NCBI GenBank assembly: GCA_003598975.1
Contig: QZIJ01000019.1
Span: 1 to 64,000 of the forward strand
DNA length: 64,000 nucleotides
DNA from: Anaerolineaceae bacterium
GTDB lineage: Bacteria; Chloroflexota; Anaerolineae; Anaerolineales; Villigracilaceae
Reading direction: 5' to 3'
The position numbers were made by a program, and so were the translations under genes. Below are positions 1 through 64,000 of the stretch, piece after piece. How positions within the stretch are numbered: the stretch's first letter is position 1; each line of letters begins with the position of its first letter. Under the pieces are notes generated by a model. That model saw only the letters and a program-made list of their open reading frames with translations. It was not told where the DNA came from and searched no databases.

Positions 1-4
1 ATTG

Positions 5-94
5 GACACTCCTTGCAGGTTGTTTGGGTGGTACCAACAATTCTGCATCAGGAGTGTCTTTTTGTTAATGTTCAACCCTATTTACGGATAGGGT
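5..94. repeat. Two hairpin-forming inverted repeats next to the truncated mod gene
   Basis: GACACTCCT (5-13) / AGGAGTGTC (50-58); ACCCTAT (75-81) / ATAGGGT (88-94). Region has no convincing coding potential. Confidence 0.5.
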
Positions 95-100
95 CTAAGT

Positions 101-1435
101 ATGCTTTATCCTCGATTACGACTTGCTAGGAATTTTCTTACAGATGATGGGGTATTAGTAGTAAGCATCGACGACACAGAAGTTCATAATCTGAGGGCAA
201 TTCTTGACGAAATTTTTGGTGAAGAAAATTTTATATCTGAACTTATTTGGAAAAGCAGACAATTCCCAGACGCAAGAGCAGTGACAAACGTGTCAAATGA
301 CCATGAATATATTTTGGTCTATTCGAGAACTGATCTTTTTGGCTTTCGTGGAATTAGTCGTGATGAAACAAAATTTAGCAACCCAGACAACGATCCAAGA
401 GGGGATTGGATGTCTCGAAGCATGTTAGGTCTGGCAACAAAAGAACAAAGACCCAATTTGCACTATGTATTTAAGGATCCAAAAACTGGTAACAAGTTTT
501 CTCCACCAGCAAACACGGGTTGGCGATATTCAAAAGACCGCATGGAAGGATTAATTGCCGAGAATAAAATTCTTTTCCCACCAAGTCCGTCTGGAAGACC
601 AAGAGAGAAAAAGTTTAGGTCAGAAATGACCAAAGAGTTCATCTCGTTCCCAAGTATTATCGATGATGTATACACGTCACATGGTACTTCGGAAATAAGA
701 GAGCTATTTGGGGCAGATGTGTTTGATTTTCCGAAGCCGTCAGAATTAATAAGGCGAATTGTTGAACAGTGCTCAAGTAATAACGATATTGTGATGGATT
801 TTTTCGCAGGCTCTTGCTCAACAGTTCAAGCTGTATTTGCACAAAACATAGCAGATGAACAATCAAGAAACTTTATTGTTGTTCAGCTGCCAGAACCAAC
901 CAAGCAAGGCTCTGAATCGCAAAAGGCTGGATTTAGAAATATTGCAGACATTGGTAGAGAAAGAATTCGCCGATTGGTTAAGAAAAATCGAAAGAAGAAT
1001 GGTCAACCTGAGTTGTCTCAAAAACGAGCTTTTGGTTTCAAATCCTACGAACTTGATAAATCCATGTTCATTGAGTGGCAACCATTTTCTGGCAAAGACA
1101 CATCTCAACTTGAACTTCGTTTTGGGAAAGCCGAAATGCCATTAGCCGAAGGCTGGAAACCCGAAAACCTGCTGGCTGAAATCCTTCTCCTGCAAGGCTT
1201 TCCGCTCGATAGCCAAGTACGCTCTCTACCTGAATTCAAAGCCAACGCTGTCCAGCAAGTCACATCCGAGTTTGTCACGCATCCGCTTTACGTATGTCTC
1301 GATAAGAAGATCAAACCTGAAACCGTCGCCAAGCTCAAACTTGGCTCCGAAGACATCTTCGTCTGTCTCGATAGTGCCCTGAGCGATGAAGCCAAGGTCA
1401 AATTGGCGGACCAGTGCAATTTGAAAGTGATTTAA
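101..1435 (+). pseudogene. mod: Type III restriction-modification DNA methyltransferase (Mod), 5'-truncated
   Basis: MLYPRLRLARNFLTDDGVLVVSIDDTEVHNLRAILDEIFGEENF and motif I-like DIVMDFFAGSCSTVQAV are typical of beta-class Mod. The upstream DPPY/F catalytic motif region is absent and an in-frame stop precedes the ATG. Confidence 0.75.
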
Positions 1436-1438
1436 TCT

Positions 1439-1511
1439 GTCATTGCGAGCCGCTGGTGGTTGAGTAGCCGCGAAGCGGCGTATCGAAACCCAGCGGCGAA
1501 GCAGTCTTCCC
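1439..1511. repeat. Composite dispersed palindromic repeat (one repeat apparently nested in another)
   Basis: GTCATTGCGAGCCG...CGGCGAAGCAGTCTTCCC split by CTGGTGGTTGAGTAGCCGCGAAGCGGCGTATCGAAACCCAG; core stem GCCGC/GCGGC at 1467-1479. Confidence 0.55.
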
Positions 1512-1525
1512 ATAAAGGCTAAAAC

Positions 1526-2188
1526 ATGGAACCCTTTTCCCTCTTGCTGGATACATTTATAGAATTGGCTAACAGGATCGTCAACCTCGAAAAAATAAAA
1601 CGAGAAGACAAGCAGCAAGTTTTTAGGGAAATAATTGACCCGTTGTTTATTCAACTTCAACCTGTGGTTTTTAATTATCTAAATATTTTCAGCAAAGCCG
1701 AGGAAGATGTTATCGAAAAGCAGAATTACAGAATTTTAAAAGACCAGACCAAAGACAGAAAGAGTAATGCAAAAAAAACAAATCATGATTACCCAAGAAC
1801 GTTGGGTGAAATCCAGACCCTGCGTAAAGAAATGTTGTTAGCACGTTCTACCGTAAAAGCGATGGCAAGGCAAATTCGCCAACTTTATAAAGATGAGATC
1901 ATCACAGAATTCGCAGAACGCATACTTATCTTTTTTGATGTATCAGTTTGTGGCATTGCCCTGGACGAATTTTCAATATTATTGGATACAGATAGTTATT
2001 CTCAGTTAAAACTTGTTCGCTTATTTGAAAAGGTAATGGATGGGCAAGCAGACGAGTTTGAATTAAAAGAATTTATCAGTGAAGCGCACGACTTACTTGA
2101 GCGGAAATGGGTAAAGGTAGTAAATTCCTATGCAGCAGCGAAAATCCATTGCTTAAGCGCACCTAATTCAATAAAACAGCGAAAGTAA
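1526..2188 (+). CDS. Hypothetical protein between mod and res
   Basis: Open frame of 220 aa, AT-rich, helical/charged; no recognised family. Confidence 0.6.
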   Translation: MEPFSLLLDTFIELANRIVNLEKIKREDKQQVFREIIDPLFIQLQPVVFNYLNIFSKAEEDVIEKQNYRILKDQTKDRKSNAKKTNHDYPRTLGEIQTLRKEMLLARSTVKAMARQIRQLYKDEIITEFAERILIFFDVSVCGIALDEFSILLDTDSYSQLKLVRLFEKVMDGQADEFELKEFISEAHDLLERKWVKVVNSYAAAKIHCLSAPNSIKQRK

Positions 2189-2256
2189 GATATACCCATA
2201 GAAAGCCCTTGAAACTTCACCTTTGTGCCCCTTCGTGAACTTAAAAAGAACCTGGA

Positions 2257-2311
2257 ACCTGAAACGTGACACTGAAATTACAATTCGACCCCAGCCAACC
2301 CTACCAACTCG
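2257..2311 (+). repeat. Degenerate duplicate of the 5' end of res
   Basis: acctgaaacgtgacactgaaattacaattcgaccccagccaaccctaccaactcg resembles 2398-2452 acctgacacatgacactgaaactccaattcgatcccaaccaactctaccaacacg. Confidence 0.75.
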
Positions 2312-2316
2312 CTTAT

Positions 2317-2383
2317 GTCATTCTGAGCGTAGCGAAGAATCTCTATCACGCCAAGCTAGACCCTTCGCTACGCTCAGGGTAAC
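2317..2383. repeat. Dispersed palindromic element
   Basis: CTGAGCGTAGCGAAG (2323-2337) / CTTCGCTACGCTCAG (2363-2377): perfect 15-bp inverted repeat with 25-nt loop. Confidence 0.75.
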
Positions 2384-2406
2384 ACTTGAAACTTGATACC
2401 TGACAC

Positions 2407-5391
2407 ATGACACTGAAACTCCAATTCGATCCCAACCAACTCTACCAACACGACGCCGTTGAAAACGTCGCGCGTCTCTTTGAGGGCTTGCCGCGTCAAA
2501 TTGCCGAGTTCACCCTGGGCGACGAGATCATCCCCAACCTCCCACCTTTCGAGTCACTCAGCGAATCCTGGCTCTACGACAACCTGCGTCAGATCCAGCA
2601 GGATGGCGAGATCGCCACCGACCTGGCAGGCATGCTCGACGTGGATGACGGCATGGTCATCGAAGGCGTCGGCAACGAATCGTGGCGGCATCCCTCCTTC
2701 ACCATCGAAATGGAAACAGGCACGGGCAAAACCTACGTCGCCATGCGCACCATCTACGAACTCCGCAAGCGTTACGGCTTCAGCAAATTCATCGTCGTCG
2801 TTCCCAGCATCGCCATCTACGAAGGCTGGATCAAGAACTTCGCCATCACCCGCGATCACTTCCGCGCCCTCTATGAAAACGAAACCGTCAACCTCATCGA
2901 ATACGATAGTGCCCGCATCAGTCAGTTGCGCGCCTTTGCCACGTCCACCTTTGTTGAAATTCTCGTCATCACCCTCGATTCCTTCAACAAGACCTCCAAC
3001 GTCATCTTCAAGCCCTCCGAAAAACTGCCTGGCGAACGTCTGCCCTTTGAATACATCCAGCAGACCCGCCCCATCCTCATTTTGGATGAACCCCAGAACA
3101 TGGAGTCGCAAAAGTCACTCGAAGCCTTGCGGACTCTCCATCCGCTCTTTTCCCTGCGCTATAGTGCCACGCATCTTTCCTCGCCCAATCTTGTCTACCG
3201 TCTAACACCATTCGACGCCTACCGCCTGAACCTCGTCAAAAAGATCCAGGTCTTCGGCGTCACCGAACGCGAGAACTTCAACCAGCCCTTCCTCGCGCTC
3301 GAAGAGATCACAACCAAAGGCGGGCTCAAAGCCAAAGTCCGCACCTACGTTGAAGACAAAGGTCGCCTCAAAGAAGTGGATTTGACTCTCAAACACGGCG
3401 ACGACCTCTTCGCCAAAACCAAACGGGATGAACACAAAGGCGGATATGTCGTTGTGGATGTCAACGCCGCTGGCAACTTTCTCGAATTCGACAATGGACT
3501 CCGCCTCTTTCTCAACGAGACAATTGGTCCGTCGCGCCCGGAGATTTTCCGCGCCCAGATCCGCACCACCATCAAGCAGCACATGGAAATGCAGCAGCGC
3601 ATGGTCCGCAAGAACGTCAAGGTGCTCTCGCTCTTCTTCATCGACCGCGTTGCCAACTACACCGCCAAAGATGGCATCATCCGCAGAATCTTCGACGAAG
3701 AATTCAACAAACTCCGCAAACAATATCCCTTCTACGAAAAGATGAAAGCCGAAGAAGTGCGCAGTGCCTACTTCGCTGCAAAGAAAATCGCGAAAAGCGA
3801 AGAAACCGAAGCCATCGACACCGACAGCCGCAACCAATCCGAACGCGACGCCGAAAAAGCCGCCTTCGAGTTGATCATGAAAGACAAGGAAACACTTCTC
3901 TCTTTCTACGACGAAAAAGACTCACAGAAGAAAGTTTCCTTCATCTTCGCCCACTCCGCCCTCAAAGAAGGCTGGGATAACCCCAACGTCTTCCAGATTT
4001 GCACGCTCAATCAAACTGTTTCACCGATGAAAAAGCGTCAGGAGATCGGTCGCGGCTTGCGCCTCGCCGTCAATCAGGATGGCTTGCGCGTCATGGAAGA
4101 TGAAGTAAACATCCTTTCGGTCATCGCCAACGAAAGTTATCAACGCTACGCCGAAACCCTGCAATCCGAATACGTCGAAGAAGGTCAGGCTCCGCCGCCC
4201 AAGCCGACCAATGCGGGACGCGCCAAAGTCTCGCGTAATGAAGAGATCATGCAATCCAAAGCCTTCCGCGACTTCTGGGCAAAACTGCAACGCCACACTT
4301 CCTACAAGATCAGCATTGATACACCCGCGCTGATCAAATCCTGTGTCGAACGTATCGGCAATCGCGCCCTTCCACAATCCATCATCGTCGTCGAAAAAGG
4401 TTCATTTATCGTCGCAGAATACACCATCGAGTTGGCTTCGGTCTCGGATGATTCCTGCAAACTCAAGATCACCGTCAAGGACACAATCGGCAACGAAAGC
4501 AAAAACACCCACACCTTCCCGATAAGCACTGACCTATCCAAAGTCCTGCATGATGATCGTCTACGCGGTTATAAGGTTGTTGAAATCGTTGACGATGGCG
4601 ATAACTCCCACGTTGTCTTTGGCAACGGGCAAAAAGTTTACAAGTATCAACCCATCGTCTTCCAAAGCGAACAGGGACAAAAGCCCAGCGAACGTTCTGC
4701 GCTCACTGAGAAAACCCGCTACCCTGTTTTCAATCTCATCGACCGCGCCGCCAAAGAAACAGGTCTTACACGTCCCACCCTCAATGAAATCTTCCGCCGC
4801 CTGAGCGAGAAACGCAAAGAAGCCATCTTCTACAACCCTGAAGGCTTTGCAGGTCTGTTCATCGGCGAGATCAACAACGCCATGAAAGACCACATCGCCG
4901 AGCGCATCGAATTTGAGATCACGCCCGCTCCTCTCAAATGGGGTCTCGACCTCGAAGATGCCTTCCCCGCTGAAAAGGAATTCCCGCAAAAAGAACTTGT
5001 TGAAGGTTCTAAAGCGAGTCTCTACAATCAAATGCAAGTTGACTCCGATGTGGAAGAACGCTTCGTCAAACTCAAACTCAACGATGATGACAAAGTCGTC
5101 TTCTACTTCAAATTCCCACCCACTTTCAAAATTGACTTCCCCCGCATCATCGGCGACTACAATCCCGACTGGGGCATCGCAAGATACAAAGACGGCAAGG
5201 TCCTGCTCGAACTCGTCCGTGAAACCAAAGGTGGCGAAAACCTAGATCTACTCCGCTTCCCGCACGAAGCCCGCAAAATCCGCTGTGCCCAAAAAGTCTT
5301 TACCGCCCTCGGCGTCGACTACCGCGTCGTCACCGACCACACCGCCGACTGGTGGGAATCCGAAGTGGAGCAGAGTCAAATGTTCCGTTGA
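2407..5391 (+). CDS. res: Type III restriction enzyme, Res subunit (helicase plus PD-(D/E)XK nuclease)
   Basis: Walker A METGTGKTYV, LILDEPQNM, IGRGLRLAVN, C-terminal NPDWGIA...LVRETKGGENLDLLRFPHEARKI nuclease signature. Confidence 0.9.
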   Translation: MTLKLQFDPNQLYQHDAVENVARLFEGLPRQIAEFTLGDEIIPNLPPFESLSESWLYDNLRQIQQDGEIATDLAGMLDVDDGMVIEGVGNESWRHPSFTIEMETGTGKTYVAMRTIYELRKRYGFSKFIVVVPSIAIYEGWIKNFAITRDHFRALYENETVNLIEYDSARISQLRAFATSTFVEILVITLDSFNKTSNVIFKPSEKLPGERLPFEYIQQTRPILILDEPQNMESQKSLEALRTLHPLFSLRYSATHLSSPNLVYRLTPFDAYRLNLVKKIQVFGVTERENFNQPFLALEEITTKGGLKAKVRTYVEDKGRLKEVDLTLKHGDDLFAKTKRDEHKGGYVVVDVNAAGNFLEFDNGLRLFLNETIGPSRPEIFRAQIRTTIKQHMEMQQRMVRKNVKVLSLFFIDRVANYTAKDGIIRRIFDEEFNKLRKQYPFYEKMKAEEVRSAYFAAKKIAKSEETEAIDTDSRNQSERDAEKAAFELIMKDKETLLSFYDEKDSQKKVSFIFAHSALKEGWDNPNVFQICTLNQTVSPMKKRQEIGRGLRLAVNQDGLRVMEDEVNILSVIANESYQRYAETLQSEYVEEGQAPPPKPTNAGRAKVSRNEEIMQSKAFRDFWAKLQRHTSYKISIDTPALIKSCVERIGNRALPQSIIVVEKGSFIVAEYTIELASVSDDSCKLKITVKDTIGNESKNTHTFPISTDLSKVLHDDRLRGYKVVEIVDDGDNSHVVFGNGQKVYKYQPIVFQSEQGQKPSERSALTEKTRYPVFNLIDRAAKETGLTRPTLNEIFRRLSEKRKEAIFYNPEGFAGLFIGEINNAMKDHIAERIEFEITPAPLKWGLDLEDAFPAEKEFPQKELVEGSKASLYNQMQVDSDVEERFVKLKLNDDDKVVFYFKFPPTFKIDFPRIIGDYNPDWGIARYKDGKVLLELVRETKGGENLDLLRFPHEARKIRCAQKVFTALGVDYRVVTDHTADWWESEVEQSQMFR

Positions 5392-5412
5392 TATCCCAAT
5401 TGCACAACGCAC

Positions 5413-6588
5413 TTATTGAATCTGCAAATCGTCAATCATCACATCAATATCAATCTGCGTGGAAGATAAGTATCCAATAAAAAAATAACGCTCGAGCAGT
5501 TCAATCACCGGAAATGCCTTTGCCGGGCTGTTATTCAACCAGATTGACAACCGGTTGGCGTCGATTTTCATGCGAATTACATAATTTCCCGAGTCGTTGG
5601 GATCGAAAATATTGCTAAACAAGGGCAGAGGATACATGGGATATTCAGCCTGCATTTCCACAATATCGAACGCGCTTTGATAACTGGGCCTAGCGGGGTC
5701 GGCCAACTTAATCCTCAAGAACTTCCCATTGGAAAAACTTGCAGGGCTTTCAAGGAATCCTATCCAAATTTGTGCGCCTTTCATTTTTCCAAGATGAACA
5801 TCCATTCGGATATCAGCAGTGGGCGAAACTGGTTGCGTCACACCATACCAATTCGCCTTGCCCCCGTCGCTTTCCAGAATGGAAAGCGCCCCGTTGGACA
5901 TGGTCAATCCATATTTTTCAAGTTGCCAACAAGATGCAACGCTGACAGGGATGAAATACTCATCTGTTGATACAGGAGTCCAGACAAACACATCGAAACC
6001 ATTGCCACACATACCCGTTCCAATCGACGGTAAGGTTGGCGATTGTTGTGTCCCAGACACGCAAGACAATTCCTCCACCTGCCAGCCGGCACTTTCCAGG
6101 TTTATTCTGTAACTATAGCCTGTTGACTGAGTTTGCCCATTGGAAGAAAATGAGACCTGCCCCTCCCGCAAAATCTCGCGGAAAAAGAAGGTAATGCTCT
6201 TCTTCGCGTTGCCAGGCACATCAAAACTCGCAACAAGGCTATCCTCCAAAAGAATGGTTTTTTCAGATGTAAATTGATTTTTTATCTCCGTTTCAATCCC
6301 AATCTTTGCCGCCTCGGGAATATCAACTTCCATCACCCCACTCACTCCCAAAGTGAGTTCTTTCGAAAACTTCTCTCCAAGAATTTTTTTATACGTAAGA
6401 TCATTTGTGACTGTTTCGGATGAGAAACAATTATCAAATATCTGTGTTTCCTCAAGCAAGCGCTCAACCTTCTCCCTGCTCCGAATCTCAATCCCTGAAG
6501 ATTGTGCGGAGGGGGACGATTCCACGGTGCAGGAAACAAGCAATCCCAACGTGGAAAGCAAAACTATAAGTTTGGCTAAATTCTGCAT
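5413..6588 (-). CDS. Hypothetical lipoprotein
   Basis: Signal peptide plus lipobox MQNLAKLIVLLSTLGLLVSC; start chosen at the internal Met. Confidence 0.6.
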   Translation of the reverse strand: MQNLAKLIVLLSTLGLLVSCTVESSPSAQSSGIEIRSREKVERLLEETQIFDNCFSSETVTNDLTYKKILGEKFSKELTLGVSGVMEVDIPEAAKIGIETEIKNQFTSEKTILLEDSLVASFDVPGNAKKSITFFFREILREGQVSFSSNGQTQSTGYSYRINLESAGWQVEELSCVSGTQQSPTLPSIGTGMCGNGFDVFVWTPVSTDEYFIPVSVASCWQLEKYGLTMSNGALSILESDGGKANWYGVTQPVSPTADIRMDVHLGKMKGAQIWIGFLESPASFSNGKFLRIKLADPARPSYQSAFDIVEMQAEYPMYPLPLFSNIFDPNDSGNYVIRMKIDANRLSIWLNNSPAKAFPVIELLERYFFIGYLSSTQIDIDVMIDDLQIQ

Positions 6589-6752
6589 ATACCACCTGTT
6601 TGTTGTGAAATGTTCTATAAAGAGTATATCGTAAATTGTTTCCACACGCCATCTTGCATAACTTTTAATTCATGAAAATAGCGTGAGGTCTCCCCTTCCC
6701 CATTTTCCATCTTCCTCATACAATCACCTCATTTCAACCGACAGGATTCCTC

Positions 6753-9317
6753 ATGCCCACCGACGACGTCACCCCCATCCGCCAGCAATATCTCGAAATC
6801 AAACGCGAGCATCCCGACGCGATCCTCTTCTTCCGCCTCGGCGACTTCTACGAGACCTTCGACGAAGACGCCGAAATCACCGCCCGCGAACTTGACATCG
6901 TGCTCACCTCCCGTCCCGTGGGCGGCGGCGTGCGCGTCCCGCTGGCGGGCATCCCGTATCACGCCGTCGAAAACTACCTTGCCCGCCTGATCGAAAAAGG
7001 CTACCACGTCGCCATCTGCGAACAGGTCGGCGAACAGCCCAGCAAGGGGATTTTCCCGCGCAAGGTGGTACGGATCGTCACGCCGGGGACAGTCGTCGAG
7101 GAGGGACTTCTTCCAGGCGACGCGAACAACTACCTCGCCTCGATCATCCTCGACGAGGGGCGGGCCGCGGTTTCCTACGTGGATATCACCACGGGAGAGT
7201 TCGCCGTCACCGAATTGCCGCTCGAATCCCTGCGCGCCGAGTTGACACGCCTGCATCCCGCCGAAATTCTCCACTCCGATTCCCAGCAACTCTTCGACAA
7301 CTCGTTCGGTCATCCCACCTCCCTGCCCGCCTGGCGTTTCGAGCCTGGCAAATGCGAGGAGGTGTTGCTCGCCCATTTCAACGCCTCTTCGCTCGAAGGA
7401 TTCGGCCTCAAGGGACAGAGTCTCTCCATCCGCGCCGCGGGCGTCATCATCCAATATCTCAAAGAGACGCAACCCGACTCGCTCCAATTGCTGACGGGAT
7501 TGCGCGTTTACTCCCTGTCCGAGTTTATGACCCTCGACGCGGCCACGCGCCGAAATTTGGAACTGACAGAGACTCTCCGCGGCGACGTGAAAGGCTCGCT
7601 CCTCAGCGTGCTTGATCACACCGTCACGCCGATGGGCAAACGTCTCATGCGGGTTTGGGTCAGCCAGCCGCTTTTGGACGTGGCAAAGATTCAAACCCGT
7701 CAGGATGGCGTGGCCTACTTCTTCGGAAACGGGATGCAACGCGCCGAACTGCGCGCCGCCCTCAAGCCGCTCGCCGACGTGGAACGCCTCGTCAACCGCG
7801 TGCTTTCTGGCAATGCCCAGCCGCGCGATTTAGTGGCTACACGCTCCACGTTGGAACAACTTCCGAAGGTTGTCGAATCTGTGAGGCAGAATGGCATCAA
7901 TGGCCCCACCGCAGGTGTGGGTCTGCCAAAACTCGAATTATCGAATACCGAACTCTCCCTCCTCCAAAACGCGATTGACGATGACCCACCTGCCACTCTC
8001 CAAAACACGGGCATCATCCGCGCGGGATATTCGGCGGAGCTGGATGGCGTGATCGAAGCCTCGAAACACGCGCGTGATTGGATTGCGAATCTTGAATCGG
8101 TGGAACGCGAACGCACGGGCATCAAAACGCTCAAAGTCGGCTACAACAAAGTCTTCGGCTACTACATCGAAATCTCGCGCGGCGCGGCGGACAAGGCGCC
8201 CGAAAATTACATCCGCAAGCAGACGCTGGTCAACGCGGAACGGTTCATCACGCCAGAGATGAAAGAGTACGAGACGCTGGTGCTGAACGCCGAAGAACGC
8301 ATCCGCGAGATCGAACTGCGCCTGTTCAAGGAAATCTGCGCGGAGTTATCAAAGTCCGCGAGTAAGTTGCTCGAGACCGCGCGCGCCCTCGCCGAGTTGG
8401 ATGTGTTGTCCGCCCTCGCTGAGTCTGCGGCTCTCGGAGGCCTCACCCGCCCCGAGGTCCATGAAGGAAGCGAGTTGGAGATTCGCGAGGGACGGCATCC
8501 TGTCGTCGAACAAAGTCTGCGCGGCGAACGGTACGTCCCGAACGATGTCATCTTCGAGAAGGGCGAGATCGTGCGCGTCATCACGGGGCCGAATATGTCG
8601 GGTAAATCCACCTATCTGCGACAGGCCGCGCTGATCGCGCTGATGGCGCAGATGGGTTCGTTCGTGCCCGCCGCGTCAGCGAAAATCGGACTCGTGGACC
8701 GCATCTTCACACGCATCGGCGCGCAAGATGAAATTCATGCGGGGCAATCCACGTTCATGGTGGAGATGATCGAGGCCGCGAACATTTTGCATCACGCCAC
8801 CGCGCGCAGTCTGTTGATTCTCGACGAGATCGGGCGCGGCACATCCACTTACGACGGCGTTTCGATTGCGTGGGCGATGATCGAGCATGTGCATAATCAT
8901 CCGCACCTGCGCGCGAAGACGCTGTTCGCGACACACTACCACGAGTTGACGCAACTCGCCGAGTTACTGCCTGGCGTGCGGAATTACAACGTAGCCGTGA
9001 GCGAGGCCGATGGCAAGGTGGTGTTCCTGCACAAGATCGTGGCGGGCGGCGCGGACCGATCGTACGGAATCCACGTGGCGCAACTGGCGGGACTGCCCAA
9101 GCCCGTGATCGCGCGGGCAACCGAGATCATGGCCGAGTTGGAGAAGACTTCGGGACGCGCGGTGAAGATTGACCCGCACGCCGCACAACAGGCGATGCTG
9201 TTCCCCGAGACGAGTCCGCTTTTGGAGGAGTTGAAAACATTGGACGTGAACGAACTCTCCCCCATTGAAGCGTTGAATAAGTTGTTCGAGTGGCAGAAAA
9301 AATTTACGGGGAAGTAA
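6753..9317 (+). CDS. mutS: DNA mismatch repair protein MutS
   Basis: LFFRLGDFYETF mismatch-binding motif, GPNMSGKSTYLRQ Walker A, LLILDEIGRGTSTYDGVSIAWA. Confidence 0.97.
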   Translation: MPTDDVTPIRQQYLEIKREHPDAILFFRLGDFYETFDEDAEITARELDIVLTSRPVGGGVRVPLAGIPYHAVENYLARLIEKGYHVAICEQVGEQPSKGIFPRKVVRIVTPGTVVEEGLLPGDANNYLASIILDEGRAAVSYVDITTGEFAVTELPLESLRAELTRLHPAEILHSDSQQLFDNSFGHPTSLPAWRFEPGKCEEVLLAHFNASSLEGFGLKGQSLSIRAAGVIIQYLKETQPDSLQLLTGLRVYSLSEFMTLDAATRRNLELTETLRGDVKGSLLSVLDHTVTPMGKRLMRVWVSQPLLDVAKIQTRQDGVAYFFGNGMQRAELRAALKPLADVERLVNRVLSGNAQPRDLVATRSTLEQLPKVVESVRQNGINGPTAGVGLPKLELSNTELSLLQNAIDDDPPATLQNTGIIRAGYSAELDGVIEASKHARDWIANLESVERERTGIKTLKVGYNKVFGYYIEISRGAADKAPENYIRKQTLVNAERFITPEMKEYETLVLNAEERIREIELRLFKEICAELSKSASKLLETARALAELDVLSALAESAALGGLTRPEVHEGSELEIREGRHPVVEQSLRGERYVPNDVIFEKGEIVRVITGPNMSGKSTYLRQAALIALMAQMGSFVPAASAKIGLVDRIFTRIGAQDEIHAGQSTFMVEMIEAANILHHATARSLLILDEIGRGTSTYDGVSIAWAMIEHVHNHPHLRAKTLFATHYHELTQLAELLPGVRNYNVAVSEADGKVVFLHKIVAGGADRSYGIHVAQLAGLPKPVIARATEIMAELEKTSGRAVKIDPHAAQQAMLFPETSPLLEELKTLDVNELSPIEALNKLFEWQKKFTGK

Positions 9318-10452
9318 TTTTGTCGGCCTTCCAATTTGTAACTGACGCAATCGCAGCAACAACGAGCAGCGGCACCCACCAGAAGAAGTGGTTGTCGCTG
9401 TTTGCCTGCACCTGTACAAAAGCCATGCCAGCCCAAACGAGAAGGTAAACGAACGCGAGGAAAAGTTGACGCTTCCAATCCGCGTTTGCGAAGGTCAGGA
9501 AGAACAAGGGGAGGATGATGACGAAATCCCAGGAGCCGACATAGGGCGAGGCGAGAGGCGCCAGGGCAAGCGCCCAGTAGACGGTTTCCTTGAGCGGCTT
9601 CCGTTTCGAGAGAGTCCAACCCACCCATAAAACGAGAAGGAGCGTTAATCCCCACAAGATAAATTCCCAACCAGGAAAATTTCTTTTGTAGACCACGAAC
9701 AGGGATGGATAAAGCCAGATTGGATTTTGTATCATGGCTTCGAGCGCGTCAGGAATCCAATTTGGGTAGGCAATAAAGAGCGGCAGGCACAATACAAGCG
9801 ACATAACAAGTACCCTGAATGCGAAGAGGAAAACAGATTTGAATCTGCCAATCCGATAATAGTGGAGACACAACGCAAACGCGGCAAGGATCGCCAGGTG
9901 TGGTTTTGAGAATGCCATTGAAACAAAGAATGCCGTCCACCAATCATTCCCCCTCATTGCAAATACCGCGGCGAGCACCAGGCATAAGGTGACCGTGATC
10001 GTTATCTGGCCAAGAAAAAAATGATTCAAGACGGGTGGGAAGAAAAAACAAAAAAGCGCCAACGCCAATGTGTTGACGATGGTCGGTCGGCCTGGCTGGG
10101 CGAGGAGAATCAGCGCGCACAGCGCAAGGATGCCAAACGCGAACCAGACCTGCAAGGCGGAGGTCTCCGACAACCAACCAAGCGGAAAGAAGAAACCGAT
10201 TGCCATCGGGAACCAGGCCGCGGGCAGGTTTGGATTCAGGCTGGCTGTGTCATAGGGGCTTTCCCCGCGCACCAACAGATGGGTCGGCGCCCAGAGTTCG
10301 TTGTGGAAATCCATGCCAGGCGTGATCAAACTGCGGAACAGAAAACCTGCACAAGCCGCAACCAACATCAGGATGAATATGGACGAGTAAGCCTGAAACT
10401 GCTCCCACTTCACAGCATTTGTATTTTCATCCACGGCAATTTTTTTCTGCAT
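9304..10452 (-). CDS. Polytopic membrane glycosyltransferase, GT87/DUF2029-like
   Basis: Multiple hydrophobic helices; GMDFHNELWAPTHLLVRGESPYD...YPLGWLSE-type layout. Confidence 0.65.
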   Translation of the reverse strand: MQKKIAVDENTNAVKWEQFQAYSSIFILMLVAACAGFLFRSLITPGMDFHNELWAPTHLLVRGESPYDTASLNPNLPAAWFPMAIGFFFPLGWLSETSALQVWFAFGILALCALILLAQPGRPTIVNTLALALFCFFFPPVLNHFFLGQITITVTLCLVLAAVFAMRGNDWWTAFFVSMAFSKPHLAILAAFALCLHYYRIGRFKSVFLFAFRVLVMSLVLCLPLFIAYPNWIPDALEAMIQNPIWLYPSLFVVYKRNFPGWEFILWGLTLLLVLWVGWTLSKRKPLKETVYWALALAPLASPYVGSWDFVIILPLFFLTFANADWKRQLFLAFVYLLVWAGMAFVQVQANSDNHFFWWVPLLVVAAIASVTNWKADKITSP

Positions 10453-10455
10453 GGC

Positions 10456-12015
10456 TCATTCTTTTACGAACGGCGCGTTGACCTCGCGCAGTTTGGCATC
10501 CAACTCGGCGCGCAGGTCGGAGAAGAGCGCGGGGCGCGCGGCGGTCAGGTTGCTCATCTCTTCGGGGTCATTTTCCAGGTCGAACAGTTCAAAGCCATCC
10601 TCGAGACCTTCATAGCCAAAATACCAGATGAGTTTGAACTGACCTTTTCGAATCGAGAGAGTCGCTGTGCGGATCGGGCCGCGCACGTGACTGGATTTGG
10701 CGTCCATGGAAAAGATGGGACGCTGCGCGTCCTCCTCCCCGCCCAGGCCGGGCAGCAAAACCCCTTCGCACGCGATCGGGATGGGACGACCGGTCAGCGC
10801 AAGGAGGGTGGGCGCCAAATCCACACTGCTGGTGGGAGTGCGAACGTCCACGCGGGAGGTCTGCCCCGGACTGGAGATGATGAGCGGCACACGGATGAGC
10901 GGCTCGTAAAGATATTCGTTGGTATGCCCGATCACGCCGCGCTCGTAAATGTCGCCATGATCAGATGTCAACACCACATAATTTTTCTCCAGCACCCCTT
11001 CCCGTTCCATGAAGTCGAACAGGCGGCCAAAGTCCTCGTCCACAGTGGCGATGTAGGCATCATAATGCTCCCGCTCCAGTACGATCCGCGTTTCGGCTTC
11101 CTCATCCCCTGCCTTGACCAGGCGAGCCGTCGGCTTGACAGGCGGAAGCCAGCCATCCTTGAACACATCCATGAATTTAGCGCGGGGAGCATACGGGAAG
11201 TGCGGCGGATAAAGGTGGAAATACGCCAAAGCAGAAGGAGGCAGAGATTTGGACGATTCCATCAACCCGTCAAAGACATCTTCCAGGAGAAAGTAAGAGG
11301 CAACGTCATTGACGGTTTGCGGAACACCCATCGGATATTGCGAGGCGTGTTCGCGATCCGCGGCCTGTTTCCCGAGATAAAAACTGGTTTTTCGCATCAA
11401 CGCGGACATTAAGGATGCCGAGAAGTTCGGATCCAACTCCATCGAAAAACTGTCGAGGCTTCGGTAGGATGCACTGAAATCGTTCTTGAGCAGTTTCCTG
11501 TAAAAAGGCTCCTTGTTTAAATTAAACTTATACAAATTGAGATGAACGTCCAACCAGGAAGAAAATTGATCCAGAAGGAGATCCACCCAGGCGTTCTGCG
11601 TGTACCCCAACCGAATGGAATCGTCGCCCCACCATCGAAACAGATTGGAATCCGTCTTTTCGGCAGAGACCAGCCCCTCGTTATGAAAGGCGCGGTGAGT
11701 CCACGGATGGGTTCCAGTCAAGATCGAAGCAGTCCCCGGAGAGGTAAAGTTGGCTGTCGAATAATGGGAATGATAGACGTTCGAGCGGCTGGCAAATCGC
11801 TCCATGTTGGGGGTCGTCTGGCGCGCGTACCCATGCAGGGACATGTTCAACGCGGACAACGTATCCAACACGAGGATGATCACCCCCGGCGTATCTGAAT
11901 GTGATTTGCCGCCGGGAAAAAGCAGGCGGTCAACAGACTTGGACAGGAAAGTCGCCGCGGTCAACGCAAGCAGTTTGAGAAAGTCGCGGCGGCTGATGGG
12001 CGGTTTCATTGTCAT
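10456..12015 (-). CDS. Sulfatase-like (alkaline phosphatase superfamily) protein, Tat signal, copy 1
   Basis: SRRDFLKLLALTAATF Tat-like motif; VIILVLDTLSALNMSLHGY, NFTSPGTASILTGTHPWTHRAF, VLTSDHGDIYERGVIGHTN. Confidence 0.85.
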   Translation of the reverse strand: MTMKPPISRRDFLKLLALTAATFLSKSVDRLLFPGGKSHSDTPGVIILVLDTLSALNMSLHGYARQTTPNMERFASRSNVYHSHYSTANFTSPGTASILTGTHPWTHRAFHNEGLVSAEKTDSNLFRWWGDDSIRLGYTQNAWVDLLLDQFSSWLDVHLNLYKFNLNKEPFYRKLLKNDFSASYRSLDSFSMELDPNFSASLMSALMRKTSFYLGKQAADREHASQYPMGVPQTVNDVASYFLLEDVFDGLMESSKSLPPSALAYFHLYPPHFPYAPRAKFMDVFKDGWLPPVKPTARLVKAGDEEAETRIVLEREHYDAYIATVDEDFGRLFDFMEREGVLEKNYVVLTSDHGDIYERGVIGHTNEYLYEPLIRVPLIISSPGQTSRVDVRTPTSSVDLAPTLLALTGRPIPIACEGVLLPGLGGEEDAQRPIFSMDAKSSHVRGPIRTATLSIRKGQFKLIWYFGYEGLEDGFELFDLENDPEEMSNLTAARPALFSDLRAELDAKLREVNAPFVKE

Positions 12016-12028
12016 TGGCAGATCATGC

Positions 12029-12568
12029 TCAACTCAAATTACGAATCAGAACGACCACAACGCCGAGCGCTGTCAGAAAACCATAGAGATAAGCAAAAAT
12101 ACCCGCCGAAGAACCGAACCACACCGCAAGTTTACGGAAGGCCGGGAAGCGGCGGACAAGGAGCACAGCAAGAATGAAGCCAAGCAGGGCGACCACCAAA
12201 ACTGCAATTTGCTGGGATGGCGGCAGGTTGACCAAACCGACAAACGCGAACTGAGCGAACATGATCCAGAAAAAAAGCAAGCCTGCGAGCGCTGTCCCCG
12301 ATACAGAAAAATCATCGTTCAGCCATGAGCGCGGAAGGACAAACGACAGCCCCACAAGAATGGCAAGCATCTGGACGGTGTCCCAAAAAACCAAAATCAG
12401 GCCGTAAGAAAAGTAAGCAACGATTTCCCCGAACGTCACCTCCAGCATCCAACTGGGGAGTTTGAACATGAACATTAACATATACCACCCATACGCCCAA
12501 AACACGAGCGCCGAATAGACGGGAAATATTCCAGGCCACGCAGGCAAGCGTTCACGAATCCATTTCAT
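12029..12568 (-). CDS. Small polytopic membrane protein, sulfatase partner copy 1
   Basis: Paralogous to the genes at ~14.1-14.7 kb and ~16.3-16.9 kb (LPSWMLEVTFGEIVAYFSY; FAYLYGFLTALGVVVVLIRNLS). Confidence 0.7.
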   Translation of the reverse strand: MKWIRERLPAWPGIFPVYSALVFWAYGWYMLMFMFKLPSWMLEVTFGEIVAYFSYGLILVFWDTVQMLAILVGLSFVLPRSWLNDDFSVSGTALAGLLFFWIMFAQFAFVGLVNLPPSQQIAVLVVALLGFILAVLLVRRFPAFRKLAVWFGSSAGIFAYLYGFLTALGVVVVLIRNLS

Positions 12569-12586
12569 AGGCCGATTAACGAGACG

Positions 12587-14122
12587 TCACGCGTTGACCT
12601 CGCACAATTTATCTCCCATTTCCTTTTGCAGATCCGAAAAGATTTCGGGCCTGGACGCGGCAAGATTGACCATCTCGCCAGGGTCATTCTGCAGGTCGAA
12701 GAGTTCGTAGCCATCCTCCATCCCTTCGTAGCCCAGATAACCGATCAGTTTGTACGCTCCCCTCCGAAGGGAGATGGTCGCGTTGCGGATCGGAGCGCGC
12801 ACGTGACTGGATTTGGTGTCAATGGCAAAGATGGAGCGTTGCGCGTCCTCCTCCCCGCCCAGGCCGGGCAGCAACACCCCTTCACACTCCGTCGGGACGG
12901 GACGACCGGTCAGCGCAAGGAGGGTGGGCGCCAGATCCACACTGCTGGTGGGAGTGCGAACGTCCACGCGGGAGGTCTGCCCCGGACTGGAGATGATGAG
13001 CGGCACACGAATGAGCGGTTCGTAAAGGTACTGGTTCGTATGTCCCCTCACCCCGCGCTCGTAAACTTCCCCGTGGTCGGAGGTCAGGATCACATAATTA
13101 TGGTCGAGAATCCCCTCGCGCTCCATGAAACCGAACAGGTTGCCAAAGTCTTCGTCAACGGTTGCGATGTAGGAATCGTATTGTCCAAGAGACGAGCGAA
13201 CCGCCGCCTCCCTCTCTTCGCTGACAGGAGATTCGAAATACGCCGCGGGCTTGACGGGAGGCTGCCAGCCATCCTCGAAGGCATCCACAAACTCCCTGCG
13301 CGGCGCAAAGGGGTAATGGGGCGGAAAAAGGTGCAGGTAAGCCAGCGCAGAAGGCGGCAGGGACGCGGTCAACTTTTTCACGCCATCGAACACATCCTCC
13401 AAAAGGAAATAGGTGTTCACATCGTTGAGAGTCTGCGGAATCCCGTTCGGGTATTCGGCCGCGTACTTTCGGTCCGCAGCCTGCTTTCCGCGATGGAGCA
13501 GTGCTTTCCGCAAAAGCGCCAGCGCGGGCGTGGCAGAAACGCCAGGTTCCAACTCCAGCGCGACGCTGTCCACACTTTTGTGGGCGGCAATGGGGTCGGC
13601 ATGGAAGAGGTCGGTGTAAAAAGGCGACTTTTCGATGTTGAAGGCGCGCAGGTCAATATGCTCATCCAGCCACGGGGAAAACTGGTAAAGGAGGAGGTCC
13701 GCCCATGTATTTTGAGTATAGCCAAGGCGGTGACTCGATTCGCCCCAATAGCGGAACAGATTGAAATCCACTTTTTCCTCCGCAACCAGTCCCTCGTAGT
13801 GGAAGGCGCGGTGCGTCCATGGGTAGGTTCCGGTCAACAGGGATGCGGTTCCAGAGGAGGTGAAATTAGCGGTGGAGTAATGCGCATGATAGACAGTGGA
13901 TCGCTTCGCGAAGCGCTCGATGTTGGGGGTGGTATTACGAGGGTACCCATAAAGCGACATGTTCAACGCCGACAACGCGTCGAGGACGATCACGATGGCG
14001 CCGTGCGAGTCCCCCGCCGAAGCAGGCAGGGCGCGGCCAGCCATCTTCGCCATTGCCGCGACGGGCAGCAATGCCAGAAGTTTTAGAAAATCGCGACGGG
14101 TGAACGACAGTCTTGGTTTCAC
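12587..14122 (-). CDS. Sulfatase-like protein, Tat signal, copy 2
   Basis: TRRDFLKLLALLPVAA; NFTSSGTASLLTGTYPWTHRAF; ILTSDHGEVYERGVRGHTN. Confidence 0.85.
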   Translation of the reverse strand: MKPRLSFTRRDFLKLLALLPVAAMAKMAGRALPASAGDSHGAIVIVLDALSALNMSLYGYPRNTTPNIERFAKRSTVYHAHYSTANFTSSGTASLLTGTYPWTHRAFHYEGLVAEEKVDFNLFRYWGESSHRLGYTQNTWADLLLYQFSPWLDEHIDLRAFNIEKSPFYTDLFHADPIAAHKSVDSVALELEPGVSATPALALLRKALLHRGKQAADRKYAAEYPNGIPQTLNDVNTYFLLEDVFDGVKKLTASLPPSALAYLHLFPPHYPFAPRREFVDAFEDGWQPPVKPAAYFESPVSEEREAAVRSSLGQYDSYIATVDEDFGNLFGFMEREGILDHNYVILTSDHGEVYERGVRGHTNQYLYEPLIRVPLIISSPGQTSRVDVRTPTSSVDLAPTLLALTGRPVPTECEGVLLPGLGGEEDAQRSIFAIDTKSSHVRAPIRNATISLRRGAYKLIGYLGYEGMEDGYELFDLQNDPGEMVNLAASRPEIFSDLQKEMGDKLCEVNA

Positions 14123-14135
14123 GATGATCTGCCTG

Positions 14136-14678
14136 TCAAAATAAATTTCGAATCAAAACCACAACAACGCTAACGGCTGTGAGAAAACCATAAAGATAAA
14201 TGAAAATGCTGGTGGATGAAGCCAGCCACAAGACAAATTTCCGTACCGCCGGCATACGCCTGACGATAACAACCGCAACCGCCAGGCTGATAAAAGCCGC
14301 GAGAATAAAGACCAGGAATTGAACAACTGGCAATGTCATCAAGAAGCCAAACGCAAGTTGGACGATTGTGATCCAGAAGAACAGCAGTCCCGCCGTCATA
14401 CTGCCCGAAGCGACAAAGTCATCCCGAAACCACGCGCGCGGAAGGAGAAACGTCACTCCCAGCATCAAGGCGAGAATGAGCAATGTGTCCAAAAAAGCCA
14501 GCACCAGAACGTAAGAAAAATATCCCAGAATCTCCCCCAGCGGAACCATCAGCATCCAGCTCGGCAGGTTGAACATCAAGACCAGCAGGCTGTATGAATA
14601 GGACCAAAACACGATCACGGAGTAGACTGGGGATATGTCGGTCCGGGTCGGAAAGCGAGACATCAACCAATGTGTCAT
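14136..14678 (-). CDS. Small polytopic membrane protein, sulfatase partner copy 2
   Basis: LPSWMLMVPLGEILGYFSY; IYLYGFLTAVSVVVVLIRNLF; start uncertain (ORF opens at 14753). Confidence 0.7.
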   Translation of the reverse strand: MTHWLMSRFPTRTDISPVYSVIVFWSYSYSLLVLMFNLPSWMLMVPLGEILGYFSYVLVLAFLDTLLILALMLGVTFLLPRAWFRDDFVASGSMTAGLLFFWITIVQLAFGFLMTLPVVQFLVFILAAFISLAVAVVIVRRMPAVRKFVLWLASSTSIFIYLYGFLTAVSVVVVLIRNLF

Positions 14679-14772
14679 CTGTTTAACGGTTGCAGGAATA
14701 GACTGTCCGTGGAAGACAAAAGGAAAGAAGATAACAGGAGCGAAACAAGGCAAGGCGCTTCGTTTTAGGGGG

Positions 14773-16293
14773 CTAACGCTTTGAAAACTCCTTATCGCCT
14801 TCAGCCAGTCTTTCCAGTAGTTCGTCTTTCATTTGTTTGGCGATGGCTTTCTCGGAAGAATAAAGGTTGGTGAGTTCTTCCAAATCTTCGGCGTGGTTGT
14901 ATAATTCAAACTCTTCGCCGCCGCCAAAATAACCGCGATAGTATGTCATTTTGTAATCGCCCTTCCGCATGGCAATCGTGGCCGTTTGCAATGGCGCGAA
15001 GGCAGGGTTGAGTTTCGCCTCCACCGAAAACGTGCTTCGCTCGGGGTCTTCCTTGCCGCCAAATCCGGGCAGGATTTCCCCATCGCACCAATCAGGGACG
15101 GGTTTGCCAGCCAGGTTCAGGATGGTTGGAAGCAGGTCAACGGTGTTGACGGGGGCGTGGATGTCCAGTCGCGTGGCCTGCCCGGGCGCATGAATAATCA
15201 GCGGGCAATGGATGATCGGGTTGTAAAGGAGAGGCGTGTCGTGTCCCTTGCAACCGCGCTCCATCAGTTCGCCGTGATCCGAGGTGACGATCAAATATGA
15301 GTTATCGAGCACGCCAGCCTCGTCCATCGCGTCGATGAAGCGGCCAAACTCATAGTCCACGGTGGCAACGTATTCATCGTAGGAGAGTCTGCCAACGTAC
15401 ACCTTCCGTTCATCGTGCCCGTCGCCGAGGGGATGAAGCGGTTTGGACGGCGGGAAATACTTGTCATTCCAGAACATCCCATAGAATTGGCGCAGCGGGG
15501 AATAAGGCGCGTGAGGCGGAAAGAGATGGATATAGGAAAACGTCGGGGATTTCTGTTCCCGGAACATGGTGACGAGGTCGGCCAGCACTTCGTTCAGCAG
15601 GAAATAGACGGGATACGTTCCTGTCCGCGGAATCCCGCGCGGGTAATCCTTGGTGGATACGCGTCTTGCCTGACTGTAGAGGATCGTCCGCTCGATGGCG
15701 CCCAGCACCAGCGACGAGGGCGATCTCTCCATCTTGAACATGAAATCGTCCAGCGCGCGCAGGGCTAGATTGGTGTCGGGGAGTCCGTCTCCGAAGACCT
15801 GTGAAACAAGACTAAATTCCGCTGGCGACAGGTAAGTGTCGAGGTCCTTCCTGAACTGGGTCAAAAGAAAGGATGCCCAGCCGTTCTGGGAAAACCCCGT
15901 GCGGGAATAATCGTCGCCGAGCAGGGCAAAAATATTCCGGTCGAGCATGTCGCGCCGAACCAAACCAGAATGATTGAGGGCGCGATGAGTCCAGGGATAC
16001 ATACCCGTCAAAAGCGAGGCGGTGCCAGGGACGGTGTAATTTCCAGCAGAGTTATAACGGTGAAAGACGGTGGAGCGTTCTGCAAAACGCGAAAAGTTCG
16101 GGCTGGTCAGGCGCGGGTAGCCATACAGGGACAGGTGGCTGGCCGTCATCGTATCGAATATCAACACGATAATATTCGGGCGGGACAAATCTTCCGCCTT
16201 CCCAGCGGCGCGCACGAGCGGATGCGCCAGAGCGGCGGACGAAACAGTTAATCCCGCCAGTTTCAAAAAATCGCGTCGGCTAAAGTTAGACAT
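14773..16293 (-). CDS. Sulfatase-like protein, Tat signal, copy 3
   Basis: SRRDFLKLAGLTVSSAA; NIIVLIFDTMTASHLSLYGY; NYTVPGTASLLTGMYPWTHRA; VTSDHGELMERGCKGHDT. Confidence 0.85.
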   Translation of the reverse strand: MSNFSRRDFLKLAGLTVSSAALAHPLVRAAGKAEDLSRPNIIVLIFDTMTASHLSLYGYPRLTSPNFSRFAERSTVFHRYNSAGNYTVPGTASLLTGMYPWTHRALNHSGLVRRDMLDRNIFALLGDDYSRTGFSQNGWASFLLTQFRKDLDTYLSPAEFSLVSQVFGDGLPDTNLALRALDDFMFKMERSPSSLVLGAIERTILYSQARRVSTKDYPRGIPRTGTYPVYFLLNEVLADLVTMFREQKSPTFSYIHLFPPHAPYSPLRQFYGMFWNDKYFPPSKPLHPLGDGHDERKVYVGRLSYDEYVATVDYEFGRFIDAMDEAGVLDNSYLIVTSDHGELMERGCKGHDTPLLYNPIIHCPLIIHAPGQATRLDIHAPVNTVDLLPTILNLAGKPVPDWCDGEILPGFGGKEDPERSTFSVEAKLNPAFAPLQTATIAMRKGDYKMTYYRGYFGGGEEFELYNHAEDLEELTNLYSSEKAIAKQMKDELLERLAEGDKEFSKR

Positions 16294-16855
16294 TGAACGC
16301 CTCGATTATATTCCGTACGAGTACCACAAGAAAGGAGATCGCGCTCAGAGGCAGGAATACATACAGGAAAATGACCGACCGATTGGCAATCTCTTCCATT
16401 GCCCTGAGAAGCAAGTTGATTTTTCCAATGAGGTAAAGAAGAACGAGAATCCCCGCGACGACCAGAAGCGCAGACCGTGCCAGGCTGGGCGGGAAATCCT
16501 GCAACGCAATGATCGTCCCCAGATAATATGCAAGCGCCGACAGGGATAAAACAACAAGGGATGATCCCAGCCCGGCAAATTTATCGCGAAACCAGCCGGC
16601 AGGGAGAAGCACACTGATCGAGATCAGTACAAAAAGAACAATGAGACTCTCAATGAAATTAACCACCATCGAATAGGCAAGCGAAACAAGGATCTCGCCC
16701 AACGTGAGGAAATACAACCAACTGGGAAGCTTCCACGCAAACCAATAAAGCGTCCAGCCATAGACCGCCAGCACAATGACCCCATACACCGCGGCCGTTT
16801 GCTGAACAGTCGGCATGCGTCTGGCAAGCCATGCCTTCAATCTCATAAAATCCAT
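16286..16855 (-). CDS. Small polytopic membrane protein, sulfatase partner copy 3
   Basis: LPSWLYFLTLGEILVSLAYS; FLYVFLPLSAISFLVVLVRNII; 8-bp overlap with copy-3 sulfatase; start uncertain. Confidence 0.65.
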   Translation of the reverse strand: MDFMRLKAWLARRMPTVQQTAAVYGVIVLAVYGWTLYWFAWKLPSWLYFLTLGEILVSLAYSMVVNFIESLIVLFVLISISVLLPAGWFRDKFAGLGSSLVVLSLSALAYYLGTIIALQDFPPSLARSALLVVAGILVLLYLIGKINLLLRAMEEIANRSVIFLYVFLPLSAISFLVVLVRNIIEAFNV

Positions 16856-16886
16856 TCCACAAACTCCAGATGAAGCGCCTGATAGA

Positions 16887-16917
16887 AACTGCTCCCGGCG
16901 ATCCACCGGGAGCAGTT
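16887..16917 (-). terminator. Putative terminator hairpin after hppA
   Basis: AACTGCTCCCGG (16887-16898) / CCGGGAGCAGTT (16906-16917), perfect 12-bp stem; weak T-tract. Confidence 0.55.
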
Positions 16918-16934
16918 CGATGGCAAACGGAAAC

Positions 16935-19283
16935 CTACTTCATCATTTCTGGCGCGGGCGCCTTCGAGCGCATGACAGCCCAGCCAAGCAGGGCAACCAA
17001 TGCCGCGGCAACCACCCAAATGACATACTGGGTGGCGCCGGCTACATCAGCATATTGCACCACGATGGGAGCAATGATGACCGAGACCAGGTTCACCACC
17101 TTGATCATCGGATTCAAAGCCGGGCCAGCCGTATCCTTGAAGGGATCGCCGACGGTGTCACCAACCACACTGGCCTTGTGACGCTCGGAGCCTTTGCCTG
17201 TATTCGCAGCGGGATTTTTCGGTTCATCCTCGATCAACTTCTTGGCATTGTCCCACGCGCCGCCGGAGTTATTGAGGAACACCGCCAGCATTTGACCAGA
17301 GATGATGATGCCCGCCAGGAAGCCGCCAAGGGCCTCCACTTTGAGGAGCAAGCCGACCGCGATGGGCGTCACGATGCCGAGCAAAGCAAGCGAGACGAGT
17401 TCCTTCTGCGCGGCAGTAGTGGAGATGGCAACCGCCTGCTTGTAATCGGGCGGAATCTTTCCTTCCAGCACGCCCAGTTTGAACTGGCGGCGGACTTCCA
17501 GCACAATCAGCGACGCGGCGCGGGAGACGGCCTGAATGGCAAAGGAGGAGAACAGCCACGGGAGGGCGCCGCCGATGAGCATACCGACAAAGACCTGCGG
17601 GATATCCACGCGAATGCCGATGGCCTGCATCTGCGCTTCTGCCGGGACGCCGGCCGCGGCCTGGGCACGGCTCACATCCACGAGGAAGGAGCCGAACAGC
17701 GAAACCGCCGCGATCACCGCCGAGCCGATGGCAACGCCCTTGGTGATGGCCTTGGTAGTGTTGCCCACCGCATCGAGGTCGGCCATGATCTGCTTGGCAT
17801 CTTTGGTCTCTTTGTCTTCCTGACCATGCCAGGACATCTCACCGATGCCGTTGGCGTTGTCGGCAATCGGACCGAAGGAGTCCATCGCCACGTTGTTGCC
17901 GGTCAGGGTCAACATGCCGATGCCGGTCATGGCCACGCCATAAAGAATGAAGGTGGCCTGCGCCGTGCCATCCACGCCGGGGATGGTGCCGAAGATGAAG
18001 ATGGAGGCAACAATGGTCGCGGCGATAACCAGCACCGACCACACCGAGGATTCGAAACCGACCGAAATACCGTTAAGGATGAGCGTCGCAGGGCCGGTGT
18101 CAGCGGCCTTCTTGATGTCATTCACAGGCGCGGCATGTGTCCCGGTGAAGTATTCCGTTAAGCGGTCAATCGCGATCGCGAGAAGCACACCCACGAACAC
18201 TGCCATCGGCATACGCCACCAGCCGCCCCACTCGTTCATTTCAGGAGTGTTCAAATAGACAAAACCAGCAATAAAGAACATCGCGGCCGAGATCGCGGCG
18301 GAGGAAAGGAAGCCGCGGAAGATGGCGGCCATGGCGTTACCGCTCTTGCCAGCCGTATCGCCCTTCACCACGTATGTGCCGATGATGGACGAGAGAACGC
18401 CCACGCCGCGCACGATGAGCGGAAAGATGATCCACTCGAGGCGGCCAGTGATGGCATGCAGGGCCAGGCCCAGGATCAAGCCGGAGACGATGGTCACTTC
18501 ATAAGATTCGAAGATGTCCGCGGCCATACCCGCGCAGTCGCCGACGTTATCGCCGACCAGGTCCGCGATTACGGCGGGATTCCTCGGATCGTCCTCAGGG
18601 ATGCCGGCTTCCACCTTCCCAACCAGATCGGCGCCGACATCCGCGGCCTTCGTGAAGATGCCGCCTCCGACGCGCATGAACAGCGCCAGGAGTGTGCCAC
18701 CGAAGCCGAAGCCCAGCAGGGCGTCCGGCGCGGCGATACCGAGGATGATAAAGATGACGGTGCCGCCGAGCAGGCCGAGCCCATCGGTCAACATGCCGGT
18801 GATCGTCCCAGCGCGATAGGCGATGCGAAGCGCGTCACCGAACGAACGTCGGGAAGCGGATGCGACGCGGACGTTGCCTTCCACCGCCATGCGCATGCCA
18901 ATCTGGCCGACCGTCATCGAGAACGACGCGCCCATAACGAAGGCGATGGCGCGCGCGATGCCAATGATCAACTTGAGCTGATTGTCGTCCATGCCCTGGA
19001 AACGTTCATGCGCCTCGGGTGAGGGCGGAACAATATACACGGACAGGAACAGTGCAATGGTCAGCACGCCGATCATCGGCAGGATGGATTTCAACTGACT
19101 GCCCAGGTAGGCATTGGCACCGTCCTTGATCGCGCCCCAAACCTCCTGCATTTTGGCCGTGCCTTTATCCTCGCGCAGAATCTGCGAGCGCAGGAAGACC
19201 GCGTAGGCCAGGCCGAGAATGGCAACGCCAAACACAGCCCAGATCGCGACCGTTTCGAACGTGGTGAGTCCCATTGTGAACAT
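16935..19283 (-). CDS. hppA: Membrane-bound proton-translocating pyrophosphatase
   Basis: Polytopic; DVGADLVGKVEAGIPEDDPRNPAVIADLVGDNVGDCAGMAADIFESY signature; GNTTKAITKG. Confidence 0.96.
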   Translation of the reverse strand: MFTMGLTTFETVAIWAVFGVAILGLAYAVFLRSQILREDKGTAKMQEVWGAIKDGANAYLGSQLKSILPMIGVLTIALFLSVYIVPPSPEAHERFQGMDDNQLKLIIGIARAIAFVMGASFSMTVGQIGMRMAVEGNVRVASASRRSFGDALRIAYRAGTITGMLTDGLGLLGGTVIFIILGIAAPDALLGFGFGGTLLALFMRVGGGIFTKAADVGADLVGKVEAGIPEDDPRNPAVIADLVGDNVGDCAGMAADIFESYEVTIVSGLILGLALHAITGRLEWIIFPLIVRGVGVLSSIIGTYVVKGDTAGKSGNAMAAIFRGFLSSAAISAAMFFIAGFVYLNTPEMNEWGGWWRMPMAVFVGVLLAIAIDRLTEYFTGTHAAPVNDIKKAADTGPATLILNGISVGFESSVWSVLVIAATIVASIFIFGTIPGVDGTAQATFILYGVAMTGIGMLTLTGNNVAMDSFGPIADNANGIGEMSWHGQEDKETKDAKQIMADLDAVGNTTKAITKGVAIGSAVIAAVSLFGSFLVDVSRAQAAAGVPAEAQMQAIGIRVDIPQVFVGMLIGGALPWLFSSFAIQAVSRAASLIVLEVRRQFKLGVLEGKIPPDYKQAVAISTTAAQKELVSLALLGIVTPIAVGLLLKVEALGGFLAGIIISGQMLAVFLNNSGGAWDNAKKLIEDEPKNPAANTGKGSERHKASVVGDTVGDPFKDTAGPALNPMIKVVNLVSVIIAPIVVQYADVAGATQYVIWVVAAALVALLGWAVMRSKAPAPEMMK

Positions 19284-19464
19284 AGGAAAAGGATTCCTCC
19301 CGGAAACAAAATTCAGGCGTTGCCGCCCGTTGAAAGCACGCCGATTTTACAAGTGGGGCAGGAATGTGTCAAGAAAATCAGGCTGGCAATAAATTTCGTT
19401 GACTCCCCTTCCCCTCTCGCTTATAATTTCGCCCGCTCGCTTCTAAACCTGACAGGTTTTCTCC

Positions 19465-19546
19465 GGGGACGTGCTGGAACTGGCAGACAGGCATGACTTA
19501 GGATCATGTGCCGCAAGGCGTGAGGGTTCAAGTCCCTCCGTCCCCA
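19465..19546 (+). tRNA. tRNA-Leu (anticodon UAG)
   Basis: Acceptor GGGGACG/CGTCCCC, anticodon arm CATGA-CTTAGGA-TCATG, long variable arm TGCCGCAAGGCG, GGTTCAAGTCC T-loop; CCA not encoded. Confidence 0.93.
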
Positions 19547-19562
19547 CTTGCCTCACCCCCGG

Positions 19563-19585
19563 CCCCTCTCCCTTTGGGAGAGGGG
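19563..19585. repeat. Palindromic hairpin between tRNA-Leu and tig
   Basis: CCCCTCTCCC-TTT-GGGAGAGGGG; similar text recurs near 60893. Confidence 0.6.
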
Positions 19586-19612
19586 ATTAAATCACACTGA
19601 AGGAAAGATACT

Positions 19613-21100
19613 TTGAACATCGAAAAGAACATTCGTGAAGACCACCAGGTCGAATTGATAGTCGAAGTGGATGCCGACCGCATGGAAGCCATGAAGCGCC
19701 GCGCGGCCCGCAAACTGGCTGAGCGTGGAAAAATTCCCGGCTTTCGTCCGGGCAAGGCTCCGTATGAAATGATCCGCCGCCACTACGGGGATGAGCCCAT
19801 CGTCGAACAGGCGATTGACATGCTGGTGGATGAAATCTATCCCGAAGCGTTGAAACAAGCCGAGGTCGAACCTGCCGCGCCCGGCGCGCTGGAAAAAGTC
19901 GAGAGCATGGACCCGCCGAAGTTTGTTTTCCGCGTCCCGCTCGCTCCCACTGTGGACCTGGGCGATTACCTGTCGGTGCGCGTCCCGTACGAGTGGACCG
20001 CGCCCGGCGAAGACAAATTGACCGAGGCCCTCGAAGAATTCCGCCAGATGTACGGAACCACTGAAACCGTCGAGCGCGAAGTGCAGGAAGGCGATTACGT
20101 TGTGCTCTCGATCAAGGGAGAGAAGAAAGACGCGGCCGAAGGCGAAGATTTGTCCGAATTGTCGCGCGAAAGCACGGCTACCCTTGTCCGCCCCGAGGAC
20201 AAGGAATCTGACAGCGAGTGGCCGTTCAAAGGCTTTGCCCGTCAATTGATCGGCCTGAAACCCGGCGAAAACAAATCCGTCACACACACATACCCGCAGG
20301 ATTTCGACGATGAAAAAGTGAAGGGCGCAACCGTCACCTTCGAGGCCGCAGTCAAAACCGTGCGCGCGGTCACCCTGCCCGAACTCAATGATGATTTTGC
20401 CAAAATGGTCGGCGGCCAGTACGAGACCCTCGATCAACTCAAAGAAGTGTTGAAGAAAGACATCGAGACGCGCGACCGCGCCAACTATGACGATGAATAT
20501 TTCGCCAAAGTGATTGACAAGATCAAGGAAAGCGCGGCCATCAAATATCCGCCGCAGGTAGTGGAACACGAAGGCGAGCACGTACTCGAGGATTTAAGCC
20601 AGCGTCTCGCTTCGCAAAACATGGACCTGGAAACCTACTTCAAAGTCCGCAATACCACACGGGAAAAGTTCGTCGAAGAGGAAGTGCGTCCTGTGGCGAT
20701 TAAACGCCTTGAGCGCGGACTCGTTTTGGACGAGATCGCGCGCAGGCACAACATCCACATTGACGAGGAATCGCTGAGCCAGGAGTTCAACCAGACAGTC
20801 AACGAACTGGCCTACCAAGGCACGGTGGATTTCGAAAAACTGAACAAGAGCAGTAAGGCGGAGCAAGCGCGTTTCTCGAATGCGGTCGCATCCGAATCCG
20901 CCAACCGTCTGCTCACCCGCCGCACGCTGGATAAGATGAAGTCCATTGCCCTCGGCGAGTGGAAGCCCGAAGACGACGCGCCGAAGGCCGCCGAAGCGGA
21001 GACCCAGCCCGAGGAAGCCGCGCCCAGCCCCGAGGTCAACGAAGAGGCGTCTCAGGCTGTCAATGAAGAGTCAGACGCGGAAACGTCCACAAATTCGTAA
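19613..21100 (+). CDS. tig: Trigger factor (peptidyl-prolyl isomerase chaperone), TTG start
   Basis: KLAERGKIPGFRPGKAPYEMIRRHYGDE ribosome-binding signature; immediately upstream of clpP. Confidence 0.93.
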   Translation: MNIEKNIREDHQVELIVEVDADRMEAMKRRAARKLAERGKIPGFRPGKAPYEMIRRHYGDEPIVEQAIDMLVDEIYPEALKQAEVEPAAPGALEKVESMDPPKFVFRVPLAPTVDLGDYLSVRVPYEWTAPGEDKLTEALEEFRQMYGTTETVEREVQEGDYVVLSIKGEKKDAAEGEDLSELSRESTATLVRPEDKESDSEWPFKGFARQLIGLKPGENKSVTHTYPQDFDDEKVKGATVTFEAAVKTVRAVTLPELNDDFAKMVGGQYETLDQLKEVLKKDIETRDRANYDDEYFAKVIDKIKESAAIKYPPQVVEHEGEHVLEDLSQRLASQNMDLETYFKVRNTTREKFVEEEVRPVAIKRLERGLVLDEIARRHNIHIDEESLSQEFNQTVNELAYQGTVDFEKLNKSSKAEQARFSNAVASESANRLLTRRTLDKMKSIALGEWKPEDDAPKAAEAETQPEEAAPSPEVNEEASQAVNEESDAETSTNS

Positions 21101-21159
21101 CGCGAGATTAACGAAAATCCAACACGGCGCGTTTATGATGGCCGAACCTGGAGGTACCT

Positions 21160-21771
21160 ATGATTCCTGATTTCAAAAATATTGTCCCAATGGTGATCGA
21201 ATCGTCTGGCCGCGGCGAGCGCGCCTACGATATTTACTCGTTACTGCTCAAGGAACGCATCATCTTCCTCGGCACGCCCATCGACGATCAGGTCGCCAAC
21301 GTGATCGTGGCACAACTGCTCTTCCTGAACCACGAGGATCCCGAGAAGGAAATCCGCATGTACATCAACTCACCCGGCGGAATCATCTACGCGGGCATGG
21401 CGATCTACGACACGATGCGGATCGTCACAAATCCGATCAGCACGACTGCCGTGGGCGTGACCGCTTCGTTCGGGACCGTGTTGCTGGCCGCGGGTACGAA
21501 GGGCCGCCGCTACGCCCTGCCGCACACAACAATCCACATGCACCAACCGCTCGGCGGCGCGCAGGGACAGGCTTCGGATATCGCTATCGCGGCCAAACAG
21601 ATCATGCGCCAGAAGGAAATTTTGAACGGCATCCTCGCCGGGCACACCGGCCAGCCGCTGGAAATCATCGAGCGCGACACCGACCGCGATTTCTACATGG
21701 ACGCCAAACAGGCGGTGGAGTATGGCCTGGTAGACCAGGTGTTGGAAGTGCCGGAGAAAGTCGGCAGTTAG
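21160..21771 (+). CDS. clpP: ATP-dependent Clp protease proteolytic subunit
   Basis: [67 protein letters not shown]. Confidence 0.97.
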
Positions 21772-21787
21772 CGATTAGCCTTTAGCC

Positions 21788-21816
21788 AAAGCCCGTCGAG
21801 AAATCGGCGGGCTTTT
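21788..21816 (+). terminator. Terminator hairpin with GAAA tetraloop after clpP
   Basis: AAAGCCCGTCGA-GAAA-TCGGCGGGCTTT followed by T. Confidence 0.75.
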
Positions 21817-21863
21817 AGAATCATGTGATTCCTTCGGGGTTTGGAAAGGTATAATCCCGTTCC

Positions 21864-22646
21864 ATGCTGACTAATATCAAATCCCTCATCATTGACATGG
21901 ACGGCGTGTTGTGGCGTGATGATATGCCCATCGGCGACCTTCCGAAAATTTTCCATCGTATTCGCGAGCGGGGACTGAAATTCATCTTTGCGACTAACAA
22001 CGGATCAAGGACGCCCGGGCAATATGTGGAAAAACTCTCCGCTTTTGGCGTGACTGTCGAACCGCGGCAGGTGATCACGTCTGCATTGGGGGTGGCGGAA
22101 ATGCTCAAAGAGGAAATCCCTGCTGGCGCGCAGGTTTTCGTTATCGGTGGAGAGGGAGTAAAAATTGCCCTACAGGAACAGGGATTCCGTGTGCTGACCG
22201 CAGAAACAGCCGAGCGCGCGCAGGCCGTTGTCTTGAGCGTTGACCGTGAGATAAATTTTACCAAGATGAGCGAGGCTGCCCTGCTTGTGCGGCGCGGCAT
22301 CCCGTTTTACGCGACCAACCCTGACAAAACCTTCCCCACCCCCCGCGGGGAAATCCCCGGGGCGGGCGCGTGGATCTCGGTCATCACGACGGCAACGGGA
22401 GTCGAGCCAGTCTACGCAGGGAAGCCATATCCATTTTTAATGGAAATGGCACTCGAACGGTTAGGCACAAAGAAAGAAGAGACCCTCGTGATCGGTGACC
22501 GACTCGAGACAGACATCGCCGCGGGGCAAGCGGTGGGATGTCCAACCGCGCTGGTGTTGAGCGGCGTCAGCACGCGGGAGCAGGGAGAGGCGTGGAAACC
22601 CGCGCCCGGCCTCATCGTCCAGGATTTGGATGCGTTGGTGAAATGA
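21864..22646 (+). CDS. HAD-IIA (NagD-like) sugar phosphatase family protein
   Basis: SLIIDMDGVLWRDDMPI; FIFATNNGSRTP; GKPYPFLMEMAL; VIGDRLETDIAAG. Confidence 0.9.
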   Translation: MLTNIKSLIIDMDGVLWRDDMPIGDLPKIFHRIRERGLKFIFATNNGSRTPGQYVEKLSAFGVTVEPRQVITSALGVAEMLKEEIPAGAQVFVIGGEGVKIALQEQGFRVLTAETAERAQAVVLSVDREINFTKMSEAALLVRRGIPFYATNPDKTFPTPRGEIPGAGAWISVITTATGVEPVYAGKPYPFLMEMALERLGTKKEETLVIGDRLETDIAAGQAVGCPTALVLSGVSTREQGEAWKPAPGLIVQDLDALVK

Positions 22647-22714
22647 TGCGTCGCATCTAACGGGCTGAATTCCTCCTATCGAGTCAAGTATGACGCATTC
22701 GCGTTCAACGCAAA

Positions 22715-22738
22715 AAGACCTGCCATTCGGCAGGTCTT
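22715..22738. terminator. Hairpin between convergent genes
   Basis: AAGACCTGCC-ATTC-GGCAGGTCTT. Confidence 0.65.
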
Positions 22739-22744
22739 CGTTCA

Positions 22745-23413
22745 TTAAGGTGTGGCTGTGGGTGTTTCGGTGGGAGTGGCAGGAGTGGTAGCCGCGCCGA
22801 CGACTTTGATGGCAACCGAGAACGGCGTGCCAAAAAAGACGCTGGCGTCATTCTGCAACTTCCACCAACTGACGTAATCGCCGGCGGTGGCCGGGGCGAC
22901 AAACTCAACAGTGATATCAATTGTGTCACCGGGATTGACAATCTTGCCAATGGGCGTAGTTACGCCGCCCAGCGCGCCGTTCCCAGATCCGGTGAAGGCC
23001 GCCTTGTAAGTGGCTGTCCACGCGCAGGTTCCAGAATTTTGGATACGCCAGGTCTTGTCGAAATTTTGCCCGGGCGCCATGACGGTTCCGTCGGGAACGG
23101 TTACATCCGTGATAAACGCGGACACGTCACATGCACTGGTGGGCAGCGCGGCGTTGGTACTGGTTCCCAGCGGAGCAAATGTGGCCCCAGTTGTGTTGGT
23201 TGGGACAGGGGTAAGGGTGAATGTCGCCGTCGGGTTCGCGAACGCGGTTTGGGTGAGTCCCATCGAAAAGGTCGCGATGGCCTGCGCCGCGATCAGGTTG
23301 GGGTCAACGGGCGTAGGCGTCGGCTCCTTGGAACTGCCGCCGCAGGCCGTAAGTACCAGCGTAAAAACGATTAGCAGGGAAAGGCCGACAAATTTTTGTT
23401 TTCCAATTTTCAT
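22745..23413 (-). CDS. Lipoprotein with NBR1-type Ig-like domain
   Basis: Lipobox LVLTACGG; NFDKTWRIQNSGTCAWTATYKAAFTG. Confidence 0.8.
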   Translation of the reverse strand: MKIGKQKFVGLSLLIVFTLVLTACGGSSKEPTPTPVDPNLIAAQAIATFSMGLTQTAFANPTATFTLTPVPTNTTGATFAPLGTSTNAALPTSACDVSAFITDVTVPDGTVMAPGQNFDKTWRIQNSGTCAWTATYKAAFTGSGNGALGGVTTPIGKIVNPGDTIDITVEFVAPATAGDYVSWWKLQNDASVFFGTPFSVAIKVVGAATTPATPTETPTATP

Positions 23414-23548
23414 TTCTTCCTCCAATTTCATTAGCATCTATTATAACGTGAATGAAAATGGTGGATTAACGCCACATTAGGATTCGCAAAAAAAACGTTC
23501 ACGCTTTCTTCAATGTCTGTGCAAATCCGAAATGGGGTCTCGGATATG

Positions 23549-23619
23549 ACAAGTTGTAATTTTTATGATATTTATCTATATTATTGACAAGTTGCATTGG
23601 CACAGGTATACTCCCCGTT
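23549..23619 (+). promoter_or_regulatory. Candidate sigma70 promoter and two operator-like ACAAGTTG(T/C) motifs for the SufR-like regulator
   Basis: TTGACA (23584-23589), 17-bp spacer, TATACT (23607-23612); ACAAGTTGT 23549-23557 and ACAAGTTGC 23587-23595. Confidence 0.6.
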
Positions 23620-23620
23620 T

Positions 23621-24232
23621 ATGAAAAGCACGCGCGATCGAATCCTGCAAACGTTACTGCGTTCACCCCGTTCGACAATCAACGAACTGGCGGAGGCGGT
23701 GGGAATCAATCCCATCTCTGTACGCCATCATTTAACCAACCTGCAAATGGAAGGGTTGGTGGACGCGCAAGAGGAACGTCACGGAGTTGGGCGACCGCGC
23801 CTGGTATACGTTCTAACCAACGAGGGCATGGAACGCTTTCCCACCCGCTATCTTCGGCTGACGACCCGCCTGCTGGCACAGATGAAAGAATCGATGTCGG
23901 GGCCAATGGTCAGCAAACTCTTCTCCCAGGTTGCCGAGGATCTCGCGGCGGAATATGCCGAACAGGTTAAGGGATTGAGCATGGAAGAGCGGCTTGAAGT
24001 TGTCAAGGAACTACTGGCCGAAGAGGGGTTTACTGTGGAATGGGAAAAAGCCAAGGACGGCTATCGCATCCATGAGATTACCTGTCCCTACTACCAGATC
24101 GGGAAGAGCCATCCAGAAGTTTGTACTGTAGACCAGACGCTAATATCCAGAATGCTTGCGGTTCCCGTCAATAAAGTGCAATGCATACTTGATGGCAGCG
24201 CACATTGCACGTACCTGGTAAAACCAAAATAA
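23621..24232 (+). CDS. DeoR/ArsR-type HTH regulator, SufR-like, with C-terminal Cys cluster
   Basis: STINELAEAVGINPISVRHHLTNLQMEGLVDAQEERHGVGRPRLVYVLT; Cys at ITCPYYQ, EVCTVD, VQCILDGSAHCTY. Confidence 0.8.
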   Translation: MKSTRDRILQTLLRSPRSTINELAEAVGINPISVRHHLTNLQMEGLVDAQEERHGVGRPRLVYVLTNEGMERFPTRYLRLTTRLLAQMKESMSGPMVSKLFSQVAEDLAAEYAEQVKGLSMEERLEVVKELLAEEGFTVEWEKAKDGYRIHEITCPYYQIGKSHPEVCTVDQTLISRMLAVPVNKVQCILDGSAHCTYLVKPK

Positions 24233-24246
24233 CAAACGGTGATCAT

Positions 24247-24597
24247 ATGAGCGAAAATTCCGAAACAAAACAAATTCAGTGGACGATCCACACCACTCAC
24301 CCGGACAAAGTGGAGGCCGCCCGCGCCTCGCTTTCCGAGGTGATAGATCCTGAGATCGGGATGAGCATCATCCAATTGGGATTAGTGCGCGATATTCAGA
24401 TCGAAAATGAAATGGCGCGTCTAAAAATGATTCTAACCACACCATTCTGTCCGTACGGGCCCGCGATGATCGAAATGACAAAGGCGAAGGCAATCGAAGG
24501 TTTAAAAATGCCCGTCACGGTCGAGATGGGCATGGATATGTGGGATTTCTCAATGATGGAAGACCCATCTGCCCTGGATTGGGGCATGTACGCCTGA
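24247..24597 (+). CDS. MIP18/DUF59 family (Fe-S assembly related) protein
   Basis: SLSEVIDPEIGMSIIQLGLVRDIQIEN...LTTPFCPYGPAMIE. Confidence 0.85.
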   Translation: MSENSETKQIQWTIHTTHPDKVEAARASLSEVIDPEIGMSIIQLGLVRDIQIENEMARLKMILTTPFCPYGPAMIEMTKAKAIEGLKMPVTVEMGMDMWDFSMMEDPSALDWGMYA

Positions 24598-24615
24598 ACC
24601 ATAGTCACTTGAAAC

Positions 24616-24650
24616 AATAGCCCATTGGAAACGCCCAATGGGCTATTTTG
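24616..24650 (+). terminator. Rho-independent terminator
   Basis: AATAGCCCATTGG/CCAATGGGCTATT followed by TTG. Confidence 0.75.
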
Positions 24651-24855
24651 TTGATATTGGGGCAAATAACACATTATGACAACCCACTTTGTGAATGATG
24701 ACACATGTCATGCCCATTAAACGGAGTTTTGATGTATATTAGGTGAGTATTAATAACAAGACTATAATAGTACTTATTACGGAATTCGGAGGTGCCCCGC
24801 GCAAACGAACTCATTTGAAATTTGAACCCAAAACCCAAAATTGGAGAATGTGCAC

Positions 24856-27021
24856 ATGACTACCAAAAAACTTTTGATCGTGCTCGGTACTTTGCTGCTG
24901 GCGGCCACCCTCCTAGCGGCCTGCGGCGGCGAGAAAACCGAGGCGCCCGTTGTTCCCACCGAGGAACCTGCGCCTACGTTCAGCACGGATTCCATTCCGT
25001 ATTACAACGCCTGGGTCAACTCCGGCCACAACGATGTGGCTGGTGAGCCGTTCCGCCATTGGGACGGTGACGATCCTGCGGAAGTCCCTACCTCCTGCGC
25101 GCGTTGCCACAGCACCGCCGGTTACCAGGACTTCCTCGGCGCGGATGGCTCGGAAGCCAACAAGGTTGATGCGGCTGTTCCCGCCGCGGACGCCCAGGGC
25201 ATTCAATGCATGGCGTGCCACAATCCCGTTGCCAGCACGCTCGATAGCGTTGCCTTCCCCGGCTTCGAGACCGATGAGGCGGGCGAACCCGTCCCGTTCG
25301 TTGTCGAAGGCTTTGGCGACGCGACCCGCTGTCTGGTCTGCCACCAGGGACGCGAGTCCAAGGCATCAGTAGACGCGCAGATCGCCCGCTTCCAAATCAC
25401 CGATGTGGACGCTGTTGTCGCCCCGATCAAGGATGATCAGGGCAACGATGTCCGCTTCGGATTCCGCAACATCCACTACTTTGCCGCGGCTGCCACACTG
25501 TACGGCACCCAGGTCAAGGGTGGGTATGAATACGAAGGCAATATCTACGATGCTAGGCACATGCACGTGGAAGGCTACGATACCTGCATCGGCTGTCACG
25601 ACCCGCACACGCTGGAAGTGAAAGTTGAACAGTGCGCCACGTGCCACGGTGAAGGCGTCACTGCTGAAGGCGGACTGAAAGACATCCGCGAGCCCGAGGC
25701 TTCGGCCTGGGACTATGATGGTGATGGCGACGTGGAAGAAGGCATGTACTACGAGATCGAGGGCCTGCAAGCCGCGCTCCTGGCTGAGATCAAAACCTAC
25801 GCCAAGGATAAAGCCGGCACTGGCATCACCTACGATCCCGCCACATATCCCTACTTCCTCACGGACGCTGATGGTGACGGCGCGGCCGACACCAACGCAG
25901 AAGGTGGCGTGGTCGGTTACAGCACGTGGACTGCCCGCCTGCTGAAAGCCGCCTACAACTACCAGGTCTCTCTCAAGGATCCGGGTGCGTTTGCTCACGG
26001 CAACAAATACATCGTCCAGTTGCTCTACGATTCGATCAAGGATCTGGGCGGTGATGTCAGCAAGTTCGTCCGCGATGACGCGGGTCACTTTGCTGGCAAT
26101 ACCGAAGCGTTCCGCCACTGGGACGGGGATGAATACACCGTTCCCGCCGGTTGCGCCAAGTGCCATAGCGCGGGCGGTATGGCTGAGTTCATCAAAGAAG
26201 GTGCAGTGGTCTCGAAGCCTGCATCCAACGGCTTCTTGTGCTCCACCTGCCATGACGAAGCCAACTGGCCCGAACGATACGCCGTGACCACCGTTCCGTT
26301 CCCCTCCGGCGCGAGTATCACCTTCTCGAAGCCTGACGCGGACGGCAAACTGGTCCCGGACGATGCCAACCTGTGCCTCGAGTGCCACCAGGGACGCGAG
26401 TCCACCACCAGCGTCAACAGAGCGCTGGCCAACAAGGAACCCGACACCGTGGACGCGAAGATTCGCTTCTTGAACGTCCACTACTTCGCGGCGGGCGCGA
26501 CCCTGTTCGGTACGGATGCCAAAGGCGCGTACGAGTTCGAGGGCAAGACCTATCTCGGCAAGCACGGGCACATTGAAAACGGATTCACATGCAAGTCCTG
26601 CCATGATGTGCATGAACTGGAAGTGAAGACCGAAGCCTGCGCAACCTGCCACGGCACCGAAGACCTGGAAGCCATCCGCTACGGCGATCCCGTTGACTAC
26701 GATGGCGACGGCGATACAGCTGAAGGCATTGCCGGTGAAATCGCGACCCTGCAGGAAGCCCTCTACGCGACCATGCAGTCGTATGCCGAATCTCACGGCG
26801 GAGCGCTTGAATACAAAGCAGCCTCCTACCCGTACTTCTTCGGCGCGGACGGCAAGGGCTACGCGACCTGGACGCCCAACCTGATGAAAGCGGCGTACAA
26901 CTATCAGTACAGCCTGAAGGATCCGGGCGCGTTCGCTCACAACGCCAAGTACGTCATCCAGTTCCTGATCGACTCGATAGAGGCGCTGGGCGGCGACGTC
27001 ACAACCTACACGCGACCGTAA
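24856..27021 (+). CDS. Decaheme c-type cytochrome lipoprotein (two tandem pentaheme modules)
   Basis: Lipobox LLAAC; CARCH, CMACH, CLVCH, CIGCH, CATCH then CAKCH, CSTCH, CLECH, CKSCH, CATCH in two repeated units. Confidence 0.92.
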   Translation: MTTKKLLIVLGTLLLAATLLAACGGEKTEAPVVPTEEPAPTFSTDSIPYYNAWVNSGHNDVAGEPFRHWDGDDPAEVPTSCARCHSTAGYQDFLGADGSEANKVDAAVPAADAQGIQCMACHNPVASTLDSVAFPGFETDEAGEPVPFVVEGFGDATRCLVCHQGRESKASVDAQIARFQITDVDAVVAPIKDDQGNDVRFGFRNIHYFAAAATLYGTQVKGGYEYEGNIYDARHMHVEGYDTCIGCHDPHTLEVKVEQCATCHGEGVTAEGGLKDIREPEASAWDYDGDGDVEEGMYYEIEGLQAALLAEIKTYAKDKAGTGITYDPATYPYFLTDADGDGAADTNAEGGVVGYSTWTARLLKAAYNYQVSLKDPGAFAHGNKYIVQLLYDSIKDLGGDVSKFVRDDAGHFAGNTEAFRHWDGDEYTVPAGCAKCHSAGGMAEFIKEGAVVSKPASNGFLCSTCHDEANWPERYAVTTVPFPSGASITFSKPDADGKLVPDDANLCLECHQGRESTTSVNRALANKEPDTVDAKIRFLNVHYFAAGATLFGTDAKGAYEFEGKTYLGKHGHIENGFTCKSCHDVHELEVKTEACATCHGTEDLEAIRYGDPVDYDGDGDTAEGIAGEIATLQEALYATMQSYAESHGGALEYKAASYPYFFGADGKGYATWTPNLMKAAYNYQYSLKDPGAFAHNAKYVIQFLIDSIEALGGDVTTYTRP

Positions 27022-27043
27022 GCACGACTCTGCAAGAGCAAGA

Positions 27044-27076
27044 AAAAGGTAGCGGACGTAACGTCCGCTACCTTTT
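27044..27076 (+). terminator. Strong intrinsic terminator between the two cytochrome genes
   Basis: AAAAGGTAGCGGACG-TAA-CGTCCGCTACCTTTT, perfect 15-bp stem. Confidence 0.8.
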
Positions 27077-27121
27077 CGGTATATAATGAAAAAAAACGCC
27101 AAAGACCCGAGGAGATACAGA

Positions 27122-28804
27122 ATGTCCTTTAAAGATTCCGTGAGAACGTTTTTCTTCCCGCCACCCGGCTCACCGCGCTGGAAGATACTCCTGCCAACGA
27201 TCGTCATTCTGGTCATCGTATCCATCGCACTGGTTGGGGGAACCTACGGATGGGAATACAGCAACTCGCCTCAATTCTGCGGCACCACCTGCCACACCAT
27301 GCCGCCCCAAAATGCAGTCTACATCGAATCACCACATGCCAATGTCACCTGCGAGGAATGTCACATCGGGCGCACATCCTTCGTCAACCAGATCACGCGC
27401 AAATCACAGGGTCTCAAAGAACTTTACTATCAGACCTTCAATCTTTATGAGTTCCCCATCCGCGCCAAGGCTCTGCGCCCCGCGGTGGATACCTGCGAAA
27501 AATGCCATCGTCCAGAGACTTTCTCAGACGACAGCCTGCGCGTGATCTCTCATTTTGGAGATGAGATCAACAACCCCGCTACAAGCACCTATCTCGTCAT
27601 GAAAACCGGCGGCGGGACAAAACGCGAAGGCCTCGGCTTCGGTATCCACTGGCATATCGAAAATCCCGTTTACTATTATGCGACGGATGAACTCAGCCAG
27701 GAAATTCCCTACGTGCGTGTGATGAATTCGGATGGCACGTACACGGAATATGTGGATGTGGAGTCTGATTTTGACGCAAGCGCGCTGGATGAAAGCCTGC
27801 TCAAAACAATGGACTGCATTACCTGCCACAATCGCGTCACACATGACTTTCAGCCGCCCTCTGTTTCCCTGGACGAAGCGCTGGTCCGCGGACGGATCAG
27901 CACATCCATACCGGGCATCCGCGCGCGCGCCGGGGACGTGTTGAGCACAACCTATGAAACCCGCGCGGACGCGATGAAAGCCATTGATGGCATCGAAGAA
28001 TATTACAAGAACACGGAGTATTATCCCGGACACGGCGATGAAATCAAGGCCGCCGTCAATGAAATTAAAGCCATCTATGACCGAACCGTCTTCCACGATC
28101 AAAAAATAGACTGGACGACTCACCCGAACAATCTCGGCCACATCAACACAGCGGGATGTTTCCGTTGTCACGATGGCAAACACCTGAACGAAGAGGATCA
28201 AGCCGTGCGCCTGGAATGCAACCTGTGCCACGCCATTCCCGTAGTAGCCAGCGAACAGGACTTCACCGCCAGCATCGAGATCAGCCGCGGCCCCGAACCC
28301 GAATCCCACCTGAACGCCAATTGGATCAGCCTCCATAACCAGGCCTTCGACTCCACCTGCGCGAACTGTCACACCATCGAAGACGCGGGCGGGACGAGCA
28401 ACACCTCCTTCTGCTCAAACAGCGCCTGCCACGGAAGCGTCTACACCTTTGCAGGATTCGACGCTCCCAAACTCCGCGAGATTCTCAAGCCGCAGATTCC
28501 CACCCCTGCGCCTGCACCCAGCCTACCCCAGGTCCCCGACAACTTGACGTTCGAGAACTACATTGGGGCGTTGTTCAGCGCCCGTTGCACGGCGTGTCAC
28601 GGCGAGAATCCGTCCGCTGGGTTAAAACTGTCCACATACGCGGACGCCATGAAAGGCGGAGAGAGCGGAGTGGCGATCTTGCCCGGAGATAGCGCCAACA
28701 GCATCCTTGTCATGATACAAAGCGAAAAACATTTCGCCAACTTCGCCCCCGAAGAACTGGCGCTCATCATCCAGTGGATAGACGCCGGCGCGCCTGAAAA
28801 TTAA
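27122..28804 (+). CDS. Membrane-anchored multiheme cytochrome with NapC/NrfH-like N-terminus
   Basis: N-terminal TM helix, FCGTTCHTMPP...CEECHIG; CEKCH, CITCH, CFRCH, CNLCH, CANCH, CSNSACH, CTACH; GAGGAG before ATG. Confidence 0.88.
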   Translation: MSFKDSVRTFFFPPPGSPRWKILLPTIVILVIVSIALVGGTYGWEYSNSPQFCGTTCHTMPPQNAVYIESPHANVTCEECHIGRTSFVNQITRKSQGLKELYYQTFNLYEFPIRAKALRPAVDTCEKCHRPETFSDDSLRVISHFGDEINNPATSTYLVMKTGGGTKREGLGFGIHWHIENPVYYYATDELSQEIPYVRVMNSDGTYTEYVDVESDFDASALDESLLKTMDCITCHNRVTHDFQPPSVSLDEALVRGRISTSIPGIRARAGDVLSTTYETRADAMKAIDGIEEYYKNTEYYPGHGDEIKAAVNEIKAIYDRTVFHDQKIDWTTHPNNLGHINTAGCFRCHDGKHLNEEDQAVRLECNLCHAIPVVASEQDFTASIEISRGPEPESHLNANWISLHNQAFDSTCANCHTIEDAGGTSNTSFCSNSACHGSVYTFAGFDAPKLREILKPQIPTPAPAPSLPQVPDNLTFENYIGALFSARCTACHGENPSAGLKLSTYADAMKGGESGVAILPGDSANSILVMIQSEKHFANFAPEELALIIQWIDAGAPEN

Positions 28805-28821
28805 CATTTCCTGCAATAATG

Positions 28822-28856
28822 AAAACAGCGGACGAATACCGTCCGCTGTTTTTTTC
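28822..28856 (+). terminator. Rho-independent terminator
   Basis: AAAACAGCGGACG-AATAC-CGTCCGCTGTTTT followed by T-run. Confidence 0.85.
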
Positions 28857-29470
28857 TATTCCTCGGCCGCGTGCTGGTGCACCGAGAGACCGCGATCGGT
28901 CTCCGAAAAATCTGCCAGCATGATCAGCGCATTGACCACCGTGTTACCAGGGTTCCGCCAGCGATGGCGGAGTTTTGCCGCAAAGAGCAGGCTATCCCCC
29001 GGCTCCAACAGGTAGACCTTATTCTCGACCTGATATTCCAGGGTTCCGCGCAGGCAAAAAACAAACTCATGCCCGCTATGAATCATGGAATTAGGCCCGC
29101 TGCCCCCTCCATTCTCCAGCGTCAGGATGAAAGGCTCCATGCGGCCGACAAAATTCGCACCGCCCAAATCTTCCCATACCCCACGGAGAAAAGAAACTCG
29201 CGGACGCTCTGCGGCTTTCATAAAAACTGCGGGCAAACGCTCCAGCGGCTCTCCAAAAAAGGCCGTAATATCCACCCCCAATGCTTCCGAGAGTTTATAC
29301 AGGGTGCTCACAGATGGGCTGGTTTTACCGCGCTCGATCATGCTCAATGCGTTCGCCGAGAGGCCGCTTTTCGCGGCCAGGCCGCGCATTGATGTTTTGC
29401 GCTCCTCTCTCAACTCACGCAAGCGATTGCCAACGTTCACCGAAGGGGCGTCTTTTCCTGGCATCACCAT
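28856..29470 (-). CDS. XRE-family HTH regulator with C-terminal cupin
   Basis: NRLRELREERKTSMRGLAAKSGLSANALSMIERGKTSPSVSTLYKLSEAL; GHEFVFCLRGTLEYQVENKVYLLEPGDSLLF. Confidence 0.88.
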   Translation of the reverse strand: MVMPGKDAPSVNVGNRLRELREERKTSMRGLAAKSGLSANALSMIERGKTSPSVSTLYKLSEALGVDITAFFGEPLERLPAVFMKAAERPRVSFLRGVWEDLGGANFVGRMEPFILTLENGGGSGPNSMIHSGHEFVFCLRGTLEYQVENKVYLLEPGDSLLFAAKLRHRWRNPGNTVVNALIMLADFSETDRGLSVHQHAAEE

Positions 29471-29664
29471 GATTTCGGTCTCCTTAGCCCTATTATAAAG
29501 GGTGTTTGCAATTCCATGTTGAAGGGCGAAAATATTAATCCACCATAAGTTTATGTGACTTACTTCGCCAAACTTTGTGACATGTTTCACTATAATCATG
29601 TACAAGCAAATGTTACGATATGGGCGAATTTAGATATATTCGACTATACGTATAAAGGCATAAT

Positions 29665-30003
29665 ATGATAACTCCAACCTTGGCACAGGAAGTCTCTCAA
29701 CTCGAAGCCGAGTTGTGTTTCGCACTCGCGGACCCCACCCGCATCCTCATGCTCTACGCCCTCGAAGATGGTCCGCGCAACGTGACCGACTTGGGAAACG
29801 CGCTGGGAATTACCCAGCCAACAGCCTCGCGCCACCTCAAAGTCCTGCGCGACCGCGGCCTGGTCCGGCCGGAGCGAAGCGGTGTTGTCATCAACTACCA
29901 CCTCCTTGATCGGCGTATCCTGCAAGCCCTTGACTTGCTCCGCTCCGTTCTGCGCGACCGACTCATGATGCGCGCCAACTTGATGGAAGAAATCCAATCC
30001 TAA
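29665..30003 (+). CDS. ArsR-family transcriptional regulator
   Basis: FALADPTRILMLYALEDGPRNVTDLGNALGITQPTASRHLKVLRDRGLV. Confidence 0.9.
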   Translation: MITPTLAQEVSQLEAELCFALADPTRILMLYALEDGPRNVTDLGNALGITQPTASRHLKVLRDRGLVRPERSGVVINYHLLDRRILQALDLLRSVLRDRLMMRANLMEEIQS

Positions 30004-30016
30004 ACAGGAGATAGCA

Positions 30017-31444
30017 ATGGCGAAGACCCGCTCTTACTGGACCCTCGGCCTGGGTGCCGTTTTACTGGTTGTCATCATCCCCCTGGCAATTTTCTGGCCT
30101 AAATCAGCCCAGGCAAAAGATAATCCCTGGGACTCTGTGCCGCGACATGTCACCCATACCGACCACAAGGATATTGTGCAGGGCGGATTTGTCACAGGCC
30201 AGGAGGTGACTCGCGCCTGTCTGACCTGCCATCCGGATGCAAGCAAGGAGATGATGGTCACCACCCACTTTACGTGGCAGAGTGCGCCCTTTGATGTCCC
30301 CTGGCGCGAGGAGCCGGTCACCATTGGCAAGGCAAATCAAATCAATAATTTCTGCATTGGCACGCAGGGCAATGAAAAAAGATGCATGACCTGTCACGTT
30401 GGCTATGGATGGGCAGAAAGCGATTTTGATTTCAATAATCCCGAAAACGTGGATTGTCTCGCCTGCCACGCGGATACGGCAACTTATGCCAAAGGCGAGT
30501 ACGGCAATCCTGCGCTGGGGACTGACCTGCTCGCCGCGGCGCAGTCGGTGCGCGCACCGACGCGCGACAATTGCGGAAAATGCCACTTCGACGGCGGCGG
30601 CGGAAACGGCGTCAAACACGGCGATCTCGATGAGAGTCTCTACTTCCCGGCCGAAAATCTCGATGTACACATGGGCAAACTGGATTTCGTCTGCACCGAT
30701 TGCCATCGTACAGAGAACCACGTTGTCAAGGGCCGCATGGTGGCAGACAACTACACCATAGACCCCACAGAGCAGGTTGCCTGCACGGACTGTCACATCG
30801 AGACCCCGCACGAGGATGCACGCCTCAACCTGCACACCGACGCGGTGGCCTGCCAGACCTGTCACATTCCCGCCATCGCCTTGAAAGACCCAACCAAAAC
30901 CACCTGGGATTGGTCCACTGCCGGGCAGGATATTGGTGACGATCACTATACCTACCTTAAAATCAAAGGCTCATTCACCTACGAAAGAAACTACCAGCCT
31001 GAGTATCTCTGGTTCAACGGCAATCTCGAATACCGTTATCTGCTGGGCGACAAAATGGACCCCATGAAGCCAACCTACATCAACATCCCCGCAGGAAGCA
31101 TCAACGATCCAAACGCAAAGATCTTCCCCTTCAAATTGCATATTGCCAAACAACCGTACGACACGGTCAACAACTACCTGCTTCAACCGCGCACCGCAGG
31201 CGAAGACGGCTTTTGGACGAACTTTGACTGGCCTTCCGCACTTGCACTTGGCGCGCAGGATACTGGCATGGAATTCTCTGGCGAGTATGGCTTCGCTGAA
31301 ACCTGGATGTACTGGCCGACCACGCACATGGTCCAGCCCGCCGAAAACGCCCTGCAATGCGACGCCTGTCACAGCGACAACGGCCGTCTCGATTGGGAGG
31401 CCCTCGGGTATCCCGGCGATCCCATCGAATGGGGAGGGCGCTAA
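30017..31444 (+). CDS. Octaheme c-type cytochrome, tetrathionate reductase (OTR) family-like
   Basis: CLTCH, CMTCH, CLACH, CGKCH, CTDCH, CTDCH, CQTCH, CDACH; N-terminal signal anchor; layout matches OTR family. Confidence 0.82.
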   Translation: MAKTRSYWTLGLGAVLLVVIIPLAIFWPKSAQAKDNPWDSVPRHVTHTDHKDIVQGGFVTGQEVTRACLTCHPDASKEMMVTTHFTWQSAPFDVPWREEPVTIGKANQINNFCIGTQGNEKRCMTCHVGYGWAESDFDFNNPENVDCLACHADTATYAKGEYGNPALGTDLLAAAQSVRAPTRDNCGKCHFDGGGGNGVKHGDLDESLYFPAENLDVHMGKLDFVCTDCHRTENHVVKGRMVADNYTIDPTEQVACTDCHIETPHEDARLNLHTDAVACQTCHIPAIALKDPTKTTWDWSTAGQDIGDDHYTYLKIKGSFTYERNYQPEYLWFNGNLEYRYLLGDKMDPMKPTYINIPAGSINDPNAKIFPFKLHIAKQPYDTVNNYLLQPRTAGEDGFWTNFDWPSALALGAQDTGMEFSGEYGFAETWMYWPTTHMVQPAENALQCDACHSDNGRLDWEALGYPGDPIEWGGR

Positions 31445-31479
31445 CGTATTTCGGAATACGTACCGCGTAAGGAAAAAAC

Positions 31480-34185
31480 ATGAAGACTTCCATCAAATTT
31501 CTCCTGCTTGGAACAATAACGCTTACCCTCGCGTTCGGAATTGGTGCGGTACTCGCTCGAAGTAATAACTTGCCCGCGGCCGTTGCGTCACCGATTCATC
31601 CGACGTTCGCACTGCTGGACGCGGATGGCATCCATGTGCTCGAAAGCCAGAAACCCATCTCGACCATGCAGACCTGCGGACAATGCCACGACACCGAGTT
31701 CATCGTCTCGCACTCGTACCACTCCGACCTCGGACTGAGCGATTACAAGGAAGGCTCCGATTCGTGGGACGCGTCAAATGGCCTGTTCGGAAAATTCGAC
31801 CCCATCACCAACCGCTATCTCTCGCAGAAAGATGATTCGCGTCTCGACCTGACCACGCCCGATTGGTTGATGAACTTCGGGTGGCGCGTCCCCGGGGGCG
31901 GACCCGCGGTCTATAGTCGCAGTGGACAGCCCCTCATGAGTCTGAAGCCAGACGCGAAGAATCCCGAAGCGAGCACGTACGATCCCGAGTCGGGAAAATT
32001 CAAAGCGTGGGACTGGTCCAAGTCGGGCGACATCGAAATGAACTGCTTCCTGTGCCACACCGCCAATCCCAACAATAAAGTCCGTACCGAGATCATCGCA
32101 AAGGGTGAATTTGGCTGGGCGAACACTGCCACACTGCTTGGATCGGGCGTTGTCCTGCGCACCACAACCGAATGGGTTTACAACGATAAGGCGTTTGCTC
32201 CCAACGGCGAACTGCTTCCCGAGTATGCTCAACTGCAGGAACCGACCAACGAAAACTGCGCGGCATGCCACGGCGAGATTCACGAAGACCCGACCACACC
32301 GCTGACGCTGGACGCTTGCGACCCAACCCAAACCCAGACCGCCACAACGGGACAGGTTGTCTCCTCGCAAAAAATTTCCGAGTCGGGGCTGAATCTGAGC
32401 GACAAAGCCAGCCTGACTTACGCGTGGGACATCCACGCCGAGCGCGCGCTGAAATGCACGGACTGCCATTACTCGCTCAACAACCCCGCGCACACACAGG
32501 ACAAGAAAGCCGCCAACCCCGATCACCTCACTTACGACCCGCGCAAACTCGAAATCGGCGAATATCTCGAAAAACCAAATCACAATTTTGCGCGCGGCGC
32601 CAGCGCGCAGTTCACTATCGCTCCCGAACTGAAAGGCACAATGCGGCGTTGCGAATCGTGCCATGATGAAGAAGCCGCGCACGCCAACTGGCTCCCCTAC
32701 ACTGACCGCCACATGCAGGTGGTGGCGTGCGAATCCTGCCACATTCCGAAGATGGCCGCACCCGCCTATCAAACCGTGGACTGGACTGCCATCAGACTTG
32801 ATGGCGCGGGAAACACAACCTGCCGCGGCATCAATGGCACGAGCACCATCACGAACCTTGTCACTGGCTACCAACCCGTGCTGATGCAACGCACCAACGT
32901 GGACGGAAACACGCTCATCGCTCCCTACAACCTCGTGACCTCCTTCTTCTGGACCTACGAGGACGAAAACGGCGCGGCGCGCCCGGTTCGCCAGGCGGAC
33001 CTCGAGGCGGCCTACCTCGCCGACGGCGACTACGCGGCTGACGTTCTCTCCACCTTCGACGCGGACGCGGACGGTCAACTCTCCGACGCGGAACTCGTCC
33101 TCGACAGCGAATCCAAACAGGCGCTGATCGCGGGCAAGCTCGAATCGCTTGGATTGAAAAACGTCCACATCTACGGACAGATCCAGCCCTACTCCATCAA
33201 CCACAATGTGGTCAGCGGCAAATACGCGGTCAGCGAATGTAACGCCTGCCACGATGAAGATTCCCGTGTCACTGCTCCGCTCACACTGGCAGACAACAGC
33301 CCGCTGGGCGTCACGCCCGTATTCGTGGAAGACTCGAACGTCTCCTTCAGCGGGAGCATCGAAAACATGGATGGCGCGCTGGTTTATCAACCAGTCAACA
33401 GGAACGACGGTACCTACGTCTTCGGCCACGATCGCATCTCGTGGATTGACTGGTTCGGTGCGCTGGCCTTCATCGGCACAATACTCGGCGTCGGCGGACA
33501 TTCCACACTGCGTTATCTCGCCGCACGCAAACGCGGCAGGCCAGAGATTGCAATCAAGCCCGTTTATATGTACGAAGCCTATGAGCGCTTCTGGCACTGG
33601 CTACAGACCATCGTCATCATCATTCTCCTGCTGACGGGTCTCGTCATTCATCGCCCAGACCTGTTTGGCGCTTTCTCGTTCCGCTACATGGTAACCATCC
33701 ACAACACACTGGCCGCCCTGCTTGCGCTCAACTCGCTTTTCTCGCTGTTCTGGCATTTCGTCAGTGGTGAAATCCAGCAATACATTCCCCACCCCTACGG
33801 CTTCATTGACCAGGCCATCGCGCAGGCAAAGTATTACATGCAGGGCGTCTTCAAACATGAGCCGCACCCGTTCAATAAAACAAAGGATCGCAAGTTCAAC
33901 CCACTCCAGAAAATCACCTACCTGGGCTTGCTCGGCGTACTGTTCCCCCTGCAGGGAATCACTGGAGTCTTGATGTGGGCGGTTCAAAGAATCCCATCCA
34001 TTTCCACTTTCCTCGGCGGACTGCCCGTTCTCGCCCCCATCCATACCCTGCTGGCGTGGTTGTTCGCAACCTTCATCGTCGCCCACGTGTACTTGACCAC
34101 CATAGCGGGCCCGAAACCTCTCGACGCCATCCAAGCCATGGTGACAGGCTGGGAAGATATGGAAGTTCACGAGAACAGCAATTAG
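31480..34185 (+). CDS. Heptaheme c-type cytochrome fused to an EF-hand-like motif and a C-terminal cytochrome b561-like membrane domain
   Basis: CGQCH, CFLCH, CAACH, CTDCH, CESCH, CESCH, CNACH; DADADGQLSDAE; YERFWHWLQTIVIIILLLTG...HNTLAALLALNSLFSLFWHF...HTLLAWLFATFIVAHVYLTT. Confidence 0.85.
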   Translation: MKTSIKFLLLGTITLTLAFGIGAVLARSNNLPAAVASPIHPTFALLDADGIHVLESQKPISTMQTCGQCHDTEFIVSHSYHSDLGLSDYKEGSDSWDASNGLFGKFDPITNRYLSQKDDSRLDLTTPDWLMNFGWRVPGGGPAVYSRSGQPLMSLKPDAKNPEASTYDPESGKFKAWDWSKSGDIEMNCFLCHTANPNNKVRTEIIAKGEFGWANTATLLGSGVVLRTTTEWVYNDKAFAPNGELLPEYAQLQEPTNENCAACHGEIHEDPTTPLTLDACDPTQTQTATTGQVVSSQKISESGLNLSDKASLTYAWDIHAERALKCTDCHYSLNNPAHTQDKKAANPDHLTYDPRKLEIGEYLEKPNHNFARGASAQFTIAPELKGTMRRCESCHDEEAAHANWLPYTDRHMQVVACESCHIPKMAAPAYQTVDWTAIRLDGAGNTTCRGINGTSTITNLVTGYQPVLMQRTNVDGNTLIAPYNLVTSFFWTYEDENGAARPVRQADLEAAYLADGDYAADVLSTFDADADGQLSDAELVLDSESKQALIAGKLESLGLKNVHIYGQIQPYSINHNVVSGKYAVSECNACHDEDSRVTAPLTLADNSPLGVTPVFVEDSNVSFSGSIENMDGALVYQPVNRNDGTYVFGHDRISWIDWFGALAFIGTILGVGGHSTLRYLAARKRGRPEIAIKPVYMYEAYERFWHWLQTIVIIILLLTGLVIHRPDLFGAFSFRYMVTIHNTLAALLALNSLFSLFWHFVSGEIQQYIPHPYGFIDQAIAQAKYYMQGVFKHEPHPFNKTKDRKFNPLQKITYLGLLGVLFPLQGITGVLMWAVQRIPSISTFLGGLPVLAPIHTLLAWLFATFIVAHVYLTTIAGPKPLDAIQAMVTGWEDMEVHENSN

Positions 34186-34249
34186 TGAGCAGTTATTGGT
34201 AACTGGCAGTAAATGGTAATGCCAGTTACCAATTACACAAGGAGTTTCA

Positions 34250-34786
34250 ATGGCAACCAAATCCCTCTTCAACCGCACGCCCAAACCATACGTACATCCA
34301 TACTTTGGCGGAATGGTTCTGGGAATTATCCTCTTCCTTGCCCTGCTCTTGACGGGCAACGGACTCGGCTCATCGGGCGCGACAAGCCGCATCGTGACCG
34401 CAGCCACCGACCTGGTCGCGCCCGAACACGTGGACACGACTCCCTACCTGCTGAAACTTGCGGGCGGCGACAAAAATCCCTTCGACGATTGGATCGTCCC
34501 CGTCTTCTTTGGCGCATTGATCGGCGGATTTTCCTCGGGCATGATCTTCGGACGCGTCAAAGTCGAGACGACGAAGGGTCCCAGCATCTCGAACCGCACG
34601 CGCTGGCTGGTCTCATTCCTGGGCGGCGTCATCTTCCTCTACGGCGCGCGCATGGCTCGTGGATGCACCTCAGGCCAGGCGCTCACAGGCGGCACGACGC
34701 TCGCGGCAGGTTCGTGGGTCGTCATGTTCGCCATCTTCGGCGGCGCGTATGCGCTGGCGTATTTTGTAAGGAAGTTGTGGAACTAG
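34250..34786 (+). CDS. YeeE/YedE-family sulfur-compound transporter subunit
   Basis: GGVIFLYGARMARGCTSGQALTGGTTLAAGSWVVM. Confidence 0.85.
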   Translation: MATKSLFNRTPKPYVHPYFGGMVLGIILFLALLLTGNGLGSSGATSRIVTAATDLVAPEHVDTTPYLLKLAGGDKNPFDDWIVPVFFGALIGGFSSGMIFGRVKVETTKGPSISNRTRWLVSFLGGVIFLYGARMARGCTSGQALTGGTTLAAGSWVVMFAIFGGAYALAYFVRKLWN

Positions 34787-34795
34787 GAGTCTCCC

Positions 34796-36070
34796 ATGCA
34801 ATTCCCTCTCACCGCCTTCAACAATGTCAGCGCGGCCAACCCGTGGACATATATTATCTTCGGCTTGATTGGTTTCGGCTTCGGCTTCACGCTCGAAATG
34901 TCGGGCTTTGGCAACTCGCGCAAACTGGCCGCGCAATTCTACTTCACCGAAATGACCGTGCTCAAGGTCATGTTCACGGCCATCGTCACTGCCATGGTTT
35001 TGCTCTTCGGCGCGGTCAGCCTCGGCATTCTCAACTTCAATCTCGTGTGGGTCAACGAGACCTACCTTGCCTCGGGCATTCTCGGCGGCCTCATCATGGG
35101 CGTCGGCTTCATCGTCGGCGGGTTCTGTCCCACCACATCGCTGGCCTCCGCCTCCACGGGCAAAATTGACGGGATGCTCTTCATGCTCGGCGGCTTCGTC
35201 GGCGCATTTCTCTTCGGCGAGACCGAAAAATATTTTGATTACTGGTACACCCATGCGGGTTACTTCGGACGCGTCACACTCGATGAGGTCTTCGGCATCC
35301 CCGTTGGCGCTGTCGTCATGCTTGTCGTCCTCATGGCGTTGTTCATGTTCTGGGGAGCGGAACAACTGGAGCGGATCGTCGGCAAAAAGGATATGTCACA
35401 CGAACCGAAACTCCGCCTCGTTGGCGCTGGACTTTTGGCGGCCGCGGCCATCGGAATCGTCCTCATCGGGACGCCTTCCACCGAGGCCAAGTATGACCGC
35501 CTGTCCTTCAATCGCACCGTCGAGGGTCAGCAGGTGGTTTTCACTGCCGACGAAATGCTCTCCACCCGACAGGCCTACATCCACCCTGGCGAATTGCTTG
35601 CCACCATGGCCGATGACCGTCTGATCGCCTCCATTATTGATGTTCGCCCCGAAGCGGACTACAACCTCTTCCACATCGTCAACTCGGTCAACATTCCCGC
35701 GGCCGACATCAAAAGCGTCGTCCCCTCCCTACTCGCAGACCAGACGCCGAACAAAGTCTACGTGGTGGTCAGCAACGACGAAACCGCCGCCACCCAAGCC
35801 TGGAAAATTCTGGTGGCCGAGGCGGTGCCGAATGTATACATCCTCGAAGGCGGCGTCAACCACTGGATCACGGTCTTCGGACAGGATGAGGACGGAATCG
35901 CCCCCCTGACCAGCAACGTGGATGAATTCCTGCGCTTCGCCTTCCCTTCCGCACTGGGCAACCGATATCAATGCGCCAACCCAAGCCCGTTGATGGAATG
36001 GGAAATCGAATTCGATCCCATGATCCAATTGCAATTGAAACGCGACAAATCTGGCGGCGGCTGCGGTTAG
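34796..36070 (+). CDS. YeeE/YedE-family transporter fused to a C-terminal rhodanese-like domain
   Basis: GFGFGFTLEMSGFGNSRKLAAQFY, VGGFCPTTSLASASTGKIDG; ASIIDVRPEADYNLFHIVNSVNIPAAD...VYILEGGVNHW; ends SGGGCG. Confidence 0.85.
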   Translation: MQFPLTAFNNVSAANPWTYIIFGLIGFGFGFTLEMSGFGNSRKLAAQFYFTEMTVLKVMFTAIVTAMVLLFGAVSLGILNFNLVWVNETYLASGILGGLIMGVGFIVGGFCPTTSLASASTGKIDGMLFMLGGFVGAFLFGETEKYFDYWYTHAGYFGRVTLDEVFGIPVGAVVMLVVLMALFMFWGAEQLERIVGKKDMSHEPKLRLVGAGLLAAAAIGIVLIGTPSTEAKYDRLSFNRTVEGQQVVFTADEMLSTRQAYIHPGELLATMADDRLIASIIDVRPEADYNLFHIVNSVNIPAADIKSVVPSLLADQTPNKVYVVVSNDETAATQAWKILVAEAVPNVYILEGGVNHWITVFGQDEDGIAPLTSNVDEFLRFAFPSALGNRYQCANPSPLMEWEIEFDPMIQLQLKRDKSGGGCG

Positions 36071-36218
36071 CAGATTTGGATTTCGTCACCATCAAGCACC
36101 ATTCAACAAGGCTCCAAGCTATATACGCGGAGCCTTGTGAGTTTAATGCAAAATGGCGAAATCAAATTGGACAGAACAGGGCTATAATAAATCAACTAAC
36201 CACAAAAAGGAGATTGCG

Positions 36219-36587
36219 ATGAAATCGGACGGAAAATTCAAGATCAAGGGCAAGAATGTACCCGGCTACGATTCGGAAATCGAAGTGGACATTGGCAGTG
36301 AGAACGCCAAGAAGTACGAGGTGGTCAGCAAGGAAATTCCCGCGCCTTCCTCGTACGAAGGCGGAACGATCACCTGGTTCAACGCATATGGCGTAAAGGA
36401 AAAATCAACAGGAAAATACGCAGACATCTCCTATACCGTCACATTGAGCGCCCTGCCCAAGGGAAAAACAAAACTCTTCGCACTGATCAACAACATCCCG
36501 CAGAAGTTGGATTTCAAGGTGGGCGGAAGCGGAAAGATCAAGTTCACACTGACTGTGGGCGATCCGCCTGTCGGCATCTGGCCGTAG
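36219..36587 (+). CDS. Hypothetical protein
   Basis: Open frame after AAAGGAG-like RBS; 122 aa; no recognised family. Confidence 0.6.
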   Translation: MKSDGKFKIKGKNVPGYDSEIEVDIGSENAKKYEVVSKEIPAPSSYEGGTITWFNAYGVKEKSTGKYADISYTVTLSALPKGKTKLFALINNIPQKLDFKVGGSGKIKFTLTVGDPPVGIWP

Positions 36588-36595
36588 GAGACCGC

Positions 36596-39500
36596 TCAGT
36601 TCGTTTGTTGAATGGCGCGCCGCCAGGGAACATTTTCCACGTACAAGCGGCGCGCGTCTTCATCTTTGAACTTCGAGACCTGCGACTCGAGCAACCGTTT
36701 TGCGCTTTGCAAAACAGGCCGCGAGCGCGGGTCTTTCATTTTCTGCAGAGCCTGATAACAGATAAAGTAAACGCGCAACGGATCCTCCGTCCCCGAGAGT
36801 TCCCTGTCGCTTTCCATGATGGCAAGGATGGACTCCGCCCGTTGCGCCAAAGCCAGCGGTTCATCCTTGTATAATGAAATTTGCGTCAAACCTGCCAGCG
36901 CCTCTGCAGATAAGTTTGGCTGGCGCATTTCCTCGCGAATCGCAAGGGACTGTTCGTACGCCAACTGCGCATGTTCCAAATCCTCTGTCAACACATAGGC
37001 GTGACCCAGGTTCAACAAGGCCCAGGCCTCCCCAGAACGCTCGCCGATCTTGCGACACAATTCATAGCCAAGGCTGGCGCATTCCCGCGCACCAGCCGCA
37101 TCTCCCTGACCCCCCAACAGCGCGCTCAAATTAATCAGAGTATAAGCTTCCTGATATTGGTTCCCAGTTTCACGCGCGATCTTCAGCGCCTGTTGCTGAC
37201 AGGAAAGTGCATACGCAAAATCGCCTCGCATCCCAGCCACCCAGCCCAGGTTGTTCAGCATCATCCCTTCCCTGCTTCGGTCGCCTCGCGCCTGGAAGCC
37301 CACATAAGACCGTTCATAACATTCGTGCGCCATGGAATAGTTGCCGAGGGAGGCGGCGGCATTTCCCAGATTATTCAGCGCACTGATCTCGATCACCTCA
37401 TCGGGAATCTGGCGCGCAATCATGATGGATTGCTCAAGATATGAAATGGCATCGAGGAGTTTGTTCTGCTCAATGGAGATCAAACCCATTCCGCTCAACA
37501 CCTGCGCTTCGCTTTTCTTCGCCCCAGACTGGCGCGCCAGAAACAGGCCAGCGCGGGCCTTGTTCAGGCTTTCCTCCAACCTGCCGAGGCGGAACAAGGA
37601 GGAAGCCAGATAAGAATATGCCTCCAGAGTGATGTCTGGGGATTGAGATTTCATTAACTCAATAACACGTTCGGCAATTTCGATGGCTGGAGGGTAGTCC
37701 CCTGTTACAGAGCAATAATTGGCGCGCGCCAGAAGCGCCCGCGCGGTGGAAGGAAGATCGTTCAACAGGCTGGCATACGCGTCGAGACTGTCAATGTCGC
37801 GGAGCTCCAGTTTACGATCCCCGATGCGATGAAACACTTCCACGCGCTTCAGCAGAAGGTTAAAGCGTGACCGCGTTTCCTTTTCTGGGATCAACAACAA
37901 GGCGCGGCTGAAATAATCCACTGCCTGCGCGTTTTGATAGGCGTTCATCGCCTGCGTCCCTGCCAGGGGCAGGTAGTGAAGCGCTTTATCGGTCAGATCG
38001 GCACGCTCGGCATGATGCGCCACTTCACCATAACGAGATTCGATCTCGCCCGCGTACAACCGCTCCAACGCGTCCACGACAGACGCATGCAACTCCTGCC
38101 TGCGCGCTCGCATCTGCATGGAATAAGCCGCGTCGCGCAGAAGTCCATGCCTGAACATGTAGCGATGTTGATTCACAGGCGACAGGATTTCAGCCCGCTC
38201 GGCTTCCCCAAGCAGTTCGGGGAGGGCGGAGCCGTCCCCCAGCACGGCGGCCAGGGTCTGCGCGTCAAACTCACGTCCAAGAACGGAGGCGGTTTGAATG
38301 ACGTCCCGCACCGCGCCGCTTAACTGGTCGAGATGGGCCATCAACAGGGCGCGGATATCAGCTGGCAGGGACGCGTCCCAAATCGCGCGCGAGGCCCGCC
38401 AGCCTTCCTCACCCATCTCCAGCAGGCGTTCCTCCTGCAAATAGATCAGGATCTGTTCCGCGAAATACGGATTACCCTCCGAGCGCTCCTGCAGGAGGTT
38501 GACCAACTCAGGGGATGCGATCCCGCCCAAATAAATCTCCGCAAGATTGGATAGCGCCTGAGCGGACAGTGCTCCCAACTCAATCGTCGCATCCGACAGC
38601 GACTCATCGAGCGCGGAGTCCGAACCAGCTCTGCGCGCAGAGACGACCATCGCAACGGGATAATCCGCCAGGGCGCGCTTGAGGCGCGGCAGAAAAGCGG
38701 CGGAATCCTCGTCGAGAAATTGTGCGTCCTCGATGAAAATCACAACGGGCTGGCGCAGGCTTTCGGCCTTGAACAAAGATATCAACGCGAGCAGGGTGTT
38801 GTTGTAACGACCCTCCGCGTCGAGTTTTTCATAAAGCGAGTCAGGCCAGGCCAGGTCAAGTAACGCGCCGAGGGCGGAACGGACCCGCTCGAGATCGCCC
38901 GCCAGCCCGGGGTCAGGCAGGGACGCGATCAATTCGTCCAGTTTGCTTTCGAAGACTTGTTTGCGCGAAACCTCGTCCATCTCGGAGGTGAAATCGAAGT
39001 AGCGCAACAGCCAGTATCGAAACGGATTAAAGGAATGACGCAGGACCTGGTCGGAGTGACAGAAGGCCCACAACGCCGACCGATCTTTCAGCGCAGGGGA
39101 GACTCGCGACTCGTACACGAGTCGACTCTTCCCGATGCCTGCCTCGCCCCAGATGGCGATCAGCCCCGCGAACTTTCCCTGCCAAAGCGGTTGCAGGAAA
39201 TTTGCCAATCGGGACAGTTCCTCCCCGCGGCCGACGAACTCTCCCTGATGCTGGGCCTCCTCGTGCGGCTTGCGCCCCTGAAGGAGGAAGACTTTCTGTT
39301 CAGTATCGAATCCCTTGAATTTTTGCGCGCCCTGATATTCAAAATCGAAACGGTTCTTGATGCGGCGCGCCACGCGTTCGTCAATCCAGGTGCTCCCATC
39401 GGGCGCGGACATCATGAAGCGGGATGCAAGGTTTACGCCCCAGCCATAGCAGGTGTAACATTCGAAGATCTCACTGCCCAGAAAACCCGCGTGGGCGATG

Positions 39501-40474
39501 TAATAGGTAACGCCTGTAGTGATGGAAAAATCCACGCTGGCTTTCAGGTCGAGCAGGAAGTTGAGGGCGCGGCCAATATCGTTTTCGTAGGCGACAGGCG
39601 CGCCCCACAACATGAGCATGTTGCAACCCTTATCGCCAAAGTCGAGACGGTTGATCAGTCCGCCATACTGTTCTTTCAATTGGAAAAGTTTTTGCACAAA
39701 CCCCTGCAGTTTCTCATCGGGAAGATCGGGGAAACGCATGAACAGGTTGACCGCCTGACGGAACTCGCCGCGCTCATCCTGAGTGAGAATATTTTCGTGG
39801 ACAAAGACGCACGATGCGGGCAGGTCGAATGGGGGAAGTTGAAGCGGGCTGGGGGCTGGCAAATTCGAGCGGATCCCAGCCAGGCGGACGAATGAATTGC
39901 CGTCGTCCACGAGGATGTCGGATTGCAAAACATCAGCCAGGGAACGGGAGAGGTAGGTTTCCTCCGCGCGAGCGAGGTGTTCAGCGCTGGCGGAATCGTC
40001 CACGGCTGTCCCGCGAAAATAGTAGGTGGCATTATCGAGGCCGATGGAAGACAAAATTCCCCAGGAGACATCGCCGAGGGAAAGTCCGATCTTGGCGGAA
40101 AACGAGAAGGAGCCGTAGGGGGTTTTCTTGAGCGGCCGCGAGGCCAGGTTTTGCTGAATCCACCAGGCGGAGGCCAGCGCGTTTAAGGCGGTGGAGCGTT
40201 CATCGGTTTCGATGGGGAACAACGCCAGAATGCCGTCGCCCGCAAAGCCAACGATCCTGCCACCGTGCTCGAACACGCTGGAGACCAGCGGATCGAAGAC
40301 ACTGCGCATCAGCCCCACCAGAATTTCCGCGCCGTGCTGTCCCTGCTTGGCGAGGGCGTCGGTCAAAGTGGAGAAACCCGACAGGTCGAGGAACATTCCC
40401 ACAGCGTGGAATGTTCCTCGAAACTGTCCAGCATGATATTTTTCGATGATGAATTCGGGGACGATACGGTGCAT
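36596..40474 (-). CDS. Class III adenylate/guanylate cyclase - AAA ATPase - TPR regulator
   Basis: FLDLSGFSTLTDAL...GGRIVGFAGDGILALFP; IWGEAGIGKSRLVYE Walker A; multiple C-terminal TPRs. Confidence 0.85.
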   Translation of the reverse strand: MHRIVPEFIIEKYHAGQFRGTFHAVGMFLDLSGFSTLTDALAKQGQHGAEILVGLMRSVFDPLVSSVFEHGGRIVGFAGDGILALFPIETDERSTALNALASAWWIQQNLASRPLKKTPYGSFSFSAKIGLSLGDVSWGILSSIGLDNATYYFRGTAVDDSASAEHLARAEETYLSRSLADVLQSDILVDDGNSFVRLAGIRSNLPAPSPLQLPPFDLPASCVFVHENILTQDERGEFRQAVNLFMRFPDLPDEKLQGFVQKLFQLKEQYGGLINRLDFGDKGCNMLMLWGAPVAYENDIGRALNFLLDLKASVDFSITTGVTYYIAHAGFLGSEIFECYTCYGWGVNLASRFMMSAPDGSTWIDERVARRIKNRFDFEYQGAQKFKGFDTEQKVFLLQGRKPHEEAQHQGEFVGRGEELSRLANFLQPLWQGKFAGLIAIWGEAGIGKSRLVYESRVSPALKDRSALWAFCHSDQVLRHSFNPFRYWLLRYFDFTSEMDEVSRKQVFESKLDELIASLPDPGLAGDLERVRSALGALLDLAWPDSLYEKLDAEGRYNNTLLALISLFKAESLRQPVVIFIEDAQFLDEDSAAFLPRLKRALADYPVAMVVSARRAGSDSALDESLSDATIELGALSAQALSNLAEIYLGGIASPELVNLLQERSEGNPYFAEQILIYLQEERLLEMGEEGWRASRAIWDASLPADIRALLMAHLDQLSGAVRDVIQTASVLGREFDAQTLAAVLGDGSALPELLGEAERAEILSPVNQHRYMFRHGLLRDAAYSMQMRARRQELHASVVDALERLYAGEIESRYGEVAHHAERADLTDKALHYLPLAGTQAMNAYQNAQAVDYFSRALLLIPEKETRSRFNLLLKRVEVFHRIGDRKLELRDIDSLDAYASLLNDLPSTARALLARANYCSVTGDYPPAIEIAERVIELMKSQSPDITLEAYSYLASSLFRLGRLEESLNKARAGLFLARQSGAKKSEAQVLSGMGLISIEQNKLLDAISYLEQSIMIARQIPDEVIEISALNNLGNAAASLGNYSMAHECYERSYVGFQARGDRSREGMMLNNLGWVAGMRGDFAYALSCQQQALKIARETGNQYQEAYTLINLSALLGGQGDAAGARECASLGYELCRKIGERSGEAWALLNLGHAYVLTEDLEHAQLAYEQSLAIREEMRQPNLSAEALAGLTQISLYKDEPLALAQRAESILAIMESDRELSGTEDPLRVYFICYQALQKMKDPRSRPVLQSAKRLLESQVSKFKDEDARRLYVENVPWRRAIQQTN

Positions 40475-40548
40475 GGTTCGATTGTATACTATTTTTCTCT
40501 TGCCTTGTTGTTTCAATTGTTGTATAGTGACCGCACAAGGAGCCGCGC

Positions 40549-41643
40549 ATGGACCTGACCATTTACAATTGCCATATTCATACATTCACAGCCGAACACA
40601 TCCCCGACCGCTTCCTGCCGCTGGGACTGGTGCGCGCCATGCGTCGTTCATTCCTGCGCGGACTCATCCTATGGCTGTTCGAAAAACTCATCCCGCGCTC
40701 AAACAAGGATGCTGCGGCTCGCACAGGAAGATTCCTAGCGCGCGGCGCGTTCGAGAGCCAGCAAAAGGTTTTCGGGTACGTGCAAAAGCAATATCCCGAA
40801 GGGACGCGTTTCATCATCCTGCCGATGGACATGGAATTTATGGCGGCAGGCAGGCCCGAGGTCCAGTATGAGGCGCAGTTGAAGGAACTGGCGGAGTTAC
40901 GCGACGCGTCGAAGGGCACGATCATCCCGTTCTGTGCAGTGGATCCGCGACGTCCGAATGTGGTCGATGAGTTCAAGCGCTGGCACAAGGAATACAAAAT
41001 CAGGGGTGTGAAATTGTATCCGAACCTTGGATACTTTCCCGATAACCCTGTGCTGTTGGAAATTTACGCCTATTGCGAAAAGAAGAAGTTGCCCATCATT
41101 GCCCACTGCTCCACAGGCGGAGTACGCATGACGGGTCTGAGCCGCGAGGAGGGGCAGAAGTTCGCTCACCCCGCCAATTATGAAGGTGTGCTGAAACAAT
41201 TCCCAAAATTGAATTTTTGCCTCGCCCATTTCGGCGGTGCGGATGAGTGGGAGCGCCACGTGACAGGCGAGACACCGCGAACAGGTCCCAATGCAACCTG
41301 GCTGACCATCATCACGGATATGTTGCGCTCGGGTGAATACCCCAACCTGTATACGGATGTTTCGTACACGCTCTTCGTTGAAATGCCCACCTACCGCCCG
41401 TTCAACTATTTTAACTTCCTCAAAGTTCTGCTCTCGGACGCGGCCGTGCGCGACCACGTGCTCTTCGGTACGGATTATTACATGGTGGAACGCGAGAAGG
41501 TCAGCGAAAAGGAAGTCTCCATCGGCTTGCGCGCCCATCTCGACGATAAGTGGTATTTCCAACTGGCGCATCATAATCCGAGGAAGTTTTTGTATGAGGG
41601 GAAAACAGGCAGGACTCAGGCCAAAACCGCCAAAAGAGGATAA
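40549..41643 (+). CDS. TIM-barrel amidohydrolase family protein
   Basis: YNCHIHTF; GVKLYPNLGYFPDNP; IIAHCSTGG; LFGTDYYMV. Confidence 0.85.
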   Translation: MDLTIYNCHIHTFTAEHIPDRFLPLGLVRAMRRSFLRGLILWLFEKLIPRSNKDAAARTGRFLARGAFESQQKVFGYVQKQYPEGTRFIILPMDMEFMAAGRPEVQYEAQLKELAELRDASKGTIIPFCAVDPRRPNVVDEFKRWHKEYKIRGVKLYPNLGYFPDNPVLLEIYAYCEKKKLPIIAHCSTGGVRMTGLSREEGQKFAHPANYEGVLKQFPKLNFCLAHFGGADEWERHVTGETPRTGPNATWLTIITDMLRSGEYPNLYTDVSYTLFVEMPTYRPFNYFNFLKVLLSDAAVRDHVLFGTDYYMVEREKVSEKEVSIGLRAHLDDKWYFQLAHHNPRKFLYEGKTGRTQAKTAKRG

Positions 41644-41664
41644 ACCTCGATTTTAGAATATGAC

Positions 41665-41701
41665 AAACCTCCCGCTTTTTCAGTGACCAGCGGGAGGTTT
41701 T
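41665..41701 (+). terminator. Intrinsic terminator
   Basis: AAACCTCCCGCT / AGCGGGAGGTTT followed by T. Confidence 0.75.
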
Positions 41702-41721
41702 ATTGGGAATATAATCACAGT

Positions 41722-42609
41722 GTGAGCAAATTCTTCAACCGCCAGATTGCCCTGCCACAGGATCACGGCTCGTGGGTCTTTATCCTCAGCCCGCTCCTGA
41801 TCGGACTGTTCGCGGGGCGCGCTTTCAACTACGCTTCCCTCGCGCTGACAGTCGCGGCCATGGCAGCATTCTTCATCCGCCAACCGGCCGCGATGATGAC
41901 CAAAGCCTACGCGGGACGCCGTCCACGCAGTGACCTGCCTGTCGCGCGCTTCTGGTTTATCGTCTACGGTGTGATCGCGCTCCTTGCACTGGCAGAACTG
42001 TTTTGCTTGAAGCAAGGCTATATCGCCCTGCTCGCCATCCCTGGGATTCCCGTCTTTGCGTGGCATCTTTATCTCGTGAGCAAGCGCGCCGAGCGACGGC
42101 AGGCGGGCATCGAAGTCATCGCGACGGGCGTGCTATCCCTCGTCGCGCCTGCCGCGTTCTGGGTGGGCATCGGTCACTATGACCCGATGGGCTGGTGGTT
42201 GTGGGCGTTGACATGGTTGCAATCCGCTGCGAGCATCGTCTACGCGTACGCGCGTCTCGAACAGCGGGACCGACTCACCGCTCTGAGCGGAGGGTCGAGT
42301 GCAATCCGAGACCCGAAGTCGAAAAGCGATTTGGCCGCATCCGCTCAAAGTCAGGAACGAAGCGAGAAGTGGAGACTCGGGCGGCGCGCATTCCTGTACA
42401 CATCCTTCAACCTGGCCGCGACGCTCATCCTCGGCTGGAGTCAAATCCTGCCGCAGTGGATTTTCGTCCCGTTTCTTTTGCAGTGGCTAGAGACGATCTG
42501 GGGAATCCAGAATCCCGCCACGGGCTGGAAGCCGACGCGCATCGGCATCCGCCAGCTGATCGTCAGCACGTTGTGGACAATATTGTTCATCGTTGTGTGG
42601 AGGCTTTGA
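41722..42609 (+). CDS. YwiC-like polytopic membrane protein (GTG start)
   Basis: NRQIALPQDHGSWVFILSPLLIGLFAG; repeated TM helices. Confidence 0.75.
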   Translation: MSKFFNRQIALPQDHGSWVFILSPLLIGLFAGRAFNYASLALTVAAMAAFFIRQPAAMMTKAYAGRRPRSDLPVARFWFIVYGVIALLALAELFCLKQGYIALLAIPGIPVFAWHLYLVSKRAERRQAGIEVIATGVLSLVAPAAFWVGIGHYDPMGWWLWALTWLQSAASIVYAYARLEQRDRLTALSGGSSAIRDPKSKSDLAASAQSQERSEKWRLGRRAFLYTSFNLAATLILGWSQILPQWIFVPFLLQWLETIWGIQNPATGWKPTRIGIRQLIVSTLWTILFIVVWRL

Positions 42610-42884
42610 TGAATGATGCAAAATGGGTCACGCTCATTGATGTCTACAAGAAAATGCACGCGGACTTGGTAGAAAGTTATCTTCAAGCGCACGGCATTGA
42701 TACTCACCTTGTCCAGGAAGCCTATTACCAATACAAACTCAGTGCCTACGCGGGCCCGGTACAAATCCTTGTCCCGAATTATCAACTTGATGAGGCGAGA
42801 AAATTGTACGAGAAAACAGGCTGGGATTTCGATACGACCGAGACAGACGATGACGAGTACGACAACGAGGAAGGCGATGAATAA
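42609..42884 (+). CDS. DUF2007-like small protein, copy 1
   Basis: WVTLIDVYKKMHADLVESYLQAHGIDTHL...VQILVPNYQLDEARKLYE; TGATG overlap with upstream gene. Confidence 0.7.
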   Translation: MNDAKWVTLIDVYKKMHADLVESYLQAHGIDTHLVQEAYYQYKLSAYAGPVQILVPNYQLDEARKLYEKTGWDFDTTETDDDEYDNEEGDE

Positions 42885-42905
42885 TCACTTCCCCTGGAGG
42901 TTGTA

Positions 42906-43154
42906 ATGGACGAACTCAAATGGGCCAAACTCACCGAAGTTTACGGACGCATGGAAGCCGAGCTGATCGAGAGTTATCTCGAAGCAAATGGTATTGATGT
43001 GGAACTGTTCCAGGAGGCGGTGGGGCATCAAATTTACCCCACTACCATTGATGGCCTCGGCAGGGTACAGGTCTTTGTCATCAAGGAGAATCTGGCCGAA
43101 GCACGCAAAATGATCGAACGCTTCAACAAAACCGACATCGAGGAATCAACATGA
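42906..43154 (+). CDS. DUF2007-like small protein, copy 2
   Basis: WAKLTEVYGRMEAELIESYLEANGIDVEL...VQVFVIKENLAEARKMIE. Confidence 0.7.
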   Translation: MDELKWAKLTEVYGRMEAELIESYLEANGIDVELFQEAVGHQIYPTTIDGLGRVQVFVIKENLAEARKMIERFNKTDIEEST

Positions 43155-43241
43155 AAAACACGGTCATTCTCATCAACGACAACGACACGGGCGACATCCT
43201 CGAAGCACAACTCAAAGCAGACAAGGCAGTCACACTCTGAC

Positions 43242-45059
43242 ATGACCGAACGCGCCCGACATCCTATCCTTCGACTTCGCTCAGGACGAGCCATCAGCCT
43301 GCTCCTAATTTTCGTGAGCGGATTCTTCCTTTTGGCGATTCCCGCCGCGGCTTCGCCCGTGTTGGATTCCATCACGCCCACCGCGACAGCCTACACCCCT
43401 CCCACGCCCACCATGTACCTGGTGACGTTGACGCCGACGCCCACGCTCGCACCCACTCCCACTTTCGATGTCAGCCGCCTCGATAAACCGATCGTCGACG
43501 AACCGCCCTCCCAACTGGACGAGGGACTGCTCGTCTACTGGGGCGTGTGCATGGCCTGTCACGGCGACACGGGACAGGGTCTCACCGACGCGTGGCGCGA
43601 CTCCTTTGGCGAAGACCGCGACTGCTGGACATCGAAATGTCACGCCTCGAATCATCCGCCACAGGGATTCGAGTTCCCGCGCCTCGTCCCCTCCCTTTCA
43701 GACAAAGGGACACTCCTGCGCTTCGTCAACGCCGAGCAGTTGTATCAATATAATCTTGCAAACATGCCCTGGTGGGACCCAGGCTCGCTAACCAAGGAAA
43801 AAGCGCTGGCGGTCACCGCCTACCTATTGAAGATGAACGGCAAACTCCCCGAGGGCGTGACGCTCACCGCCGCGAACGGACAGTTCATCCCCATCCAATA
43901 CACCGTCATGGAACCGCCCGCGCAGAGCAACCTGTGGAAGTATCTACTGGCGGGCGCGCTGATTCTGTCAGGAATTGGCATCGGGCTTCAATCCGTGCAA
44001 CCGCACGCGGGGAAACGTCCCAGTTTCATCCTGCACCTGCATCCGCCGACCATCCCAGCCCTGCAGGCGCGCTTCCGCTACACGCTTGGCGCGGGCGGAC
44101 TGGCCGTCTTCCTCTGCATCATCTTGCTCGTGACAGGCCTGCTGGAGATGTTCTACTACATCCCATCCACCGAGCGCGCCGCCGCAACGATTCAGGAGAT
44201 CACCTTCCTTGTCCCCTACGGCGGACTCGTCCGCAACCTGCATTTCTGGTCGGCGCAGGCGCTGGTGGTGGTGGCGGCCATCCATTTGTTGCGCGTGGTC
44301 TTCACGGGCGCGTACGCCAAACCGCGCCGTTTCAATTACATCCTCGGCCTCGGACTCTTCGTCATCGTGCTCCTGCTCGATTTCACGGGCTACGTTCTCC
44401 GCTGGGACGAAGGTATCCGCTGGGCGCTGATCGCGGGGACCAACCTGCTGGGCTCCGTCCCGAAGATTGGCGAGGGACTCGTCCGCTTCGTTTCGGGGAA
44501 CCTCGAGCCGGGTCCTGCCATGCTGATTCGATTCTACGCCTGGCACCTCTTCGGCCTCGCCATCCTCGGCGGCATCCTGATGATCTGGCACCTCTTCCGC
44601 GTCCGCCGCGACGGAGGCATCGCCGCCACGCGCGTGGAGCGGATTGGTAATCCGCCTGATGAAGAGTCGGCTCCCACGCGCATCTCGCGCGCCGAACTCC
44701 TGCGCCGCGAGGCCATCACCATGCTGGTTGCGGGAGGGATTCTCCTGCTCATCTCCACCTTCCTGCCCGCGCCCATCGAGCAGCCGATGAGTTCCACGCT
44801 TGTCAGCCTGGCAGAATCGCGCGCACCCTGGTTCTTCCTGTGGGTGCAGGAATTGCTCAAGGTCGGCGACCCCTTCCTGTGGGGAGTTGCCACGCCGCTG
44901 ATCGTTGTGCTCCTGCTTGGACTCATTCCCTACGTTTTCCCGCGCGTGGACGAATCCGAGATTGGACGCTGGCTTCCCCGTTCAGGCCGCGCCGCGCAAC
45001 TCTTCCTCGCCACCCTGCTGGTGACCATCATCACCTTGACCATCCTTGCCACGCGGTAA
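43242..45059 (+). CDS. Cytochrome c - cytochrome b (b6-type) fusion, quinol oxidoreductase subunit
   Basis: GVCMACHGDTGQG, CWTSKCH; His pairs HFWSAQALVVVAAIH and HLFGLAILGGILMIWH; APWFFLWVQELLK. Confidence 0.85.
   Translation: MTERARHPILRLRSGRAISLLLIFVSGFFLLAIPAAASPVLDSITPTATAYTPPTPTMYLVTLTPTPTLAPTPTFDVSRLDKPIVDEPPSQLDEGLLVYWGVCMACHGDTGQGLTDAWRDSFGEDRDCWTSKCHASNHPPQGFEFPRLVPSLSDKGTLLRFVNAEQLYQYNLANMPWWDPGSLTKEKALAVTAYLLKMNGKLPEGVTLTAANGQFIPIQYTVMEPPAQSNLWKYLLAGALILSGIGIGLQSVQPHAGKRPSFILHLHPPTIPALQARFRYTLGAGGLAVFLCIILLVTGLLEMFYYIPSTERAAATIQEITFLVPYGGLVRNLHFWSAQALVVVAAIHLLRVVFTGAYAKPRRFNYILGLGLFVIVLLLDFTGYVLRWDEGIRWALIAGTNLLGSVPKIGEGLVRFVSGNLEPGPAMLIRFYAWHLFGLAILGGILMIWHLFRVRRDGGIAATRVERIGNPPDEESAPTRISRAELLRREAITMLVAGGILLLISTFLPAPIEQPMSSTLVSLAESRAPWFFLWVQELLKVGDPFLWGVATPLIVVLLLGLIPYVFPRVDESEIGRWLPRSGRAAQLFLATLLVTIITLTILATR
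43268..43292. repeat. 25-bp dispersed repeat inside the cytochrome c-b gene
   Basis: CCTTCGACTTCGCTCAGGACGAGCC; 24/25 identical to 56826-56850. Confidence 0.85.
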
Positions 45060-45108
45060 ATCCCACCCGACCACTCAGACCAATCAGACTACTTAGACCA
45101 CTCCGACC

Positions 45109-45525
45109 ATGAGACCACTCCCTCGCAGAAGCTTCCTCAAACTCCTCACCAACTCCCTGCTCACCTTCAGCGGCGCGCTTGGACTGGGCGGGCTGGCGCG
45201 CTTCTTCAGTTTCCAGGCTGACCCGCCACCGCCCAAAGAGTTCGATATCGGTCCCGCCATGAACTATCCGCAGGGATCGGTCACCGTCCTGTTGCAAATC
45301 CCTGCCACATTGCGGCACACATCCAAGGGCTTCATCGCTGTCAGCATGAAATGCACACATCTGGGATGCACCGTGGAAAAACCTGGCGAGACGTTCGAAT
45401 GTCCCTGTCACGGTTCGCGCTTCGACGAATTCGGCAAGGTGACGCGCGGTCCCGCCACCCGCGACCTGCCGCAATTGGAGGTGATCGAAACCGAAGACGG
45501 GAACCTGATCGTCCGTGCAAGTTAG
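45109..45525 (+). CDS. Rieske [2Fe-2S] protein
   Basis: Tat-like RRSFLKLL; CTHLGCTVE and CPCHGSRFDEFG. Confidence 0.93.
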   Translation: MRPLPRRSFLKLLTNSLLTFSGALGLGGLARFFSFQADPPPPKEFDIGPAMNYPQGSVTVLLQIPATLRHTSKGFIAVSMKCTHLGCTVEKPGETFECPCHGSRFDEFGKVTRGPATRDLPQLEVIETEDGNLIVRAS

Positions 45526-45665
45526 GCAGGCGGATATAATTGACTATATCGGAAAAAAACTTTCCGCCACGAATTTCACAAATTGGAATAATAAAAAATC
45601 CGTGATAATCCGTGAAATCGGTGGCAAAGATTTTGATCGTCATCACCAACTGGAGGAGCGACGCC

Positions 45666-46817
45666 ATGGATTTCGACCTGAACGATGAACAACGCATGTG
45701 GAAGAAAGCCGTCCACGATTTTGTGGAGGCCGAAGTACAGCCCAAAGCCCGAGAGGTGGACGAAACCGACCAGTTCAATTGGGAGGCGGTGCGCAAGATG
45801 GGACCGATCGGCCTGCTCGGACTGAGCATCCCTGAAGAATACGGCGGCCCGGGCGTGGACAGCATCAGCGCGATGATCGCCATCGAGGAACTCGGCTGGG
45901 CCTGCGGCTCCACTGCATTGGCGCTGGCGGCACACAACGGTCTCGGCACCGCGCCTCTCGTCAAGTATGGAAGCGAAGAACTTAAGAAGAAATGGCTTCC
46001 GCTCGTCTCCAGCGGCAAAGGCAAACTCGCCGCCATGGTGATGACCGAGCCCGGTGCAGGCTCCGACATCCAGGGCGGGATCACCTGCCGCGCCGAAAAA
46101 GTGGGAAACGAGTGGGTGTTGAACGGCGCGAAGATGTGGTGTACGAACGCGTCGATTGCGGAATACATCATCATCGTCTCGCGCACGGACCGAGGAGGCG
46201 GGTCCCGTTCCCTGAGCATGATCCTCGTCCCAACCGACACGCCCGGCCTGCACATCGCCCCGCCCGAAAAGAAAATGGGACTGCACGGCTCCCCCACCCA
46301 CGCGGTGACGCTGGAAAACGTCCACGTGCCGCTCGGCAATCTGGTCGGTGAGGAGGGACGCGGCCTGCATCAGACCCTCGCCACGCTGGATGGCGGACGC
46401 ATCTCCATCGGCGCCATCTCGCTGGGGTTGGCCGAGGCCGCGCTCGAAGCCGCACTGAACTATGCCAGGGAACGCAAGGCCTTTGGACAGCCGATTGCCA
46501 ACTTCCAGGCCCTGCAGTGGAAACTGGCCGACGCGGCCACCGAGATCGAACTGGCGCGCAACATGCTTTACAAAGCCGCCTGGCTCAAAGACCAGAAACG
46601 CCCCTACACCACAGAGGCCGCCATGGCTAAACTCTTCGCCAGCGAAATGGCCGAACGCGTCTGCTACAACGCCATCCAGATCCACGGCGGATATGGCTAC
46701 AGCCGCGAATACCCCGTGGAGCGCATGTACCGCGACGCCCGCCTGATGACCATCGGCGAGGGAACCAGCGAGATCCAGCGGCTTGTGATCGCGCGTTCCA
46801 CACTGGCAATGGAATAA
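45666..46817 (+). CDS. Acyl-CoA dehydrogenase
   Basis: [84 protein letters not shown]. Confidence 0.96.
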
Positions 46818-46830
46818 AGTTTCCCTGTAA

Positions 46831-46870
46831 GAATCGAAAATGACCGCCTGTCGGCGGTCATTTTCGATTC
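46831..46870. terminator. Bidirectional terminator hairpin
   Basis: GAATCGAAAATGACCGCC-TGTC-GGCGGTCATTTTCGATTC, perfect 18-bp stem between convergent genes. Confidence 0.8.
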
Positions 46871-46902
46871 AACAAATTGTTCCCACGGCGTGAGAGCCGT
46901 TA

Positions 46903-47481
46903 TTATTCGTACCCCGTCATAATCAAATCCATTATGTTTTCAAATGTATCGAAACCGATTCCGGGCACATTCATAATGTCTTCGATGTAATAGAAATCGC
47001 CATAGGTTTCACGATAATCAATAATGCGTTGCGCCAGGGTCGGCCCAATGCCGGGCAATGTGATGAGCGTATCCACATCGGCAGTATTGATATCTATCAA
47101 CTCCAGCGCGACTTCTTCAACACGCGTGGCACCCACAGACTCGACGCCAGCCAAAAAGGGAATCTCCAAACGCTGACCATCCTCGAGCGGCGCGGCAAGA
47201 TTAATGGTGGACTTGTCTGCTTCGGCGAGGAAACCACCCGCGGCTTCGATAGCATCGTTTACGCGGCTTCCGCCGGGCAACTCATAGACGCCCGGGCGCG
47301 GCACCGCGCCAGCCACATCCACCACTAGGGGCGCGGGAGTGGGCGGCGGCAACAGCGCCACCGAATTGCCTCGCGGCGAGCGCGCCACGATCCACAACAG
47401 GCCGCCGAGCACCAGCCCGATCAGCACGCCAACAAAAGTGGGGTAAAACGCTTTTAGAATATCCTGCTTGGTTGTTTCCAT
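46903..47481 (-). CDS. ComEA-family SLBB plus helix-hairpin-helix protein
   Basis: VVDVAGAVPRPGVYELPGGSRVNDAIEAAGG; INTADVDTLITLPGIGPTLAQRIIDYRETYG. Confidence 0.9.
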   Translation of the reverse strand: METTKQDILKAFYPTFVGVLIGLVLGGLLWIVARSPRGNSVALLPPPTPAPLVVDVAGAVPRPGVYELPGGSRVNDAIEAAGGFLAEADKSTINLAAPLEDGQRLEIPFLAGVESVGATRVEEVALELIDINTADVDTLITLPGIGPTLAQRIIDYRETYGDFYYIEDIMNVPGIGFDTFENIMDLIMTGYE

Positions 47482-47529
47482 GCCTGTATTTTAATCCAAA
47501 TTCACCGAGCCATCGCCATTACTTATTTC

Positions 47530-47979
47530 TTATTCATCGAGACGCATAACTAGCAAAGTCTCACCGTCGCGAAAAAACCTCATCATTTTGTTTGCCAGTT
47601 TTTGCAGGCGGCGGAAGTAGGGAGTCAACTCGTCGGCGGCGAGGGTGCGGAAACCGAACTTCTGATAGAAAGACTCCAATCCAGAGCGACAGGTGAGATG
47701 GATGGGACGCGGTGACTGGGACAGTAACTGCTCGACGAGTCGACGCGCCAACCCGCGTCCGCGCCACGCGGGACGGACGGCGAGGGAGGCCAACTCGAGC
47801 GTCTCGTCAGCGTGGGGTTTGACCTGGACACACGCGGCCAGCCTCCCGTCCGCGGAGGAAGCGAGCAGGAATCGTCGCCAGTCGAGGGCCATCGGATTGA
47901 TCCGCACGAGGCGGATGAGGGCTTTTATGTCCGCCGCGTCGTCTGCGGTGGCTGGGCGGAGGAGGAAATCGTCAGCCAA
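47530..47979 (-). CDS. GNAT N-acetyltransferase (TTG start proposed)
   Basis: LRPATADDAADIKALIR...LELASLAVRPAWRGRGLARRLVEQLL...FYQKFGFRTL; longer N-terminus antisense/overlap artefact. Confidence 0.8.
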   Translation of the reverse strand: MADDFLLRPATADDAADIKALIRLVRINPMALDWRRFLLASSADGRLAACVQVKPHADETLELASLAVRPAWRGRGLARRLVEQLLSQSPRPIHLTCRSGLESFYQKFGFRTLAADELTPYFRRLQKLANKMMRFFRDGETLLVMRLDE

Positions 47980-48589
47980 TCGTCCCCGAAGCGACGAGCA
48001 CGATAAGCGTAAAAATGTACCAGTGAATGAGGAAAGGATAGAGGAAGGAGCGCGTGCGGTAGGCGATCCAGCCAAATGCGAAACCGCCAAAGATGGTGGA
48101 GAGAGTCTCGATCTCTGGCTTGCCAATGTGGAGGAGCGCGAACGGGACGGCCTGAATCCAGAGCGCGTCGGCGCCAAATTTGCGGGCGTAACCAAAAGTG
48201 ATGAAGCCGCGGAAGAGGAATTCCCAGCCGAGGATCTGGCCGAAGGTGTTCCACGGCAGATTGGCGGTCATGTTTTGATAATACGATTGCGAGGAAGGGT
48301 CGAGTTTGGCGAGGAACCAGATGATGGGCGTCATCAGGATAATGCCGCCTATGGTGATGATCAGTCCCGCGCGCCAGTCACCGAGGGTGAAGCCGTAGTC
48401 GCGAGGTGATTCGCGAAAGACAAAGATAATGAACAACAACGGGACGAGCAGGAAAAAAATGGTCTGATTGATCTCGATGGAGGGCGTGATGTCGTGATAA
48501 TAGTAAATGATCAGCAACAAGGTGCTGACGATGGTGACAGCCGCGACTTTGCGGTCAATGTGGAGAGGGGAGAAGATGGATTTTAGCAT
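47972..48589 (-). CDS. CPBP-family intramembrane protease-like protein
   Basis: LGWEFLFRGFITFGYARKFG...AVPFALLHIGKPEIETLSTIFGGFAFGWIAYRT. Confidence 0.8.
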   Translation of the reverse strand: MLKSIFSPLHIDRKVAAVTIVSTLLLIIYYYHDITPSIEINQTIFFLLVPLLFIIFVFRESPRDYGFTLGDWRAGLIITIGGIILMTPIIWFLAKLDPSSQSYYQNMTANLPWNTFGQILGWEFLFRGFITFGYARKFGADALWIQAVPFALLHIGKPEIETLSTIFGGFAFGWIAYRTRSFLYPFLIHWYIFTLIVLVASGTIG

Positions 48590-48597
48590 GGCGGCGG

Positions 48598-50094
48598 TTA
48601 GTAGGGGAAATTGGAGAAGTTGCCATTCGGGCCGAGGAGTTGGATGATTTTATCCGCATCGCGGGAGAGTTCCAAGCCCCAGTTGAGGAGGAGTAAGAGC
48701 GCGGCGAGAACGCCGAGAGCGACGGCGATCTTCCCCGCGCGGGATTCGTACCAGCGGGAGGCGAGGGACTTCCAACCGCCCGTCCAGAAATTGGCGGCGA
48801 GGATGGCAAAGAAAGGGACAAGTGCGAGGTGGAATCGGTCTTCGGAGAGGATGAAAACGTGCGGGGCGATATAAGCCAGGAAGAGGAGCCCAAGCAGAAT
48901 CGTCGGCGGATTCCAGCGGAGGAGGGATGCTCCCAGCGCGGCGGAGAGGCTGACGATGACAAACGGCAGTAGCATAACAAGGAAAAGAGTCAACAAAAGC
49001 GGGAAAGGAATGAAGCCAACAATGTTGTTCCCGTAAAAATACATCAGGACGCGCTTCTCGAGTCCGAAGAAAAAGCCGAGGCGGTTGACTGCCAGTGGGA
49101 CAAATCGCTCAGGCTCCGTGCGGATGAACTCGATGGCTTTCTCCGTCCCGACGCGGTCGCGTTCGGCGTCATCGAGGATGGTGAGCAGGTCCAGCGAGGG
49201 GCCGAAAACGAAGGAGCCATTTCCCTGCGGGTGATAGCCGAGGTAGAGGTTGTAACCCATCGAAGTTTCAATGCCTGTCAGCTTGTGATGCAGGAGCGAG
49301 TTGCGGATGATCCACGGAGAGATGGTTAATGTGAAAGCAATGGCGGCGATAATGGCGCGTTTGCGTAAAACATAAAACGTAAAAATTAAGGCAAGAGCGG
49401 CAAAGGGCAGGATGACGGAGCGCGTGAGAGCAGTGAGACCGAGGAAGAAGCCAGAAAGTAGGAGATGGAAAGCAGAAGGCAGAGAAAGTTGCGAGTCAGG
49501 AGTTAGGGAATGATGAGTTAGGAGATTTGGAGAAATGGCGGTGAGGAGGAAGTAAAACGAGGCGAGAAGCAGGAGAAAGAACGGATTCTCGGTGCCGAGG
49601 CCGAGGGGATAGGCGAGGAGGATGGGGTACGCGGCGACGATCCACGCGGCGAGTTTGGCCGCCCGCTCTTTTTCGGGAAGCAAATTCTTAGCGACAAGGT
49701 AGGTCAGCGGGGCGAGGGCCGCGCCGAGGATGGACTGGGCGAGACGCGCGGCAAAGAATCGATTCTCACCAGACCCGACGAGGAAATAGATGAGCGAGAG
49801 GAAGGCAGGATAAAGCGGCGCGCGGAAGGAAGTTTCCACACCGCGGACGGGGTCGTAGTCCACGCTGGAAAGGTCGAAGTTCACGTAGGGCTTGAGCATC
49901 TCCAGGTCGGGGGCGGCGTACCAGCGGAATCCGTTCCCGTCCGCGAGACTGCGCGCCAACATGTCGTACTGGAACATGTCGTCGAGGCCGATGCCAAGTC
50001 CACGCGCGAGGAGGACAGGAATCAACCTGAAGAGGAGCGCGGCGCAGAAGATCGCCACGGGGAAGGGAACGCGAATGCGGCGGAGACCAGTCAT
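48598..50094 (-). CDS. GT39-like membrane glycosyltransferase
   Basis: Multi-TM; FRAPLYPAFLSLIYFLVGSGENRFFAARLAQSILGAALAPLTYLVAKNLL. Confidence 0.75.
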   Translation of the reverse strand: MTGLRRIRVPFPVAIFCAALLFRLIPVLLARGLGIGLDDMFQYDMLARSLADGNGFRWYAAPDLEMLKPYVNFDLSSVDYDPVRGVETSFRAPLYPAFLSLIYFLVGSGENRFFAARLAQSILGAALAPLTYLVAKNLLPEKERAAKLAAWIVAAYPILLAYPLGLGTENPFFLLLLASFYFLLTAISPNLLTHHSLTPDSQLSLPSAFHLLLSGFFLGLTALTRSVILPFAALALIFTFYVLRKRAIIAAIAFTLTISPWIIRNSLLHHKLTGIETSMGYNLYLGYHPQGNGSFVFGPSLDLLTILDDAERDRVGTEKAIEFIRTEPERFVPLAVNRLGFFFGLEKRVLMYFYGNNIVGFIPFPLLLTLFLVMLLPFVIVSLSAALGASLLRWNPPTILLGLLFLAYIAPHVFILSEDRFHLALVPFFAILAANFWTGGWKSLASRWYESRAGKIAVALGVLAALLLLLNWGLELSRDADKIIQLLGPNGNFSNFPY

Positions 50095-50096
50095 TG

Positions 50097-50615
50097 TCAA
50101 AGGTGGAGAACCGAAGCGGCAATGCGCCGGTGCAGGTAGGGGGAAAAATACCCTGCGTATCGTTCCTGCAGGTCGGGAATTTTCCAGTCCGCGCCCGAGA
50201 CGTGATGGCGGCAACGGGGCATCTCGCAGTTACAGTCGAACTCGTCGTAGGCAGAGCCGTCGCACATGGCGTAATCGAAAGTGATCTCTTCACCAACGGC
50301 GATATCACCCATGGCAATGAGACTGGTCGGGCCGTTCATTCCCGCGTTGGGATCGCAACTGTGGTTGAAGCAATCGGCGGGATCGTTGACGAGCGGATTG
50401 AAGAGGAAGAGGTCTTCGTCCACCTGCAGGACGCGTTTTGAAAAATCGGGGACAGAGAAATCCAACTCGGAGGAGGTAATGATGCGTCCGCCCCACATGA
50501 CGAGTACCTCTCCTTTTGCAATGGGCTGGCGGGCGATGATTCCGCATCCACCCTTCTGATGAAACGGGCCCGCCTCGAGTTTGGGCGACAGCCAGGAGTA
50601 AAATTTTTCGGTCAC
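50097..50615 (-). CDS. SET-domain protein (putative lysine methyltransferase)
   Basis: CFNHSCDPNAGMNG; GEEITFDYAMCDGS; post-SET-like CNCEMPRCR. Confidence 0.85.
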   Translation of the reverse strand: MTEKFYSWLSPKLEAGPFHQKGGCGIIARQPIAKGEVLVMWGGRIITSSELDFSVPDFSKRVLQVDEDLFLFNPLVNDPADCFNHSCDPNAGMNGPTSLIAMGDIAVGEEITFDYAMCDGSAYDEFDCNCEMPRCRHHVSGADWKIPDLQERYAGYFSPYLHRRIAASVLHL

Positions 50616-50675
50616 TCGCTGATGATTCTCCGCTGAAAAATTTTTGTGGCGATTATAGTCGGTTCACGCGTGGAG

Positions 50676-51620
50676 TCAATCGGCAGATGGCGGCGGTTGA
50701 TTCCCCATGCGCCGCGCCAGGAATTTGCCGAGCAATGGATAGTGGTAATCCTTCCCTTTCGCCACTTGAATCCCAGCGATCATGGCGAACAAATGATACG
50801 TCGGTATGGCCAGGGCAAAGGCCAGCATGAAGATAAGCATGATGCCAAAAAAGACGAACACGAAGATTGCTCCCGTGGAATCCTGTGGGCTTCCAGACAT
50901 CAAGATCGCCCCAGCAAATAGCGCAAAGAACATAAACATGTAAAGCGCCATAAAGACAAAGTAACCCGCGACCGCGAACAGTTGATAGATGACCGCCTGC
51001 AAGGATTGATATCGCAACCGCGGGGACGAGTCCTTTTGTGTGAGCCAGATTGCGAACGGCGTGAACAGTCCCCACATCAGGAGGATCGCAGAGGCGTGTC
51101 CCATCGCGGCCATCCACTGGTCTTCCTTGTCCGCGTCCAACGGGTCGGTGGGACTCGCGCCGCGGCCGAGATATTTCTCCAGCCATTTCCCGAGAATGGG
51201 ATATTTGAAATCCTTATCGAGCAGACAGGAGACGGCACCCACGATTCCGAATAACACATAAATTCCCATAAACCCAAACATGAAGAAGAACATGGAGCCT
51301 TGCAAAATAAAGGGTGTCATCTCGAAGCGCGAGTTGCTCGCCGCAAATCCCATCAACGGGATGGCAATGAGCATGAACACCAGAACAAAAAGAAGATAGG
51401 CGGCCATCCCCACCCAAAAGGTGAGCATCTGATATCCAATCGCCTGCAAGGCGTGGAAGGCGACATAGGGTGACTTGCGCCGCTGGAAGGTCCACACCAG
51501 CGCGGGGACGATGGGACCGAAGAAGGACAGGATGACGGATCCGTGCGCGAGCGCGACCAGGAGACGTTCTTCGGATGTGGTGGAAGGGGAAGCGGTTTGC
51601 TCTGACATGTCAACCTCCAT
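50676..51620 (-). CDS. Membrane protein with two DUF4870-like units
   Basis: LVALAHGSVILSFFGPIVPALVWTFQRRKSPYVAFHALQAIGYQ and MGHASAILLMWGLFTPFAIWLTQKDSSPRLRYQSLQAVIYQ. Confidence 0.7.
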   Translation of the reverse strand: MEVDMSEQTASPSTTSEERLLVALAHGSVILSFFGPIVPALVWTFQRRKSPYVAFHALQAIGYQMLTFWVGMAAYLLFVLVFMLIAIPLMGFAASNSRFEMTPFILQGSMFFFMFGFMGIYVLFGIVGAVSCLLDKDFKYPILGKWLEKYLGRGASPTDPLDADKEDQWMAAMGHASAILLMWGLFTPFAIWLTQKDSSPRLRYQSLQAVIYQLFAVAGYFVFMALYMFMFFALFAGAILMSGSPQDSTGAIFVFVFFGIMLIFMLAFALAIPTYHLFAMIAGIQVAKGKDYHYPLLGKFLARRMGNQPPPSAD

Positions 51621-51728
51621 GCTGAATCTGCTTGTATTTTACAGGAGAAATATCGTTTTCCTTTTGCAGGTTTGTCCAGTTCTCTAGCGGTATAATCACG
51701 CCAGAAAATCAAAATTGGAGGCTGTTCC

Positions 51729-52898
51729 ATGTCTGATACCGCTCTGTTTCCGCTGAGTGACGAGCATAAGATGATCCGCGACACGGCGCGCGACTTTGCC
51801 CAAAACGAGATCGCTCCCATCGCGGCCGAATTCGACGAAAGCGGGGAATTCCCGCACGCTACTATCAAGAAGATGGGAGCGATGGGTTTCATGGGCATCG
51901 AAGTCCCTGAACAGTATGGCGGCGCGGGCATGGACACCCTGTCCTACGTGCTGGCGCTCGAGGAGATCTCCAAGGCCGACGCGGCGCACGGCGTGGTCAT
52001 GTCGGTCAACAACTCGCTGTACTGTCACGGCATTTTGAAATTCGGAACCGAGGAGCAGAAGCAGAAATTCATCACGCCCGTCGCTTCGGGGAAATCCGTC
52101 GGCGCGTACTCGCTGACCGAGCCGATGTCAGGTTCGGACGCGAGCACCATGAAGTCACGCGCGACACGGGATGGCGATTTCTACATCCTGAACGGACGCA
52201 AATCCTGGGTCACCAGCGGACCCGTCGCGGATTACATCGTCGTCTTCATGATGACCGATCCCGCGAAAAAGGCCAAGGGCATCAGCGCCTTCCTCGTGGA
52301 CGCGAAAACGCCAGGATACGTCCGCGCCAAGAAAGAGCCGAAACTCGGCATCCGCGCCTCAGCCACCAGTGAGATCATTTTTGAAGATTGCAAAATCCCC
52401 GTTGCCAACCGTCTCGGCGAGGAAGGCGAAGGCTTCAAGATCGCGATGACCGTCCTCGACGTGGGGCGCATCGGCATCGGCGCACAGGCGCTGGGAATCG
52501 CGGAAGCGGCCTACGAAGCCAGCGTCGCGTACGCCAAGGAGCGCGAAGCGTTCGGCCAGAAGATCGGCGAATTCCAGGGCACAGGATTCAAGATCGCTGA
52601 CATGAAGACCCGCATCGAAGCCGCGCGGCTGATGATCTACAACGCCGCGATGGCGAAGGAACGCTCCAAGACCACAGGCGAACGCTTCACCCTGCAATCG
52701 TCCACGGCAAAATTGTTCGCGTCTGAAACCGCCATGTTCTGCGCGCACGCCGCGGTGCAGATCCACGGCGGCATGGGCTACAGCAAGGAATTGCCCGTCG
52801 AGCGATATTTTCGCGACGCCAAGATCACCGAAATTTACGAAGGTACCAGCGAGATTCAGCGTCTCGTCATCAGCCGCGCCGAATTGGGATTGCGCTAA
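51729..52898 (+). CDS. Acyl-CoA dehydrogenase
   Basis: [85 protein letters not shown]. Confidence 0.96.
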   Translation: MSDTALFPLSDEHKMIRDTARDFAQNEIAPIAAEFDESGEFPHATIKKMGAMGFMGIEVPEQYGGAGMDTLSYVLALEEISKADAAHGVVMSVNNSLYCHGILKFGTEEQKQKFITPVASGKSVGAYSLTEPMSGSDASTMKSRATRDGDFYILNGRKSWVTSGPVADYIVVFMMTDPAKKAKGISAFLVDAKTPGYVRAKKEPKLGIRASATSEIIFEDCKIPVANRLGEEGEGFKIAMTVLDVGRIGIGAQALGIAEAAYEASVAYAKEREAFGQKIGEFQGTGFKIADMKTRIEAARLMIYNAAMAKERSKTTGERFTLQSSTAKLFASETAMFCAHAAVQIHGGMGYSKELPVERYFRDAKITEIYEGTSEIQRLVISRAELGLR

Positions 52899-52906
52899 AC
52901 AGCCTC

Positions 52907-55777
52907 GTGACCACCCTCACCACACTGGGCAGGCTTCTTCCGTTAATCGTCTTCCTCCTCAGCGCGGGGTTGACGGTCTTCGCGCGCGCTCGAAAGTGGA
53001 CGACTCCCGAATCCGCCGCGCCCACGGATGAAACGCCGCCTCCCGCGACCGAGGCGCGCGTCCCGTTTCTGACGCGTTACCGCTGGGAGATCATTCTTGC
53101 CGCGACGGTCGCGGTCATCTTGCTGTTCGCGGTCATCTTCGCACCGCCGCGCCTGACGGGGGAAATTCCGCCCGAACCGTACATGCCAGGCCGTCCCTTC
53201 TTCAGCCTGCACTGGGAGCGCGAATTTATCGCCGCCCACTCCGACACAATCGCGGCCTGGAGCAATATCATCGTCAGCCTGTTCTGCTTCGCAACGGTCA
53301 TCTTGGCCATCCGACGCCGCTCGCGCCTGCACACAGAGATTGCCCTCCTGCTTTCCTCGCTGACCCTCGCCATGCTCGCGCAGTGGTCGTTGACCGACGT
53401 AAAAATCATAAGAATTGGCGCATGGCTCTACATCGTCTCGCTTTTGGGATTTATTTACTGGGCCTGGCTGGCGCGTCCGCGGCTCGTACAGAATCTCCAG
53501 CCCGAATCTGGCAAACCCGTCTGGGAAATCCTCCTCGTCCTTGCCCTGCTCGCGCTGACAGCCTTCGCGCGCTTCTACGCGCTCGAATCCGTCCCGTACG
53601 GAATCGAAGGCGACGAAGCCAAGTGGACATCGGAAGCCATCAACCTCGGCATCCTCGGCCAACCCGATATCAGCGGCGAATACCACCGCGACGCACTTCC
53701 TGTCAGTTTCTACCTGCAGACACCGTTTCACCGTCTCTTCGGCGCAAACCTGTTCTCGGCACGAGCCACTGTCGCCTTCCTAAGTGTGGTCGCTTCGCTG
53801 GCTTTTTACTGGCTGTTGCGGAAACTCGCCCCCGTACCGCTCGCGGCATTGGCGACATTTCTTTTATCGGTTTCCATCTTCGATATCAGCGCCAGCCGCC
53901 TCGCCAACGTGGAGAGCTTTGTCAAACTGTGGGCGATTCTGCCCATCGCACTGCTAGCCTTCGCACTTGAAAAACGCGTCTGGCCCGCCTTCGCGCTGAC
54001 GGGTCTCGCACTCGCCATCGCCGCGTTGACGTACGACACACTCTGGCCCATCATCGGTGTCTGTCTCGTGTTGACGGTGATCGAGTTGTGGAAATCTCCC
54101 GCGCAGGAAAAACTCAAATTGCTGTCCGCGCTGATCGCGCCCGTGTTGCTGACATTACCCGTCATCCTCCCGTACTTCATCAGCCGAGTTGCCTATTACG
54201 AACTCGGCAAAAAAGGATGGGAGGATGGCTGGCTCACCGTTCTTGGGCGGAATTTCGTCCGCGTGCTCGAATCGTGGTTCGTGAGTCTCCATCCCGATTT
54301 TCTCTACAATCGCGTCGGGCCATTGCTGAACGCGGCGCTCCTTCCCTGGCTGGCGGCTGGGGTTGTCGCGGCCCTCGTCACCGTCCGCGCACGAAGCGCA
54401 CGCTGGCTCCTCGTCTGGATGGCGATGGCCCTCCTGCCCGTCCCCATCTTCACTAATTCCCCGCTTGGACGCGTCTACTACCCTGGCCTGCCCGCCGTCT
54501 ACGGATTGGTCGCCATCGGCCTGTTCCTATTCTGGAAAGAAATCCAGCGCGTGCTTGCGCCATCCTTAAAACCACTGCTCATTGCGTCGGTTATTGTGCC
54601 GCTGGTCTGGCTGCCACTCACGAATTTTTACATTTACTTCAACGAAGTCTCCGAACCCAATGACCGCCAAATGCGACGCGAGATCAGCGAGATCGCATCC
54701 ACGGTCACCGACGACAAAACCCTGCTGGTGCTTTCGGTCGTCCCCAATGCGGACGAGCCGCTCAACAACGAATACCAGATGATCGAGTTGTTCCTGATGA
54801 ATCATCTGACCGACGAGCAGGCAAAGCGCGCTTATGAGCGCGTCGCACTGGACGTAGTGATGCCGACGATTGCGGACAAATTCACGGACTGGAAAAAACT
54901 CATCATCGTGATAGACAGACAATCGCCAGGGGCGAAAGACCAACGCGTCGCGCTGACCGAGGGGCTGGCCTACTGTTTCCCGCGCGGGGAACTCCTCGAA
55001 GGCCGCTACTTCGACCAGTTCATCCTCGACGAGTCCGCATACCGCGAGGCAAAGTGCCTCCCTGTGACATTGACCCTGAACGCTGAAGACGCCTCCCGCC
55101 TGACGTGGAAAGTCTCCGCGGGAAAAGCATCCTCCGTAACCCTACTCTGCGAACGCCAGCGGCAGAATTACGTCTGGCTCGAAGCGGAGGAGATTCCTCT
55201 CGGCACGGGCTGGCAGATCGAGATCAACTTCGCACAAGGCTGGAACGGAAGCGGCTTTGTGATGGACAATTACGGGAGTCAATTCCTGTCGTACGATTTC
55301 GGCTCCCCGTTCAGTGGACAGGATGTCTACGCCTGGGTACGCACTTACAAACGCGTCACCGATAACTCGCCTGCCTATCTCAACGTCAACGACACCACCC
55401 TGTCCTTCGGAACCACCCCCGAAGAATTACTCAACGAGTGGATATGGGAACGCATCGGACCATTTCCAAACGATGAGATCATTCGTATTACAATAGCCCG
55501 TCCTTACAATGAGAACCTGCAGAAGTACATGGCACTTTTTATGGACGCGTTTATTTTCACGGACGATACATTCCTTGATCCCGAAGCCACCCTGACCGAA
55601 CCCATGCCTCCCCAGTATTTCCCCCTGACATACGCCGCGTCTTCAGGCTCGATCCAGCCAAACCTGTCATCAGGACAATACACCTGTCACATCCAGATCG
55701 ACTCCAAACAAAACCTGGTGGACGCGTTTGGCCGCCTGCCCGTATCCTCCAACGATTTGGAAGTGACCGTCCCTTAA
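52907..55777 (+). CDS. Large GT39-like membrane glycosyltransferase (GTG start)
   Basis: Multi-TM; YALESVPYGIEGDEAKWTSEAINLGILGQPDISGEYHRDALPVSFYLQTPFHRLFG. Confidence 0.75.
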   Translation: MTTLTTLGRLLPLIVFLLSAGLTVFARARKWTTPESAAPTDETPPPATEARVPFLTRYRWEIILAATVAVILLFAVIFAPPRLTGEIPPEPYMPGRPFFSLHWEREFIAAHSDTIAAWSNIIVSLFCFATVILAIRRRSRLHTEIALLLSSLTLAMLAQWSLTDVKIIRIGAWLYIVSLLGFIYWAWLARPRLVQNLQPESGKPVWEILLVLALLALTAFARFYALESVPYGIEGDEAKWTSEAINLGILGQPDISGEYHRDALPVSFYLQTPFHRLFGANLFSARATVAFLSVVASLAFYWLLRKLAPVPLAALATFLLSVSIFDISASRLANVESFVKLWAILPIALLAFALEKRVWPAFALTGLALAIAALTYDTLWPIIGVCLVLTVIELWKSPAQEKLKLLSALIAPVLLTLPVILPYFISRVAYYELGKKGWEDGWLTVLGRNFVRVLESWFVSLHPDFLYNRVGPLLNAALLPWLAAGVVAALVTVRARSARWLLVWMAMALLPVPIFTNSPLGRVYYPGLPAVYGLVAIGLFLFWKEIQRVLAPSLKPLLIASVIVPLVWLPLTNFYIYFNEVSEPNDRQMRREISEIASTVTDDKTLLVLSVVPNADEPLNNEYQMIELFLMNHLTDEQAKRAYERVALDVVMPTIADKFTDWKKLIIVIDRQSPGAKDQRVALTEGLAYCFPRGELLEGRYFDQFILDESAYREAKCLPVTLTLNAEDASRLTWKVSAGKASSVTLLCERQRQNYVWLEAEEIPLGTGWQIEINFAQGWNGSGFVMDNYGSQFLSYDFGSPFSGQDVYAWVRTYKRVTDNSPAYLNVNDTTLSFGTTPEELLNEWIWERIGPFPNDEIIRITIARPYNENLQKYMALFMDAFIFTDDTFLDPEATLTEPMPPQYFPLTYAASSGSIQPNLSSGQYTCHIQIDSKQNLVDAFGRLPVSSNDLEVTVP

Positions 55778-55779
55778 CC

Positions 55780-56799
55780 ATGCCCGTGAAACAAGATTCC
55801 CGCCCCGAACTCTCGGTCATCATGCCGGCCTACAACGAGGGTGCGCACATCCACGCCAATATCCAACGCGTCTGTGAGACGTTGGATGGACTACATTACG
55901 AGATCATCGTGGTGGACGACGGCTCCAGCGACACCACCTTCGCCGAAAGCCAGCGCGCCGCGGACGAGGGATATCCCGTCCGCGCGGTGCGGCAGGAAGT
56001 CAATCGCGGCAAGGGCGCCAGCCTCTTTCACGGATTTGAATTTGCGAGCGGAAAACTCGTCGCCTTCCTCGACTCTGACTTGGAGATCGCGCCCGAAAAT
56101 TTACTGAGCCTCATCAAGGTCATGCGCGAGGCGAATGCGGACGTGGTGGCGGGTGTCAAAGACTTGCAAGCGAATCAATTCCCACCGATGCGCCGCCTGA
56201 TGAGCCGCGGCTATCGGACAATGGTCGCATTCCTCTTCGGCCTGACAATCACCGACACGCAGACAGGAATCAAACTCTTCCGTCGTGAAGTGCTTACCGA
56301 CGCAATTCCCCGCGTCTCGGCGCGGCGCTTCGCCTTCGACATCGAATTGCTCGTCGCCGCCTCCCGCTTTGGCTATCGCATCGTCGAGCAACCCGTCGAA
56401 ATTTCCTATCGCCGCAGTGGCGGCCTCGGACGCGTCAACCTCGCCCAACTCTTCAACATGACCGCCGACACGCTTGCCATCTTCTACCGCGCCTCGTTCT
56501 GGCACTGGCTCAACCCTGGCCTGCTCGCCCAAACGTGGATGATCCTCTTCGTGCTCGGCATCTTCCTTTCGGGCGTCGGTTTTGCCAAACTGCTCACGCC
56601 CACCATCCCGCAGGGTGCGGCCAAACAATTCTTCTACATCGTCCTGCTCCAATTCATCCCCTCGCCGTTGCGCGATTGGCTAATCCTTGCCATCGGAATC
56701 ATTTTTGTAATTATCTCCCTTATCCAACTCAACAAGATCGTCATGACCGCGTTCGGAAAACGCGACCGCGACGATCTCTCAGGAATTAGACGTAAATGA
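55780..56799 (+). CDS. GT2 (dolichyl-phosphate-mannose synthase-like) glycosyltransferase with C-terminal TM helices
   Basis: LSVIMPAYNEGAHIHANIQRVCETL; IIVVDDGSSDTT; VAFLDSDLEIAPENL. Confidence 0.9.
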   Translation: MPVKQDSRPELSVIMPAYNEGAHIHANIQRVCETLDGLHYEIIVVDDGSSDTTFAESQRAADEGYPVRAVRQEVNRGKGASLFHGFEFASGKLVAFLDSDLEIAPENLLSLIKVMREANADVVAGVKDLQANQFPPMRRLMSRGYRTMVAFLFGLTITDTQTGIKLFRREVLTDAIPRVSARRFAFDIELLVAASRFGYRIVEQPVEISYRRSGGLGRVNLAQLFNMTADTLAIFYRASFWHWLNPGLLAQTWMILFVLGIFLSGVGFAKLLTPTIPQGAAKQFFYIVLLQFIPSPLRDWLILAIGIIFVIISLIQLNKIVMTAFGKRDRDDLSGIRRK

Positions 56800-57707
56800 C
56801 AAACTTGCGCTTCGCCTCCTCCGACCCTTCGACTTCGCTCAGGACAAGCCTCGAAACGGTCTCCTGCCCGATCTGCGGACCTGTCCCTGGAACGACTCTC
56901 CGCCAGGACTTCGACCCGTTCCGCGTCGTCACCTGCAACCAATGCGGATTGGTGTTCCTCTCCCCGCGTCTCACCGAGCAGGCCATCCTCAAACTCTACG
57001 CGGACGAGGCCTACTACGTTTCCGAAGTCGCGGGGCAGGGATATGACGAATATCTCGAAGTCCGTCCAAACTGGATCCGCACGTTCACGCGTCGGCTCGG
57101 CGAGATAGGAAAATATCAAAAACCATGCAGGGCGCTCGACATTGGATGCGGACCTGGGTTCTTCCTCGAGGCCGCGCAAGCGAAAGGATATGACGTCCAC
57201 GGGCTGGACCCGTCCGATTACATCGTCAAAGTGGCGCGTAAAAAATTCGGAGACCGAATCCAGCACGGGGTCATCGAGACCGCCGACTATCCCGCGGAAG
57301 AGTTCGATCTCGTGGTCGCCTTCGACACGTTCGAGCATGTCTACCATCCGCTGAAATGGTTGGATGCCACACGCCGCGTCTTGAAGACGGGCGGCCTGCT
57401 GGCCATCACCACACCCGACCCGAGCAGTATGCTGGCAAAACTCTCTGGCAAAAAATGGGTCTCGTTCAAACTGCCCGAACACGTCTTCTATTGGTCGCCG
57501 CAAACCATCCGCCGCGTGTTGACCGATGGCTGGGAAATTTTGGAGATCAACCGCGCGGGACAATACGCCACGCTCGGCTTCCTCTTCCGCCGCCTGTTCC
57601 GCATCACTACCCCGAACGGATTTGTGCTGTCGCTGATCAATTTTCTCAACAAAATCAGCATCTACAGCGACAATGGCTCGATGACGGTGATTGCAAGAAA
57701 AATATGA
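56796..57707 (+). CDS. Class I SAM methyltransferase with N-terminal zinc ribbon
   Basis: CPICGPV...CNQCGLVFLSPR; ALDIGCGPGFFLEAAQAKGYDVHGLDPS; VVAFDTFEHVYHP. Confidence 0.88.
   Translation: MTNLRFASSDPSTSLRTSLETVSCPICGPVPGTTLRQDFDPFRVVTCNQCGLVFLSPRLTEQAILKLYADEAYYVSEVAGQGYDEYLEVRPNWIRTFTRRLGEIGKYQKPCRALDIGCGPGFFLEAAQAKGYDVHGLDPSDYIVKVARKKFGDRIQHGVIETADYPAEEFDLVVAFDTFEHVYHPLKWLDATRRVLKTGGLLAITTPDPSSMLAKLSGKKWVSFKLPEHVFYWSPQTIRRVLTDGWEILEINRAGQYATLGFLFRRLFRITTPNGFVLSLINFLNKISIYSDNGSMTVIARKI
56826..56850. repeat. 25-bp dispersed repeat inside the methyltransferase gene
   Basis: CCTTCGACTTCGCTCAGGACAAGCC; 24/25 identical to 43268-43292. Confidence 0.85.
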
Positions 57708-58759
57708 AAACCACCCTTTTCCGCCAGCACGGCGGTCCCGAAGTCCTCGAATACACCGATTTCCCCACGCCTGAACCCAAACCTGGCGAGGCGCTTGTAC
57801 GCGTGCGCGCCGCGGCCCTCAACCGCATGGATGTGATGGTCCGCAACGGCTGGCCTGGGCTCAAACTCGAACTCCCCCACATCAACGGCGCGGATGGTGC
57901 GGGTGAAATTGCTGCCTTTGGCCCCACCGATGATCGAGTAGGCGGTACTCCGCTGTATCGAGACCTAGGGATAGGGTCAAGAGTCGCCATCAACGCCAAC
58001 CTTGGCTGTGGACAATGCGACTACTGTCTCAGCGGTTGGGACAACATGTGCCGCAACTGGCATCTGCTCGGCGAGACGGTGCGCGGCACCTACGCGGAAT
58101 ATATCTGCCTGCCCATTCGCCAACTCTACAAACTGCCCGATGACTTTGACTTCCACCAAGCCGCGGCCGCCACACTCGTCTACCAGACCGCGTGGCATTC
58201 GCTCATCACCCGCGGACAATTGAAAGCAGGCGAGACCGTCCTTGTTGTCGGTGCGGGAGGCGGAGTCAACACAGCCAGCATCCAGGTGGCGAAATTCGCG
58301 GGCGCGCAGGTGGTGGTGGTCGGTTCGAACGCGGACAAACTCGCGCAAGCCGAATCCATCGGCGCGGATATTCTGGTGGATCGCTCGAAAGACGAAAACT
58401 GGTCGAAAGCCGTTTTCAATGCCACCAACAAACTCGGCGTGGACGTGGTCGTGGACAACATCGGCACGACCTTCATGCAATCGCTCAGCTGTCTCAAAAA
58501 AGGCGGACGCCTTCTCACCGTCGGCAACAGCGCCGCGCCGCGTTTCGAGATCGACAACCGCTTCGTCTTCGCCAAACATCTCTCCATCATCGGCTCCACG
58601 ATGAGTCATCTCAAAGATTTTTCCACGGTCATGGATTTGGTCGTGTCGGGCAAACTCCAGCCCGTGATCGATCAAACCTTCCCACTCAAAGATGCCGCCG
58701 CTGCACAGGAGCGTTTGTGGAAGGGCGAGAATTTTGGGAAGGTCACATTGGAGTGCTAA
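57704..58759 (+). CDS. Zinc-binding alcohol dehydrogenase/quinone reductase family (MDR)
   Basis: HINGADGAGEIAAFG; GCGQCDYCLSGWDNMC; GETVLVVGAGGGVNTASIQVAKFAGAQVVVVGS. Confidence 0.92.
   Translation: MKTTLFRQHGGPEVLEYTDFPTPEPKPGEALVRVRAAALNRMDVMVRNGWPGLKLELPHINGADGAGEIAAFGPTDDRVGGTPLYRDLGIGSRVAINANLGCGQCDYCLSGWDNMCRNWHLLGETVRGTYAEYICLPIRQLYKLPDDFDFHQAAAATLVYQTAWHSLITRGQLKAGETVLVVGAGGGVNTASIQVAKFAGAQVVVVGSNADKLAQAESIGADILVDRSKDENWSKAVFNATNKLGVDVVVDNIGTTFMQSLSCLKKGGRLLTVGNSAAPRFEIDNRFVFAKHLSIIGSTMSHLKDFSTVMDLVVSGKLQPVIDQTFPLKDAAAAQERLWKGENFGKVTLEC
57929..57965. repeat. Palindromic repeat inserted in frame in the MDR gene
   Basis: GATGATCGAGTAGGCGGTACTCCGCTGTATCGAGACC resembles 1455-1490 GGTGGTTGAGTAGCCGCGAAGCGGCGTATCGAAACC. 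Confidence 0.65.
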
Positions 58760-58764
58760 AGCAC

Positions 58765-58804
58765 GTACACAGGTAGACAAGTACACAAGTACACACGTAC
58801 ACAG
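58765..58804. repeat. Five-unit 8-bp tandem repeat (GTACACAN)
   Basis: GTACACAG GTAGACAA GTACACAA GTACACAC GTACACAG. Confidence 0.85.
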
Positions 58805-58891
58805 GTTTGTAACTTGTATCCTGTAACCCGCAACTCGCATCTCCTAATTCGCATCCCACTGCACCACTGAACACTGATTACTGATAACTGC

Positions 58892-60877
58892 ATGTCACCC
58901 CGCTTCTCTCGCACTTTCGAACTCTCCCTCGTCGCCGTCATCATGGCGATCTATCTTTACGCGGCCTTTTCCGAAGCGCACAACTTCGTGGAATGGTTTA
59001 TCCGTGATGATGCCTATTATTATTTCAAAGTGGCGCAAAATATCAGCGAGGGATATGGCTCCACCATGGATGGGATCAACCTCTCCAACGGCTACCATCC
59101 GCTTTGGATGTTGGTTTGCATCCCCATCTTCTCGCTCGCCCGCTTCGACCTGATCCTGCCCCTGCGCGTCCTTGTCATCGTTTCTGGCCTCATCAGCGCG
59201 GGGACGGGCGTATTGCTCTTCCGCCTCGTCAAGCGGACTCTGTCCACGCCTGCCGCCATCCTCGCCGCGGTGTATTGGGTCTTCGATTACTCCATCCATT
59301 ACAACGTGACAATGTTCGGCCTCGAGACGGGTCTCACCGCATTGGCTATGACCGCGTTCCTGCTGGCACTCTCCAATCTCAAAGCGGATTCTTCCCTCTC
59401 TTCGCGTCAACTTTTGACCCTCGCCCTGCTCGCGGTTGCGATGACATTCTCCCGCCTCGACACGGTCTTCCTCGCGTTCCTCGCGGGCGCGTGGATTCTG
59501 CTACGCGACACAGCCATGCGGACGCGCCTCATCCTCGACACAGGAATCATCGTCTTCGCGGCGTTCGTCAGTGTGGCGATGCGCGCGGGACTGCCAGAAT
59601 ACTTCGCGTACGCGCGTTCCGCCGTCCTCTTTGCCGCGCTGGGACTGGCGGTCCAAATTCCAATTTTCTACTTCTTCGGCTTCTACCAATCCACCACCAA
59701 AATTACGAATTACGTTTTACGTTTTATTTTTGCATCCCTGCTCGGCTCAGGCATCGTCGCGTCCCTGATGATCGGCCTGTTGACCAGCGGCGCGCTGTCG
59801 GGTCTGCCGCGCAGCGCATTGGCTATTTACACAATATTTGTTCTCCTTATGACAAGCGTCATCCGCATGGCGACGCGCAGTCGCCTGGAAAAGTCCCCAT
59901 TGGATTGGAAGAACATTGTTCGAGAGGGAGTCCAATATTACGGCATTCTCGGCGGCGCACTGATCGCGTACATGCTGTTCAACAAGTGGATGTTCGGGAC
60001 GTTCATGCCCGTGAGCGGACAGGTGAAAGCCTGGTGGGGTTCCCTGCAAGGGACAACCTATGGCACCCCGATCGCGTCGCTGGCGGGTTTCCTTGGACTG
60101 GAGCGCGCCGAGGGACTGAATGCTTGGGGACCCGTGGTGGATTTGATCTACAAGTTTGCAAAAGCGCTGGGACTCAATATTTGGATCGCACTTAGCCTGC
60201 TGCTTACCGCCGCGGCGATGATTCTTTTCTCCCGCCCGCATCGAAGCAGGCGCGCCGCCATTTCAATGGGTCTGCCGCTTCTATTCACCGCCTCGCTCCT
60301 GCAAATGTTTTTTTACAACGGACAAGGCTACGCAGGCTCGAAAGACTGGTACTGGGTGAGCCAGATGCTCCTGTTTACATTGCTCGGCGCGTTGATGTTC
60401 GATTTACTTTCGCGGCCAGTCCGACGGCTTTCCGCAGGAAATCTCAAAGGGACAAGTATCGTCTGGGGCATCACGACTCTTCTCGCCGCCCTCTATCTTG
60501 TCACTTTCGTCACCGTCATCGTCCGCCGCATGCCATACGGGACTCAGCGCGCGGGACAACCCTATCTCGACGCCGCGTCCTTTCTCGAAGCTAACACGGA
60601 GGAGGGCGCGCTCATCGGCATGACGGGCGGCGGGAATGTGGCTTACTTCATCGAAGGCCGCACCATCGTCAACATGGACGGTCTGATCAACAGTTACGAT
60701 TATTTCCTCGCCCTGCGCGCGAGCCGCGCCGACGAATATCTCGCGGGCATCGGACTTGACTACATCTTCTCGAATCCCGACATTTTGCAGAACGCCCCGT
60801 ATAATGGGCAATTCGAAGAGTGGTCGTTGAAAGTATCGGAGTTTGGAAAAAAAGATCTTCTGAAATACAATCCATAA
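58892..60877 (+). CDS. Polytopic membrane protein, GT39-like
   Basis: Multi-TM; FIRDDAYYYFKVAQNISEGYGSTMDGINLSNGYHPLWMLVCIP. Confidence 0.75.
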   Translation: MSPRFSRTFELSLVAVIMAIYLYAAFSEAHNFVEWFIRDDAYYYFKVAQNISEGYGSTMDGINLSNGYHPLWMLVCIPIFSLARFDLILPLRVLVIVSGLISAGTGVLLFRLVKRTLSTPAAILAAVYWVFDYSIHYNVTMFGLETGLTALAMTAFLLALSNLKADSSLSSRQLLTLALLAVAMTFSRLDTVFLAFLAGAWILLRDTAMRTRLILDTGIIVFAAFVSVAMRAGLPEYFAYARSAVLFAALGLAVQIPIFYFFGFYQSTTKITNYVLRFIFASLLGSGIVASLMIGLLTSGALSGLPRSALAIYTIFVLLMTSVIRMATRSRLEKSPLDWKNIVREGVQYYGILGGALIAYMLFNKWMFGTFMPVSGQVKAWWGSLQGTTYGTPIASLAGFLGLERAEGLNAWGPVVDLIYKFAKALGLNIWIALSLLLTAAAMILFSRPHRSRRAAISMGLPLLFTASLLQMFFYNGQGYAGSKDWYWVSQMLLFTLLGALMFDLLSRPVRRLSAGNLKGTSIVWGITTLLAALYLVTFVTVIVRRMPYGTQRAGQPYLDAASFLEANTEEGALIGMTGGGNVAYFIEGRTIVNMDGLINSYDYFLALRASRADEYLAGIGLDYIFSNPDILQNAPYNGQFEEWSLKVSEFGKKDLLKYNP

Positions 60878-60983
60878 CCCCTCACCCAAACCCTCTCCCA
60901 AAGAGAGAGGGAACTCCCTTCCTCCCCTCGGGGAAAGGGTCGGGGAAGAGGGCAAACTTCGCCAAGCCATTTTAGAGGAGCAC

Positions 60984-61694
60984 ATGAAAATCACGTACAC
61001 CACCATTCTTTCCATCTTTCTTTTAACCGCCTGCCTCAGCCAACCCTCCACGCCGCAGGTTGTCCCTCCCACCGCGCCACCCGCTGCCACAAACGCGCCA
61101 ACCGAAGCGCCGACCTTCACCCCCATCCCCACCTTCACCGAAACGTCCGCTCCCACCGCCACGCCGCGCATCCAAATCAACGATGACGGAAAAACGGTCA
61201 TCTTCGATTTCACCGCGCAGTTGTGCGAAGCGAAATGGGTCAATGGCGCATACCCGCAACTGCTCCCCTGCCCAGGCGACCTCAACAACGTCGGCAAGGG
61301 ATACATCGGTCTCCTCAGCGGCTCAGACCAGAGCCTCGATCTCAACTTCCCGATGATCCTCGCCTTCCCCGCCTACGATAACGCGCTGGGTCTCTTTGGC
61401 CGCTATCCCAAATTCACGGTCGGCGCAAACGACGAATTCCGCGCCACGCTCACCTGTCGTTCCAGCGCGACCTGTTTCATTTCCTTTGCGCTGGGCTACT
61501 ACGACGCCAACAGCAAATACCACGAACCATTCCCCATGGAATATTACAAATACGACGTGGAACCGCCCATCAACTACGTTTGGCCGCTGGGCGAGCTGGC
61601 TGGTCAAACCGTCGAATTCGTCCTCGCCGTCCGCAACGAGGGCGACGCGCAACAAGCCTGGGCGCTTTGGATCTCCCCGCGCATCGTCCGATGA
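60984..61694 (+). CDS. Lipoprotein with T/P-rich linker
   Basis: MKITYTTILSIFLLTACLSQP lipobox; PPTAPPAATNAPTEAPTFTPIPTFTETSAPTATP. Confidence 0.75.
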   Translation: MKITYTTILSIFLLTACLSQPSTPQVVPPTAPPAATNAPTEAPTFTPIPTFTETSAPTATPRIQINDDGKTVIFDFTAQLCEAKWVNGAYPQLLPCPGDLNNVGKGYIGLLSGSDQSLDLNFPMILAFPAYDNALGLFGRYPKFTVGANDEFRATLTCRSSATCFISFALGYYDANSKYHEPFPMEYYKYDVEPPINYVWPLGELAGQTVEFVLAVRNEGDAQQAWALWISPRIVR

Positions 61695-62125
61695 AACGAC
61701 CCTTCGCTGTAACCACTTTACTGTTCCTGGTGTTATGCCTTACAGTCTGGAACGCCATCCGACTCTACGCGGCCATTGCAGATTGGGACGCGCTGACGGA
61801 ATTCGCGCCACGCCCCGGCCCTCTCTACATCTCCATCACCGCTTCGTTCTGGACCTTGAGCGGGGTTGTCCTATGGATGGCGCTTCGCCGCCGAAATCCT
61901 CGCTCCCGATCCTATTTCGCCATCTATGTTCTTGGCTACACGCTATGGTGGTGGGCAGACCGGCTTCTGCTCCAGATTACCAGTCCCAACTGGCCCTTCG
62001 CGGCAGGCCTGACGGTCTTCCTACTCGGCGTGATCACCCTCGATCTTTTCAACAAGAAAGCCACTTCCTATTTTCGTCAAAGAGAGACACATGAGCAAAC
62101 ACCCACGGATTCAAACCCTGCGTGA
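61691..62125 (+). CDS. Small membrane protein
   Basis: ATGA overlap with upstream gene; four hydrophobic segments. Confidence 0.6.
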
Positions 62126-63641
62126 ACGAAAAGCCCAATCCCATCTCGGCGGCGGGCAGGATCGCATCGAAGCGCAGCATAAAAAAGGCCGACTGACCGC
62201 CCGAGAACGCCTCGACCTCCTGCTTGATAAAGGCTCCTTCCGCGAGGTGGACAGTTTCGTTATCCACCGCACCAACGACTTCGGCCTTGACCAGCAAGTT
62301 TTCCCTGGTGACTCGGTCGTGACAGGCTGGGGCACCATCGAAGGCCGCCTCGTTTACGCCTTCTCGCAGGATTTCACCGTTCTCGGCGGGAGCCTCGGCG
62401 AAGTCCACGCGGAGAAGATCTGCAAAATCATGGACATGGCCATGAAGAACGGCGCACCCGTCATCGGGTTGAACGATTCGGGCGGGGCGCGCATCCAGGA
62501 GGGAGTCGTCTCGCTGGCAGGTTACGCGGACATCTTTCTGAAGAACACTCTCGCATCAGGCGTCATCCCGCAGATCTCGGCCATCATGGGACCTTGCGCG
62601 GGCGGCGCGGTCTACTCCCCCGCGCTGACCGATTTCATCTTCATGGTACGCGGCTCCTCTTACATGTTCGTGACGGGGCCCGACGTGGTCAAGACCGTCA
62701 CGCACGAGGAGGTTTCATTCGAGGATTTGGGCGGCGCGTCCATCCACTCGGAAAAATCGGGTGTGTGCCACGTGGCCGCGGATTCAGAGGCGGACACGTT
62801 ATATCTCATCCGCAAACTGCTTGGCTACCTGCCGCAGAACAACATGGAAGATCCGCCCTTTGTCGAGAGCGGCGACGATCCCCTGCGCATGGAGGAATCG
62901 CTGGACACGCTTATCCCTGACGATCCTGGCAAACCCTACGATATAAAGGATATCATCCGCGCGGTGGTGGACAGCGGACAGTTCTTCGAGATCCACGAAT
63001 ATTTTGCACAAAATATCGTGGTGGGTTTCGCGCGCCTGGGCGGGCATTCGGTGGGAATCGTGGCAAATCAGCCCGCGGTCCTGGCGGGGGTGCTGGACAT
63101 CGACGCGTCGGAGAAGGGAGCGCGCTTCGTCCGTGTCTGCGACGCGTTCAACATCCCGATTGTCACGTTCGAAGATGTGCCTGGCTTCCTCCCAGGAACG
63201 GTTCAGGAACACGGCGGCATCATCCGCTCGGGCGCGAAACTGCTTTACGCCTATTGCGAAGCAACCGTCCCGAAATTAACCATCATCACGCGCAAGGCGT
63301 ACGGCGGCGCGTATGACGTGATGTCGAGCAAGCACATCCGCGGCGATTACAACGCGGCCTGGCCTTCCGCCGAACTGGCCGTAATGGGACCCGCAGGAGC
63401 GGTCAACATTATCTTCCGCAAGGAATTGGAAAAGGCGGAAGACCCCATTAAGCGTAAAGCGGAACTGGTGGCCGAATATCGCGAGAAATTTGCCAACCCT
63501 TATATTGCCGCGCAACGCGGCTATCTAGACGATGTGATCGAGCCGAAGGAGACGCGCCCGCGCTTGATCAACGCACTCGAGATGTTGAGCAACAAACGCG
63601 ACGCCAACCCTGCGAAGAAGCATGGGAATATTCCTCTGTAA
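62091..63641 (+). CDS. Acyl-CoA carboxylase carboxyltransferase (beta) subunit
   Basis: [93 protein letters not shown]. Confidence 0.95.
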
Positions 63642-63643
63642 TT

Positions 63644-63690
63644 GTAGGGACAGGGTCTCCCTGCCTTGGGCGAGATGACCTCGCCCCTAC
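63644..63690. repeat. Dispersed repeat with potential three-way-junction fold
   Basis: GTAG...CTAC outer stem enclosing CAGGG-TCT-CCCTG and GGGCGAG-ATGAC-CTCGCCC. Confidence 0.6.
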
Positions 63691-63705
63691 CACAGACGAG
63701 GTTTT

Positions 63706-64000
63706 ATGGTCAACAAAGTTTTAGTAGCAAACCGAGGCGAGATCGCCGTGCGAATTATCCGCGCTTGTCGCGAATTGGGCGTGGAAACGGTGGCGGTGTA
63801 TTCCGAGGCGGATCGCCAGGCACTGCACGTCCGTTATGCAGACGAGGCCTATCTGCTCGGCCCCGCGCCTTCGCGCGAATCGTACCTGCGCCTCGACAAG
63901 ATCATGGATATTGTCCGCAAATCGGGTGCGGATGCGGTGCATCCTGGCTACGGCTTCCTAGCTGAGCGTGAGGATTTCGCACAAGCCTGCGCGGACGATG
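63706..64000 (+). CDS. Biotin carboxylase subunit of acyl-CoA carboxylase (runs off window)
   Basis: [61 protein letters not shown]. Confidence 0.95.

Follow-up and report, generated by a model that had tools for sequence, protein, structure and literature searches.

The window analysed here, a stretch of 64,000 nucleotides of an Anaerolineaceae genome (contig QZIJ01000019.1), contains within ~11 kb four multiheme cytochrome genes, two genes for YeeE/YedE transporter parts and two regulator genes. A preliminary description had proposed this layout as a candidate respiratory or sulfur redox system, and its inventory holds: motif counting returns exactly the 10, 7 (plus two atypical), 8 and 7 heme motifs that it gave, and profile matches bear out its cytochrome b561-like domain, its two YeeE/YedE genes and its XRE-cupin and ArsR regulators. 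Its boundaries do not hold: a hairpin divides the ~11 kb into at least two transcription units, and the cytochrome genes before it are seldom conserved with the others. The interpretation is supported in part, for a respiratory-type sulfur redox unit with the octaheme tetrathionate reductase family protein (OTR), the quinone interface and the YeeE parts is conserved as an operon, namely ArsR-OTR-(heptaheme-b561)-YeeE-(YeeE-rhodanese) at window positions 29665-36067 (+).

Two cytochrome genes lie near but outside this unit. The first encodes a decaheme lipoprotein (24841..27021, +; ten CXXCH motifs in 24856-27018, lipobox Cys23) and the second a NapC/NrfH-type cytochrome with a PSCyt1 domain (27086..28804, +; PF03264, PF07635) that has seven CXXCH motifs in 27086-28801 together with one CX3CH (C65) and one CX4CH (C443). 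A strong terminator-like hairpin of 14 pairs followed by a T tract (28821..28853, +) lies 3' of the NapC-type gene and sets these two cytochrome genes apart from the operon. Among 80 named loci (77 from Chloroflexota, one from Parasulfuritortus and one each from a Gallionellaceae and a Lysobacterales MAG), a protein related to the decaheme occurs in two and the NapC-type cytochrome is matched in three, two of the three weakly. On synteny, and with their separate transcription unit, we reject both genes as parts of the module, in which the preliminary description had placed them. The presence of four multiheme genes inside 11 kb might suggest that the decaheme, NapC-type and OTR/heptaheme proteins form a single chain for extracellular electron transfer to external acceptors, but with the first two almost never near the module we regard this as extremely unlikely.

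The first gene of the operon encodes an ArsR-family regulator (29665..30003, +; ArsR HTH, NF033788 at 76 bits) with a single conserved cysteine, C18, in 67/67 sequences. Divergent from it is an XRE-cupin regulator gene (28856..29605, −; HTH_3 and Cupin_2), which adjoins the operon in ~33 of the 80 named loci; no operator-like inverted repeats were found between the two. A SufR-like regulator and a SufT-like (MIP18/PaaD) protein (23597..24597, +; TIGR02702 at 95 bits and TIGR02945 at 49.5 bits, both below cut-off) are also frequent neighbors, lying upstream in 29/80 loci.

The synteny search that had been put forward as a test of the cluster found OTR, heptaheme-b561, YeeE and YeeE-rhodanese together in 80/80 named loci, as far as contigs extend, on the same strand and with short gaps (median 32-68 bases). 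OTR is present in each of the 34 relatives whose YeeE-rhodanese gene is full-length, the lone genome with OTR and without that gene shows stretches of N and the end of a contig at that place, and the divergence of three module proteins runs in parallel (Spearman 0.79-0.85). The quartet is a real operon whose presence is all-or-none, and these genes thus withstand the refutation set out beforehand, a lack of shared conservation. The cluster is not a product of chance, since its OTR matches PDB 1SP3 at 450 bits and the quartet is kept across many genera. One OTR-less relative carries a decayed copy of the remaining module genes. A plasmid search recovered OTR homologs in Paracoccus and Photobacterium and no full YeeE-rhodanese protein, and of 369 genomes sampled from the class to which Parasulfuritortus belongs, the query genome alone has the full fusion. 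The literature searched on TsoR, on YeeE with an octaheme and rhodanese, and on YeeE with a swinging arm yielded no description of the four-gene unit.

OTR (30017..31444, +; eight CXXCH motifs in 30017-31441), the proposed catalytic subunit, scores 565 bits against TIGR04315 (curated cut-off 375). In the residue alignment with 1SP3, C113 is aligned with C64, and K200, which is conserved among relatives, with the heme ligand K153; the active-site heme is therefore predicted from sequence to be lysine-ligated. An NNFC motif containing a non-heme cysteine of the putative active site is found in 73/73 relatives. The position of D150 in 1SP3 is Asn in the window OTR and in 70/72 relatives; an Asp before the lysine is not a published defining feature of OTR. 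Shewanella OTR reduces nitrite and hydroxylamine in vitro (cited in PMC11024163), which would fit a role in nitrogen chemistry, with nitrite, hydroxylamine or NO as substrate and the YeeE genes merely co-located. We consider this very unlikely, given the all-or-none co-occurrence of both YeeE genes with OTR across phyla and the presence of SoxY in 3/3 proteobacterial hosts.

The following gene (31480..34185, +; seven CXXCH motifs in 31480-34182) encodes a heptaheme cytochrome fused to a cytochrome b561 (PF01292, residues 698-890, 4e-25), the proposed wire from quinone to OTR. Its b561 domain has its highest score with PhsC, the cytochrome b of thiosulfate reductase, though below the cut-off for that family as for every other in NCBIfam. 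Beyond what the preliminary description had noted, the fusion is itself related to OTR and to MmcA, an OTR-related heptaheme electron conduit without the catalytic heme (PMC11024163): it matches the MmcA profile TIGR04314 at 2e-11 and 43 bits, and the fusion of locus L165 does so at 67 bits, both below the cut-off of 250, while hhalign aligns it with OTR at a probability of 97.1 (E 6e-11). In the latter alignment the GGGG-VK stretch of OTR falls in a gap, so that the catalytic heme and its lysine are missing; judged from these alignments, the fusion is akin to OTR but, like MmcA, non-catalytic. A Foldseek comparison of its model with the PDB returned only b561/FdnI-type subunits, with OTR not among the matches, and the kinship with OTR therefore rests on HMM and hhalign comparisons.

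The last two genes encode a YeeE/YedE half-transporter (34250..34786, +) and a second YeeE/YedE half joined to an extracytoplasmic rhodanese-like domain with the tail ...SGGGCG (34796..36070, +). Sulf_transp (PF04143) matches the halves at 71 and 55 bits, and against the TsuA equivalog of NCBIfam the score is 31 bits (cut-off 400). By alignment with 6LEO, the invariant C139 of the first half is equivalent to the first cysteine (C293) of StYeeE; C111 of the YeeE-rhodanese protein corresponds to C91. At the position of StYeeE C22 the window has G39, and 51 sequences have G, N or A, so the third (cytoplasmic) cysteine is missing. Neither TusA nor YeeD was found within the operon. With that cysteine and these two proteins missing, the transport step would differ from that of known YeeE proteins. 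The rhodanese domain that had been noted earlier is present by profile (PF00581, 56 bits) and by fold (AF2 model and Foldseek, probability 1.00), and the positive-inside rule predicts that it is extracytoplasmic. A working sulfurtransferase is not supported, since the catalytic loop reads SNDE and contains no cysteine; the loop is S/G-N-D/G/N-E in 51/51 sequences, with N327 and E329 invariant.

A further feature that the preliminary description lacked is the SoxY-like tail encoded by the codons for Gly421-Gly422-Cys423-Gly424 (36056..36067, +). A GGCG C-terminus is present in 67/67 YeeE-rhodanese proteins, with G421, G422, C423 and G424 invariant among 51 sequences, and the tail is disordered in the AF2 model (pLDDT ~31). 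Only 68 of the 11,102 closed ORFs of the 80 loci end in GGCG or GGCGG, namely these 67 and one SoxY. By analogy with SoxY we infer that the tail is a sulfur-carrying arm; the protein has no match to the SoxY domain PF13501, and the operon has no SoxZ-like partner. Alternatively, the tail might be a docking or redox-switch peptide, for instance forming a disulfide with OTR C113 or gating the YeeE pore, while free tetrathionate is the substrate of OTR and the thiosulfate enters through YeeE. The conserved non-heme cysteine of the putative OTR active site and the double role of the tail protein as a transporter half would suit such a switch, but carriage better explains the exact Gly-Gly-Cys-Gly end on an unstructured arm, shared in these loci solely with SoxY, and we judge the switch to be quite unlikely.

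Altogether, we give an even chance to a model in which the operon forms an extracytoplasmic sulfur redox unit tied to the quinone pool, with sulfur offered to OTR on a carrier arm, such that the octaheme enzyme may act on sulfur compounds held on the cysteine tail. Electrons would pass between menaquinol and OTR via the b561 domain and then the non-catalytic heptaheme domain. The substrate would not, or not only, be free: the GGCG cysteine would bear a group derived from thiosulfate or polythionate, e.g. Cys-S-S-SO3-, and the Lys-ligated heme of OTR would be the site where the S-S bond of the carrier is made or broken. The two YeeE halves would carry off the released thiosulfate-like product, and the ArsR and XRE-cupin proteins might sense sulfur species. 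For Chloroflexota, reduction is the likelier direction, since couples of the thiosulfate/tetrathionate type have potentials above that of menaquinone.

The opposite direction would resemble Sox oxidation, with OTR oxidizing thiosulfate or sulfane sulfur on the GGCG arm, in the manner of SoxAX or SoxCD acting on SoxY, and with electrons passing via heptaheme-b561 to quinone. Against this, menaquinone is a poor acceptor for making a disulfide from thiosulfate, an uphill reaction. The OTR activity known so far is also reductive (PMC11024163). The module was acquired as a unit by sox-carrying Proteobacteria, with one copy beside soxYZ-soxB: these genes are near the quartet in the Lysobacterales MAG, with soxY, soxZ and soxB (SoxB 863 bits) 3-8 kb upstream of it and in the same orientation (locus L159). 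In lucinid symbionts, moreover, a divergent soxY adjoins otr (PMC11237559). These sox neighborhoods, of which the lucinid one is an independent precedent, and the SoxY of all three proteobacterial hosts equally favor the carrier model. SoxY is, however, missing from the window's genome and occurs in one of 61 relatives, which has no full OTR; as module-bearing relatives in Chloroflexota lack it, a Sox context there is rejected, and its absence counts against the carrier model too. A clear heme-copper oxidase is missing in ~8/35 OTR-bearing relatives, where other acceptors are possible; among relatives its presence does not correlate with the module, so this comparison favors neither direction. 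Sox-like oxidation is therefore improbable, if less so than the other alternatives.

Returning to the carrier model, we speculate, and hold at somewhat under an even chance, that the operon represents an undescribed sulfur respiration, in which a dead-rhodanese carrier tethered to a transporter moves bound sulfur between the OTR active site and the YeeE pore, the SoxY-like arm has arisen independently, and the natural substrate of OTR is a protein-bound adduct rather than a free oxyanion. If OTR acts on carrier-bound sulfur, the sulfur role of many Anaerolineae of groundwater, wastewater and lakes would change, and if the carrier reading is true, sulfur arms of the SoxY type would be known on two scaffolds. 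Parasulfuritortus cantonensis is a cultured host, making these ideas testable.

Each component resembles a known system and departs from it. The window OTR shares eight hemes and the C-terminal PF11783 with SO4144, the octaheme tetrathionate reductase of 1SP3, but it is always paired with heptaheme-b561 and a YeeE/carrier pair. The fusion, like MmcA of Methanosarcina, is an OTR-related heptaheme lacking the catalytic heme, but is bacterial and joined to a cytochrome b561; the latter is a four-helix, quinone-linked b subunit as in PhsC, FdnI and HyaC, but sits behind a heptaheme c domain in one protein. The transporter belongs to the same Pfam family as the thiosulfate transporter YeeE/TsuA (6LEO, 8K1R) and conserves cysteines 1 and 2, but is split into two genes, one joined to an external domain, and lacks the third cysteine and YeeD/TusA. 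That external domain has the rhodanese fold, but all members have lost the catalytic cysteine. In the lucinid symbionts, where otr lies next to soxY-S3 and soxZ, OTR likewise neighbors a SoxY-type arm protein, but this is a separate true SoxY, and no YeeE-rhodanese carrier is reported (PMC11237559). Finally, SoxY itself (PF13501, TIGR04488) bears a Gly-Gly-Cys-Gly arm at its C-terminus, on the far side of the cytoplasmic membrane, ending GGCGG where the YeeE-rhodanese tail is GGCG in nearly all cases, whereas the arm proposed here is borne by an unrelated scaffold, a YeeE half to which a domain of rhodanese-like fold is attached.

Every feature that the preliminary description named within 24856-36070 is present at its position and with its heme count, and its proposal that the cluster forms one system holds for the unit running from ArsR to the YeeE-rhodanese gene (29665-36067), which lies on a single strand with short intergenic gaps in the order ArsR, OTR (30017..31444), heptaheme-b561 fusion (31480..34185), YeeE and YeeE-rhodanese. 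The proposal is not supported for the decaheme and NapC-type genes, which are local additions next to this separate conserved unit. Located 3' of the NapC-type gene, a hairpin of 14 pairs followed by a T tail (28821-28853) separates them from that unit, and relatives are found in only two (decaheme) and three (NapC-type, two of them weak) of 80 loci, the best 80 of 323 relatives. A decaheme akin to that of the window lies 5' of the module in one other locus (L144:5395-7863). The NapC/NrfH-type cytochrome (27086-28804) carries CX3CH and CX4CH heme-like motifs on top of seven CXXCH, the first atypical motif (CX3CH) being followed by T-M as in NrfH. Directly 3' of the operon, a 123-residue protein without a Pfam match (36216-36587) has its only relative in the closely related genome G004 (L043, L155).

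The window's genome is 3.9 Mb and 84% complete, and its relatives are Anaerolineae. Among 61 order-level relatives, 34 genomes carry a full-length YeeE-rhodanese gene and all 34 carry OTR (these genomes overlap the named loci, and counts from the two sets are not to be summed); OTR without that gene occurs in one genome, G026, where N runs and a contig end occur. A same-genus genome without OTR, G002, retains a decayed copy of the module (L178; G002:C18:24000-32000), made up of fusion, YeeE and YeeE-rhodanese fragments with the C-terminal tail still legible. OTR scored above cut-off in 16 of 400 evenly drawn Chloroflexota genomes, and in each of them the weak OTR match of the fusion lay about 1 kb from it. 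Across the analysis, some weak matches have marginal E-values. In the best 80 of 323 relatives from 84,980 species genomes, OTR, fusion and both YeeE genes are complete wherever the contig permits, ArsR is present in 66 loci and SufR and SufT in 29, with XRE-cupin adjoining the operon in about 33. The closest of the named loci, whose fusion is 77% identical to that of the window, comes from a groundwater Chloroflexi MAG. OTR, fusion and YeeE-rhodanese show correlated divergence (Spearman 0.79-0.85).

Three of these 80 loci have Proteobacteria labels: Parasulfuritortus cantonensis LSR1, a Gallionellaceae MAG and a Lysobacterales MAG. Binning errors are possible for the MAG labels; Parasulfuritortus is an isolate genome. 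The three form one clade (support 1.0) nested in Chloroflexota in a FastTree phylogeny of the three concatenated proteins, so that the module was transferred a single time as a unit, leaving its ArsR behind. SoxY is present in all three hosts, and at locus L159 soxY, soxZ and soxB lie 3-8 kb upstream of the module on the same contig. In the class of Parasulfuritortus, some genomes (G586:C8, G585:C1, G516:C292) have long open frames of 991-1587 aa that weakly match the N-terminal heme domain of the fusion and are possibly distant heptaheme fusions.

A single cysteine, C18, is invariant in the module's ArsR (67/67). The window's genome also encodes a second OTR system (L039:10425-15400; G000:C147), in which an OTR fused to seven further hemes, 15 in all, is followed by ferredoxin-like and NrfD-like subunits. 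Because XRE-cupin and ArsR genes also flank this system, its ArsR having a similarly placed cysteine, we suggest that these regulators track the substrate of OTR and not the YeeE genes. The module adjoins a second OTR system in two relatives (L040, G042:C41; L041, G029:C42), the 15-heme OTR of L040 being divergent from the module, and ten-heme divergent OTR relatives (L070, L071; 227-231 bits) occur in two relatives that carry the module. On Paracoccus ferrooxidans plasmid pFER4 (L200), an OTR gene lies directly 3' of a suf Fe-S assembly operon, and SufR and SufT are module neighbours in many Chloroflexota; from these neighbours, a link between OTR and Fe-S repair is possible.

The module OTR matches the known OTR structure 1SP3 along its whole length (450 bits), and in the alignment K200 and the extra cysteine C113 correspond to K153 and C64 of 1SP3. 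Asp150 of 1SP3 is Asn in 70 of 72 relatives; the second OTR of the window's genome retains Asp. The fusion ectodomain matches MmcA (TIGR04314, 2e-11) and OTR (1.6e-9); in an hhalign comparison with OTR (prob 97.1), four heme motifs in a row line up, while the Gly-rich Lys loop is deleted. MmcA has been described as an electron-conducting relative of OTR that lacks the catalytic heme (PMC11024163), and the model of the b561 domain resembles a hydrogenase/FdnI-type b subunit. We therefore propose that the fusion serves as an electron wire from quinone to OTR, or in reverse.

The two YeeE halves keep cysteines 1 and 2 of the thiosulfate transporter StYeeE as C139 and C111, while the cytoplasmic third cysteine is replaced by G, N or A in 51 sequences. 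The C-terminal domain of the YeeE-rhodanese protein, predicted to lie outside from six helices and positive inside loops, has a rhodanese fold without the catalytic cysteine and ends in a tail of low model confidence (pLDDT about 31) that closes with GGCG in 67/67 complete named copies. From the anatomy of the module, we infer that OTR would act on carrier-bound sulfur, coupled to menaquinone. General redox grounds favour the reductive direction with menaquinol; SoxY in all proteobacterial hosts, together with the nearby sox genes, argues for thiosulfate use, and the oxidase content of the hosts does not discriminate direction. A GGCG or GGCGG terminus is shared by 68 of the 11,102 closed ORFs of at least 60 codons across the 80 loci, namely the 67 tails and a single SoxY, on the L159 contig. 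The terminal GGCGG cysteine of SoxY is the carrier of sulfur substrates (PMC6067878), and in lucinid symbionts a divergent soxY is reported to adjoin otr (PMC11237559).
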